IMG/VR virus record: IMGVR_UViG_3300020057_000070
Location: 1 to 41,005 of that record
Source: a virus
Reading direction: 5' to 3' (one strand)
Length of the DNA: 41,005 nucleotides
Shown here: one piece after another, positions 1-41,005 of the stretch
Numbering within the stretch: the first letter of the stretch is position 1
How the letters are laid out: each line of letters begins with the position of its first letter
Made by a program: the position numbers and the translations under genes
Notes under the pieces: model-generated
What the model saw: only the letters and a program-made list of their open reading frames with translations
Database searches by the model: none
Told to the model about the DNA's origin: nothing

Positions 1-452
1 CCCACCCCCCGTCCAATTTTGAGGAGCAGCTTCCCCGCCTTGCTGAAGGCCTTTCCTGATGCGAGGAGTGGACGCGGGCGCTGTGACGAGCTGATGATCT
101 GAGCCTTCGTGCGCCGCACGTGTTCGGTGGGGATGGCGATCGCGCGTCCGGTGCGAGGCGTCTTCACGTCACCATCCTCGAACTTGGCAAGGAAGTCGTG
201 CTCGGGATCGACGCGCACCACCGCCTCCAGCCTCTCCTTCGTGCTGAAGTCCTCGCGCGTGCGCTTGATGGTGCGCTTCACGAACGCGGCCCGCCGCAGG
301 GTGAACCTTCCGCCCAATGATTCCTGAATGGCGCGTTGCGCATCGTTGGCCACGTCGTTCAGGGCCGTCGATGTGGCGAAGCGGATCTGCCCCTCTAGGC
401 CCGCGAGCGCTTGGGTGATCTCCTTCGCATCGACTGTGACGTCGTACCTCAT
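1..452 (-). CDS. Phage tail/neck morphogenesis protein (gp10-like), N-terminal part, cut by the window edge
   Basis: I translated this frame directly: it opens with ATG at 452 (MRYDVTVDAKEITQAL) and stays open to base 1, giving 150 residues of an incomplete protein. It has the look of the HK97 gp10 / minor tail protein group: a helical start, a basic stretch (FVKRTIKRTRED), then a segment naming a 'DFLAKFEDGD' loop and 'GRAIAIPTEHVRRTK'. Such proteins act at the head-tail junction during virion assembly. Its start overlaps the stop of the upstream glycosyltransferase gene (ATGA), so it is in the same operon. The fragment at the right end of the window (40871-41005) looks like its C-terminus, though the two frames are off by one base if the ends are simply joined. 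The family call is from sequence character only. Confidence 0.7.
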   Translation of the reverse strand, partial: MRYDVTVDAKEITQALAGLEGQIRFATSTALNDVANDAQRAIQESLGGRFTLRRAAFVKRTIKRTREDFSTKERLEAVVRVDPEHDFLAKFEDGDVKTPRTGRAIAIPTEHVRRTKAQIISSSQRPRPLLASGKAFSKAGKLLLKIGRGV

Positions 453-1849
453 GACGCTCCCTCCTGGTGTGGCCACCCGGCCTGTATCCGCGCGGCGACG
501 TCCGCCACCACGCCGGACCAATCTCCTCCCCGTGTTTGACGCACGAGTCTCAGCCCCCCGTACCAGGGCGTCGTCTCGATATGCAAACCCCAACGGAAAT
601 CAGGCGATGCGGCGAGCAACCCCAACGTTGGAATCCCGAGCGCGCCGGCCAGATGCAAGGGCGAGGAGTCCACGGTGATCACGCCGTCGAGCGCTTGATA
701 ACAGCTCGCGGACGCAAGATAGTCCGGGCAGCGGTCACGGATCTCCGTAAGCCGGGGGTCTGACACAAGCCCACGCTCGTTGAACGTGAGGTTGCTCCAC
801 GTCACGTCAGGAAGCGCGAGCAACGGGGCGAGTGCCTCGAATGGGACAGAGCGCGTCCCGTCCCGCTTGTGGGTCGGAGAGCCCGCCCAGCAGAGACCCA
901 GCGCGCGCGTGTCAGTGATGCGACGGGCGCGTGGGGCGTAGAGGTAGGGGCTGTACAAGACCTGCCGAGCCGAGAGGCCGAGTCGATCGACGGTGGACAT
1001 GATCGGGACGTGCGCGTCGGCGTCCGGCAGGAGGTCCGCCTGCTCGGAGAGCGGGATCGCGGCGTCGATGAACCGCACCGTGACGCCCGGGAAGCTGTGC
1101 TGCAGCAGGGGCGCCAGCGCTTCGTGGCGAACGATGAGCGTCACTCGCTGCGAGAGCGACTGCATGCGGGCCAGGAAGCGCGCGTACTGGATCATATCGC
1201 CGGCGCCCTGCTCTCCCGTCACGATGAGGTGATCGACCGGCGTGCCGTCCCACGCGGGCACCAGCTTCGGCAGGCCATGGTCGCGCAGATGCCCCGGCAT
1301 CAGCCACCGATACTCGTAGAGACGCCACGTCTCCTCCCAGCGACCCAGCAGTCCGTATACGTGCGACAGGTTGTACTGGCCCGTCGGGTCCGCAGGGTTG
1401 AGCGTGAGCGCGGTGTCGAAGGCTGCGAGCGCGCCCTCGACGTCGCCCAGGGCGAGCCGGCAGTTGCCAAGGTTGGTCCACGCCTGAGAGTGCGCGGGCT
1501 CCATGTTGACGGTCTGCTGGAATCGCGTCGCCGCCTCCTCGAAGCGACCGAGCCCTTCGAGCACGACGCCGAGGTTGTAGCGTGGATCGGGCCACAAGGG
1601 TTTGTGCAGGATCACGTCGGGGAGGATGTCGAGCACGGCGGTCGGGTCACTGGTGCGCTGGTAGTGCAGCAGCGCGCCCATCATGCGCGCGTGCCAGTGC
1701 GGCGGGTACTTCTCCTCGAGCTCGACGTAGCACGCGGCTGCCGTCTCAGCGTCGCCAGAGTTGTGCGCCTGGACCGCCTTGGCGAGCAGCGCTGGGTCCG
1801 GCGTGCGGCGCGGATCCCAGGAGCGGTGTGGTGGGCGGCGGGCTCTCAC
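449..1849 (-). CDS. TPR-repeat glycosyltransferase (GT9/heptosyltransferase-like C-terminus)
   Basis: A 466-residue protein. Residues of roughly the first 200 form tetratricopeptide repeats (for example 'PRYNLGVVLEGLGRFEEAA', 'AWTNLGNCRLALGDVEGAL'). The C-terminal half carries features of TPR-linked glycosyltransferases related to GT9: 'LIVTGEQGAGDMIQYARFL' and a late 'VDSSPLHLAGALGIPTLGLL' followed by an aromatic-rich 'PWYGGLRLVRQ'. It probably transfers a sugar from an activated donor to a surface glycan or to a virion protein; the acceptor is unknown. I chose GTG at 1849 because it overlaps the TGA of the FkbM gene (GTGA), and the longer open frame upstream is low-complexity shadow. It overlaps the next gene by ATGA. 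Together with the FkbM gene it forms a glycan-modification pair inserted between early genes and the packaging genes. Confidence 0.82.
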   Translation of the reverse strand: MRARRPPHRSWDPRRTPDPALLAKAVQAHNSGDAETAAACYVELEEKYPPHWHARMMGALLHYQRTSDPTAVLDILPDVILHKPLWPDPRYNLGVVLEGLGRFEEAATRFQQTVNMEPAHSQAWTNLGNCRLALGDVEGALAAFDTALTLNPADPTGQYNLSHVYGLLGRWEETWRLYEYRWLMPGHLRDHGLPKLVPAWDGTPVDHLIVTGEQGAGDMIQYARFLARMQSLSQRVTLIVRHEALAPLLQHSFPGVTVRFIDAAIPLSEQADLLPDADAHVPIMSTVDRLGLSARQVLYSPYLYAPRARRITDTRALGLCWAGSPTHKRDGTRSVPFEALAPLLALPDVTWSNLTFNERGLVSDPRLTEIRDRCPDYLASASCYQALDGVITVDSSPLHLAGALGIPTLGLLAASPDFRWGLHIETTPWYGGLRLVRQTRGGDWSGVVADVAARIQAGWPHQEGAS

Positions 1850-2646
1850 CCGGGACACTCCACCGCGGATTCCAACGGCTGCGGCCAGAGCTGCACCAGG
1901 TGCTCGACCTCCGGGACGTCGCGCGGATTCTCCGGGTGCACGCAGAGCCAATTGACCGACACGACGTGCGCCCAGCGCACGTCCGTCTCGGCGTAGTAGT
2001 TCTCGGGGTTCCAGAGCGGCGGCTGGTGCTCCCAGATGTGGTAGCCGGCCTCCATCAGCCACGTAAAGAGCGCGCCCCGTTGCGCCGGCCGGTCGGCTTC
2101 GATGTAGAGGACCGGCAGATGCGTCGTGATCGTCTCGATCGCGCCCTGCAGCACCGCCAGCTCGGAGCCCTCGACATCGGCCTGCAGGACGTCGAGCGAC
2201 TGGAGGCCGAGGCTGTCGACGCTCAGGATCGGCACCGCGTCGTTGCCCTCCCCCACAGACACCCCCCCCCTATTCGCGATTCGCGTGGGGTCCATTTTCG
2301 GGATGCGAACCACACCACGCTCCGCGCCCACCGCATACCGGAACGTCTCGACGTGGAACAGGTCGTTGAGGGCGAGGTTGGCGCAGAGCAGGTGATAGGT
2401 GTGCAGTTGCGGCTCGAAGGCGACGACGCGACCGATCGCGCCCACCGCCTGCGCGATCGGGATGACGAGTGCGCCGATGTTGGCGCCAGCTGCCAGCACC
2501 ACGTCCCCAGTGCGGAGCATCGAGCGCAGCAACTGGATCTCGCACTCGCCGTACTCCCCGCAGTGCATGAACGCCTCGCCGACGTACAGGTCGCGGCTGT
2601 TGACCAGCATCGGGCCGTAGCGGCTGTGCTGAATCGTGTTGATCAT
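1846..2646 (-). CDS. FkbM-family SAM-dependent methyltransferase
   Basis: A 266-residue protein with an FkbM-like plan. The SAM-binding loop is AAGANIG (residues 52-58; the usual form is DVGANIG, so the acidic residue is replaced by Ala), with an acidic residue in VVAFEPQ (E78) and the family's QADVEGSE motif at about 156-162. Family members O-methylate sugars or lipid-linked glycans. Start ATG 2646 overlaps the stop of the VRR-NUC gene (ATGA), and its TGA overlaps the GTG of the TPR-glycosyltransferase, so the two glycan genes are translationally coupled. Codons 126-129 are written by nine consecutive G residues (2262-2270 on the plus strand read as C), a tract prone to slippage. That suggests on/off switching of the enzyme. 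Confidence 0.85.
   Translation of the reverse strand: MINTIQHSRYGPMLVNSRDLYVGEAFMHCGEYGECEIQLLRSMLRTGDVVLAAGANIGALVIPIAQAVGAIGRVVAFEPQLHTYHLLCANLALNDLFHVETFRYAVGAERGVVRIPKMDPTRIANRGGVSVGEGNDAVPILSVDSLGLQSLDVLQADVEGSELAVLQGAIETITTHLPVLYIEADRPAQRGALFTWLMEAGYHIWEHQPPLWNPENYYAETDVRWAHVVSVNWLCVHPENPRDVPEVEHLVQLWPQPLESAVECPG
2262..2270 (-). repeat. Poly-G(9) tract inside the FkbM gene
   Basis: Nine uninterrupted C on the plus strand (G on the coding strand) within an otherwise ordinary coding segment. As written the frame is open. Gain or loss of one base would truncate the methyltransferase soon after residue 129 and would remove the overlap coupling to the glycosyltransferase start. This is the typical form of a contingency tract, although none has been shown here. 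Confidence 0.6.
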
Positions 2647-3035
2647 CGGTCGCGATTCCTGGGTGGCGTAGGTTTCGTCGTCCGCCGCACACCGCGCGCG
2701 GCCCACAGCTCGAGGAACAGCTGTCCCAGATCCCGCGCCAGGTCCTTCGAGTGCCGCAGCGCGATCAGTAGGTGCTTGAGCTCTTGCACGCCACCGACGC
2801 ACACGAGCCCACCTGCGAGATGCTCGAGCGTGAGTAGTTCGAGCTGGTCCTGGCTGAGCTTCCCGTCGCTCGCCTTGCACTCGAAGCGGATCTTCGCGCC
2901 GAGGACGTAGTATTCGCGGTCCGCGATCCCCGCAGTCTGCTTGCTCGCCCTGGGCTGGGAGTAGCGCACAATCCGTCCCCCGTGCTGCTGCACGAGGGCG
3001 TCGCACTGCTGCTCCACGTGGCGTTCGAGGATCAT
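2643..3035 (-). CDS. VRR-NUC domain nuclease
   Basis: A 130-residue protein. The core 'GIADREYYVLGAKIRFECKA' matches the PD-(D/E)xK layout of VRR-NUC phage nucleases, with D39, E52 and K54 as the likely catalytic set, followed by 'DGKLSQDQ'. These small stand-alone nucleases cut structured or single-stranded DNA and are common beside phage replication genes. The start ATG 3035 overlaps the upstream TGA (TGATG). The last 20 residues are basic and rich in Arg/Pro. It fits a role in replication or recombination intermediates, inferred from family and position. Confidence 0.8.
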   Translation of the reverse strand: MILERHVEQQCDALVQQHGGRIVRYSQPRASKQTAGIADREYYVLGAKIRFECKASDGKLSQDQLELLTLEHLAGGLVCVGGVQELKHLLIALRHSKDLARDLGQLFLELWAARGVRRTTKPTPPRNRDR

Positions 3036-3301
3036 CACGCTTTCCTCTGGGAACACACGACGCTATCCCACCGGAGCCGGGGCATGATGACGTAATCCCG
3101 CAGCTCGTGCACCCCGTCGTCCTCGCTGAGCGTCACGAGCGTCGACACCTCGCAGTCGATGAGGACGCAGTCCGCGACGCGCAGCAGCGTGCGGCAGACG
3201 TGCGCCTGCTCCTCGCGCTGCCGCCACCAGCCGCCGAGGATGACGCCGGACACGCTGCCCGAGAAAAACAGACAGGCGGGGAGAATCCAGTCAGGCAGCA
3301 C
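3035..3301 (-). CDS. Small membrane-anchored protein, unknown function
   Basis: An 88-residue protein that I do not recognise. Residues about 5-25 (WILPACLFFSGSVSGVILGG) form one hydrophobic segment near the N-terminus, followed by a soluble tail with three Cys. I chose GTG 3301 because a strong Shine-Dalgarno sequence (AAGGAGG) lies just upstream; the longer open frame continues through a neighbour in another frame and is not credible. It overlaps the 176-residue gene by 11 bases and abuts the nuclease gene. Confidence 0.6.
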   Translation of the reverse strand: MLPDWILPACLFFSGSVSGVILGGWWRQREEQAHVCRTLLRVADCVLIDCEVSTLVTLSEDDGVHELRDYVIMPRLRWDSVVCSQRKA

Positions 3302-3821
3302 TCGACGGTCCCTCCTTGCGCACGCTCGGCGATTCGAGTGCTGCCGCGTCCTCCGCGGGCGTGTCGGGCGCGGGCTTCGTGACCGCCATGCAGTCGTCGC
3401 ACAGCCGCCGCCCGTCCGGCGCGCTGTAGTCGCTCGTGTGCGGGCACGGGAGTTCGTGGTGGTCGTCACTGTCGTGCGCGCTGGCCAGCGCGTCTCGCTC
3501 GACCTCGACCGCGTAGTGCGTCGCCGCGATGTGTGACGGGCCGCCCGATACGCCTGTTGTGGCGACCCGGACCTTCGTGTCGTTGTCGCTGTTCCACGCG
3601 CGAGCAGCGTCACGCGCGACGAGGCGCGTCACTCTCAGCTCCTCCTCCAGCGCCGCGATGCGCGCTTGTGCGCCGGCGAGGGCGGTCAGCGCGTAGCCGT
3701 GGTGACCGTACCCGTAGTCAGTCAGCACGCCCCGGACTTTGGGGTAGGGTGACTGCCACACATTCGGCTCCGTCTGTGTCCACACTCGCCCATCCACGGT
3801 CGCCGTCAGTGGCTCGCTCAT
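3291..3821 (-). CDS. Hypothetical protein with coiled coil and Cys/His cluster
   Basis: A 176-residue protein, not recognised. A central helical segment (ARIAALEEELRVTRLVARDA) reads as a short coiled coil. The C-terminal part has 'CPHTSDYSAPDGRRLCDDC', a possible zinc-binding knuckle. The ARIAALEEE motif resembles 'ARVAALE' in the 178-residue gene at 4547-5083, and both genes carry a C-terminal Cys cluster, so this operon may have reused a helical module. Start taken at ATG 3821; GTG 3890 is an alternative. Confidence 0.6.
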   Translation of the reverse strand: MSEPLTATVDGRVWTQTEPNVWQSPYPKVRGVLTDYGYGHHGYALTALAGAQARIAALEEELRVTRLVARDAARAWNSDNDTKVRVATTGVSGGPSHIAATHYAVEVERDALASAHDSDDHHELPCPHTSDYSAPDGRRLCDDCMAVTKPAPDTPAEDAAALESPSVRKEGPSSAA

Positions 3822-3920
3822 GGGGCCTCGTGCGCGCGGGCGGCGTCGGGCTTGAGGTGTCGGCTTGCGAGATCGGTCCAGCGGTAGCACGTCGGCGCGG
3901 TCGGGGCGTTAGCAGCAGGA

Positions 3921-4550
3921 TTAAGCATGCGTCACCTGATTAAATGCGACGGCCAACACCCACGGGTTCGCGTCCCAGCGGTACCCACGCTTCGCGTTCA
4001 GGGAGTCCCATAGGCACGCGAAACACGCGACCGCATCCGTGCCGCTCACCGCGTCGCCTGCCACGTAACAGCCGGCGAGAAGTCCGCCGAGCGCCCGCAC
4101 GCCCTCTGCACGAGCGTCGTCCTCGCTGATGTCCTGCACTCGCTGCACTCGCACGCTGATGACCTCAAGCGTGATGCGCGACGCCCAGCGAGCCATGAAG
4201 ATCGAGGGGCGCCACCGCGTTGGTGCGACATCGTAGGTGGCGCCGCTGCGGTAATGCACCCGCCAGGTGTCTGTGCGCGGGTCCTCCCGTGTCACGTCGT
4301 CGCCGTTCGCATCTTCAAGCGCGAACGTCTCGCGCACCCACAGCCGGTCGCCGGGCACGTAGGGCAGTCGCAACGCCACGCCGTGCCCATCTTCCAGACC
4401 ACTCGGCGAGAACGGGGATGCGCGCACGCCACTGGATGGTTGCGGCTTCACCACGCGCCGCGTCTGCGTCTTCGTGCCGCCGAGGACCGAATGCACCATC
4501 GCACCGGAGAACAGGATCGGGTGCTCGCGTACCTGGTGAGTCTCGCTCAT
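3921..4550 (-). CDS. ASCH-like phage protein
   Basis: A 209-residue protein with the hallmarks of a phage ASCH-type group: 'HPILFSGAMVHSVLGGTKTQ' then TRRVVKPQP, 'YVPGDRLWVRETF', 'PSIFMARWASRITLEV' and 'WDANPWVLAVAF'. ASCH folds are related to PUA and are thought to bind RNA; the role of the phage versions is not established. The start overlaps the upstream TGA (ATGA). It sits in a run of small early genes, where such proteins are commonly found. Confidence 0.75.
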   Translation of the reverse strand: MSETHQVREHPILFSGAMVHSVLGGTKTQTRRVVKPQPSSGVRASPFSPSGLEDGHGVALRLPYVPGDRLWVRETFALEDANGDDVTREDPRTDTWRVHYRSGATYDVAPTRWRPSIFMARWASRITLEVISVRVQRVQDISEDDARAEGVRALGGLLAGCYVAGDAVSGTDAVACFACLWDSLNAKRGYRWDANPWVLAVAFNQVTHA

Positions 4551-5083
4551 GGTGCCACTTCATCGCCGTTAGGCGTCGGCGGAAGCACGCGGCCGCCGCA
4601 GCCGTGGCAGAACTGCACGTTGTTCTCCTCGATGTCGCCGCCAATGAACGAGCACATCTGCCCACACGCGGTATCGTAGTTTCCGTCGGGTTCACCGTTC
4701 ATGTGCTCCCACTGGCACTCCTTGCCCTCCAGCGCCGCGACGCGCGCCTCGGCCTGCTCCGCGCGGACCGTCGCGGCCCCCCAGCGCTTGTTTAGCGACA
4801 GCACGACCTCGGCCGCGTCGTCCGTGTCGACGAGCGGGTCACCGTTTTCGTTCCTGCGGACGAATCGCCCGCAGTCCGTCGATGGCGGTTCGCCCAGCAT
4901 CGCCTCCGTGTTGTCGGCGCACACCTCGAAGCACGCGGCGTCCACCCTCGCGACGCGCGCCTGAGCTGCGACGAGGGCGGCGGCGAGGGCGTCCAACGCG
5001 GCACAGGCGGCCGCGTACCGGCGGTTCGGGTTCAGACTCCAAACAATCGCGCACTGTGCGGCCTCGAGCTGTTCTGCGTTCAT
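4547..5083 (-). CDS. Hypothetical early protein, C-terminal zinc-ribbon-like Cys pattern
   Basis: A 178-residue protein, not recognised. The N-terminal two thirds is helical and Ala/Arg rich (ALAAALVAAQARVARVDAAC; VRAEQAEARVAALEGKE). The C-terminus has 'CGQMCSF' and 'FCHGCGGRVLPP', a likely zinc ribbon of four Cys. Its start ATG 5083 overlaps the stop of the next upstream gene. It belongs to the chain of overlapping early genes. Confidence 0.6.
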   Translation of the reverse strand: MNAEQLEAAQCAIVWSLNPNRRYAAACAALDALAAALVAAQARVARVDAACFEVCADNTEAMLGEPPSTDCGRFVRRNENGDPLVDTDDAAEVVLSLNKRWGAATVRAEQAEARVAALEGKECQWEHMNGEPDGNYDTACGQMCSFIGGDIEENNVQFCHGCGGRVLPPTPNGDEVAP

Positions 5084-5403
5084 GGGACATCCTTCGCTTT
5101 GGCCGCGTCGAGTTCCAAGCGAGACACCGGGCGCCCGCGCACGGGCTCGATCCCGAGTTGCTGCTGTGTGTATACCGACATACGAGTGAGCAGCCACTGC
5201 AGTCGCAGCGTGTCGGCGCTATCGGCCGACATCATCTCCGCGACGCGCGCCTGAGATTCGGCGAGGGCGGTGAGGACGTGCTGGACGCAGTTGTCCATCG
5301 TCGAATCGGCACTCACGCCCCCCCGGAACCACAGCGCCTCGTCCAGCACGCGCACCGCGTTCGCCACGATCTGCGCCTTCGTCACCGTCATCGGCTCGGT
5401 CAT
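5080..5403 (-). CDS. Hypothetical early protein
   Basis: A 107-residue protein, not recognised. It is mainly helical (VTKAQIVANAVRVLDEAL; CVQHVLTALAESQARVAEMM), with no membrane segment or Cys cluster. ATG 5403 is preceded by GGAG at good spacing. It is separated by only four bases from the gene upstream and overlaps the one downstream. Confidence 0.6.
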   Translation of the reverse strand: MTEPMTVTKAQIVANAVRVLDEALWFRGGVSADSTMDNCVQHVLTALAESQARVAEMMSADSADTLRLQWLLTRMSVYTQQQLGIEPVRGRPVSRLELDAAKAKDVP

Positions 5404-5407
5404 GGTT

Positions 5408-5656
5408 TCATCTCCGTTGCCGCGCTGTGTCCACGGCGAGGCAGGCGTAGTTGAACGTGTGCAGAAAGCTGTCGACCACATCGGCGTCTCCGTATTTAAT
5501 CACGAACCGCTGCACCCGCTCGCGGTCAGCGGCGATGGTCACGCGTTGCACGTTGCGCAGTCCGTCGGTCAGCTCCAGGCCCGCACTCGTGTCGCGGTAC
5601 GCGCGCAGTAGCTGCCTGTCACCAAGCGGGCACGTCGGCACCTTGTCGTCGCTCAT
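5408..5656 (-). CDS. Hypothetical early protein
   Basis: An 82-residue protein, not recognised, with a balanced composition and mixed helix/strand pattern (VQRFVIKYGDADVVDSFLHT). It overlaps the lipoprotein gene's stop with its ATG (ATGA). Confidence 0.55.
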   Translation of the reverse strand: MSDDKVPTCPLGDRQLLRAYRDTSAGLELTDGLRNVQRVTIAADRERVQRFVIKYGDADVVDSFLHTFNYACLAVDTARQRR

Positions 5657-5910
5657 CGCGCCCTCCGCGGCAACCGGAAATAGTGCGGCGCGAGACTGCT
5701 ATCCAGCTGCACCGACACGACCACGTCTCGCCCACCCAGGGCCCAGACGTCAACCTGCGCCCAGCCGAGCGCCGCGATCGCGGCATCGAACCTCCGCGTC
5801 GCATCTTCGAGCGTCCGCGGGGCCACGGGCGCGCTGCTCTCCTCGCAGCCGGTGAGCAGTGCGATAGCGAGCGCGACGCTCGCGAGTCGTGCAACGGACG
5901 GCCTACGCAG
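5653..5910 (-). CDS. Small lipoprotein, probably initiated at CTG
   Basis: An 85-residue product with a clear lipoprotein signal: a basic start (RRPSVAR), a hydrophobic core (LASVALAIAL) and a lipobox LLTGC, giving a mature protein of about 63 residues anchored through Cys. No ATG, GTG or TTG in this frame fits between the upstream gene's end and the signal core. A CTG at 5910 with AGGAG six bases ahead of it, overlapping the TAG of the replication gene, gives the expected MRRPSVAR start; this start is inferred. Function unknown. Phage lipoproteins at the cell envelope often block superinfection, but nothing in the sequence proves it. Confidence 0.6.
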   Translation of the reverse strand: MRRPSVARLASVALAIALLTGCEESSAPVAPRTLEDATRRFDAAIAALGWAQVDVWALGGRDVVVSVQLDSSLAPHYFRLPRRAR

Positions 5911-6727
5911 GAGCAGCTCCTGGCAGTGAGCCTCGTGAGGGGTGGTGGGGCGACAGCAGGGCGCCGAGTGCGGTGGTCGTCCCTCGTCGTCGCGCGCGGA
6001 GGAATTGATCGGCAAGTTTGGCTTCGACCAGGCGGTTCCGGATCCCGGCGCCGGCGGGGCGCTGGCGCCACCCCTCGTTGTCCGCGTCGAGCAGGGTGTC
6101 CACTTCCTGCTCAGCCTCGCGCCGGACAGCCGGGCACGACTCGACCCAGGCGTTGACGTGGGCCACGGTGACCGGCCCCGGGTCAGGCGGCGGCGTGGAC
6201 GTGGCCCCGCCACGGCCAACGGCCGCGACGACGCCCCCCGTAGTGGGGGCTCCGAAGGAGCCCCCTACGGGGTCTCTTTCTACTTCTGTGGAGCTGGGCG
6301 ATAGCTGAGCAATAGCTGAGGTATTGCGTTTCGGGCGCGGCCGGCCCTGTTTCCAGCCGCCTTTCTTGCCCCGCTCGACGGCCGAGGTATGGCGCGCGAG
6401 CTGCGCGGCGTAGAGGTCGGCCACCCACGCGCAGCGGAGGCGGCCCGGGGTGTCCGGGTCTTCGGTGAAGTGCTCCCGGACGGTGCCGAGCACCTTGCGC
6501 CAGGTCGGGCCCAGCAGCCGCGCGAGCGCGGGCTCCGACGCCGGCAGCGTGCCGGGCTCGTCGCCTCGGACGGCCGCGTTCCAGCTGCACAGCACGCAGA
6601 CGAGCAGCGCGCCCGTCGCCTCGAGGGAGAGGAGCGCGGTGCGCGAGATCCATTGGTCGGCGTCGAGCGGGAACCATGCGAGCGGCGCCGTCAGAGCCGG
6701 GATGGGGACAGGGGTCATGGTTCTCAT
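5903..6727 (-). CDS. DUF1376-like replication-associated protein
   Basis: A 274-residue protein. The N-terminal ~110 residues have the plan of DUF1376/YdaU phage proteins: 'AWFPLDADQWISRTALLSLE' then ATGALLVCVLCSWN, an acidic/Pro linker, 'ALARLLGPTWRKVLGTVREH' and a downstream RCAWVADLYAAQ. These proteins occupy the replication-initiator position in many temperate phages. A basic GKKGGWKQGRPRPKR linker follows, then a low-complexity stretch and a C-terminal helical part. The start overlaps the stop of the wHTH gene. It is the best candidate for the replication initiator, by family and position. Confidence 0.65.
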   Translation of the reverse strand: MRTMTPVPIPALTAPLAWFPLDADQWISRTALLSLEATGALLVCVLCSWNAAVRGDEPGTLPASEPALARLLGPTWRKVLGTVREHFTEDPDTPGRLRCAWVADLYAAQLARHTSAVERGKKGGWKQGRPRPKRNTSAIAQLSPSSTEVERDPVGGSFGAPTTGGVVAAVGRGGATSTPPPDPGPVTVAHVNAWVESCPAVRREAEQEVDTLLDADNEGWRQRPAGAGIRNRLVEAKLADQFLRARRRGTTTALGALLSPHHPSRGSLPGAAPA

Positions 6728-7200
6728 GCGTGGGGATTCCTCTCGCGCTCGAGCGCCTGCCCGAACGCCAGCCAGTCGTAGGAGTCACGGTACATGGCGT
6801 TGGCGAGCACCTTGCCCCCGTCGCGCACGTAGTGGATGGGGCGGCCCTGCTCGGTATAGCCGATCACGGGCTCGAGCACGCTGCCGGCCTTCAGCAATCG
6901 ATCGACGCACCCGCACACGGTCTGCAGCTTGATGCCGGTGCGGTCGGCGATTTCCTGGCGGGTGCGGCCGAGCTGCGAGTTGCCGGTGACTTCCCAGCGG
7001 CATCGCTCGTCCGTCGTCGGGCCCTGCGACGCGCGAGTGGGAAGACTCGCGCGATGCGCGGCGCGCTGGGTCTCGTGTATCTTGCGCGGCGCAGGGTGCT
7101 CGCGTGGCCGCGGCGCCACCGTCACGACGCCCACGGTCTGCGCCGGCGCGCCGAGCAGGTCCAGCTGCTGCACGCGCATGGTCTGTGGCTTGGGGCTCAT
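6724..7200 (-). CDS. Winged-helix DNA-binding protein
   Basis: A 158-residue protein. The C-terminal half has a winged-helix pattern: 'LGRTRQEIADRTGIKLQTVC' then GCVDRLLKAGSVLEP, with a likely wing at YTEQGRPIHYVRDGG. The N-terminus is unstructured and basic. Placed directly before the DUF1376-like gene (ATGA overlap), it may assist replication or regulate the operon. It is not a recognised family. Confidence 0.65.
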   Translation of the reverse strand: MSPKPQTMRVQQLDLLGAPAQTVGVVTVAPRPREHPAPRKIHETQRAAHRASLPTRASQGPTTDERCRWEVTGNSQLGRTRQEIADRTGIKLQTVCGCVDRLLKAGSVLEPVIGYTEQGRPIHYVRDGGKVLANAMYRDSYDWLAFGQALERERNPHA

Positions 7201-7652
7201 CGGAATCCCTCCGCGCGGTAGACGTCGACGGGGGACTCGGCGCCGTCCGTCTCCTCGTCGTCCGATGGGACCGGCTCGGCGACGACAGGCTCCGCACGGC
7301 GTGACAGCACCAGCGGTGCCGCGTCGTCGTCGTCCGGCAGGTCGGCGCCGAGGTCGGGCGCGTCCGCGAGCGACAACAGGTGCCGCACGAGATCCGCGCG
7401 CCGGGTGACCCGGTGTGGCCAGATCCCGACCGCCTCCGCCGCACGGGCGAACGCGACGCGGCGCACGTCGTCGACTCGACCGCGCCAGTCGCCCGCGTCC
7501 GCGCGCCAGTCGTCTGCGTACGCGCGCCACGCGTCCGCCTCCAGCGCCCGCCCCGCATCCGCCTCCAACGCCCGCCCCAGCCGGTAGCCCGTCGCCGCGG
7601 CCAGCAGAGCGACGGCGACGGTGGCAAGTACCAGCATCGTCACGTTAGACAC
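7197..7652 (-). CDS. Membrane-anchored protein with short internal repeats
   Basis: About 151 residues, not recognised. A hydrophobic segment (MLVLATVAVALLAAATGY) near the N-terminus is followed by near-repeats GRALEADA/GRALEADA/WRAYADDWRADAGDWRG, which look like a short helical stalk, and an acidic C-terminus. Start taken as GTG 7652, with AGGA upstream; ATG 7637 is equally possible. It overlaps the upstream gene's end by eight bases. Confidence 0.55.
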   Translation of the reverse strand: MSNVTMLVLATVAVALLAAATGYRLGRALEADAGRALEADAWRAYADDWRADAGDWRGRVDDVRRVAFARAAEAVGIWPHRVTRRADLVRHLLSLADAPDLGADLPDDDDAAPLVLSRRAEPVVAEPVPSDDEETDGAESPVDVYRAEGFR

Positions 7653-8256
7653 GGGCGCCATCCTGCGGTTCATTCCACCAGTAGGCCAGCATCGGGCGAC
7701 GTTTCGGTGAGAGGATCGCGCAGACCTGCAGCCGCGGGTCCTTCGCGTGCGCGCGCGCACATGCGCTGAGCGTGTTCTTGTCCTTCTGTACGAGCTTCGA
7801 CCACTGGACGAGCGTGACCGCTTTCGCGACCTGGCGAGGGAGCGCGTACAGGTTGAGCTGCGCCCGCTCCTGCATGGTGTGGCGGCGCCGGTACGCCTTG
7901 CCCCACGCGATCACCGCGGCCTCCGGCACGACCGCGTAGCGCCCGATCATCGCGGCGGGGATCTCTTTACTCGCGATCGCCGCGCGGATCAAGTTCATCG
8001 ACCGGCGTGTGGCTTTCGCAGACTGCGTGAGGTTGACGCACCGCTCCTGAATGAGCGTCGCAAGGCGCGCGTCGTCGACCTCGCCGATCGACGGCGCCGG
8101 CGGCGCGGTGGCGAGCCGCTCCTGCAGCGCGTGCAGCTGCAGCAGGCGCCGCTCGCACACCGTGCACCACTCCTGCGTCGAGCCGTCGGGGTGTTTCCCG
8201 CGCTCGACGCGGCCCTGGCAGCCGGGCACCCGGCAGGCGACAGCGGGCCTACCCAC
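7645..8256 (-). CDS. Zinc-ribbon and helix-turn-helix protein
   Basis: A 203-residue protein. The N-terminus holds a zinc ribbon (ACRVPGCQGRVERG and WCTVCERR, four Cys). A middle helical part resembles a helix-turn-helix excisionase or adapter ('QSAKATRRSMNLIRAAIASK', then EIPAAMIGRYAVVPEAAVIAW). A likely DNA-binding regulator; exact family unknown. It is embedded in the overlapping early gene chain. Confidence 0.6.
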   Translation of the reverse strand: MGRPAVACRVPGCQGRVERGKHPDGSTQEWCTVCERRLLQLHALQERLATAPPAPSIGEVDDARLATLIQERCVNLTQSAKATRRSMNLIRAAIASKEIPAAMIGRYAVVPEAAVIAWGKAYRRRHTMQERAQLNLYALPRQVAKAVTLVQWSKLVQKDKNTLSACARAHAKDPRLQVCAILSPKRRPMLAYWWNEPQDGARV

Positions 8257-8590
8257 GTCGCACCTCCCGGAGGTGGGCGCCGCAGCCGCGTATCGTGACC
8301 GCGATGTGCGCCTTGAGCGCCTCCATGCGGAGCCGCTCTTCCTCGGAGATGTGCTTCGGCACGCGCACCGACAGGGCGATCTCGGACGCAGTCTCGCGCT
8401 CGATCTCGCGCGCGGCCTCGCGGATGGCCGCCAGGTGGTGTACGGCGCCGAGCACGACGCACACCATCACAGAGCCCGCCAGGAGCTGCGGCGTGCGGCT
8501 GGTCAGCTGGGCAACGAAGAATAGGGCGACCCAGGCCAACGTGACGAGGACGGGGTCGCGGTAGCGCCGCACCATACGGGGGGAAATCAT
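8249..8590 (-). CDS. Small two-segment membrane protein
   Basis: A 113-residue protein. Two hydrophobic segments (LVTLAWVALFFVAQL and LLAGSVMVCVVLGAVHHL) are followed by a charged helix (EAAREIERETASEIALSV). It resembles small phage inner-membrane proteins in architecture only. ATG 8590 overlaps the stop of the Cys-rich gene upstream. Confidence 0.58.
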   Translation of the reverse strand: MISPRMVRRYRDPVLVTLAWVALFFVAQLTSRTPQLLAGSVMVCVVLGAVHHLAAIREAAREIERETASEIALSVRVPKHISEEERLRMEALKAHIAVTIRGCGAHLREVRRG

Positions 8591-8778
8591 TTCCGGAGCC
8601 TCCAGCAGACGGGGTCGAGGGCATGGCGCCCGGTGTGCGGCGCGTGCTGCGGGCACGTGTCGGCCGGGCGCTGGATGGCGTGCGTCAGGATGCAGGGCGC
8701 GGACAACGTGGCGCGGCGCGTGTCGGTGTTCCACCACACGCACGTGCGGCACGTCGGCCGGGCGGCGGCGGGCGTCAT
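8587..8778 (-). CDS. Cys-rich mini-protein
   Basis: A 63-residue protein with six Cys and three His (TCRTCVWW; APCILTHA; TCPQHAPH; VCWRL), suggesting a small zinc-bound fold. It overlaps both neighbours by four bases, which supports real coding. Function unknown. Confidence 0.58.
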   Translation of the reverse strand: MTPAAARPTCRTCVWWNTDTRRATLSAPCILTHAIQRPADTCPQHAPHTGRHALDPVCWRLRK

Positions 8779-9152
8779 CGGATCGCCTCGTGACTGTCAG
8801 AGGGGTGTGGTACCGCACGGCGCACAGCGGACGGCATCTCGGCGGCCGCGAGCGAGACGGACACGCCCGGGCGACGCCATGGGCGCTGTGCGAGCCGCTC
8901 GGCGATCGCGAGCACGTGCGCCGGCAGCTGGCGCCGCATGCGGATCGCGAGCGTGACCAGATACTCGGCCTGCCGTGTCGTGATCTGTGCCGCCGGGTCG
9001 TGCTCCGCCGAGCCGGACAGCTTCCGGGCCAGGCGATTCTCGGTGGACCCGGGCACGTAGCGCACGCAGAGCGGTGAGAGGGCGAGCGCCATGGTGCGCT
9101 CGTCCCCGGTCATGTCGCGGCGCGGAAGCGCGCGGGTGCGTCTCGGGGTCAT
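8775..9152 (-). CDS. Hypothetical early protein
   Basis: A 125-residue basic protein, not recognised. 'TTRQAEYLVTLAIRMRRQLP' reads as an amphipathic helix of the sort found in small phage DNA-interacting proteins. ATG 9152 overlaps the upstream TGA; two later ATGs in frame are alternatives. Confidence 0.55.
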   Translation of the reverse strand: MTPRRTRALPRRDMTGDERTMALALSPLCVRYVPGSTENRLARKLSGSAEHDPAAQITTRQAEYLVTLAIRMRRQLPAHVLAIAERLAQRPWRRPGVSVSLAAAEMPSAVRRAVPHPSDSHEAIR

Positions 9153-9562
9153 GCGGCACCGTCCGCAACGAGCTCCGCAACGGCGCCTGGTGGCCGCTCG
9201 TACCCGCCGGAGATCGTGACGCGCGCAGGCGCGGGGCCCTGCTGCCAGGAGCCATCGGGCTGCGGGTAGTAGAAAGTGAGCCCGAGCGTGATCGCGACCG
9301 CCACCTCGCACCGCGCGCCGACGGAGGCTTCCCAGCCTGGCAACATGGCGATCGCACTGCATCGGGCGAGGTGGAGCAGGTCCTCACGCAGGTAGGCAGC
9401 CGGCGAGATGTTCGGGTCGTTGTCGAACAGGCGCCCCACGTCGACCGGCGAGACCACGGTCCACCAGAGGTGGCGAAAGTTCCGCGCGGCCGCCTCGAAC
9501 GCGGGGACGTTGAGTTGCGGCTGCCCGCGCATCGGGCCCGCGAGGTAGATGCGGCGGTTCAT
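9149..9562 (-). CDS. DUF4406 protein (nucleoside deoxyribosyltransferase-like)
   Basis: A 137-residue protein starting 'RRIYLAGPMRGQPQLNVPAF', the standard opening of DUF4406. It continues with 'WWTVVSPVDVGRLF', 'PAAYLREDLLHLARCSAIAM' and 'GARCEVAVAITLGL', where the Glu matches the active-site position of deoxyribosyltransferase-like folds. The biochemical role of DUF4406 is not settled; nucleotide processing or base modification is plausible. It lies directly after two DNA methyltransferases with overlapping ends. Confidence 0.85.
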   Translation of the reverse strand: MNRRIYLAGPMRGQPQLNVPAFEAAARNFRHLWWTVVSPVDVGRLFDNDPNISPAAYLREDLLHLARCSAIAMLPGWEASVGARCEVAVAITLGLTFYYPQPDGSWQQGPAPARVTISGGYERPPGAVAELVADGAA

Positions 9563-9655
9563 GCGCCCAGCTCCAGCACTTCCTGTCGGCATCGTTCGGC
9601 CGCGATCTCGCAGTAGCGCTCCTCAATCTCGATGCCGATGGCTGTGCGGCCTAAG
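9559..9655 (+). repeat. Copy 1 of a direct repeat shared by the two methyltransferase 3' ends
   Basis: About 95 bases starting tcatgcgcccagctccagca are repeated at 10266-10362 with few changes, including the stretch around 'agtagcgctcctcaatctcg'. A second shared stretch marks the two 5' ends (about 10225-10269 and 10960-11006). Such repeats could recombine and delete or swap the methyltransferase between them. Confidence 0.8.
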
Positions 9656-10269
9656 TCCTTCGCCGCGCGGAGGGTTGAGCCGGAGCCAGCAAATGGGTCA
9701 AGCACCGTCGCGTTGACCGGAGCAGCAAACTCCACAAGCCGGGCCATAATCTCGACCGGCTTCTCGTGTGGGTGTCGATCCCGCATTGCTTCCCCCGTGC
9801 GCCTGCCCCTGAGCACCGACAGCAAGGGTGACGCGGGGCGGCTGTCGGCAACGACCGACGCGACAATGGCTGTCTCGTGTGAATAACGGATCGTATACCC
9901 CAGCCCCGGACGCCCCTTGTCCCAAACTACCTCGCCTCGGATGGTGAGTCCTGCGTCTGCCATCACGTCCTCCGCGTCTCGCCTTTTGCGCGGCGCGCAA
10001 AAGGCGACGACCCAGCCGCTTCTGCTCACAAGTGGAACCGCGAGCTGCAGCGCGTCGGACATCGCTGAGAGATCGGCATCGCCAGCTATAGTATGGCCCC
10101 GCCCATCTGCCCGCCCGGCGAGCTGACGGCGCCCGTACCCACGGCCCAACGCCTCCGTGCCATACGGCGGGTCCGTCACAACCGCACACACCTCGCCCAG
10201 CGTCGGCAGCACCTCCCGGCAGTCCCCGTGGTAGATGGTGACGTGCGCGTCTTGGTAGTAGGGGGTCAT
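9559..10269 (-). CDS. DNA methyltransferase (beta class, N4/N6)
   Basis: A 236-residue SAM-dependent DNA methyltransferase. The catalytic motif TDPPYG (residues 32-37) comes first and the SAM motif DPFAGSGST (191-199) last, which is the beta-class order. The middle carries the target-recognition part, and HPHEKP precedes the SAM motif. No restriction endonuclease is next to it, so it is probably an orphan enzyme that modifies phage DNA against host restriction. Its first 16 and last 30 residues are almost the same as those of the neighbouring methyltransferase. Confidence 0.9.
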   Translation of the reverse strand: MTPYYQDAHVTIYHGDCREVLPTLGEVCAVVTDPPYGTEALGRGYGRRQLAGRADGRGHTIAGDADLSAMSDALQLAVPLVSRSGWVVAFCAPRKRRDAEDVMADAGLTIRGEVVWDKGRPGLGYTIRYSHETAIVASVVADSRPASPLLSVLRGRRTGEAMRDRHPHEKPVEIMARLVEFAAPVNATVLDPFAGSGSTLRAAKDLGRTAIGIEIEERYCEIAAERCRQEVLELGA

Positions 10270-10362
10270 GCGCCCAGCTCCAGCACTTCTTGCCTGCAGC
10301 GTTCGGCTGCTATCTCGCAGTAGCGCTCCTCAATCTCGATGCCGATGGCTGTGCGGCCCAAC
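10266..10362 (+). repeat. Copy 2 of the methyltransferase direct repeat
   Basis: The partner of 9559-9655 at the end of the 246-residue methyltransferase gene. Differences cluster at third codon positions, which suggests selection on the encoded C-terminus as well as common origin. Confidence 0.8.
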
Positions 10363-11006
10363 GACTTCGCGGCGAAGATTGTGGAGCCGGAACCCATGAA
10401 CGGGTCGAGGATGGTCCCGCCAATCGGTGCGAGGGGTGCAAGCCATTGCATGACTTCGAGCGGCTTCTCGGCAATGTGGACCTTTCCGTGCACGGTGGGA
10501 CGCCGACACACTCCAACCATCGAGACGGAGTCCTCCGCGACATCCATCGGTCCGGCCGAGCCCCATACGATGTATTCGCATTGTGCGCGTAGCCCTCGCA
10601 TACGAGGGCGTGCGCCGTTCGTCTTGTCCCATATCCCGATGCCACGCCACACCCACCCGCCAGCTTGCACGGCGTCGGTCGTGATGGGTAACTGCCGCCA
10701 GTCACTGAACACCGCGAACATAGCCCCCGGCTTAGCGCTGCGGAGCGCCGCTGCCATCCAGAGCGACACCCACGCGAGATACGAGCGCTGGTCTCGATTG
10801 TCCCCGCTGAACTCGGGGCGGAGTGCTTGGGTGCCGCTCCGGACATACTTAGACACCGTGTCACTCATTCGGTCGCCACGGAAGGCGCCACCAGACGAGT
10901 ATGGCGGATCAGACACGAGCGCATCGAACGGGCCTACCTCGGGAATCAGAAACAGGCTTTCCCCGTGGTAGATCGTGACGTGCGCGTCTTGGTAGTAGGG
11001 GCTCAT
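10266..11006 (-). CDS. DNA methyltransferase (beta class), paralogue of the next gene
   Basis: A 246-residue enzyme with SDPPYS (residues 32-37) and DPFMGSGST (201-209). The start (YYQDAHVTIYHG) and end (GRTAIGIEIEERYCEIAAER) are copies of those in the downstream methyltransferase, while the middle differs, so the two enzymes likely recognise different sites. It is the first gene after the attachment region and therefore the first gene at that end of the prophage. It overlaps the downstream gene by ATGA. Confidence 0.9.
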   Translation of the reverse strand: MSPYYQDAHVTIYHGESLFLIPEVGPFDALVSDPPYSSGGAFRGDRMSDTVSKYVRSGTQALRPEFSGDNRDQRSYLAWVSLWMAAALRSAKPGAMFAVFSDWRQLPITTDAVQAGGWVWRGIGIWDKTNGARPRMRGLRAQCEYIVWGSAGPMDVAEDSVSMVGVCRRPTVHGKVHIAEKPLEVMQWLAPLAPIGGTILDPFMGSGSTIFAAKSLGRTAIGIEIEERYCEIAAERCRQEVLELGA

Positions 11007-11090
11007 GCGGCGGCCCCGAAGGCCGCGGCCGCAACGCCGGGCACGCCCAGGGGGCGGATCGGCGCCGCAGGTTCCCGGACTTCTCCCCGG

Positions 11091-11112
11091 ACACCCTCGG
11101 CAGGGAGGGTGT
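11091..11112. other. Hairpin next to the tRNA-Lys-like fragment
   Basis: A perfect 8-base inverted repeat, acaccctc / gagggtgt, around a six-base loop. No T-run follows on either strand, so it is not a standard terminator. It lies eight bases from the tRNA-Lys-like half-gene and could be part of the attachment-site architecture or a weak terminator. Confidence 0.4.
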
Positions 11113-11119
11113 AAGTGTA

Positions 11120-11161
11120 TGACCCGGCCGGGTCTCGAACCCGGGACCTACGGATTAAAAG
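11120..11161 (-). other. tRNA-Lys(TTT) 3' half, possible attachment-site core
   Basis: On the minus strand this reads as the 3' half of a tRNA: anticodon loop CTTTTAA, anticodon-stem 3' strand, variable loop, a perfect T arm (CCGGG-TTCGAGA-CCCGG), acceptor 3' strand CCGGGTC and discriminator A. The matching 5' acceptor strand and D arm are absent upstream, so it is not a functional tRNA gene. Phages that integrate in tRNA genes carry just such a 3' half. No encoded CCA is seen. Confidence 0.7.
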
Positions 11162-11324
11162 CAGGGAACCGTCCACCAGAACGGACGTCCCCCATTCTGC
11201 CCCCAGTTCGGAGGGCTCGGACCGCGTAGAGGGCGACATGGTCGGCCTCCTAGCGCGGTTGATCTACGGTGATTCCACGGGATTGCGGGCCATTCCCGGG
11301 GATTGAGGCCTGTGTTCCAACGAC

Positions 11325-11366
11325 CTCATAATCCGTCGGTCCTGGGTTCGAGCCCCAGAGGGCCCA
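11325..11366 (+). other. tRNA-Met(CAT) 3' half, probable attP core
   Basis: On the plus strand this reads anticodon loop CTCATAA, stem TCCGT, a T arm CTGGG-TTCGAGC-CCCAG, acceptor 3' strand AGGGCCC and discriminator A. The five bases before the anticodon loop pair only partly with the stem, and no D arm or 5' acceptor (GGGCCCT) precedes it. It is the tRNA-like element closest to the integrase gene (87 bases from its stop), so it is the better candidate for the attP crossover core. Confidence 0.72.
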
Positions 11367-11424
11367 CTCCGCTCCCATTTGCAGCTGCTCCCTCATTTCT
11401 CCCCCAATTCCTCGATTTTCTGCC

Positions 11425-11447
11425 CGCGCCGGCCTCGTGCCGGCGCG
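11425..11447 (-). terminator. Hairpin after integrase
   Basis: A perfect 9-base inverted repeat cgcgccggc / gccggcgcg with a five-base loop begins six bases beyond the integrase stop codon. It is followed on the minus strand by GGGCAGAAAATC, with no U-tract. It could slow or end transcription from the integrase gene toward the attachment site. Confidence 0.5.
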
Positions 11448-11452
11448 TGGCG

Positions 11453-12550
11453 TTACGCGGTCTTGCTTCCCTTCGCGGCCTGCGCCGCATCCAGCACTTT
11501 GCCGATCGCATCGCTCGCGACCGCTGCGTTCTGCACGCGCGTGTAGCGGTCCGTCGTGCCCACCGTCTTGTGCCCGAACAGATCCTTGACCCGGAGCGGT
11601 GAGACCCCCGCGTCGGTCGCCCACTGGCCCGCCGCGTGGCGGATGTCGTGCAGCCGGAGCCGCACCCCCGCCGAGCGACAGGCGTCCTTCCAGTGCTGCC
11701 ACAGCGCGCGGTACTGGAGCGGCGCCGGGACCGCGGCGACCACCCAGGGCCAGTAGGCCTCGGGCACCTGGACGTGGCGGGCGCCGGTCTTCCCCTCGAC
11801 GGGGACGATCACGCGCTTCGTCTCCATCTGCAGATGGTCGGCGACCGTGAGGCCGAGGTATTCCCCGACCCGGAGCCCCGTCACCGCCAACGTGATGAAC
11901 GCGGCCTGGATGTCGGCCCGCGGTTCAGCACCAACGATCCGCCAGAACGTGTCCGGCGAGAGGTCCGGCACCCGGACCACCTCCGCCTCGCGCTGCAGCT
12001 TGGCCATCAGCGCGCGACGGAACGGGTGGTACTTGTCGCCCAGGACGAGCGAGCACACCCGCGACAGCGCCGAGATCATGCGATTCCAGTCGGCCGCGCT
12101 CTGCTCCTCCAGCCAGCGGTCGCGGACGAGCGCCCACGGGACCTTCTCCAGCGCGAGGAACGGCGCGTCGGCCGGCAGCCACTCGGCGGTGCGCCGCTGC
12201 AGCGACTTGCGACTGACGGCGTAGCGCTTCCGCGACGTGGCCTTGCGTGCCATCGTGACCTCGAGGGCTTCCCACGTCGCCCACAGTGGCCGCAGGAGCT
12301 GCGCACGCGACAGCACGCTGGGGCCCAGCAGCTCGCCCCGGCGGTCCAGGTCCACCAGCTCGGCGATCGTGACGGCGCCCGCCACCAGCGCCCGCAGGAC
12401 CTCCACGTGGCCGTCGGCGATCAGCTTGTCGACCACCGACTCGTAGCGCCGCAGTTGCTGCTTCGTGGTGACCGCCGGCGACAGCTCCAGCTTCTCGGTG
12501 ATGCCGAGTCGCTTCAGGTGTCGCCGGATGCGGAGGTCACGCGGCGTCAC
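11453..12550 (-). CDS. int: Tyrosine-type integrase
   Basis: A 365-residue tyrosine recombinase that inserts and excises the phage genome. The catalytic set is visible: R227 (TGLRVGEYLGL), K254 (EGKTGAR, likely beta-hairpin Lys), H301 and R304 (HDIRH), H327 (LFGHKTVGTTDRYT) and Y336. The first ~200 residues form the arm- and core-binding region. GTG 12550 was chosen because it overlaps the TGA of the preceding gene; the longer open frame reads through that gene in another frame. The gene ends beside tRNA-like attachment sequences, as expected. It is co-directional with the early operon, so it is expressed early unless a separate promoter exists. Confidence 0.93.
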   Translation of the reverse strand: MTPRDLRIRRHLKRLGITEKLELSPAVTTKQQLRRYESVVDKLIADGHVEVLRALVAGAVTIAELVDLDRRGELLGPSVLSRAQLLRPLWATWEALEVTMARKATSRKRYAVSRKSLQRRTAEWLPADAPFLALEKVPWALVRDRWLEEQSAADWNRMISALSRVCSLVLGDKYHPFRRALMAKLQREAEVVRVPDLSPDTFWRIVGAEPRADIQAAFITLAVTGLRVGEYLGLTVADHLQMETKRVIVPVEGKTGARHVQVPEAYWPWVVAAVPAPLQYRALWQHWKDACRSAGVRLRLHDIRHAAGQWATDAGVSPLRVKDLFGHKTVGTTDRYTRVQNAAVASDAIGKVLDAAQAAKGSKTA

Positions 12551-12774
12551 GCGCAGACCACGCGCTGCCGGTCCGCGATCCAGCGCCGGACGCGGGACTC
12601 GTAGTACCGCACCACCTTGCGCGAGAGCTGCTCGCGCGGGCAGTGCAGCAGCACCCACTCCTTGGAGACGGCGCCGAGGAACACCTCGGCGGCGATCCAT
12701 GCCGCTGAGCGGAACGCTTCGCTCGGTGGGATGATCGCCGCGGGGCGCGCGCATGGGAGGTGGAGGACGGTCAC
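12547..12774 (-). CDS. Small protein upstream of integrase (possible excisionase-like)
   Basis: A 75-residue protein, ending in a strongly basic helix (LSRKVVRYYESRVRRWIADR). Its position directly before int with overlapping stop/start, small size and basic C-terminus fit a DNA-binding excision or directionality factor, but no clear excisionase motif is present. It overlaps the upstream gene by four bases. Confidence 0.55.
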   Translation of the reverse strand: MTVLHLPCARPAAIIPPSEAFRSAAWIAAEVFLGAVSKEWVLLHCPREQLSRKVVRYYESRVRRWIADRQRVVCA

Positions 12775-13007
12775 GCGGACCCTCCGACGATCTGCTCGAC
12801 CGGCGCCACGGGCACGAAATCGCTGCCGCGCATGCGACCCTTGTACACCTTCAGGACTTCGAGCTCCACCTTCGCGGAATTAATCACGCATTGGGCTACG
12901 TCGGCAATCGCTTTCGCGCGTTCGATGTCCAGCGGCTTCTCCGTGTCGGCGAGTCCCTCGAGCGCTACGAAGAGGTGATTCCGCAGATCTTCAAGTTTAT
13001 TCTTCAC
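12771..13007 (-). CDS. Conserved small helical phage protein
   Basis: A 78-residue protein beginning MKNKLEDLRNHLFVALEGLA and continuing 'DTEKPLDIERAKAIADVAQC' then VINSAKVE. This highly characteristic sequence type recurs in temperate phages of Gram-negative bacteria, where it is annotated as hypothetical. Helical and soluble. Function unknown. It overlaps the HNH gene's end by 11 bases. Confidence 0.75.
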   Translation of the reverse strand: MKNKLEDLRNHLFVALEGLADTEKPLDIERAKAIADVAQCVINSAKVELEVLKVYKGRMRGSDFVPVAPVEQIVGGSA

Positions 13008-13665
13008 AGCCCTGCTCCTTGGACGTGGTCCGCGCGTGCAGCTTCCGCACCAACGCGCCGCGCAGCTGGATCAGCTGCGGCAACGGGTCGGGCAGATTGT
13101 GGACGGTGTTGCGCTGCATCATCGCCTGGCGGTCTATGAGCTCGAGATTCTCGAGCTCCCAGTGACTGGTGTTGCCGTCCCGGAACGCGAGGACGCTTCC
13201 GCGCGGCACCGGGCCATGCGCGGCCTCCCACACCATGCGGTGCACGAAGCGCCACACGCCCGGCTCTGCAACCTTCTCCCGCCACTGGCGACCCTTTGTC
13301 GTCTGGCGCCAGGTGCCGACCGGCACGTGGTTGTGGGGCATGTGCCCCTTCCGGAACTGGTGCAACACCGAGCCACCGCCGGGGCGGTGAGGCCGCCCCT
13401 TGGTCCAGGGCGTGTTGCCAGGCTGGAAACGTGACCCGACGCCTCGCCGCCCATCGGTGCGACCAGAGGCCGGCGACGCGAGGAACGCCGCCGACTTGGA
13501 GAGCCCCAGCGTCCGCGCACGATTGTAGATGCTGGCCACAGAATGCCCCGGCAGCTGCACGCGGATCGCTGGCGCGGACGTGTCCGCGTAGGTACGCCGA
13601 AGGAGCGCGTCTTCCTCGGCGCTCCAGATCTGGCGCGGCTCGGCGTGCAGACGGCGGCGCGTCAC
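12997..13665 (-). CDS. HNH endonuclease with SANT/Myb-like N-terminus
   Basis: A 222-residue protein. Residues about 10-50 (IWSAEEDALLRRTYADTSAP ... YNRARTLGL) resemble a Myb/SANT-like DNA-binding helix set. The C-terminal part is a phage HNH module: FRKGHMPHNHVPVGT, 'VHRMVWEAAHGPVPRGSVLA', then FRDGNTSHWELENLELI. The second His of the motif appears replaced (LAFRDGN where many have HxxDGN), as also occurs in a subset of phage HNH proteins. It may act as a homing-type or packaging-linked nickase. GTG 13665 overlaps the upstream TGA. Confidence 0.82.
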   Translation of the reverse strand: MTRRRLHAEPRQIWSAEEDALLRRTYADTSAPAIRVQLPGHSVASIYNRARTLGLSKSAAFLASPASGRTDGRRGVGSRFQPGNTPWTKGRPHRPGGGSVLHQFRKGHMPHNHVPVGTWRQTTKGRQWREKVAEPGVWRFVHRMVWEAAHGPVPRGSVLAFRDGNTSHWELENLELIDRQAMMQRNTVHNLPDPLPQLIQLRGALVRKLHARTTSKEQGCEE

Positions 13666-14084
13666 GCGGCCCCCAGCTCGCCCGACTGCAGGCGCTCGAG
13701 TTCCTGGTGGTCGGTGATGAGCGCGGTCAGGTACGTCCACAGCACGCGCCGCGTCTCCGTCACCCGCAGGGTGTTCCCCAGCATGCACGCCTCCTCGTGT
13801 GCGTCCAGCTGCCGGCCGAGGATCTCGCGATCGATCGACCCCCGCGCGGGCACGATCTCGCCGAACAGGCGCCCGAGCAGCTCGGCCTCGTCCCGAGCGG
13901 AGACGGTCAGCGTCCCCGCGGGTAGCGCGCGAGAAAAAACGGTCAGCGTCACGTCGGGGCCGCGCTCGGTCACACGCGCGCGGCTGATCAGCTGGCCGCG
14001 CTCCTGGTACTCGATGTCGTGGTACGTCTCAGGCGCGAACTCCCGTACCTGCACGGGGCCGCGCGTGGTCAGTTGCCGGGGCAT
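13662..14084 (-). CDS. Hypothetical early protein
   Basis: A 140-residue protein, not recognised. A beta-rich N-terminal half (QVREFAPETYHDIEYQERGQ) is followed by a helical C-terminal half (HEEACMLGNTLRVTETRRVL). ATG 14084 follows a strong GGAGGT motif with a slightly long 12-base gap. TTG 14138 would add 18 residues but has no ribosome binding site. A 128-base stretch with no gene precedes it. Confidence 0.58.
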   Translation of the reverse strand: MPRQLTTRGPVQVREFAPETYHDIEYQERGQLISRARVTERGPDVTLTVFSRALPAGTLTVSARDEAELLGRLFGEIVPARGSIDREILGRQLDAHEEACMLGNTLRVTETRRVLWTYLTALITDHQELERLQSGELGAA

Positions 14085-14212
14085 GAGGTCGCTGCTACCT
14101 CCAGAGAGGAATAGCGCGCGGAACGTCGCGCGCGACAACTATGAGCTGACCCGCCCGCACTCGTCTGCGTGTGCGCCGCAGGCGTCCCCGAGTGGTGGCG
14201 GGCATTCCCCGA

Positions 14213-14476
14213 CTACCCTTGCGTGGAGAGCCAGTCCTGCAACCGCGGCGCCGCGCGCTCGTGATCCGCGATCTCGCACGCCGCCTGCTCGATCTCCTCC
14301 TGTGCCAGCAGCGCCGCCTCGAGCGTGTCGAGGATGCGCGACCACGCGCACTCGGCGACGCCGCCGTGCACCTGGCGGTCCCGCAGTCTCCTGACCGTGA
14401 GGACGTCGCGCGCCGTGAGACGCATCGCGTCGCGGGCGACGGTCACAGGCGCCCTGCCCTTCGTCGCGGCGCTCAT
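14213..14476 (-). CDS. Hypothetical small helical protein
   Basis: An 87-residue protein, not recognised. It has a basic N-terminus with a possible helix-turn-helix start (LTARDVLTVRRLRDRQVH) and an acidic helical C-terminus (LLAQEEIEQAACEIADHERA). ATG 14476 overlaps the stop of the zinc protein upstream. Confidence 0.55.
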   Translation of the reverse strand: MSAATKGRAPVTVARDAMRLTARDVLTVRRLRDRQVHGGVAECAWSRILDTLEAALLAQEEIEQAACEIADHERAAPRLQDWLSTQG

Positions 14477-14700
14477 GCGACGGCCTCAGCGACCGCCGCG
14501 GCGGCCGTGTGGCGCGCCGACAGCTGGATCTCCGCGCAGATCGTGCAGACGTAGCGCCGCTCGCCGGCGGCGTCCGTCAGGCGCACGAAATGGGTGGCGC
14601 ACATCGGCTCGTCGCACCGGCTGCAGCGCGCGACGGGCGAGGGCCCGTCACAGCAGCCGCACCGCGGCGGCTTCTGAGACTTGACCACGCCGGCGCTCAT
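14473..14700 (-). CDS. Small zinc-finger protein
   Basis: A 75-residue protein with 'CGCCDGPSPVARCSRCDEPM', CATH and YVCTIC, a B-box/FYVE-like arrangement of Cys and His expected to bind two zinc ions. It may mediate protein or nucleic-acid contacts. ATG 14700 is used; GTG 14736 would add 12 residues. Confidence 0.6.
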   Translation of the reverse strand: MSAGVVKSQKPPRCGCCDGPSPVARCSRCDEPMCATHFVRLTDAAGERRYVCTICAEIQLSARHTAAAAVAEAVA

Positions 14701-14747
14701 GCCCGCCCCACCGGTGGCGCCAACCGTGGAGTGCACGTATCATGTAC

Positions 14748-14758
14748 TCTCTGGTTGG
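14748..14758 (-). repeat. 11-base direct repeat, copy 1
   Basis: tctctggttgg on the plus strand (CCAACCAGAGA on the coding strand) stands four bases before an ATG at 14743. The same 11 bases occur at 15355-15365, five bases before the ATG of the 175-residue gene. Spacing to ATG is conserved, so it may be a shared leader or translation-initiation element. Confidence 0.4.
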
Positions 14759-14821
14759 AGCGGGGTCGGACGCCTGGCAGGGCGGACGGCCCCGCGTTCG
14801 TTGTGGGAGTGGGGCGGCGCA

Positions 14822-15349
14822 TTACGCGGTCCTCGCCATGAGGTGCAGGGTCCGGCGCCGCACGATCCCCTCGAGGTGCCGCGCGAGTGCGAGCGCCGCA
14901 GCGCCCTCCCGACGCAGCGCATGGGCCCGCGCGAGCATCGCCTCCGGGGTCTCCTTCTCGACCAGCGCGGGCCCCTGCATGAGGTCCTCCTCCGCGTCGA
15001 GCCGCATGTGCTCGAGCTCGAGCGCGAGCCGGTCACCGCCGACGCCCTCGTCGCACAGGTCCTCGATGATTTCGAGGAGAAACGTCGGGAGGAGCATCAC
15101 CTCGGCGCGCGAGGCGCCGGCCGACAGCAGCAGCGCGACATCCTGGGCGGCGATCTCGAGCCCGCGGCGCCCGTCGGTGCGGAGCCACTGGTTGCGCCGC
15201 TCGCGCTGGCCGATCGAGTCGATCTCATCTCGGACGTCCTGACGGACCGTGACGTCCCGCATCAGGGCGAGGGTCCGGCGCCGCACGTCGAGATCCTCGA
15301 CGGCGCACTGTGGGAGCCGTGGCAGCGTCCCCCGGGTGTTGGTTGGCAT
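14822..15349 (-). CDS. Hypothetical early protein, second gene after Cro-like gene
   Basis: A 175-residue helical protein, not recognised. Segments such as 'LLPTFLLEIIEDLCDEGVGG' and 'EAMLARAHALRREGAAALAL' indicate a helical bundle, with acidic and basic faces. ATG 15349 is preceded on the coding strand by CCAACCAGAGA. The same 11 bases occur at 14748-14758 ahead of a second ATG. Confidence 0.6.
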   Translation of the reverse strand: MPTNTRGTLPRLPQCAVEDLDVRRRTLALMRDVTVRQDVRDEIDSIGQRERRNQWLRTDGRRGLEIAAQDVALLLSAGASRAEVMLLPTFLLEIIEDLCDEGVGGDRLALELEHMRLDAEEDLMQGPALVEKETPEAMLARAHALRREGAAALALARHLEGIVRRRTLHLMARTA

Positions 15350-15354
15350 GACAG

Positions 15355-15365
15355 TCTCTGGTTGG
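15355..15365 (-). repeat. 11-base direct repeat, copy 2
   Basis: The partner of 14748-14758, located just upstream of ATG 15349 and downstream of the Cro-like gene. Confidence 0.4.
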
Positions 15366-15398
15366 GGTAGTGTCCGAATGGCTGACGTCGCGACCGCG

Positions 15399-15620
15399 CT
15401 ACGCGGCGCGCTGACGCGGCGGAAATACCTCCTCACCGGGGCGACCGATCTCGGTCTCGATGAGCTGCTCGATCGCGTGGTGGCGCTTCTTCCCATGCAC
15501 CACGCGCGACACGAGCGACTGATCCACCCCAGCTCGCGCGGCAATGCGTTTCACCCCGCCGTAGCCGAGCCGCTCCTTGCGCTCCCACCTCGTAAGGCTT
15601 TTCCTTCCTCTTTTGGTCAT
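15399..15620 (-). CDS. Cro-like helix-turn-helix regulator
   Basis: A 73-residue basic protein with a helix-turn-helix: 'GVKRIAARAGVDQSLVSRVV' followed by HGKKRHHAIEQLIE. It is the first gene of the leftward early operon, divergent from the repressor, as cro is in lambdoid phages. ATG 15620 is chosen (weak AGGG upstream); ATG 15638 would add six residues. It is transcribed from the promoter at 15674-15702. Confidence 0.75.
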   Translation of the reverse strand: MTKRGRKSLTRWERKERLGYGGVKRIAARAGVDQSLVSRVVHGKKRHHAIEQLIETEIGRPGEEVFPPRQRAA

Positions 15621-15670
15621 TCTTTGACCCTGCGGCATCTGCCGTTGGAAGTCGTTTCACGTGGCACGTC

Positions 15671-15694
15671 GTCACAATATGACCTTTATAGTCA
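15671..15694. promoter_or_regulatory. Candidate operator at the repressor/Cro switch
   Basis: Two overlapping dyads share the half-site TGAC: gtca-caata-tgac (15671-15683) and tgac-ctttata-gtca (15680-15694). They cover the -10 and spacer of the leftward promoter, where a repressor would block it. Confidence 0.45.
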
Positions 15695-15702
15695 GGAGTC
15701 AA
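15674..15702 (-). promoter_or_regulatory. Early leftward promoter (Cro promoter)
   Basis: On the minus strand TTGACT (15702-15697), 17 bases, then TATTGT (15679-15674). Predicted start is near 15667, leaving a leader of about 30-47 bases before the Cro-like gene. It overlaps the 5' end of the repressor frame on the other strand, a compact switch layout. Confidence 0.65.
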
Positions 15703-16197
15703 GCCCTGAAATCACCCACGTCGATCGATTATTCCGTGCGCGAGGAGCAGAAGCTCCGCATGTACCGCGCGCGCGCCGGTCTGGAGGAGCGAGAAGGGCG
15801 ACGCCTTTCGCTCGATGAGATCGGCCAGCGTGTCGCCGTCGCCCAAGGGCGCGGTAGCGCCTACGCGAATACCGTCGTCCGACGCTGGATCGAAGGCATC
15901 AGCGAGCCGGAGAACACGGAGACGTGGCTGGCCGTGGCCACCGTGTTCGGTGTCTCGGCCGGCTGGCTCGCGTTCAGAGCCGGGCCCATGTGGGGGAGCG
16001 CAAGCACGGGCGAGCCGCGCATCTCCGGCGCCGATCCGTATGAGGATGGCGTCGACTCGAACACAGCTATCGCCGCCCGGAAGGCGGCGGAGCGCCCCCC
16101 CGCATCAGCCCGAGCGGTGGGTCAATCCGGTCCAGCCACGTCTGCAGCCGGGCCACGATCTGCTCCTCCATCGCGGGCGAAACCAAAGAAGCGTTGA
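15679..16197 (+). CDS. XRE-type phage repressor
   Basis: Up to 172 residues on the plus strand, divergent from the Cro-like gene. The DNA-binding part runs 'LSLDEIGQRVAVAQGRGSAY' then ANTVVRRWIEGISEPENTETW, then FGVSAGWLAFRAG, an XRE-family helix-turn-helix as in CI-type repressors. The C-terminus is Ala/Pro/Arg rich, with no S24 peptidase motif, so RecA-stimulated self-cleavage is unlikely. The start is uncertain: GTG 15661, ATG 15679, GTG 15736 and ATG 15760 are all in frame. The last has GAGGAG upstream. The early promoter overlaps the first two. The tail overlaps a gene on the other strand. Confidence 0.72.
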   Translation: MTFIVRSQALKSPTSIDYSVREEQKLRMYRARAGLEEREGRRLSLDEIGQRVAVAQGRGSAYANTVVRRWIEGISEPENTETWLAVATVFGVSAGWLAFRAGPMWGSASTGEPRISGADPYEDGVDSNTAIAARKAAERPPASARAVGQSGPATSAAGPRSAPPSRAKPKKR

Positions 16198-16297
16198 GCC
16201 GGAGCTCGAACGCAATGACCCCAGCCCTCGTCCTGGCCACATGGAGCGGATGCTCCCCCACGGCCGGCACCTGCACCACCCCACGATCCCGGGACAT
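16067..16297 (-). CDS. Small protein antisense to the repressor C-terminus
   Basis: A 76-residue protein with a convincing body: 'VVQVPAVGEHPLHVARTRAG' then VIAFELRLNASLVSPAMEEQIVARL up to LDRIDPPLG. A ribosome binding site AAGGG lies six bases before ATG 16297. It overlaps the low-complexity end of the plus-strand repressor frame by 131 bases, so one of the two ends may be over-extended. Function unknown; its position suggests a role in the lysogeny region. Confidence 0.55.
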   Translation of the reverse strand: MSRDRGVVQVPAVGEHPLHVARTRAGVIAFELRLNASLVSPAMEEQIVARLQTWLDRIDPPLGLMRGGAPPPSGRR

Positions 16298-16355
16298 GCG
16301 TCACCCTTCGGTCAGTATTCGGGTGGTCAACATACCGAGCCCGGCTGACAGCGCA

Positions 16356-16373
16356 ACTGGGGGTCCCCCTAGT
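16356..16373. promoter_or_regulatory. 18-base dyad in the divergent intergenic region
   Basis: actgggggtccccctagt pairs with itself at eight of nine positions. It lies in the 171-base gap between the minus-strand 76-residue gene and the plus-strand exported protein gene, where an operator for a divergent promoter pair would be expected. Weak promoter-like boxes (minus TTGCGC/TATGTT; plus TAGACT at 16452) are present but not convincing. Confidence 0.4.
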
Positions 16374-16468
16374 GTCCAGCCACGTGCCCAGCCGCGACCA
16401 TTCGGCTGACGCAACTAAACAGCGGCAACTTCGCCGGTGGTCGATACCGGCTAGACTCAGGAGGCGTG

Positions 16469-16867
16469 ATGAAGATACGGTCAATCGGTCTCGTCGGGGC
16501 GGTGCTAATCGCCGTCGTGGCGATCAACAGCTTCCAGTCGACCAAGGCCCGCCTCGCCAAGGCGACGCGTGGAGACTCAGGGACTGCAATGGACGAGCCG
16601 CACCACGACGACCAGTTCTACGTGAACATGGCGCAATGGGCGCTCAAGAAGCGCCTCAAGGACCCGGAGTCCGCCACGTTCTCGAACATCTCGGTCACGC
16701 AGCACGGAGACACCGTGGCCACGTGTGGCGACGTCAACTCGAAGCACTCGTTCGGCGGGTTCACCGGGAAGAAGTCGTTCCTCGTGGTCGGGTCACTCGC
16801 CGCGACGGAGGACGACCTCGAGCCCGGCGTGTTCAGCGCGATATGGAATCGCGTGTGCGTGCAGTGA
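16469..16867 (+). CDS. Membrane-anchored or exported protein, possible lysogenic-conversion gene
   Basis: A 132-residue protein. Residues about 3-20 (IRSIGLVGAVLIAVVAIN) form an N-terminal signal anchor. The soluble part carries 'MAQWALKKRLKDPESATFSN' and 'CGDVNSKHSFGGFTGKKSFL', a motif set seen in a small bacterial and phage family (DPxSA...CGxVNxKNSxGGYxG) of unknown function. ATG 16469 has AGGAGG four bases upstream. It is one of only two plus-strand genes and stands next to the repressor, the typical place for genes expressed from a prophage, such as exclusion proteins. The stop overlaps the convergent minus-strand gene by 35 bases. Confidence 0.75.
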   Translation: MKIRSIGLVGAVLIAVVAINSFQSTKARLAKATRGDSGTAMDEPHHDDQFYVNMAQWALKKRLKDPESATFSNISVTQHGDTVATCGDVNSKHSFGGFTGKKSFLVVGSLAATEDDLEPGVFSAIWNRVCVQ

Positions 16868-17210
16868 TACCCAGCGCCACCCGCCGCACGTAGTCGCTGA
16901 TCGTCAGCCCGGCCTCGGCCGCACGCCGGCGGAGCTCCGACGCTTCCTCCTCCGACACACGGAACCGTAGCGTGAGGGGGCGCCCCGACCCGGGCGGCTG
17001 GTCCTCGGCGAGGTCCACCGCGATCCCGGCGATCTCGTCCCGGTCGCTCGCGGCCAGCGCCGGGTCTGACAGTGCCGCGCTCACGGCCTGCCGCACGCGC
17101 AGATCGGCGCAGGGCCGCAACACACCCGATCCCAGCACGAGCGCTGCCTCGAAGGAGATCCCGGCGAGGCGTGCCTTGAGTGTGGTGTCGTCCCCTGGGC
17201 GATCACGCAC
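16833..17210 (-). CDS. Ribbon-helix-helix protein
   Basis: A 125-residue protein whose C-terminus reads LTLRFRVSEEEASELRRRAA then EAGLTISDYVRRVAL, a ribbon-helix-helix signature as in MobC and small repressors. The N-terminal ~80 residues are not recognised. GTG 17210 overlaps the upstream TGA. It is the last of four genes behind the strong promoter at 18169-18197 and is a natural candidate for the regulator that binds the palindrome there. Confidence 0.65.
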   Translation of the reverse strand: MRDRPGDDTTLKARLAGISFEAALVLGSGVLRPCADLRVRQAVSAALSDPALAASDRDEIAGIAVDLAEDQPPGSGRPLTLRFRVSEEEASELRRRAAEAGLTISDYVRRVALGITARTRDSISR

Positions 17211-17421
17211 GGTCGTCGTCCTCCGTGGTGCCGCGTGCCTGTGCCGCGCGGTGCAGGGCGGTGAGCGCCTGCTCGGCCTCGTGGGGCGTGGTGCCGATCG
17301 AGAGCGGGGGCTGACCGGGGCGAGCGAGCGTGTACGTCGCGTCCTCCTCACGGTAGACTATGGCGCCCGCGCCCTGTCGGACCTGTGCTCGGCGCGAGAG
17401 TTGCCCGTCAATGGCGCGCAT
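17203..17421 (-). CDS. Hypothetical small protein
   Basis: A 72-residue protein, not recognised. The centre 'GAGAIVYREEDATYTLARPG' looks like two or three strands, followed by an acidic helical C-terminus. ATG 17421 overlaps the TGA of the gene before it (TGATG). It belongs to the four-gene accessory block. Confidence 0.5.
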   Translation of the reverse strand: MRAIDGQLSRRAQVRQGAGAIVYREEDATYTLARPGQPPLSIGTTPHEAEQALTALHRAAQARGTTEDDDRA

Positions 17422-17747
17422 CAGCGGCTGCTCCCCCGCCGACGATCGGCGGCGAGTCCGGCCCGGCGTTCCCGGCGGATCAGGCCGACCAATGGGCCGC
17501 GCGTTGGGTCCCACTCCAGCGTCGCGCCCCCGCCGCTCAGGCCCTCGCATACCTGACGGGGGCTCTCCCAATTTTCCCGGACGGAGCCACCGCCCTCGGG
17601 TGCAAAGAAATCGCGCGTGAGTTCGGCCCCATCCTCGTCTTCGCAAACCAGCGTACAGCGGTTCTCGTAGCCGCCGTTCTGCGTGACGCGCGCACGCGTG
17701 GGGCGGTAGGTCGGGAATCCATTCGGGTTGTTGTAGGCCAGAGACAC
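17421..17747 (-). CDS. Hypothetical protein
   Basis: A 108-residue protein, not recognised, with an N-terminal 'SLAYNNPNGFPTYRPTRARV' and a mixed beta pattern with three Cys. GTG 17747 has GAGGA eight bases upstream. The Arg-rich end suggests nucleic-acid contact. A hairpin (17791-17810) separates it from the zinc-ribbon gene. Confidence 0.55.
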   Translation of the reverse strand: MSLAYNNPNGFPTYRPTRARVTQNGGYENRCTLVCEDEDGAELTRDFFAPEGGGSVRENWESPRQVCEGLSGGGATLEWDPTRGPLVGLIRRERRAGLAADRRRGSSR

Positions 17748-17790
17748 GGTGCTATCCTCGTGTGCGTGCCAGGCGTCGGGCTGGCTCCGT

Positions 17791-17810
17791 CCCTCGGTAG
17801 CCGCCGAGGG
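17791..17810. other. Hairpin between accessory genes
   Basis: ccctcgg / ccgaggg with a six-base loop (tagccg) sits between the zinc-ribbon gene and the 108-residue gene. There is no T-run, so it may be an attenuator or processing site rather than a terminator. Confidence 0.35.
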
Positions 17811-17837
17811 TCGGGTGTGCGTGGGGTCGTCAGGGAC

Positions 17838-18089
17838 TCAGCACTCGCCGCAGTAGGCGCCCGGCGCCGACGTGGGGCCGCCGCAGCCGCGGCAGATCTG
17901 GCGGCCCATGTGGGACACGTGGCGGGGGGTGTAGAGGGACGGACGCGCCTCGGTGGTGGCGGGCGTCGCGTCGGTCGGGCAGGTCGCGTGGCGCACAGGG
18001 GCCCCCTTGCTCCACTCGATCTGCGCGCCGGGCAGAACCTGTCCCTGACAGGTCGCGCAGCGGCTGGCGTAGCGGGCGGTGATCGTCAT
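17838..18089 (-). CDS. Double zinc-ribbon protein
   Basis: An 83-residue protein with two Cys pairs at each end: CATCQGQVLPG with HATC, and CRGCGGPTSAPGAYCGEC. The C-terminal pattern is a standard zinc ribbon. ATG 18089 has AGAGG at good spacing. It is the first gene after the strong promoter at 18169-18197. Function unknown. Confidence 0.65.
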   Translation of the reverse strand: MTITARYASRCATCQGQVLPGAQIEWSKGAPVRHATCPTDATPATTEARPSLYTPRHVSHMGRQICRGCGGPTSAPGAYCGEC

Positions 18090-18165
18090 CGTGGCATCCT
18101 CTCTCGCTCCGCATCGGGGGAGCGTCCGGTCCCGCCAGGCGCGGCGGGCTGCGTCGTTCGTGTGA

Positions 18166-18186
18166 GGTATTGTAGCTACAAATACC
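18166..18186. promoter_or_regulatory. 21-base palindrome overlapping the promoter
   Basis: ggtattgtagctacaaatac plus a final c forms two ten-base arms with one extra A in the right arm (centre gtagctac). It covers the -10 box and most of the spacer, the position of a repressor operator. Confidence 0.6.
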
Positions 18187-18197
18187 ACTCCTGTCAA
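18169..18197 (-). promoter_or_regulatory. Near-consensus sigma70 promoter for the accessory block
   Basis: On the minus strand TTGACA (18197-18192), exactly 17 bases, then TACAAT (18174-18169). It is the best promoter I can see in the window and lies immediately after the stop of the tailspike gene. Transcription would start near 18162 and run into the zinc-ribbon, 108-, 72- and 125-residue genes. Confidence 0.75.
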
Positions 18198-18200
18198 TAG

Positions 18201-20090
18201 CTAGTGGTCAATCTCCCATACCACGTCCGAGGTGTCGCCCGTCTCGACCGTCGACCCATCCCCTCGCACGGAGCGGATCGTGAAGCTGGCCCCGGAGTTG
18301 GTGGAGTGCAGCGCCAGATGCCCCAACGCGACCGCGCCGTTCACCTGGCCCCGGGTCAGGCGAATGACCCACGACCCGTTGTAGTCCGCCTTCGCCTGCG
18401 CCGTGAACACCGTCGCGGTACCCGCCGCGAGCGTGACCGTCCCGCTCATGGGGGCCGTGCCGAACTTGTTCCGCCGTGCGCCGTACGAGCCGACACCACC
18501 GAACGTGACCGGCGTGGGGCTCAGCACGTCGTCAAACTCATTGTCCTCCGTGACCACCCGGTGAACGTTCGCGATGTCGAGGCCCGCCAGGAATCCGGCG
18601 AAACTGTTGCGCAGGACCTTGATCACGCCCTTCCCTGCGATCCCCCGCACGACGACGGCCTGCGTGGTCCCTGCACCCGCTCGGCGGACGGTGTTGTGTT
18701 GGATCGTGTGCGTGCCGATGGCCCCCGTGTAGGGGCCGAGGCCCCACGGGTTCGCCCCCGCGAAGTCGAGCACCACCGGGATGGCACCCGACGCGGGGGT
18801 GTCCCAATCATTGCCGTCAATGGTGATGCCCGTGATCTCACTCTGTGCCTCGGCCACCCCGTGCGCGGTGCCGATCGGCAGCGCATAGTCGATCAGGTAG
18901 TGCACCTGGCCGCCATGCGCGCCCCGGATGTTGTTGTTCTTGAACCGGACCCCATGGCAGGGGCCTTGGATCATGAGGGCTTTCGCGCACCCCTCGATCG
19001 TGTTGTCGTGGAGATCGATGTCGGTGGCCGGGGTCGCGTAGTCCGACGACCCGATGTTGATGGCCTGGCGCGTGGGGTCGTACGCTTCGAGGAAGTGGTT
19101 GTGGTGGACCTTCACCCGCTGGCACCCCTGCACTCGATGCCCGTCGACGTATGTGGACTCGATCGTCAGGAACTGATTCGTGGGCTGTGCGTTCGGCGCC
19201 GCGCTGACCGTGCAGCTGCGCATCTCCGCGTTGCGAATTTTCGAGAACCGGACAGCCTGCGACAGCGTAGCCACGCTGTGACAATCGTCCACCAGCCCGT
19301 GCTCGTGGTCGCTATAGAACGAGTAGGTGGCGAGTTGGTGCCCCCCCGTTGAGTCGCGCCCGCCGTACGCCGAGCGGCACCCTCGAATCGTCGCCTGGCT
19401 GTACGTGTTCGTCAGCTGGACCGAGCAGACGCCGAAGGCGGCTGAGGGGGGCGGCTGGTTCTCGAAGTCGCAGTCGTCGATCATGACCTTGCCCGAGACC
19501 ACCGACGCGAGGACGTGCTCGCCCACGTGAGGCTGTGCATGGACGCCCGCCGTGAACCGCGAGTGCAAGACCGAGAACCGCGTCCCCGTATCAAATGCAA
19601 AGACCGCGTTCGTGTGCAGATTGGCGAAGTCCGCGTCGTCGACGACGACGTCGTGGCAGTGAAGGAAATACAGGGGCGCGTTGTAGATCGTCCCGTAGTC
19701 CGCCAAGGTGAATGTGGGCAGGATCTGGTCCACCGCATCGAAGACCCCTCCGCGCACCCGGATGCCGGCCTGCCCCTCGAAGCGGAAGTAGCCGTCGCGA
19801 ATGCGGTGGTCGGCACGAATGATCGCACGCCCGAAGTCGAGTGTGACGCCCGAGCCCCCGACGACCGGCTCGGTCACAGTGTAGGTGCGCCCCGATTCGG
19901 CGATTAGCGTCTTCCCGGTCGCAGCCTGCATGGCCGCCTGCAGGGTCGCGGTGTCCGTACCGTGCGCGGCGCGGTACGCCTCCACGTAGACGGAGCCGTC
20001 CGAGACGAGCCCCCCGACGTCGACGACCGGCCGGTGGTACGTCCCGCGCCGCTTCCGCGTGCGGGGGGTCGGGCGGTCGGGGCTACCCAT
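18201..20090 (-). CDS. Tailspike / right-handed beta-helix protein
   Basis: A 629-residue protein. After a short basic start, 'ATLQAAMQAATGKTLIAESG' is typical of the entry to a beta-helix tailspike. Many short repeats of the type 'VKVHHNHFLEA', 'DIDLHDNTIEGC', 'VRFKNNNIRGA', 'GITIDGNDWD' follow: pectate-lyase-like parallel beta-helix coils. The last ~100 residues are a separate beta domain. It probably binds or cleaves a host surface polysaccharide. It is the last gene of the late operon. No head-binding domain is obvious, so it probably attaches through the small proteins encoded just upstream. Confidence 0.85.
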   Translation of the reverse strand: MGSPDRPTPRTRKRRGTYHRPVVDVGGLVSDGSVYVEAYRAAHGTDTATLQAAMQAATGKTLIAESGRTYTVTEPVVGGSGVTLDFGRAIIRADHRIRDGYFRFEGQAGIRVRGGVFDAVDQILPTFTLADYGTIYNAPLYFLHCHDVVVDDADFANLHTNAVFAFDTGTRFSVLHSRFTAGVHAQPHVGEHVLASVVSGKVMIDDCDFENQPPPSAAFGVCSVQLTNTYSQATIRGCRSAYGGRDSTGGHQLATYSFYSDHEHGLVDDCHSVATLSQAVRFSKIRNAEMRSCTVSAAPNAQPTNQFLTIESTYVDGHRVQGCQRVKVHHNHFLEAYDPTRQAINIGSSDYATPATDIDLHDNTIEGCAKALMIQGPCHGVRFKNNNIRGAHGGQVHYLIDYALPIGTAHGVAEAQSEITGITIDGNDWDTPASGAIPVVLDFAGANPWGLGPYTGAIGTHTIQHNTVRRAGAGTTQAVVVRGIAGKGVIKVLRNSFAGFLAGLDIANVHRVVTEDNEFDDVLSPTPVTFGGVGSYGARRNKFGTAPMSGTVTLAAGTATVFTAQAKADYNGSWVIRLTRGQVNGAVALGHLALHSTNSGASFTIRSVRGDGSTVETGDTSDVVWEIDH

Positions 20091-20433
20091 TCCGGGTCAC
20101 CAGGCAGGCCAGCGACTTGCCGACCAGTTCCCCTGTCTTCGCCAGCACGAGCCACACCGTCTTGTTCCGGTATGCCGTGAGGTAGGTCTGGAGGTCGGCC
20201 ACGTCGAACGTGCTGTGGATCCGGCCCGGGGTGGCGCTCCGCTCGGAGGCCGACTGCGACAGCGACGCATCGATCGCGCTCCCGGTCTCCGTCGCCGACA
20301 AGTGCATCGTCACGCCGGTGATCCCACTGTAGGCTTCGTAGTCGCCGGTCGTCGTGGACTGACGCTCGACGTCGATGTTCGGCGTGAAGTCCTGCGCCAC
20401 ATCGATCGTGAACGCCCAGCTGCGCGTGGTCAT
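20083..20433 (-). CDS. Small virion-associated or fibre accessory protein
   Basis: A 116-residue beta-rich protein starting MTTRSWAFTIDVAQDF, not recognised. It overlaps the tailspike start by eight bases and the repeat protein by four. The position suggests a tail-fibre attachment or assembly partner. Confidence 0.55.
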   Translation of the reverse strand: MTTRSWAFTIDVAQDFTPNIDVERQSTTTGDYEAYSGITGVTMHLSATETGSAIDASLSQSASERSATPGRIHSTFDVADLQTYLTAYRNKTVWLVLAKTGELVGKSLACLVTRNG

Positions 20434-21557
20434 GGAGGGAATGGTAAAAAGTGAAGCGCAGCGCCGGGACCGGCGTAGAACGCGAGCGCGGGGCCGCGAG
20501 CCGCAGTGAGTCGGACCTGTCCAGCATACGGCGCGCCCGTGCTGACCGTCCCGGCGCCCGCGAGGGAAAGCACCAGCGGCAGCGAGCCGGCGCCGGTGAT
20601 GGCCACCGTGCCAGCCCCCGCGAGCCCCAACACGAGCGGCAAGGACCCCGCGGCCGACACCGCGACGGTGCCAGCGCCGGCCAGTCCGAGCGTCAGCGCG
20701 AGCACGCCGTCGCCCGTAACAGGGACGCTCCCGACCGCACCCGTGCCCGTGAGTCCCAGTATCAGCGGCAGGGTGCCCGCCCCCTGTACCGCGACTGTCC
20801 CCGCGCCCGCCAGCCCGAGCGTGAGCGCGAGGGTGCCCGCCCCCTGTACCGCGACTGTCCCCGCACCCGCCAGCCCGAGCGTGAGCGGGAGCGTGCCGCT
20901 GCCGTTCACCGGCACAAGGTTGAGGTTATGCCCGACGAGCGCGTAGCCGTTCGTCGAATTGAACGCGCCCCCGATCGCGACGTCCGGCGACGCGCCGTTG
21001 CGACGCCACAACGCCATGCGGACGTGCGTGCCGCCCGCTGCTGCGGTGCTGGCCTGTGCGCCGACCTCGGTCGTGTTGCCGTCCGCGACCATCGTGGCAG
21101 TTGCGCCGCGCTGCATCGCCCAGCCGATCACCTCATCGCCCGACTCAGATCCGATGGTAATCGTCGCGCTTTCGTTCGTGGTGTTCCCCGTCTCCACCGG
21201 CGCATCGCGCCACCCGCTGCCGGACGCCACGCTCCCGATCACCGAGGTCCCGACAATGACGTTGGCAGACCCAAGGGCCGCGGCGAACGTCACCACCAGA
21301 TCCCCGGTGCCGCCCGCGCTGATCACCAGTTCCCAGACGTGCAGGTGCGCGACGTTCGTGCCCGTGGGGTAGTTCTCGACATGCGCGCCGCTGTCGACGC
21401 CATCGAAGACCACCGAGTCGAGCACCGCCGTCGTGTTGCGGTGCCCTACCGCGATCGAGACGCGATCACCAGCCGCGAACGTGCGGGCCTGCGTGAAGAC
21501 GGGACCGACGTCAGCAGTCGAGGTCGTCCAGACGGGCGTGCCGACGGAGATGCCCAT
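20430..21557 (-). CDS. Tail/fibre protein with tandem 20-residue repeats
   Basis: A 375-residue protein. The N-terminal ~230 residues form a beta-rich domain of the kind found in phage adhesion proteins (FAAGDRVSIAVGHRNTT, 'VIGWAMQRGATATMVADGNT'). Then come six imperfect repeats of about 20 residues with the pattern GxLxLxLGLAGAGTVAV, and a short closing segment. ATG 21557 has GAGG eight bases upstream. Such glycine-rich beta repeats are expected to form an extended shaft. Confidence 0.7.
   Translation of the reverse strand: MGISVGTPVWTTSTADVGPVFTQARTFAAGDRVSIAVGHRNTTAVLDSVVFDGVDSGAHVENYPTGTNVAHLHVWELVISAGGTGDLVVTFAAALGSANVIVGTSVIGSVASGSGWRDAPVETGNTTNESATITIGSESGDEVIGWAMQRGATATMVADGNTTEVGAQASTAAAGGTHVRMALWRRNGASPDVAIGGAFNSTNGYALVGHNLNLVPVNGSGTLPLTLGLAGAGTVAVQGAGTLALTLGLAGAGTVAVQGAGTLPLILGLTGTGAVGSVPVTGDGVLALTLGLAGAGTVAVSAAGSLPLVLGLAGAGTVAITGAGSLPLVLSLAGAGTVSTGAPYAGQVRLTAARGPALAFYAGPGAALHFLPFPP
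20545..20912 (-). repeat. Tandem ~60-base repeats within the fibre gene
   Basis: Six units of about 60 bases encode the GxLxLxLGLAGAGTVAV repeats. Two neighbouring units (about 20771-20827 and 20831-20887) differ at a single base, so recent duplication or gene conversion is likely; the other units have diverged. The repeat number could vary by slippage or recombination. Confidence 0.8.
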
Positions 21558-21567
21558 GTTCAGTGCC

Positions 21568-21756
21568 TCACAGGTAACGCCGGGTTGCAATCGTAGCTGC
21601 GCGTGCGGCCCAGCCCCCCGCCGGCATAACACCCGACCGCGGGATCCACACGTCCAGGTACTGGCGACTGTGCGTCGCCGCGTACTGGACGTCCCGGAAG
21701 GCGCCGCCCAGCCGCTGCCGCACCACGATGGGGATCGAGGTCTCGTAGCTGGACAT
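21568..21756 (-). CDS. Small hypothetical protein in the fibre region
   Basis: A 62-residue protein, not recognised: 'MSSYETSIPIVVRQRLGGAF' then RDVQYAATHSRQYLDVWIP. It fits tightly between two fibre-like genes. Confidence 0.5.
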   Translation of the reverse strand: MSSYETSIPIVVRQRLGGAFRDVQYAATHSRQYLDVWIPRSGVMPAGGWAARAATIATRRYL

Positions 21757-21758
21757 CG

Positions 21759-22142
21759 TCAGATGCTCCAGCTGAGAGACGTGAGCGTGACGACCTGTGC
21801 CGACGTGATCGAGACGGAGTCGAGCGTGACGTCACCGCCGCCACCCGTCACGGTCACGGTTCCCTCAATGATGTTGCTGCCGCCGACCATGCGGAAATGC
21901 GCCGCCGTGCCCGTTGCGTCGGCGCTCGCGTCCTGCCAGGTCCCGGCCTTGGCCTTGGTGCCGCCGGACGCGGCCGCGAATGCATCAGCCGGTGCGGTGA
22001 TCGTCGCCAGCACCGTCCCGGTCGCCGTGTTCCCGGCGCCAGGTGCGGAGCCACTGCGGATCTCCAGCGTGCCAGAGTTGAAGGCGCTGTCGAATCCGTC
22101 GAGCGCCGTGTTTTTGAACGTCGTGTTCGTCGTGTTGGCCAT
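21759..22142 (-). CDS. Phage tail-associated beta protein
   Basis: A 127-residue protein with the composition of a small virion beta-sandwich: Thr/Ala/Gly rich, 'ANTTNTTFKNTALDGFDSAF', then NSGTLEIRSGSAP, and a C-terminal strand series (VTLDSVSITSAQVVTLTSL). Similar small structural proteins occur beside tail fibres in other siphoviruses. ATG 22142 has GGAGGA nine bases upstream. Confidence 0.65.
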   Translation of the reverse strand: MANTTNTTFKNTALDGFDSAFNSGTLEIRSGSAPGAGNTATGTVLATITAPADAFAAASGGTKAKAGTWQDASADATGTAAHFRMVGGSNIIEGTVTVTGGGGDVTLDSVSITSAQVVTLTSLSWSI

Positions 22143-22159
22143 GTCCAGGGATCCTCCGA

Positions 22160-22354
22160 TCAGGAAAGACGTGCGCGAATGCGAGTCACGGCGCGGCCGT
22201 CGGCGCTGTACCCGTGGTCCAGGAGTTCGGTCTCGAGCGTGCGGAGTTCCTCGGCAGTGCCCGTCTCAATCTCCGACCAGATCTGGTCCTTCGAGAGCGT
22301 GGCGACGCGGGGAATGCGCCGGTCGGATGGGTCGAGCGTTCCAGTGCCTCTCAC
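22160..22354 (-). CDS. Small hypothetical protein
   Basis: A 64-residue protein, not recognised, mainly helical (ATLSKDQIWSEIETGTAEEL). It begins with GTG 22354, preceded by GAGGAG six bases upstream. Confidence 0.5.
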   Translation of the reverse strand: MRGTGTLDPSDRRIPRVATLSKDQIWSEIETGTAEELRTLETELLDHGYSADGRAVTRIRARLS

Positions 22355-22367
22355 GTTGGTCTCCTCA

Positions 22368-23123
22368 TTAGGGTTGAACGACGCCCCCGCGCGTGGCGGG
22401 GCCTCTGGTGAACGATTCCAGATCCAGGCGCCGGTCGTAGGTCCGGCGATCCGATTGGCCGAGCGCGTACCGAACGGCGAGGATCGCCTTGCTGCGCGCC
22501 GAGGCGACCGCCCCGGGCGACAGGTGGAGCTTGTCCGAGAGCGTGCCTAACGATTCCTCTCCCGACAAGAGCGAGTCCAGCACCAGCCGCGCCGTCGCAC
22601 GTCGGCCGCCGAGCGGGTCAGGCAGGTGGCGCCGCAGGAACACGCGCAGCGCGCGCCAGTCGCCCGGCGTGAGTCGCCGCCCGTGGTGCTCCTGGACCCA
22701 CGGATTCACGGCTGGTGCCGCGCCCCCGCGCTCCGTACGTACCGCCCTGAGATAGCGCGAGTCCCCGGTCAGTCCGCACACGCGGTCCCCGACCTGCGCC
22801 GACTCGCCCATCCCCTGAGCACGGTTGTACGCCGTGCGCGCTGGCACCCCCGCTCGCAACTGCTCCACGACCGAGAGTGCCACCGTCATGGTCAGATCAT
22901 GCACTTCTTCCGCCGCCAGCGGGTAATCCCGCGGCGTACGGCGCTGGATCTGCCGCACGGCCTGCCCGATCCAGTCCCACCGTAACGTCGACCAGTCGGA
23001 CCCCTCTGCGTTAGGCGGCGCAAAGCTACGACGGGCCTCTATGCCAGTCGGGAATCTCCCGGCTGGCGTGAGCACTTCCTCCCTCTCGGGAGCCGCAGGC
23101 GGTATCCGTGATCGGCGATCCAT
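22368..23123 (-). CDS. Possible sigma-factor-like regulator in the lysis/fibre region
   Basis: A 251-residue protein. The last ~80 residues read 'DWRALRVFLRRHLPDPLGGR', ARLVLDSLLSGEESL, then 'GTLSDKLHLSPGAVASARSK' and AILAVRYAL, which resembles a sigma region-4-like helix-turn-helix ('LSxxLxxSxGxVxxAR'). The N-terminal part (IQRRTPRDYPLAAEEVHDLT) is helical. It could be a late or accessory transcription regulator; the similarity is by eye only. Confidence 0.5.
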   Translation of the reverse strand: MDRRSRIPPAAPEREEVLTPAGRFPTGIEARRSFAPPNAEGSDWSTLRWDWIGQAVRQIQRRTPRDYPLAAEEVHDLTMTVALSVVEQLRAGVPARTAYNRAQGMGESAQVGDRVCGLTGDSRYLRAVRTERGGAAPAVNPWVQEHHGRRLTPGDWRALRVFLRRHLPDPLGGRRATARLVLDSLLSGEESLGTLSDKLHLSPGAVASARSKAILAVRYALGQSDRRTYDRRLDLESFTRGPATRGGVVQP

Positions 23124-23515
23124 CACGCGACCGACTCCCCGCGCCACGAGGGCGGACGCGGCAGCGGCGTGTGCGTGTCCCAGTGGTTGTCGATCAGGGG
23201 GAGCGTTCGGCGAATCCCCCTCGCCCTGAGCAGCGGGGCGCAGCGCGAGGGCGCATCGTCCGACACGCGCCGCGCCGTCACCGCCGTCAGCGACGTGGCT
23301 GCCACCAGCAGCACACTGCGCCCAAGCCGCAGCGTGCCATCGGCCATCGTCGCCAACGCGCACCACGTCGCCGTGTCCCCTGCCGCGCGCAGGTCCCGGT
23401 TCCCCAGAATCTCCAGCCCGGCTGTCGCAGGCGGTGCGGTGTCGCGGGACAGCCCCCATGCGACCAGGAGCAGGATGCTCAGCGTGAAGGCCGCCGAGAA
23501 CAGCATTCGTCTCAT
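23123..23515 (-). CDS. Membrane-anchored protein, paralogue of the gene before it
   Basis: A 130-residue protein. Residues about 4-23 (MLFSAAFTLSILLLVAWGL) form a signal anchor. The rest carries 'WCALATMADGTLRLGRSVLL' and CAPLLRARGI with two Cys about 47 residues apart. The same pattern (LCASVLVDGVLHLG ... CDPIWRANGL) appears in the 229-residue protein upstream, so the two are paralogues. Start overlaps that gene's stop (ATGA). Probably acts at the cell envelope. Confidence 0.6.
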   Translation of the reverse strand: MRRMLFSAAFTLSILLLVAWGLSRDTAPPATAGLEILGNRDLRAAGDTATWCALATMADGTLRLGRSVLLVAATSLTAVTARRVSDDAPSRCAPLLRARGIRRTLPLIDNHWDTHTPLPRPPSWRGESVA

Positions 23516-24201
23516 GGGAGCACCGCCTCCGCCACGGGCAGGGCGACCGGGCGTTCCACCAGGATCACGACGAGGGACGACCAGACGACGGGCCAGACGG
23601 GGGTGGCCCGGCGCAGCTCCAGCCCGTTCGCCCGCCAGATCGGATCACACAGCGCACGCAACCCCGACGCCTCGCGCTCCGGTCGTGCGACAAACGTCAC
23701 CGAGTCTTGCGAGACGATCGAAGCAGAGACCGCCCGATCGCCGAGGTGCAGCACACCATCCACCAGGACGGATGCACAGAGCGTCCCGGCCCCGTTGGCC
23801 AGCGCCCCGGTGCTGCCGCTCGGCCACAGCGCACTCGTCGTGTAGTCGAACTCGATCGCGATGCTGTCCGGCGCCCCTGGCGGCGGCAGGAGGCTCGAAT
23901 CCCGGGGGGGCGGCATCCACACCGTGTCCGGCGGCATCGGCACGAAGGTCGTGTCGAAGTAGACCACCCGCACGGTGTCCGGCTTGACCGGCGTGCACCG
24001 CGCGCGCGCGACGTCGACAATCCGCTCGCGGCTGCGGCGCTGCGAGGGGTACAGCTCGGCGCCGGGGAGCTGGAGCCGCGCGAGCGTGTCGGCGTTGGCC
24101 ACGATCGCGGCCACGCAGATGCTGTCCGGCGCCTGCGCCGCGAGCGGCGCCGTGCCGAGGAGGAGCGCCGCGAGCGCCCCCAGGGGTGTGCAGCGTCTCA
24201 T
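23512..24201 (-). CDS. Secreted envelope protein in the lysis region
   Basis: A 229-residue protein. A cleavable signal peptide (MRRCTPLGALAALLLGTAPL then AAQ) is followed by a periplasmic domain with Pro-rich linkers and a C-terminal hydrophobic segment (PVWPVVWSSLVVILVER). An N-terminal signal plus a C-terminal membrane segment recalls unimolecular spanins, but there is no lipobox Cys, so this is only an analogy. It shares a Cys-containing module with the 130-residue neighbour. ATG 24201 overlaps the upstream stub's TGA. Confidence 0.6.
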   Translation of the reverse strand: MRRCTPLGALAALLLGTAPLAAQAPDSICVAAIVANADTLARLQLPGAELYPSQRRSRERIVDVARARCTPVKPDTVRVVYFDTTFVPMPPDTVWMPPPRDSSLLPPPGAPDSIAIEFDYTTSALWPSGSTGALANGAGTLCASVLVDGVLHLGDRAVSASIVSQDSVTFVARPEREASGLRALCDPIWRANGLELRRATPVWPVVWSSLVVILVERPVALPVAEAVLP

Positions 24202-24332
24202 GGGCTCGTCTCTCCGGCCGGTGTCCCGGCCCAAGCGATGATCGCCTCGACGAATCGCCCGCGGTTCTGGCCGGCCTCGCGGACCGGCAGCAGCAAGCGC
24301 GCCGCGGCGAGGACCTGATGCGTGGAGGTCAT
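24198..24332 (-). pseudogene. Truncated endolysin-like stub (44 residues)
   Basis: A 44-residue frame: 'TSTHQVLAAARLLLPVREAG' then QNRGRFVEAIIAWAGTPAGE. This resembles the opening of CHAP/TIGR02594-type phage endolysins, which typically read 'ARxxLGVREAGGxNRGPxVExYLxxxGxPAGxPWCAAFV'. The frame stops exactly before the expected catalytic PWC segment, and I found no continuation in any frame. It overlaps both neighbours by four bases, so it may still be translated. It may be the remnant of a lost lysis gene. Confidence 0.5.
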
Positions 24333-24658
24333 GGGCGCCCGACCCGCTCACGGCACTTGAGCTGCGCGTACACCTCACTGCTCTTTGTGCCGAGGCACTG
24401 CGAGATGATGAGCAACCTCAGATCGCTCTGGATCTCGCGTTTGTCGTCGGCCGCCTGCGCAGTCAGGACCTGCAGCTGTTGGTCCTGTCGAGCGTCGGTC
24501 GCCATCTGCCCCTCGTTGGATGCCTTGATCTGGGTCGACAGCTGCGCGATCTGTTCCTTCGGCGAGACGACGAGGTAGCCCGCCGTGAGGAGGATCGCAG
24601 CCGCTGCGGCGAGCTCCTTGGCGTACTGTAGCACGAGGGTTCGTCCGGGCAGAGTCAT
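24329..24658 (-). CDS. Membrane protein with coiled coil (holin/spanin-like topology)
   Basis: A 109-residue protein. A hydrophobic segment (residues about 17-32, LAAAAAILLTAGYLVV) near the N-terminus is followed by a helical periplasmic part (EQIAQLSTQIKASNEGQMAT ... AADDKREIQSDLRLL). This is the topology of i-spanins and of some small tail-region membrane proteins. It directly follows the tail-tip gene (TAATG overlap), the usual place of lysis genes. Function not proven. Confidence 0.6.
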   Translation of the reverse strand: MTLPGRTLVLQYAKELAAAAAILLTAGYLVVSPKEQIAQLSTQIKASNEGQMATDARQDQQLQVLTAQAADDKREIQSDLRLLIISQCLGTKSSEVYAQLKCRERVGRP

Positions 24659-26472
24659 TAGGCGGAGGCGGCGAGGGTTGTCGTGAGCGTGCGCGTGGTC
24701 CGCTCCAGCACGAGGGATGTGCCAAGCGGGTTGAGATGGTCGCGGCTGATTTCGGTGAGGCGGGAGCTGGTCGCGATCCCGAGCTCGGTGTCGGTCATGT
24801 TGAGCGTGGCCCCGAGCGTGAACGCGTCGTAGGGCCACTCCTCCGGCGACCAGCGTGCGAGGTCCGCGACCGTGAGGGTGTAGCTGGTCGGCTCGAACGC
24901 ATTGTCCTCGAGGTACACGAGCGCGCGGCGAAAGACGTTCGCGGGACCGCTCCCGAGGGTCCACGGCGCTTGCGCGGCACCAACGGTGATCTGTGCCGAG
25001 TCGACGTAACAGTCGATCGCCGACGAGGTGGCCGGCAGCACCTGGATGTAGAGCCCCGTCGAGGAGGAGCCCACATTGATGCCGGTGAACGAGACGCTGT
25101 TCCACCCCGTTGCCGTCGCGGTCTGCGTATCGAAAATCGTGCCCGCCTGATTCCGGAGCGTGACCGTGAGGTTGACGCCGACCGTTACCTTGTAGATGTC
25201 GATCTGGGCGCTATACGTGGTCCCGCGCCCAAACAGCACGTTCGCCGTATCCGAGCGGAAGCTGTGCGCCGTCGTCGTCCCCTGGAATCGGCACGAGAAG
25301 GTACCGCGCCGGATGTACGTGAGGTTCGTGTTCTGTGTGTAGGTGCCACCTGATCCCTGCCAGCCGATCGGCGGCGCCGAGGTCGAGCCGGGCCAACGCG
25401 ACATATAGGGATTGTCGACGATGTTGGTGGCCCCCCCCGCCCCATCCGCGACGATCGCGACCTTGGTGCTGGAGGCGAGGGGATAATCCAGCTTCGCCAT
25501 TCCGGTGCCCCCACTGTCCACCACGACCCGGCACCACTCATTCACCGCAAATCCCGCCGCGCTGGCAACGGTCACCGTCGAGGTGCCCGCGACCGACGCA
25601 GTGATCAGCGTGCGCGTGCCGCCGTCGTTCTCCAGATACAGACCGTTGAGCTGGTCGTCGAACACGAGCGCCTTGGCGCCAGTCTCCGCCTGCCGGATCT
25701 CGATGTCAGAGCCGCCGATACTCGTCACGCGCCAGTAGGCGTATTCGATCGAGGACCCGTCGCTCCCCCGCGGGTATACCCGGTTCGCCATCGTCTCGCG
25801 CGTGCGCGTGCGAGCGCTGGTGAGGATGTTCTTCGTGGTGCGGACATCCGCCATCGTCGCCCCCGCGCCGATCGTGGCCGGGATGTCGATGTAGTAGCCC
25901 GTGGTCCCATTCCGTCGCACGGTCAGCTCGGCCGGGTCGCCGGCCGAATCCAGCGACGTGATCAGGTCGCGGAGCACGCGGAGTGGCGTGGCGTCGCTCG
26001 TGCTGAACGAGACCGCCGTGGTCGGGGTGATCGTGCCGCGCGCCCACCAGCCCGGCAGATACGCCAGCACACCGTCCACGACCGTCTCCGCGGTCTTGCC
26101 GTCGTACGTCACCGAGGTGGAGAGCAGCCCGCTCGCCGTCGTGGCGACCAGCGCGAGGTCCCGCAGCTCATAGACGACGCTGCGGCACAGCACGCTATAG
26201 CGGCCGCCATCACGCCCAGACTGATCCACGAGATCGTGGATGCGCCACTCGTCGAACGATTCGTCGTCGTACGTCAGGCGCAGCACGCGGCCCAGCGCGA
26301 GCGCAGCGGCCGCGTTCGACGCTTTGGGGATCGTCAGAGAGAGCGAGTCCTCGCGCGTGATCCGCTCCGTGGACGACAGCGACGAGCAGTCCTGGAGGGC
26401 GAGCACCGCCTGGCGCACGCCGCTGGCGCACTGGTAGGTCGACCAGACCTCGCAGCGTCGGAGCGCCGGCAT
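24658..26472 (-). CDS. Tail tip / baseplate hub protein
   Basis: A 604-residue protein. The first part ('RVLRLTYDDESFDEWRIHDL', 'TVVDGVLAYLPGWWARGTIT', 'LRDLITSLDSAGDPAELTVR') has the character of siphovirus tail-associated baseplate proteins of the gp44/Tal-hub type. The middle holds a carbohydrate-binding-like beta segment ('WQGSGGTYTQNTNLTYIRRG', VDSAQITVGA). No peptidase domain is seen. It follows the 426-residue fibre-like gene with TGATG overlap. Confidence 0.7.
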   Translation of the reverse strand: MPALRRCEVWSTYQCASGVRQAVLALQDCSSLSSTERITREDSLSLTIPKASNAAAALALGRVLRLTYDDESFDEWRIHDLVDQSGRDGGRYSVLCRSVVYELRDLALVATTASGLLSTSVTYDGKTAETVVDGVLAYLPGWWARGTITPTTAVSFSTSDATPLRVLRDLITSLDSAGDPAELTVRRNGTTGYYIDIPATIGAGATMADVRTTKNILTSARTRTRETMANRVYPRGSDGSSIEYAYWRVTSIGGSDIEIRQAETGAKALVFDDQLNGLYLENDGGTRTLITASVAGTSTVTVASAAGFAVNEWCRVVVDSGGTGMAKLDYPLASSTKVAIVADGAGGATNIVDNPYMSRWPGSTSAPPIGWQGSGGTYTQNTNLTYIRRGTFSCRFQGTTTAHSFRSDTANVLFGRGTTYSAQIDIYKVTVGVNLTVTLRNQAGTIFDTQTATATGWNSVSFTGINVGSSSTGLYIQVLPATSSAIDCYVDSAQITVGAAQAPWTLGSGPANVFRRALVYLEDNAFEPTSYTLTVADLARWSPEEWPYDAFTLGATLNMTDTELGIATSSRLTEISRDHLNPLGTSLVLERTTRTLTTTLAASA

Positions 26473-27752
26473 CAGACGTTGAGCCCGCGCATCTCGGCGA
26501 GCGTGCGCGCGCCGGGTGCGATGATGAGTTTTCGGATCCCGCTGTTCAGCGAGGAGGTGTCGTCCGTCGGCGGCGCGCTCCCGGTCCCGAACCACAGGCT
26601 GTTCGCAAACCAAACCGCGAACCCGGTCCCAGCCGTCGTCGAGGCGCTGAACCCCGAGCCCGTATCGATTCGGCCGGCCGGTGCCGTGGTGAGCGCCGTG
26701 AATTGCGCGGCAAATTCGAGGACGGACGTGGTGGGCATCGCGACATCAACCGTCTGCGTCACATTCGCCCCATCCGTGACCGAAATCCGCAGCAAGTTGC
26801 CAAACCTCCTCACGTCCACGGCGCCGGGGCCTCCACCCGTCCCGAGCCAAAACAGGGGGGCGTTGATCCCGGCGTAGTTCACGGTTCGGCAGTACACCGT
26901 GAGTGTCTGCGGCGCGAACGCGATCGCCGACGTGAGGATGTCCTTCCTGCGCGCGACCGTGGCCCCCAAGGTCTTGATGTATGCGGTCGGCGTCCCGAAA
27001 TTCTCGACCTGCACACCACCCGCGTAGAGGCTCCCTGTGGTCGCGTTCGCGAGTGCGACGCTCGCGCCCGGGTACAGGCTCAAGACGTTGGTGTTGGCCG
27101 CGGTCAGGGACGCCGCAGTCTGGAACAGCAGGCGGTAGACACCGCCGTAGCAGGGCACGGCGCCCACAAACGTGCCGGTCGTCATCGTCACGACCGGGAC
27201 ATCCCCACTCCACGTGACCGCACAGAGGAGACGATCCGCCGTCGCTGTCGTGTCCTGCAGCCGGAGCGCGGACGTGGCCGAAGACCCCTTGCGGACGAAG
27301 AGCGACACCGCCTTGACGCCGTTCCCGGTGAACGTGATCACCTGTTGGTACCCTTCGACGGCGCCCGCTGCGTCGTCGCCTATCAGGTCCAGTACGAGGT
27401 CCCCGCAACGGAACGCCGCCGCCGTCCGCGTGGGGGTCCCGGCGGCGGACCACGCCGTGCCGAAATCCTCACTCCGGAGGCACAGGTTGGTGCTCGCCGC
27501 CTGGAGGTCGAGCGTGGGCTCCCATACCCCGTCCTCGCTGTTGTACACCGAGGACCAGGCGTACTGTTCGTGCGCGATCGTCGAGACCCTACCCACAGAG
27601 TCAAACACGGTCCGGCCCGAAGCGCGGACCAGCGCCAGGGTCTGCCCCGTCGTCAGCACGGGGGACAGGTCGTCCACGCCGAGCGCGAACAAGAGCCCGG
27701 ATGCGCGTTCTCGCGTGCGCCGGAAGGCGCGGGAGGGGAACAGCTGCGCCAT
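26472..27752 (-). CDS. Phage tip protein with carbohydrate-binding/head-spike-fibre-like domain
   Basis: A 426-residue protein. Residues about 85-270 contain 'NLCLRSEDFGTAWSAAGTPT', 'GVKAVSLFVRKGSSATSALR' and SLYAGGVQVENFGTPTAYIKT, which match the beta-sandwich region often annotated as phage head spike fibre or LamG-like. The second half repeats a similar beta pattern and ends in 'IIAPGARTLAEMRGLN'. ATG 27752 overlaps the TAA of the previous gene. It probably contacts host glycans. Confidence 0.7.
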   Translation of the reverse strand: MAQLFPSRAFRRTRERASGLLFALGVDDLSPVLTTGQTLALVRASGRTVFDSVGRVSTIAHEQYAWSSVYNSEDGVWEPTLDLQAASTNLCLRSEDFGTAWSAAGTPTRTAAAFRCGDLVLDLIGDDAAGAVEGYQQVITFTGNGVKAVSLFVRKGSSATSALRLQDTTATADRLLCAVTWSGDVPVVTMTTGTFVGAVPCYGGVYRLLFQTAASLTAANTNVLSLYPGASVALANATTGSLYAGGVQVENFGTPTAYIKTLGATVARRKDILTSAIAFAPQTLTVYCRTVNYAGINAPLFWLGTGGGPGAVDVRRFGNLLRISVTDGANVTQTVDVAMPTTSVLEFAAQFTALTTAPAGRIDTGSGFSASTTAGTGFAVWFANSLWFGTGSAPPTDDTSSLNSGIRKLIIAPGARTLAEMRGLNV

Positions 27753-28576
27753 TACAGCCACCTCCGCACACCCAGCCACGTGGCGCTCGGCGTGCCGCTC
27801 GACGCGGTCACCTGCAACTGCGGATAGGAGTCGTTCAGCGGGTCGCCGTCCATCGGGTCCACCGCGAAGAACTCGCCGGTGGTAAGCCAGCTGATGGCGT
27901 TCGTTGTCACGCCACTCGACGTCATGGTGATCGCCTGCCGGTTAAGATCCACCTCGAGGTAATCGGTGCCGGCCGTGAGCGTGCCGGTGAACGCCATCGC
28001 CTGCACCGTCACGCCCGCCGCGTTGAGGTAGGTGAGCGTGGGATTCACGACATTAGCGCTCCAGGACGGCGCCGTGATCCGCACGAGGCCGCCGCTCGGC
28101 GCGGTGCCCAGCGGGACCTGCGACGCCGCGGCGTTGAACCCGATGACCTGCCCGGTCACGTCGTACCACGTCGGATCCGGGCAGAGGATCGTGAGCGTCG
28201 CGTCCGACACGACCGCATCCACCGGATGCTGGCGCGTCGTCACCTCGCACGCGGTGCACACGCCGTCGATCTGACGCGGCACGGTGACATCATCGTCGAC
28301 CACCAGCTTGATCAGCGCCCGGTAGGCGAGCCCCTTCAGGCGGTCCTCGGTCGTGGCGCGCGCCGAGATCGACGCCCCCGATGGCGCCACCGAGCACACG
28401 ATCGACACGGTGCGCGGACTCATGGAGGGATCCGCGGTCAGCACCACGCCCTGCCGCCCGGGCAAGGCGAGCGTCGGGTACTCGCGCGAGGGCGCCGCGG
28501 TGTAGCTGTTGATCCGCTGCACCCACACCCCGATCGAGTCGAGCGGCGTCTCATTGAGGTAGACCGCCCACGTCAT
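27752..28576 (-). CDS. Distal tail (Dit-like) protein
   Basis: A 274-residue protein. The N-terminal ~150 residues ('GVWVQRINSYTAAPSREYPT', 'PGRQGVVLTADPSMSPRTVS', 'RLKGLAYRALIKLVVDDD') follow the pattern of the siphovirus distal tail protein, with a second beta domain after. It sits directly after the tape measure, where Dit is expected, with a four-base overlap. Confidence 0.75.
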   Translation of the reverse strand: MTWAVYLNETPLDSIGVWVQRINSYTAAPSREYPTLALPGRQGVVLTADPSMSPRTVSIVCSVAPSGASISARATTEDRLKGLAYRALIKLVVDDDVTVPRQIDGVCTACEVTTRQHPVDAVVSDATLTILCPDPTWYDVTGQVIGFNAAASQVPLGTAPSGGLVRITAPSWSANVVNPTLTYLNAAGVTVQAMAFTGTLTAGTDYLEVDLNRQAITMTSSGVTTNAISWLTTGEFFAVDPMDGDPLNDSYPQLQVTASSGTPSATWLGVRRWL

Positions 28577-31344
28577 GACGCCACCTGGGCCAACTGCCCG
28601 CGCGCCGCGAGCAGGTTGTCGTAGCGGCGCACGAGCGCCTCGTCCACGGACTGCACGATCCGCTCACTGATCTCGTCCGCGTTCGTCGCGTTGGGGAAGA
28701 CGTTGGTGATCGTGATGCCGCCGTTGACCGTCGTAATGCTGTTCGGCGCGGGGACGATGTTGCCGGTGATGTTCGGCGCCCCGATCCCGAACGTGGAGGT
28801 CGGGAGTCCCGGCGCGCCGAGCGGAAGGCCACTGCCCGTGCCTGTGGTCTGTGGTCCCGTCGTCGGGAGTCCGCTCTGCAACACGCCGTTGGCGCCCGCG
28901 AGCAGCGGGACAATCGTGTTCAACAGCGCGAGGAACTGCGGACCGCTCACGCCGATGTCCGCCGCCGACAACCCGCCGCTTTTGAGCTTGTTGAACAGGT
29001 CCTGAATGTTCTTCGTCGCCTGCGCGCGCCCCTCCGCCGTGGATAGGTCCACGTTGAGGGCTTCCGCAAGCGCGGGCGAGAACTGCCCGGCGAGCTTCTG
29101 GAACTCCTGCAGCTTGTTGTCGTCGTCGGTCGTGCCCAAGATGCCGAACCCCTCGGTGACGGCCTGCAGCTGGTCCTCGAAGTTGGCCCCGAACTGGCCG
29201 AACTCCGTCTGCCCGAGCGCCGCGATGATCTGCGGGATCAGCGCGAGAATGAGGCTCGAATCCTTCGTGGTGAAGATCTTCCCGAGGTCGCCGGCGCCGA
29301 TCGAGTCGAAGAACGCCTGGGCGTCCTTCTGGCTGAGCCCCTTCGAGGCTAAGGCCTTGATCAGGTCGCGCTGCAGGACCAGTGCGCCGGCCTGCCGGGT
29401 CGCGGTGCTGCCTTGGGACAGCGTGTCCGCCCGACCCCCGAAGGCGCCGAACACGTCGGTCAGCCCCTGAAACGTTCGGCCCGTCGTGCCGAGGTTGAAG
29501 TTGCCGACCTCGCGCGTCAGGCGCGCGATCGCGTCACTGTTCTTGTTCAGGACGTCGCGGCGCAGCTTCTCGGCCGGGTTGTCCTTGAGCCCCGTGATGA
29601 TGTTGGCGAGCCCACCGACCACCGCCACGAGCGACGACGCATCACCCGCCAACGCCTGGGGGAGCGACGTGGCGATGTTGATCACAGAGGTGAGCGCCGA
29701 GGCAAGGTTACTGTCGAGCACCCCCGCGGCCTGCGCCGCATCGAGGAACCCACGGGCCAGCGTCGCCGCGTTGCTCGCGACCTGCACCGCGTTCGGCTTG
29801 GCGCCAGCCAGCTCCGCGCCCATCCGCTTGTTCGCCTCGGCCGCTTCCTTGGCCGACTCAGCGAGTTGATCGGCAGGGGGCAGGAGGTCGCTCAGGTCGC
29901 GCTTGTGCTGCTGCACCGCCGCGTTCAGCGCCTGCCACTGTTCCAGGGGGATCCGGCCCCGGAGCTGCTCGAGGAGGCGCTGCATCGCGTCGGTGGTCAG
30001 GCCCAGCGCCCGCGCCGTCGCCTCGCCGAGGTTGACCTGCAGCTCGGTGGCCAGCAGTTCCGCGACACCTCGCGCGTCGTCCGCCTGCTTCTTGTTCTCC
30101 TTGCCCAGCCACTTCCCGAGGTCCTCGAGCTGCTTCCGCGTCTCCTTGTTCCACTTGTCGCGGGCGTCGCTGAGCGCCTTGGCCTGCTTCTCCTCCTCCG
30201 CGGCCCGCTTCTTCAGCTCCTCGGCCGACACCGTCGTGACCTTCGTCTGCGACGTCGTCACCGCCGCCACCTGCGCGGCGCCCGACGTCTTCGTCAGCCC
30301 GACGATCTCGAGCTCCTGCTCTTCCTTGACCTGCAGCAGGATCTTCGTGTAGTCCTGGGATTGCTTCACCTGCCGGCGCCCCTCCACCACCAGCGTATCG
30401 CCCAGCGCCGACACCTTGTCGCCGAAGAACGGGATGAAGTCGCCGGCGCCTTTGAGGAGGAGCCCGAGCTGCTCGAGCGTCTTCCCCTTGATCAGCACCA
30501 CCGTGTTCGGGATCTGCTCGAAGAAGTACGCGGCATCGACGGCCAGCAGCTGGATCCCGCCGACGAACGCCGCGATCCCATTCGAGAGACTGGTGAGCCC
30601 CGGCAGCACCGCGAGGAGCGCCGGCGTCAACGCCGCGCCGAGGGCCGCCGCGCTCGCCTGCAACTGGTTCGTCAACTGCTCCTGCTTCCCCGCCGCGCTG
30701 GTGAGGTAGTCCAGGTACGAGCCCCCGACCTTGCCACCGTCCGTGATCGCGGCGTTGAGCAGCGCCTGCGCCTTCTGCTGGTCGTCCAACTTGCCCGCCG
30801 TGGTCCCGATCACCGCCGCGTACTCCGCGTACAGGACGCTCGGGTTTTTCCCGAACAGCTTGTCGGTGCCCTCGTCGATCCCGAGGATCGATTGCTGCAC
30901 CGCCGTCAGCGTCTGCGCCGCCGAAAGCCCCTTGGCGGCGCCCAGGTTCAGGAACGCCTCGAGTCCAGTCGACGCTTTCCCCACGTCACCAGCCTTGACG
31001 GCCAGCTTCGTGAGCTCCACGGCGAAATCGTTGGCGAGCGTCGCGTTGAGCGAGAACATCGCCTGCGCGCGGAGGCTGATCTGCTGCAGCGCCTCCAGGG
31101 AGACGCCGGTGATCTTCGCCGTGCCGTCCAGCTTGCGCGTCGACGCCTCGAACTCGTTCGACGCTTGCACCGCCTTCCCGAGACCCGCGAGCAAGCCGGC
31201 GAACCCGATCCCCTGCACGAGCTGATTCTCCAGCAGCTTCTTGGCCTGCGTGCCGAGGGACTTGAGCGAGGACCCGGCCTTGTTGGCCGCCTTGCTCACG
31301 TCCTCCTCGCCGCGGATCCGGACTAGGACGTCACGCAATCCCAT
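28573..31344 (-). CDS. Tail tape measure protein
   Basis: A 923-residue, mostly helical protein, the longest gene in the window. It starts MGLRDVLVRIRGEEDVSKAA with a coiled-coil region, has long Ala/Leu/Gln helices, a central hydrophobic domain (LTPALLAVLPGLTSLSNGIA, AFVGGIQLLAVDAAYFF) and a charged 'SAEELKKRAAEEEKQAKALS' helix. Tape measures set tail length at about 1.5 angstrom per residue, so a tail near 140 nm is expected (family rule, not measured). It follows the G/T chaperone genes and precedes Dit. ATG 31344 overlaps the T-like gene by 14 bases. Confidence 0.9.
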   Translation of the reverse strand: MGLRDVLVRIRGEEDVSKAANKAGSSLKSLGTQAKKLLENQLVQGIGFAGLLAGLGKAVQASNEFEASTRKLDGTAKITGVSLEALQQISLRAQAMFSLNATLANDFAVELTKLAVKAGDVGKASTGLEAFLNLGAAKGLSAAQTLTAVQQSILGIDEGTDKLFGKNPSVLYAEYAAVIGTTAGKLDDQQKAQALLNAAITDGGKVGGSYLDYLTSAAGKQEQLTNQLQASAAALGAALTPALLAVLPGLTSLSNGIAAFVGGIQLLAVDAAYFFEQIPNTVVLIKGKTLEQLGLLLKGAGDFIPFFGDKVSALGDTLVVEGRRQVKQSQDYTKILLQVKEEQELEIVGLTKTSGAAQVAAVTTSQTKVTTVSAEELKKRAAEEEKQAKALSDARDKWNKETRKQLEDLGKWLGKENKKQADDARGVAELLATELQVNLGEATARALGLTTDAMQRLLEQLRGRIPLEQWQALNAAVQQHKRDLSDLLPPADQLAESAKEAAEANKRMGAELAGAKPNAVQVASNAATLARGFLDAAQAAGVLDSNLASALTSVINIATSLPQALAGDASSLVAVVGGLANIITGLKDNPAEKLRRDVLNKNSDAIARLTREVGNFNLGTTGRTFQGLTDVFGAFGGRADTLSQGSTATRQAGALVLQRDLIKALASKGLSQKDAQAFFDSIGAGDLGKIFTTKDSSLILALIPQIIAALGQTEFGQFGANFEDQLQAVTEGFGILGTTDDDNKLQEFQKLAGQFSPALAEALNVDLSTAEGRAQATKNIQDLFNKLKSGGLSAADIGVSGPQFLALLNTIVPLLAGANGVLQSGLPTTGPQTTGTGSGLPLGAPGLPTSTFGIGAPNITGNIVPAPNSITTVNGGITITNVFPNATNADEISERIVQSVDEALVRRYDNLLAARGQLAQVAS

Positions 31345-31621
31345 GAGCCACTCGCTCGTCAGCGTGAGCCATCTGGTCAGCGGCGGACCCGCCGCGCCCC
31401 ATCGCGGTCGCCCGCGCGAGGTGGAGCCGTTCGGCGGCCTGCTGGCGCTGCACCTGCTCGCTGTACGGATACACAGCGCGGTACTCGATCACCCCGTCGT
31501 GCGTCCCCCAGCGCGTGCGGTCGTGCACGAACGCGCCGCCGAAGTGGCGCGCGAGTGTAGCCACCGCTTCATAGAGCGAGGGCCCCGCCTCGGTACGCGC
31601 ATGACGCGGCGCGGTGTTCAT
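31331..31621 (-). CDS. Tail assembly chaperone, second frame (T-like)
   Basis: From ATG 31621 this gives 96 residues (MNTAPRHARTEAGPSLYEAV ... ). The same frame stays open far upstream (to 31951), and the residues just before the ATG (PPDEWDKLADM) look like real coding, which argues that translation also enters from the G-like gene by a -1 frameshift. In lambda, gpG and the frameshift product gpGT bind the tape measure before tail tube assembly. Position between tail tube and tape measure fits. Confidence 0.7.
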   Translation of the reverse strand: MNTAPRHARTEAGPSLYEAVATLARHFGGAFVHDRTRWGTHDGVIEYRAVYPYSEQVQRQQAAERLHLARATAMGRGGSAADQMAHADERVAHGIA

Positions 31622-31971
31622 GTCGGCGAGCTTGTCCCACTCGTCGGGAGGGCGCTGGTCTGCTCGTGCCCCACGCCCAGGGATAGCAAGAAATCCACAA
31701 TCACGGCCTGGTACGCCCCGGGCTCCAGCGCGAGGATCTTCCGCACCGGGTCCCAATGCGGGAACGCCAGATAGAGCGCCGTCCACGGGAAGGCGAGCCG
31801 GAAGAGCCGCCGCCACCGCGCCGCCTGCTCGCGGTGCGCGCAGCGATCCAGCCCCGTGAGTGTGTCGGCCACCGCGAGCGCCGAGACAGGGCGCGCGGTC
31901 CAGGTGCGCCCCCCCTCGGTATACGTCCATGGCTCGCGAGTCTCGCGCCATGCGTCGGCAGAGAATGGCAT
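31618..31971 (-). CDS. Tail assembly chaperone, first frame (G-like)
   Basis: A 117-residue protein (MPFSADAWRETREPWTYTEG; LFRLAFPWTALYLAFPHW). ATG 31971 overlaps the tail tube gene's TGA. Its last residues (QTSALPTSGTSSPT) are low in information, while the -1 frame over the same bases looks coding. A slip site GTG GGG C (31674-31668) lies 16 codons before the stop and allows Gly-tRNA to re-pair in the -1 frame. Confidence 0.72.
   Translation of the reverse strand: MPFSADAWRETREPWTYTEGGRTWTARPVSALAVADTLTGLDRCAHREQAARWRRLFRLAFPWTALYLAFPHWDPVRKILALEPGAYQAVIVDFLLSLGVGHEQTSALPTSGTSSPT
31668..31674 (-). promoter_or_regulatory. Candidate -1 programmed frameshift site
   Basis: GTGGGGC on the coding strand: after reading GGG the P-site tRNA can slip back one base onto another GGG. 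The -1 frame is then open through the T-like gene. It is not the classic XXXYYYZ heptamer, so the exact site is tentative. Confidence 0.4.
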
Positions 31972-33002
31972 CAGGTGAACAGGACCGCCATGTCGTCGTA
32001 CGCGATGGGCGACGACGCCGATGGCTTGAACGTCAAGTCCCAGCAGGCGGCGCGGCCGTTGGCACTCGGCTGCACGTTGAACAACTGCGCGTTGTTGAAC
32101 TGATGCTGCCACCGGTTGTACTGCGTGCTCCCGAACGTGACCGCGACCGTGATCTTGGTCCCCGCTTCGCGCAATTTGATCGGGTCGAGGCCCGCCGAGG
32201 TGTGAAACGGCGACCCCACAAACGCGGTGTCCTCGACCGTGCACGTGAACTCGGGGCTGTAGCCGCCCGGGATGAAGCCCTCGTGCCCCGTGCCCGACGT
32301 GAGCGCGACGCGCGGCTCGATCGTGCGATTCAGACTGAACGAGCCGGCGTAGATCACCGCGTTCGTGGTAAACGACCCGATCACCATCGCGATCCCATTC
32401 GCCGTCGGCGGCTCGATCGACAAATTGGGGTACGTGATGCTCGGCAGCGTCACGTCGGTCACGTCGCCGTTCGCGATCCCAGAGATCGCGAATGTGTGCG
32501 TCGGTGGCCCCGGGTTGTCGAAGGTGTACGACCAGTTGGCGATCACCCCCTTGAGCGGCCACAACTCCCCACGCGCGTACACCCCCATCGAGGCCGAGCC
32601 GTAGGCGCTCGTCGCATTGGTGGGGTAGTAGCTGTAGGCCTCGGACCCTGACGTCGTGGTCAGCGTCGGGCTGAACCCCGCGATCCGGAGCAGGAGGTCG
32701 GCGAGCGCCGGCTTGTTCGCGGCAGTGTACGCGGCGCCGAACCCCTTGAACCGAACCGGTAGATCCCCGGTGAACGACTTGCCGCCTGGCGTCGCCAGGG
32801 GCAGGTCCGACAAGTTGCCGGGATTGACCCCGACCTTGCCATCGAAGGCGTAGGTGATCGTGAGCGGCGCCCCGACATTCCTGTCGGCGAACGACAGCTG
32901 GAGTCCGTCGCTCGTGGTGGCGAGTGCGACCGAGGTCCCGTAGGTCGTCTCGATCTTGGCGAGCGCCCCCAGCACGTTGATCAGTTTTGCGGCAGCAGGC
33001 AT
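31971..33002 (-). CDS. Major tail (tube) protein
   Basis: A 343-residue beta-rich protein: 'MPAAAKLINVLGALAKIETT', 'LQLSFADRNVGAPLTITYAF', SYYPTNATSAYGSASMGVYARG, and 'GGYSPEFTCTVEDTAFVGSP'. It has the size and composition of siphovirus major tail proteins and sits between the tail terminator-like gene and the G/T chaperones. It should form the tail tube. Confidence 0.8.
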   Translation of the reverse strand: MPAAAKLINVLGALAKIETTYGTSVALATTSDGLQLSFADRNVGAPLTITYAFDGKVGVNPGNLSDLPLATPGGKSFTGDLPVRFKGFGAAYTAANKPALADLLLRIAGFSPTLTTTSGSEAYSYYPTNATSAYGSASMGVYARGELWPLKGVIANWSYTFDNPGPPTHTFAISGIANGDVTDVTLPSITYPNLSIEPPTANGIAMVIGSFTTNAVIYAGSFSLNRTIEPRVALTSGTGHEGFIPGGYSPEFTCTVEDTAFVGSPFHTSAGLDPIKLREAGTKITVAVTFGSTQYNRWQHQFNNAQLFNVQPSANGRAACWDLTFKPSASSPIAYDDMAVLFT

Positions 33003-33014
33003 TGGCGGCCCCCG

Positions 33015-33536
33015 TTAGGCGAGAGTGTCCCGGCAGCGTACGGTCAGGTAGACCGCCGCCGACCCGGTTGCATCGTCCAGCGCTGGCGCGACACGTGCCG
33101 CCGACAGCGCCGTAATGACTTGCAGCTGCACCCCGTTCCGACTGCACGCGGCCACAGCCGCGGCGTTGGATGGGTCAAACAGCGCTTCCACGCTCTGGAG
33201 CGTGGCGCGCGAGGTGTAGTAGAGGTCCCGCACGAGCGCAGACGGGCTGGTGCCCTTGCGCTGGATCGTGATCTCCAGCGGCACGTCCGCGTCGTGGGTG
33301 TAGGTGGCCGCCTGCCCGTCGAGGGACCGGATCTCGCCGGCCACCACCTTCAGGAACGGCGCCACGGGCGGCCGGTCGATCGCCGCGTCGTCATCGCGCG
33401 TCTCATCGTAGACCGCAAGCGCCCCACTCGGCACGGCATCGCTGCCGTCCAGGTCGAGCGCTGCGAGATGCGCGTCGACGCCGTAGCTTGCATGTTCCAG
33501 CCAGTCCGCCACGGCGCGCACGACCTCGAGGATCAT
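33015..33536 (-). CDS. Tail terminator-like protein
   Basis: A 173-residue protein (MILEVVRAVADWLEHASYGV; VPLEITIQRKGTSPSALVRD; AAVYLTVRCRDTLA). Position directly before the tail tube gene and the mixed alpha/beta pattern fit the tail terminator (gpU-like) role, which caps the tube and joins it to the neck. Sequence similarity itself is not decisive. Confidence 0.6.
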   Translation of the reverse strand: MILEVVRAVADWLEHASYGVDAHLAALDLDGSDAVPSGALAVYDETRDDDAAIDRPPVAPFLKVVAGEIRSLDGQAATYTHDADVPLEITIQRKGTSPSALVRDLYYTSRATLQSVEALFDPSNAAAVAACSRNGVQLQVITALSAARVAPALDDATGSAAVYLTVRCRDTLA

Positions 33537-33838
33537 GACGCCACCTCGGCCAGCACGAGCTCCGTCAGCTCCCCGTCGCTGGCGAGCTGCACGTCGCGCA
33601 CGGTGTACGTCGTGGTCCCCACCCGAGCCGTGGCGTGACGTGCCACCACGCCGATGACCGCCGTGGGCACGGTGGCCACGGTGACGCGACGGAGCGTGTC
33701 GGCCCCGCTCGCGTCCTGCAACACCCGATCGTCCTGCTGGATCGGGCCGATCGCGGAGACCGACCCGATGGTAATCGTCTGCGCGTTAGGCGCCCGACGG
33801 CAGACCATCACGGCCTCCCGCGCCCAGCGCGCGCTCAC
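33533..33838 (-). CDS. Head-tail joining protein
   Basis: A 101-residue beta-rich protein: RAPNAQTITIGSVSAIGPIQ, then 'QDASGADTLRRVTVATVPTA', and TTTYTVRDVQLASDG. It has the size and pattern of small gpFII-like head-tail joining proteins. GTG 33838 overlaps the preceding TGA, and the next gene's ATG overlaps its stop. Confidence 0.6.
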   Translation of the reverse strand: MSARWAREAVMVCRRAPNAQTITIGSVSAIGPIQQDDRVLQDASGADTLRRVTVATVPTAVIGVVARHATARVGTTTYTVRDVQLASDGELTELVLAEVAS

Positions 33839-34068
33839 GATTTCCCCCGGCGGCGCACCGACGGATCCCGATGCTCGACCACGGGGTCGTTGTGCGTGAC
33901 CATGGCCGACGGCACCGGTGGCCCGGCATCCCCCTCGTCGACACGCACCGCATGCTGGTACCCGTGGACGAGGAGAAACGCGTCCCGCTCCGAGACATCG
34001 ACGACGTCGCCGACGTCGATGTCCCGGAGCTGCCACACGAACGACTTGATCGCCCGGACGGTGGGCAT
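33835..34068 (-). CDS. Small neck or head-completion protein
   Basis: A 77-residue protein: MPTVRAIKSFVWQLRDIDVG then DVVDVSERDAFLLVHGYQHAVR. The middle is the familiar 'xxGDVVDVSExDAxxLVxxGxA' pattern found directly downstream of major capsid genes in many phages, often annotated as hypothetical or a head-decoration/connector element. ATG 34068 overlaps the capsid gene's TGA. Confidence 0.65.
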   Translation of the reverse strand: MPTVRAIKSFVWQLRDIDVGDVVDVSERDAFLLVHGYQHAVRVDEGDAGPPVPSAMVTHNDPVVEHRDPSVRRRGKS

Positions 34069-35993
34069 CAGACGAGCGCATCCTTGGTCACTACAAAGGA
34101 CTTCGGATGGCGTGCGTTGCAGTCCACCATCGAGAGCCCGATGATTCGCACCATGCCCTGATCGGCCAGTGAGTACGGATCCACGGTCACGTCGAGCGCC
34201 TCGCCCCACGACGCCAGGATGAATTCCTGCCAGTTGCCGAACACGACGCCGTGGCAGATCGTGGTGCTCGTGCCCTTCGTTAGGTTCGACGGCACCTGGT
34301 TGGAGACCAGCGCCGAATACCCGTTGAGCGTTCCGTTGTCTGCCCAGACGTAGTCCGCGCCGGCGACGGTGTTCTTGAGCGTCGTCTTGAGCTTGCCGCG
34401 CATGCCCGGGGTGACGAGGAATCCGAGACGCCCCTGCGACGCGTTGTTGATCGACTGCTTCGTTTCGTACGAGACGACGTTGGCCCAGGTGGGGGCCAGT
34501 CCGTTCGTCCCCATGACCTCGGTCTCGACGCCCGACAGGTTGAGGATTCCGGTCGGCTGACTTCCCGTGCCGGCGCCACTGATGCCACCGGAGTCAATCC
34601 CGAGCGCGGCGATCATGCCAAGATCCTCGCGGACGAACTGCTCGGCGCCGAAGGAGCTCTGCACCAGGAACTGCTTCGAGTACGCGGTCGCGCCCATTCC
34701 CGTCTTCGGCGACAACGTGAACGTATCTAGGGTCGCGGCGCTCAGCGCCTTGGCCGTCGACGGGTTTTCCCCCTCCCACGTCCAGGTGTTCGCCGTGATC
34801 TGGCGCGGGAACGACAGGCTGCCCGTGAGCCCCGGCAGGTACCGCACGCCGAGCTGGAGGAGCGCCGACTCGTTGCGCAGAATCTCCACCAGGTCCTGCA
34901 CCGACGTCTCGACACCGGCGCCACCGAGCGACGTGGTGGTCGCCACGTTGCCGGTCACCGAGGCGCGCATCGCCGTCGCGGTCTGACGGTCCGCCGTGAG
35001 CGAGAGCGGGATGTGGATGCCGCGCGGCGTGCGGCCGGTGCGTGTCGAGATCTCCTGCGAGATCTCGCGCTCGAACCCGGCGTCGACCTTGCCGGCAAAC
35101 TCCGGGATGCTGGCGGCCAGTGCGCGCATGACGGAATAGCGACGCTGTTCCTTCTCGGTCAGGTCGATGCGACCGGCCGGCACCGCGGCGGCCGCGGAGA
35201 GCATGTTGGCCTTGAAGACTTCCTGGGCCATACGACTGGAGCTCCAGTCGTCGCCGTACGCCGTCGTCATGAGCTCGGCGCGCCTCGCCGGATCCGTGAC
35301 GAGCTGCGCGATGTTCGCGATCTCGGTGCCACGCTGCTTGCGTTCCGCGTCGTAGTCGCGCACGACTCCGACGGGTGCGGCCCCTGCAGCCGGGGCCTGG
35401 ACTTGCTCAGGCATGATGTTCTCCTCAGCCACACGGCTGGTGGGGGTCACGATCACCGGGTATTCCTGCTCGCCTGACGCGGCCCGGCCCGCGCCGACAG
35501 TGATGTCGGCCGGAACCGGCACGGTGCTGCCCTCCATCAGGGCCCAACGCGTGACGCGGTAGGTGTCCCCGCGCTCATCGCTCGTCTCCAGCTTCATCTC
35601 CAGCACGCGGTAGCCGATGCTGATGTTCGGCATGATGCCCCCGCGGATGTCCGCGAAGACCCACCCAGCGTCTGGGTGATTCCCCTGGCGTGCCATCGCG
35701 CGGAGCTTCTTGTCCTTCCCGAGCCGCACATCCTCGAGCAACCCGATCTGCGCGCGCGTGTCGTTGTCGTGCGACATCAGGAACGGCAGTCCCTGACGCG
35801 CGTATGAAAGGTCGATCGCCGCGGCCGTGTGGTCGAGGATCTCCCGCCCGAACCAGCGATCAACGGGCTGCTCGGACGACAGCGAGATCGGGATGCGCGC
35901 GTCGCCGTCGGCGCGCGTTTCCAGTGCGTCCTCGTCCAGCGCCAGCCTCATCGCCCGATGCTGCGTCGGCAGCGTCTTCGGCGTCGGTGCCAT
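34068..35993 (-). CDS. Prohead protease fused to HK97-type major capsid protein
   Basis: A 641-residue fusion. Residues about 30-165 are a U35/S78-type prohead serine protease: the His in LPFLMSHDNDTR (H75) and the Ser in NISIGYRV (S125) are in the expected places. After a linker, residues from about 240 form an HK97-fold capsid protein: 'SVMRALAASIPEFAGKVDAG', 'FPRQITANTWTWEGENPSTA', 'YSKQFLVQSSFGAEQFVRED', 'QPTGILNL' and GNWQEFILASWGEALDVTVD near the end. The protease should cleave itself from the capsid domain during maturation. The first ~45 codons overlap the portal gene in another frame. ATG 35951 is an alternative start. Confidence 0.92.
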   Translation of the reverse strand: MAPTPKTLPTQHRAMRLALDEDALETRADGDARIPISLSSEQPVDRWFGREILDHTAAAIDLSYARQGLPFLMSHDNDTRAQIGLLEDVRLGKDKKLRAMARQGNHPDAGWVFADIRGGIMPNISIGYRVLEMKLETSDERGDTYRVTRWALMEGSTVPVPADITVGAGRAASGEQEYPVIVTPTSRVAEENIMPEQVQAPAAGAAPVGVVRDYDAERKQRGTEIANIAQLVTDPARRAELMTTAYGDDWSSSRMAQEVFKANMLSAAAAVPAGRIDLTEKEQRRYSVMRALAASIPEFAGKVDAGFEREISQEISTRTGRTPRGIHIPLSLTADRQTATAMRASVTGNVATTTSLGGAGVETSVQDLVEILRNESALLQLGVRYLPGLTGSLSFPRQITANTWTWEGENPSTAKALSAATLDTFTLSPKTGMGATAYSKQFLVQSSFGAEQFVREDLGMIAALGIDSGGISGAGTGSQPTGILNLSGVETEVMGTNGLAPTWANVVSYETKQSINNASQGRLGFLVTPGMRGKLKTTLKNTVAGADYVWADNGTLNGYSALVSNQVPSNLTKGTSTTICHGVVFGNWQEFILASWGEALDVTVDPYSLADQGMVRIIGLSMVDCNARHPKSFVVTKDALV

Positions 35994-37446
35994 TGTTCGT
36001 GTTGCCTCCTGCCACCGCGGTCCGCGGGGGCGAAACGTCCAGGTCCTTCTCCTCGGCGTAGTCCTGCTCTTCTTCCAACTCGTCCCACAGATCCCACAGG
36101 TCGTCGCCGCGCTTGGCCACGATCCGCTGCCGGCTGTTGATCCCGAGCGCCAGCTCGATCTCGGCGACCTCGGCGTCCTCGAGCGGTTTCGGGCTGACCC
36201 AGGAGCGCGGCTGCCACCGATGGGTGGCCGCCTTGGCCACGTCGTAGCCCGGCACGGTGAGCAGGCCCGTCAGCACGGCGGCCGGGAGCCACGCCTGAAA
36301 CACGCGCTCGCACCACTGGTCCTCGAACCACTGCTGGAGCGACATCCACTGCTCCTGCTCTTCGGCACGGCCGACGCGCATCGACGACATGTTGGCGTCC
36401 GACAGGTCATTCGCGAGCATCGAGTACGACGCCCCCAATCCCGCCGCGAGCCCACGCAACACGGCCTTTGTGAAATCGGGGTAGTTGTCTGTCGGTTGGG
36501 TAGAGGCCCACGCCTGAAACTCTTGATTCATCCCCAGGTATTTCACGACGCCTGGGTCGGCCTCGAACTCCTGATCGGTGTCCGGGGTCTCGACCTCACC
36601 ATCCTGCGACTTGGTGGTCACGAATCCCATCGTGCTTGCGGCCGCGCGCAACGCGACGACGCTGGCTTCCTGCGCGCCGTCCAGGTGCTTGAGGTCGCGC
36701 ATCGCGACCGCCAGCTGCGAGACGCCGCGCGTCAGGTCCACCCGCTCGTCCCACAGCGCGAGATGGATCACCTGCGACGCCGGCACCACGTCGTAGGCCC
36801 GGCGTCCGGCGCCCTGGCGTGCGAACTCGCTTGGATGGTTCCGCAGGATGTGGTACGCGACCGGCGCCCCGCAGTGGTCGATCTCGACTCCGTAGCGGAT
36901 CTCGTTCCGCCCGTCCCTCGCGGCCCGCGTGAGCGACTGGTCGAGCCGGTCTGCATCGATCGGCTGCAGGGTCAGGCCAAACGGCCGCGACGGGTCGAGC
37001 ACGAGCTGGACGAGCGCTTCACCCCCGGTCACCCACTCGGCGATCGAGAGTCGCATCAGGCTGACCAACGAGTGTTTCCCCGTCGTGGAGCACAGGGCAG
37101 GGCGGCTCCACGCCTGCCATGCGACCCGCACGGCATCATTGATCTCGTCGCGCGGCTTGCCGTTCGCGAACGTGTTGGTCGGGATCAGCCGCAGCCCCTT
37201 GGGCCCGACGATGTGGTTCTGCGCCATTTTGACGAACCGGCGCGCATACACGTTGTTCCGCGCGAGGTCGCGTCCGCGGGCGCGGAGCCGGAGGAGATCG
37301 CCCTCAAGCTCCTTGTCGCCGCTGAGCGGCTGCCGCACCCAGTCGAGGTTCAGTCGGTTGAGTGCCGCGCCGACGTAGTGCCGCTGCGTCGGACGCGGGG
37401 CACGCTGGAGCCCGAAGGCCCGCAGGACGCGATCAGGCCACGCCAC
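35860..37446 (-). CDS. Portal protein, lambda family
   Basis: A 528-residue protein with lambda-portal features: LNLDWVRQPLSGDKELEGDL near the N-terminus, 'RARGRDLARNNVYARRFVKM' then AQNHIVGPKGLRLIP, 'WVTGGEALVQLVLD', 'QPIDADRLDQ', 'VIHLALWDERVDLTRGVSQL', and 'SYSMLANDLSDANMSSMRVG'. It forms the dodecameric ring at one capsid vertex through which DNA enters. The C-terminal ~45 residues are acidic and then basic low-complexity and overlap the protease start by 134 bases. Confidence 0.93.
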   Translation of the reverse strand: MAWPDRVLRAFGLQRAPRPTQRHYVGAALNRLNLDWVRQPLSGDKELEGDLLRLRARGRDLARNNVYARRFVKMAQNHIVGPKGLRLIPTNTFANGKPRDEINDAVRVAWQAWSRPALCSTTGKHSLVSLMRLSIAEWVTGGEALVQLVLDPSRPFGLTLQPIDADRLDQSLTRAARDGRNEIRYGVEIDHCGAPVAYHILRNHPSEFARQGAGRRAYDVVPASQVIHLALWDERVDLTRGVSQLAVAMRDLKHLDGAQEASVVALRAAASTMGFVTTKSQDGEVETPDTDQEFEADPGVVKYLGMNQEFQAWASTQPTDNYPDFTKAVLRGLAAGLGASYSMLANDLSDANMSSMRVGRAEEQEQWMSLQQWFEDQWCERVFQAWLPAAVLTGLLTVPGYDVAKAATHRWQPRSWVSPKPLEDAEVAEIELALGINSRQRIVAKRGDDLWDLWDELEEEQDYAEEKDLDVSPPRTAVAGGNTNNGTDAEDAADAASGDEAGAGRGRTGNARRRRRAHPDLAVVRAAR

Positions 37447-37996
37447 GGAACACCACGCGCGTGACGGGGATGCGGCCGGGGTGCTGTTCGCGCCATACCT
37501 GGCGCTCGTAGGTGGTCAGCATCCGCCTCAGCTCGAGGACCGGGATGTTCGTGATCAGGCGCCCGTTGATCTGGGTCATCTGCACGTCGTCCGTGACGCG
37601 ACCCTCGAGCGCCGCCTTGATCGTCTCCACCATGCGCTCGGCGTGCGACTGCAGCGTGCCTTCCGCCGCGAGCGTCGCGTTGGCCGCGACCGTCACCACG
37701 CCGCGCCCTACTTCGTGCCGGCGGCCGGCGTAGCTGCCAGAGCCCGTCATGTACGCGGCCCAGCGGTAGGTGCCGGCCGCCAGGTCAGCGGTGCGCGACG
37801 CCGGGACGTTCACCGTCCACTCGTCGGCCGACACCGCCAGTTCACCCGCCGTCGTGTCGAGGAGCCCGACCCCGCGCAGCGCATACGACAACGCCCACCC
37901 CTCGCTGGAGGGGTAGTCGAGATAGCTCGCGGACCAGATCCACGAGTCTCCTGCTACGACCGACGATGGCTCGCCGTGCGGCGTCTGCGGTGCCAT
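37433..37996 (-). CDS. gpW-position head protein with Ig-like N-terminus
   Basis: A 187-residue protein between terminase and portal, where lambda gpW lies. The N-terminal ~110 residues look like a beta-sandwich ('DSWIWSASYLDYPSSEGWAL', TYRWAAYMTGSGSYAGRRHEV). The C-terminus is helical, with 'SHAERMVETIKAALEGRVTD' and 'NIPVLELRRMLTTYERQVWR'. The helical end resembles a conserved phage segment that carries the head-tail connection function. ATG 37996 chosen; ATG 38026 would add ten basic residues. Confidence 0.62.
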   Translation of the reverse strand: MAPQTPHGEPSSVVAGDSWIWSASYLDYPSSEGWALSYALRGVGLLDTTAGELAVSADEWTVNVPASRTADLAAGTYRWAAYMTGSGSYAGRRHEVGRGVVTVAANATLAAEGTLQSHAERMVETIKAALEGRVTDDVQMTQINGRLITNIPVLELRRMLTTYERQVWREQHPGRIPVTRVVFRGVA

Positions 37997-38105
37997 GTGA
38001 CGCACGCTACGCGCGCGCGCCGCCACCGGGCAGCGTCAGGCCGTGCTAGGCCGAGGGACTACTGCCGCTAGGGGGCACTTCTGGCATACCTCGCGCGGAG
38101 TAGAG

Positions 38106-38402
38106 TCAGGCCGCGGGGGGCCTGTCGTCAGGAACGACCTTGGGCGCGACACGCGCGTTCAGCAACCGGTACGAATACCCAGCGCGCCCCGTGTGCAGCC
38201 GGTGGAGGTAGCCGCGAGCGACCAGGAGCCGCAGGGCATGGCCCGCCGTGTGCGGCTTGATTCGGAGCGCGTGCGCGATCCCAGAGATCTTCAGCGGGGC
38301 CGCCACCACCGTATCGAGTCGGTGGATCAGCCACACGTACACGTGGAGCGGCGCCCCACGCAGGGACAGGTCCTCCGAGGCTTCGCGCAGCGCCGGGATC
38401 AT
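38106..38402 (-). CDS. Small winged-helix protein inserted in the packaging operon
   Basis: A 98-residue protein with a clear winged helix: 'LSLRGAPLHVYVWLIHRLDT', then 'LKISGIAHALRIKPHTAGHA' and LRLLVARGYLHRLHTGRAGYSYRL. It resembles MarR/RepC-type folds but no specific family is clear. It begins with TGATG overlap of terL's stop. A DNA-binding regulator between terL and the portal gene is unusual; it may tune late expression. A 109-base non-coding gap follows. Confidence 0.65.
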   Translation of the reverse strand: MIPALREASEDLSLRGAPLHVYVWLIHRLDTVVAAPLKISGIAHALRIKPHTAGHALRLLVARGYLHRLHTGRAGYSYRLLNARVAPKVVPDDRPPAA

Positions 38403-40303
38403 CACCATCGCTTGATCCACCCCGCGCGGCGCTTCCGGGGGGCGCGAGGCGGCGGCACCGGATCCGCGTCCACCGCCGGGCCCGTGTCACCGTCCGCCAC
38501 GCCCTCCTCGAGGTCGCCCGCCGCACGCGGCGTCGCCGGCACGTCGAGCTGCGGGTTGGCCAGGCGCAACGCCACGAGGTTGAGCACCTCGCAGTCGAGC
38601 ACCTCGTTCCGCCGCCCTTCGGGGCACACGTAGTGCGTCACCCAGCGCCCGTTCAGGTGCTTGCGCACCCGCTTCTCCGCCGTCAGCTGCTCGAAGTAGT
38701 CGCGATTCGCGGACGCGGACAGCGGGAAGTGCCAGTAGAGCGGCCCGGCAAGCGCGATCTTGAGCCGCCCGTAGATCGAGTCCTTCGCCGTATCCGTGCC
38801 GACGTAGAAGACGGGGCAGCGCGTGCGGTTGTTCTTCGACGGGCGGCGCGTGACGAGCGCCTTGCCGGGCTGGGAGTAGCCGCGCGTCACCCACACCTTC
38901 GCCAGGTACCGTGGCTTCGCGTACTGGTACACACTGTCGGCGCCATACCCGGAGTCGATGCACATCGCGTCCGGTCGCCACGCTTTCCGTGCCTCGTTGA
39001 GCTGCGCCCACGGCGAGCCCTTGACGGTCTCCGGCACCGTCGTATCGCCGAGCAGGATGCCGCGCTCGAGCATCCACGACTCCTCGCCCCGTCCCCAGCC
39101 ACGTGCGACATACTCCAGCCGGTCTGGCTGCACGTCGACCCCCATGGTCCGGAACGTGACACCAGCCGGCACCGGCCCCCCGTAGTCCTCGCGGCGGCCC
39201 ATGAGTCCAGCGGACGGGCCGAGGTTGCCCCGGTCCTCCCACGTCTCGCCGAGCGCGGTATTGACGAACACCTGCAGCTTTCCGGGATCCTGGTTGGCGG
39301 TCACGAACTCGTCGCGGAGCTCGCCCCACGTCACCCATGGCGAGTACAGGGCGTTGATGTGGTAGCCCCTGGTCGTGTGTCCTTCGTTCGTCGGGATCCA
39401 GCGCCCATCCGCCACCATGCGAAACTTCGCCGACTCCGGGATCAGCACGCCACACCCGACGCAGCAGTAGTGCGGCGCCTCCAATCCCTCCCAGCGGAGC
39501 TGGCCCCAGATCAACACCTGTTCGTGGTCGCAGTCCGGGCAGGCCACGAAGAAGCGCCGGCGATCGGACGCTCCATACTCCGCCTCGATCCGGCTCCCGC
39601 CCTCCTCGACCGGGCCCTTCACTCCGGGCGATGAGTTGAGGTAGATCTTGCGCCGGTGCTGGTACGTCGTCGCCCGCCGCTCGGCCAGCTTCACCTGGTC
39701 GCCCTCGGTCCCCGCCGTCGGCGAATAGCCGTCGACCTCCTCGAGGATGATGACGCGGGCCGTGCGGCGCCGGAACCCGCGCGGAGAGTTCGCGCCCACG
39801 AGGTACAGCGCACCGCCGGCGAACACTTTCGCCTGGATCGTGTTGCCGCTCTCGCGCGCCGCCTGTCCGCTCACGCGCTCCCGCAGCTCCGGCGTCTCCT
39901 CGATCGTCGGGGTCAACTGTTCCTTGCTGAAATCTTTGGCGTCCTCCACCGTCGGCTGCACGATGAAAATCGGCGACGGCTCCTGATGGATGAAGTAGCC
40001 GATCACATTAAGCCCGGCCTCGGTCGCGCCGATGCGAGAACACTTCATGAACACGACCTTGTTGACGCGGGCGTCCGAGAATGCGTCCATAATTTCCCGG
40101 AGGTACGGCGTCTTGTCGGTGACCCAGCGGCCGGGCTCTGCGGAGTAACTCGGCACCACGCGGTACTGGTCCGCCCACTCGCTGACCGTCAGCACTGGAG
40201 GCGCCGCGAATCCAGCGCCGCGTTCCGCGCGCGTCACCTCGGCGAGCTGCTCGCGGTGACGTGCCTCCTCTGCGGGCCAGCGCTCAAGGACCGCCGTCGC
40301 CAT
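38402..40303 (-). CDS. terL: Terminase large subunit, GpA type
   Basis: A 633-residue packaging motor and nuclease. The lambda gpA-type deviant Walker A is MKCSRIGATEAGLN (residues 86-99) and Walker B is VIILEEVD (184-191). A zinc-ribbon-like group (CPDC at 255-258, CCVGC at 280-284) sits between the ATPase and nuclease. The nuclease Asp candidates are in MGVDVQPDRLEYV (D390) and CIDSGYGADSV (D450). GpA-type enzymes cut at cos sites, so this phage probably packages by cos. It overlaps terS by 20 bases. Confidence 0.95.
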   Translation of the reverse strand: MATAVLERWPAEEARHREQLAEVTRAERGAGFAAPPVLTVSEWADQYRVVPSYSAEPGRWVTDKTPYLREIMDAFSDARVNKVVFMKCSRIGATEAGLNVIGYFIHQEPSPIFIVQPTVEDAKDFSKEQLTPTIEETPELRERVSGQAARESGNTIQAKVFAGGALYLVGANSPRGFRRRTARVIILEEVDGYSPTAGTEGDQVKLAERRATTYQHRRKIYLNSSPGVKGPVEEGGSRIEAEYGASDRRRFFVACPDCDHEQVLIWGQLRWEGLEAPHYCCVGCGVLIPESAKFRMVADGRWIPTNEGHTTRGYHINALYSPWVTWGELRDEFVTANQDPGKLQVFVNTALGETWEDRGNLGPSAGLMGRREDYGGPVPAGVTFRTMGVDVQPDRLEYVARGWGRGEESWMLERGILLGDTTVPETVKGSPWAQLNEARKAWRPDAMCIDSGYGADSVYQYAKPRYLAKVWVTRGYSQPGKALVTRRPSKNNRTRCPVFYVGTDTAKDSIYGRLKIALAGPLYWHFPLSASANRDYFEQLTAEKRVRKHLNGRWVTHYVCPEGRRNEVLDCEVLNLVALRLANPQLDVPATPRAAGDLEEGVADGDTGPAVDADPVPPPRAPRKRRAGWIKRW

Positions 40304-40760
40304 CCCGCAGGTCGTTCAGGATGTCGCGCACCGCCGCATCCCAGGCGCGCTGGCTCTCCGGCAGTGTCGTCTTGCCGGCCGTCCGGGGTGCGTACCGCCC
40401 GGGTACCGCGAGCAGCTGCGCCCGGATCGTACGCACCAGCCCACGGACCTCGTCTCGGTACAGGTCGAGCGCGACCACCTGGCCACGCCGCGTCTCCAAA
40501 TCGAGTTCTGCGAGTTCGGCCTCCGCTTGCATCTTTCGCGCACGCGCATCCTCGAATCCCAGCGGCTTCTCTCGACTCGACTGCAATTGCTGCCGATACC
40601 AGATAGGGAACGCCGGCCAGACGGCGAACCGGCGCCCTTTCGTGAGCGCGACCGGTGCACCCGTTTTCGCGGCCCACTGACCCAGCCCCGCCTCGGTCAT
40701 TCCGAGCCGTTTTGCCGCTTCGCGCATCGAGATTTCTTCGGTCTTGGCTTGTCGCGCCAT
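40284..40760 (-). CDS. terS: Terminase small subunit, Nu1-like
   Basis: A 158-residue protein. An N-terminal winged helix (SMREAAKRLGMTEAGLGQWA) is followed by a coiled-coil (FEDARARKMQAEAELAELDL) and a helical C-terminus that would bind the large subunit. This is the Nu1/gpNu1 layout, which recognises cos-proximal DNA. ATG 40760 is the only sensible start. It precedes terL with overlap. Confidence 0.85.
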   Translation of the reverse strand: MARQAKTEEISMREAAKRLGMTEAGLGQWAAKTGAPVALTKGRRFAVWPAFPIWYRQQLQSSREKPLGFEDARARKMQAEAELAELDLETRRGQVVALDLYRDEVRGLVRTIRAQLLAVPGRYAPRTAGKTTLPESQRAWDAAVRDILNDLRDGDGGP

Positions 40761-40870
40761 ACCGCTAAAGCTTGAATTGACAAAGACTTACGCTAGTTGA
40801 GCCACGCAACTTGCGCGTGACCCACGCTGCCCCCGCTGGGGAGGACCCGCAAACGCCGACGTGCATCATT
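40761..40870. other. Candidate cos region
   Basis: These 110 bases separate the end of the gp10-like gene from terS. In lambda-type phages cos sits just before the small terminase gene. A near-palindrome cacgcaacttgcgcgtg (40803-40819; arms CGCAA / TTGCG) and a cccc-gct-gggg hairpin are present. I cannot identify the cut positions. Confidence 0.4.
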
Positions 40871-41005
40871 TCACCTCATGCTGCTGACCGCGCGCTCGAC
40901 AGCAGCCGTCGCGCGTGCCTGCCAATGCTGCTCGACCGCACGGGTCGCCGTGCCCACGAACCCCAGCCGCTTCGGGATGCGCACGCGTGCCTTGAACACG
41001 TAGCC
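40871..41005 (-). CDS. C-terminal fragment of the gp10-like protein
   Basis: An open frame enters from the right edge and ends at TGA 40873-40871 after 44 residues: GYVFKARVRIPKRLGFVGTA then TRAVEQHWQARATAAVERAVSSMR. The 'RVRIPKRLGF ... AVEQHW' pattern is typical of the C-terminus of phage gp10/minor tail proteins, matching the family of the protein cut at base 1. Whether both are one gene depends on closing the contig; a one-base difference in the poly-C run at 5-10 would put them in the same frame. Confidence 0.65.
   Translation of the reverse strand, partial: GYVFKARVRIPKRLGFVGTATRAVEQHWQARATAAVERAVSSMR

Follow-up and report, generated by a model that had tools for sequence, protein, structure and literature searches.

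Phages and genomic islands that integrate into tRNA genes include an anticodon-loop class of attP sites (Islander, PMC4383910). In this class, a tyrosine integrase acts on an attP that carries the 3' part of a tRNA gene, so that integration rebuilds the gene after a crossover in the anticodon loop, and each attP has one tRNA fragment. Switching of targets during integrase evolution is stated in the same work (PMC4383910) and is known from comparing trees with targets. Two other systems share some features with the locus described here. Helper-embedded PICIs have doubled arm motifs at attP (PMC10111431), and tRNA-dependent lysogeny, in which a phage with a short core carries a complete tRNA of the disrupted isotype, has been described (PMC10865867).

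We analyzed a stretch of 41,005 nt (the window) from a temperate virus that infects soil Gemmatimonadota bacteria. As in the Islander class, it has a tyrosine integrase, a core that is identical to host tRNA genes, and relatives of its integrase at the same tRNA genes. Unlike the Islander class (PMC4383910), it has two tRNA fragments, which are from different tRNAs and are in opposite orientations. The original prediction was that two opposite-facing tRNA 3' halves lie beside one integrase, and we found both, at the coordinates and on the strands that had been predicted. The features of the region are:

10266 to 11006, minus strand: N6/N4 DNA methylase gene, beyond the Lys core (Pfam, E = 8e-25)
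11073 to 11092, minus strand: motif C, a doubled arm-like motif beyond the 3' end of the Lys core (P' side)
11091 to 11112, minus strand: perfect hairpin (8 bp) that follows the Lys core
11111 to 11119, minus strand: TACACTTAC, directly after the Lys core, with the family's ACTTA(C/G) box
11120 to 11161, minus strand: tRNA-Lys(UUU) 3' half, which matches complete Gemmatimonadota tRNA-Lys genes at 42/42 positions; the second attP core
11187 to 11212 (approximate), minus strand: doubled arm-type motif A, period 11, on the P side of the Ile2 core
11272 to 11308, plus strand: imperfect direct repeat of 17 nt, shortly before the Ile2 core
11325 to 11366, plus strand: tRNA-Ile2(CAU) 3' half, which matches complete CAT tRNA genes at 42/42 positions
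11388 to 11411, minus strand: doubled arm-type motif B, on the P' side, between the Ile2 core and the integrase
11453 to 12754, minus strand: tyrosine integrase of 433 amino acids (Pfam Phage_integrase, E = 5e-15; PHROG integrase)

The Lys half reads CTTTTAATCCGTAGGTCCCGGGTTCGAGACCCGGCCGGGTCA and the Ile2 half reads CTCATAATCCGTCGGTCCTGGGTTCGAGCCCCAGAGGGCCCA. As predicted, each is 42 nt long and has no 5' half: it starts at the first anticodon-loop base and ends at the discriminator base. The two are identical at 32 of the 42 positions. ARAGORN found no complete tRNA in the 41,005 nt, and the halves' scores against the Rfam tRNA model are below threshold; both results are expected because these sequences are tRNA halves. 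This also distinguishes the locus from tRNA-dependent lysogeny (PMC10865867): a phage, an integrase, and a host tRNA-Lys(UUU) are involved in both cases, but the window has 42-nt halves instead of a short core, and no complete tRNA of the disrupted isotype.

To look for the matching host genes, we searched a genome collection with a pattern that spans both halves. This matched 21 stretches, mostly from Gemmatimonadota. The exact Lys 42-mer lies inside complete tRNA-Lys genes (L012, L013, L016, L021, and L025), which bears out the predicted Lys(TTT) identity of the minus-strand half. The exact CAT 42-mer lies inside a complete CAT tRNA gene (L017), and one metagenome-assembled genome (MAG) carries both complete genes (L012 and L017). 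Among 179 genomes from one family of Gemmatimonadota, the exact Lys 42-mer is in six and the exact CAT 42-mer is in three; two of the genomes (G003 and G101) have both. All of the matching host genomes are MAGs. Because exact copies (42/42) are found inside complete Gemmatimonadota tRNA genes, neither half is a chance match. In the genome and virus collections, we did not find a close relative or a lysogen of the phage.

The CAT half had been taken for tRNA-Met, which is incorrect. The best E. coli match of the host's CAT tRNA (GGGCCCTTAGCTCAG...) is annotated as tRNA-Ile (80% identity over the full length), so the CAT half is from tRNA-Ile2 and not tRNA-Met. The elongator-type CAT tRNA that adjoins some related integrases has a different sequence. 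tRNA-Ile2 has the anticodon CAU and is read as isoleucine after lysidine modification.

Direct searches of viral and genome contigs did not find any close relatives of the window's integrase. Relatives were instead recovered through tRNA-core patterns and a family alignment, in which the R, H, and Y catalytic-type positions are invariant. The search of the phylum found members of this family in 18 of 395 genomes, and the search with the family alignment found eight phage contigs with a family integrase. The adjoining tRNAs are Lys, Ile2-type CAT, elongator-type CAT (Met), and Leu. In all, this Gemmatimonadota integrase family has tRNA targets of four kinds, and this use of different tRNA genes by related integrases resembles the switching described in PMC4383910. 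The nearest relative in a genome (42% identity, in L007) is 5 bases from a tRNA-Lys, inside a 7.3-kb element that has the tRNA-Lys at one end and a repeat of its 3' half at the other. Complete elements with both ends visible are found at the Lys gene in L007/G004, G031, and G277. Relatives also occupy the Ile2 gene, in G315 (with both ends) and in G052 (with the halves on separate contigs), and the G052 member sits at an Ile2 gene identical to the one that the window's half matches. The relatives are thus not confined to unrelated sites, which would have argued against the original prediction.

The original prediction also proposed comparing the attP regions of relatives. There is one tRNA half per site in each of seven two-ended elements and eight phage contigs, and no other family member with a readable site has a second half. 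Only the window has two. In the tree, the window's integrase belongs to a clade of eight members (support 100/99), and all seven of the others use tRNA-Lys. The Ile2 half, as attP core, is in the place that is usual for this family. The integrase's C-terminus points towards the attP region, and the 3' end of the core faces the integrase's C-terminus in about 23 relatives, as it does for the Ile2 half. In G175, G463, and L139, the integrase lies 5' of a Lys core, as it does for the window's Lys half, which is why the Lys half could be usable. In L105, the integrase is 1.5 kb from the core.

We noticed several other arrangements in the relatives. The 7.3-kb element (L007 1–7669, from a Gemmatimonadota MAG) also has an ORF that by eye resembles a replication protein. 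In L127 (G463:C123) and L052 (G175:C23), the integrase's C-terminus faces a complete tRNA-Lys from its 5' side and a second Lys half lies beyond it, which is the reverse of the layout in most of the family. The Ile2 half (L135, 13489–13529) and the family integrase (L107) of IMGVR_UViG_3300037760_000067 are at opposite ends of the contig, as though a linear contig had been cut near attP. Beside the Lys core of IMGVR_UViG_3300036794_000049, a 209-aa ORF (L134, 6464–7093) has an N-terminus like that of the family integrases, while the remainder looks by eye like a T5orf172/GIY-YIG-type domain; this may be a fusion of an arm-binding domain to a nuclease. Finally, two contigs of G005 (MGR_bin341; L008 1–45 and L013 82–155) meet at tRNA-Lys with identical sequence, which looks like a fork of the assembly graph in the 42-nt core. 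Another half, with two mismatches, is found 645 bp further along. A population with and without an insert may explain this pattern.

Doubled motifs with a period of 11–12 are found on both sides of the core in the family's attP sites. In six relatives (L104, L111, G004, G031, G114, and G223), the doubled flanking motifs have p ≤ 0.015, and the P pair starts 109–131 bp upstream of the core. For the window's Ile2 core, the A pair is at 137 bp and the B pair is at 22 bp. The combined statistic for A and B around the Ile2 core has p = 0.0007 (shuffles) or p = 0.005–0.007 (random places in the phage genome), and motif B versus A has p = 0.0007; these motif tests were partly post hoc, as they were chosen after we had looked at the data. 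A generic search for 11-mer repeats in the att region showed no excess over shuffles, and only the paired flanking statistic exceeded them. In phage L139, two identical 23-mers, 199 bp apart, flank the Lys core. When we compared L139's arm motif to all positions of the 41-kb window, B was the best match (score 12; the next was 9), and the spacing from A to B is 201 bp. The predicted arm-type sites lie on both sides of the Ile2 core; for the Lys core, we did not find them on both sides (p = 0.18–0.26 in the paired-motif test), and there is no P-side arm at the family's distance. The two copies of the 17-nt repeat are possible accessory binding sites, and both rank within the window's top 41 matches to the arm motif. 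We also considered whether the left half-site, ahead of the anticodon loop, could tell the two cores apart, and dropped it because it is too variable across the family. The arrangement of A and B is similar to that in PICIs (PMC10111431), where the crossover region has a co-oriented doubled motif at a fixed distance on either side, but the sequence, host, and integrase differ, and the window has a tRNA core and a second core outside the pair.

The Lys half is a real piece of an attP, with a core and a P' flank, on one side only. The 9-nt TACACTTAC is identical (9/9) to the sequence that follows the Lys core of L139, which also has a similarly placed hairpin. Of 24 family members, 12 have the box (A/G)(C/G)TTA(C/G) in the 45 nt that follow the core, versus 0.29 expected; the box lies at +4 for the Lys half, and the Ile2 half lacks it. 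Motif C matches B at 13 of 16 positions, and none of 593 random stretches was as good. The doubling of C by itself has p = 0.04–0.09, and C ranks weakly (46th in the window) against the L139 motif.

How did two cores come to lie beside one integrase? The original prediction offered two answers: a site with two targets, or a scar left by a change of target. We lean towards a change of target, because the integrase's clade uses only Lys and because the Ile2 core has the full anatomy of an attP while the Lys core has only its P' side. Our preferred explanation, to which we give about an even chance, is that this is a composite attP that arose by a switch from Lys to Ile2, with Ile2 as the current core and the Lys core and its P' flank retained. 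The integrase would have descended from users of tRNA-Lys. The present attP would be centred on the Ile2 half, with the integrase's N-terminal domains binding A and B. The cut would be in the anticodon loop, and integration would restore tRNA-Ile2 with the 3' half supplied by the phage. The ancestral Lys attP would survive as the inverted Lys half with its P' flank (the ACTTAC box, the hairpin, and C). As the Lys half is still identical to the host gene, either the switch happened recently or this half still serves as a secondary core. Points against this explanation are the inverted layout of the two halves, the position of the integrase in G175, G463, and L139, the failure to find a lysogen of this phage or a near relative, the partly post hoc motif tests, and the direction of A and B relative to the Ile2 core, which is opposite to that of all the relatives that we could read.

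We keep dual use as a reading because both halves are intact and exact copies of host genes. A working attP whose one integrase uses either core, to target tRNA-Ile2 or tRNA-Lys with shared arm sites, is possible but somewhat unlikely. The two target genes do co-occur in the same host genomes, the family accepts several tRNAs with a common TAATCC side of the anticodon arm, and cores and arms alternate along the site (arm C, Lys core, arm A, Ile2 core, arm B, and then the integrase). Against this, the Lys core lacks the P-side arm and has a non-significant arm test, and two cores are found in no relative. That such a bispecific attP has two inverted cores and shared, alternating arms, and that both cores are usable by the one integrase, we consider unlikely; if true, it could allow integration when one target is already occupied. 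It is quite improbable that the Lys half and its P' flank belong to a left-hand module (the methylase operon) acquired through recombination with a different phage of the Lys type, and that this integrase never used them. The presence of just the core and P' flank would fit, as would the position of the methylase operon, which stands at the 3' side of the Lys core, where the integrase is in the common layout. However, the integrase's own clade uses Lys, and C resembles site B of the same attP. The Lys core could also be the working one, as in L139 (integrase, P arm, Lys core, P' flank), with the Ile2 half captured later inside the P arm. The clade's targets, the orientation from integrase to core, the 9-nt flank, and the direction of the arms, which point the family's way relative to the Lys core, would all agree with this, but A and B are at the family's spacing around Ile2 and not around Lys, and we find it very doubtful. 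Because the window is a metagenome contig, we also considered an assembly chimera of two phages. The halves share just short exact words, the spacer between them is unique, arm-like motifs with one theme lie on all sides, and the GC content is even, all of which make a chimera highly improbable.

In the literature that we searched, we found no published attP with cores from two different tRNAs. We considered the “two attP sites” of PMC11476347 as a precedent and rejected them, as the text that describes them concerns single-base variants. tRNA targets change frequently in integrase evolution, and the steps by which an attP acquires a new target have mostly been deduced from trees. The window seems to retain both targets in a single attP, unlike the switching described in PMC4383910, and such a site, with the former core still next to its replacement, would be an intermediate that can be tested directly.

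We also considered whether the sequence to the left of the Lys half might be host chromosome. We rejected this because positions 1–11006 are an unbroken run of leftward genes, some of which look phage-like by eye, and the GC content is even. The methylase gene at 10266–11006 is the first gene of this run in the ORF list. On the plus strand before 11114, there is one short open frame, which we looked at as a putative relic of an integrase's tail. Two adjacent N6/N4 DNA methylase genes (9559–11006) have near-identical C-terminal sequences and may have arisen by duplication. Elsewhere in the window, a plus-strand ORF (15661–16197) resembles, by eye, a helix-turn-helix repressor, and it runs opposite to most of the phage genes.
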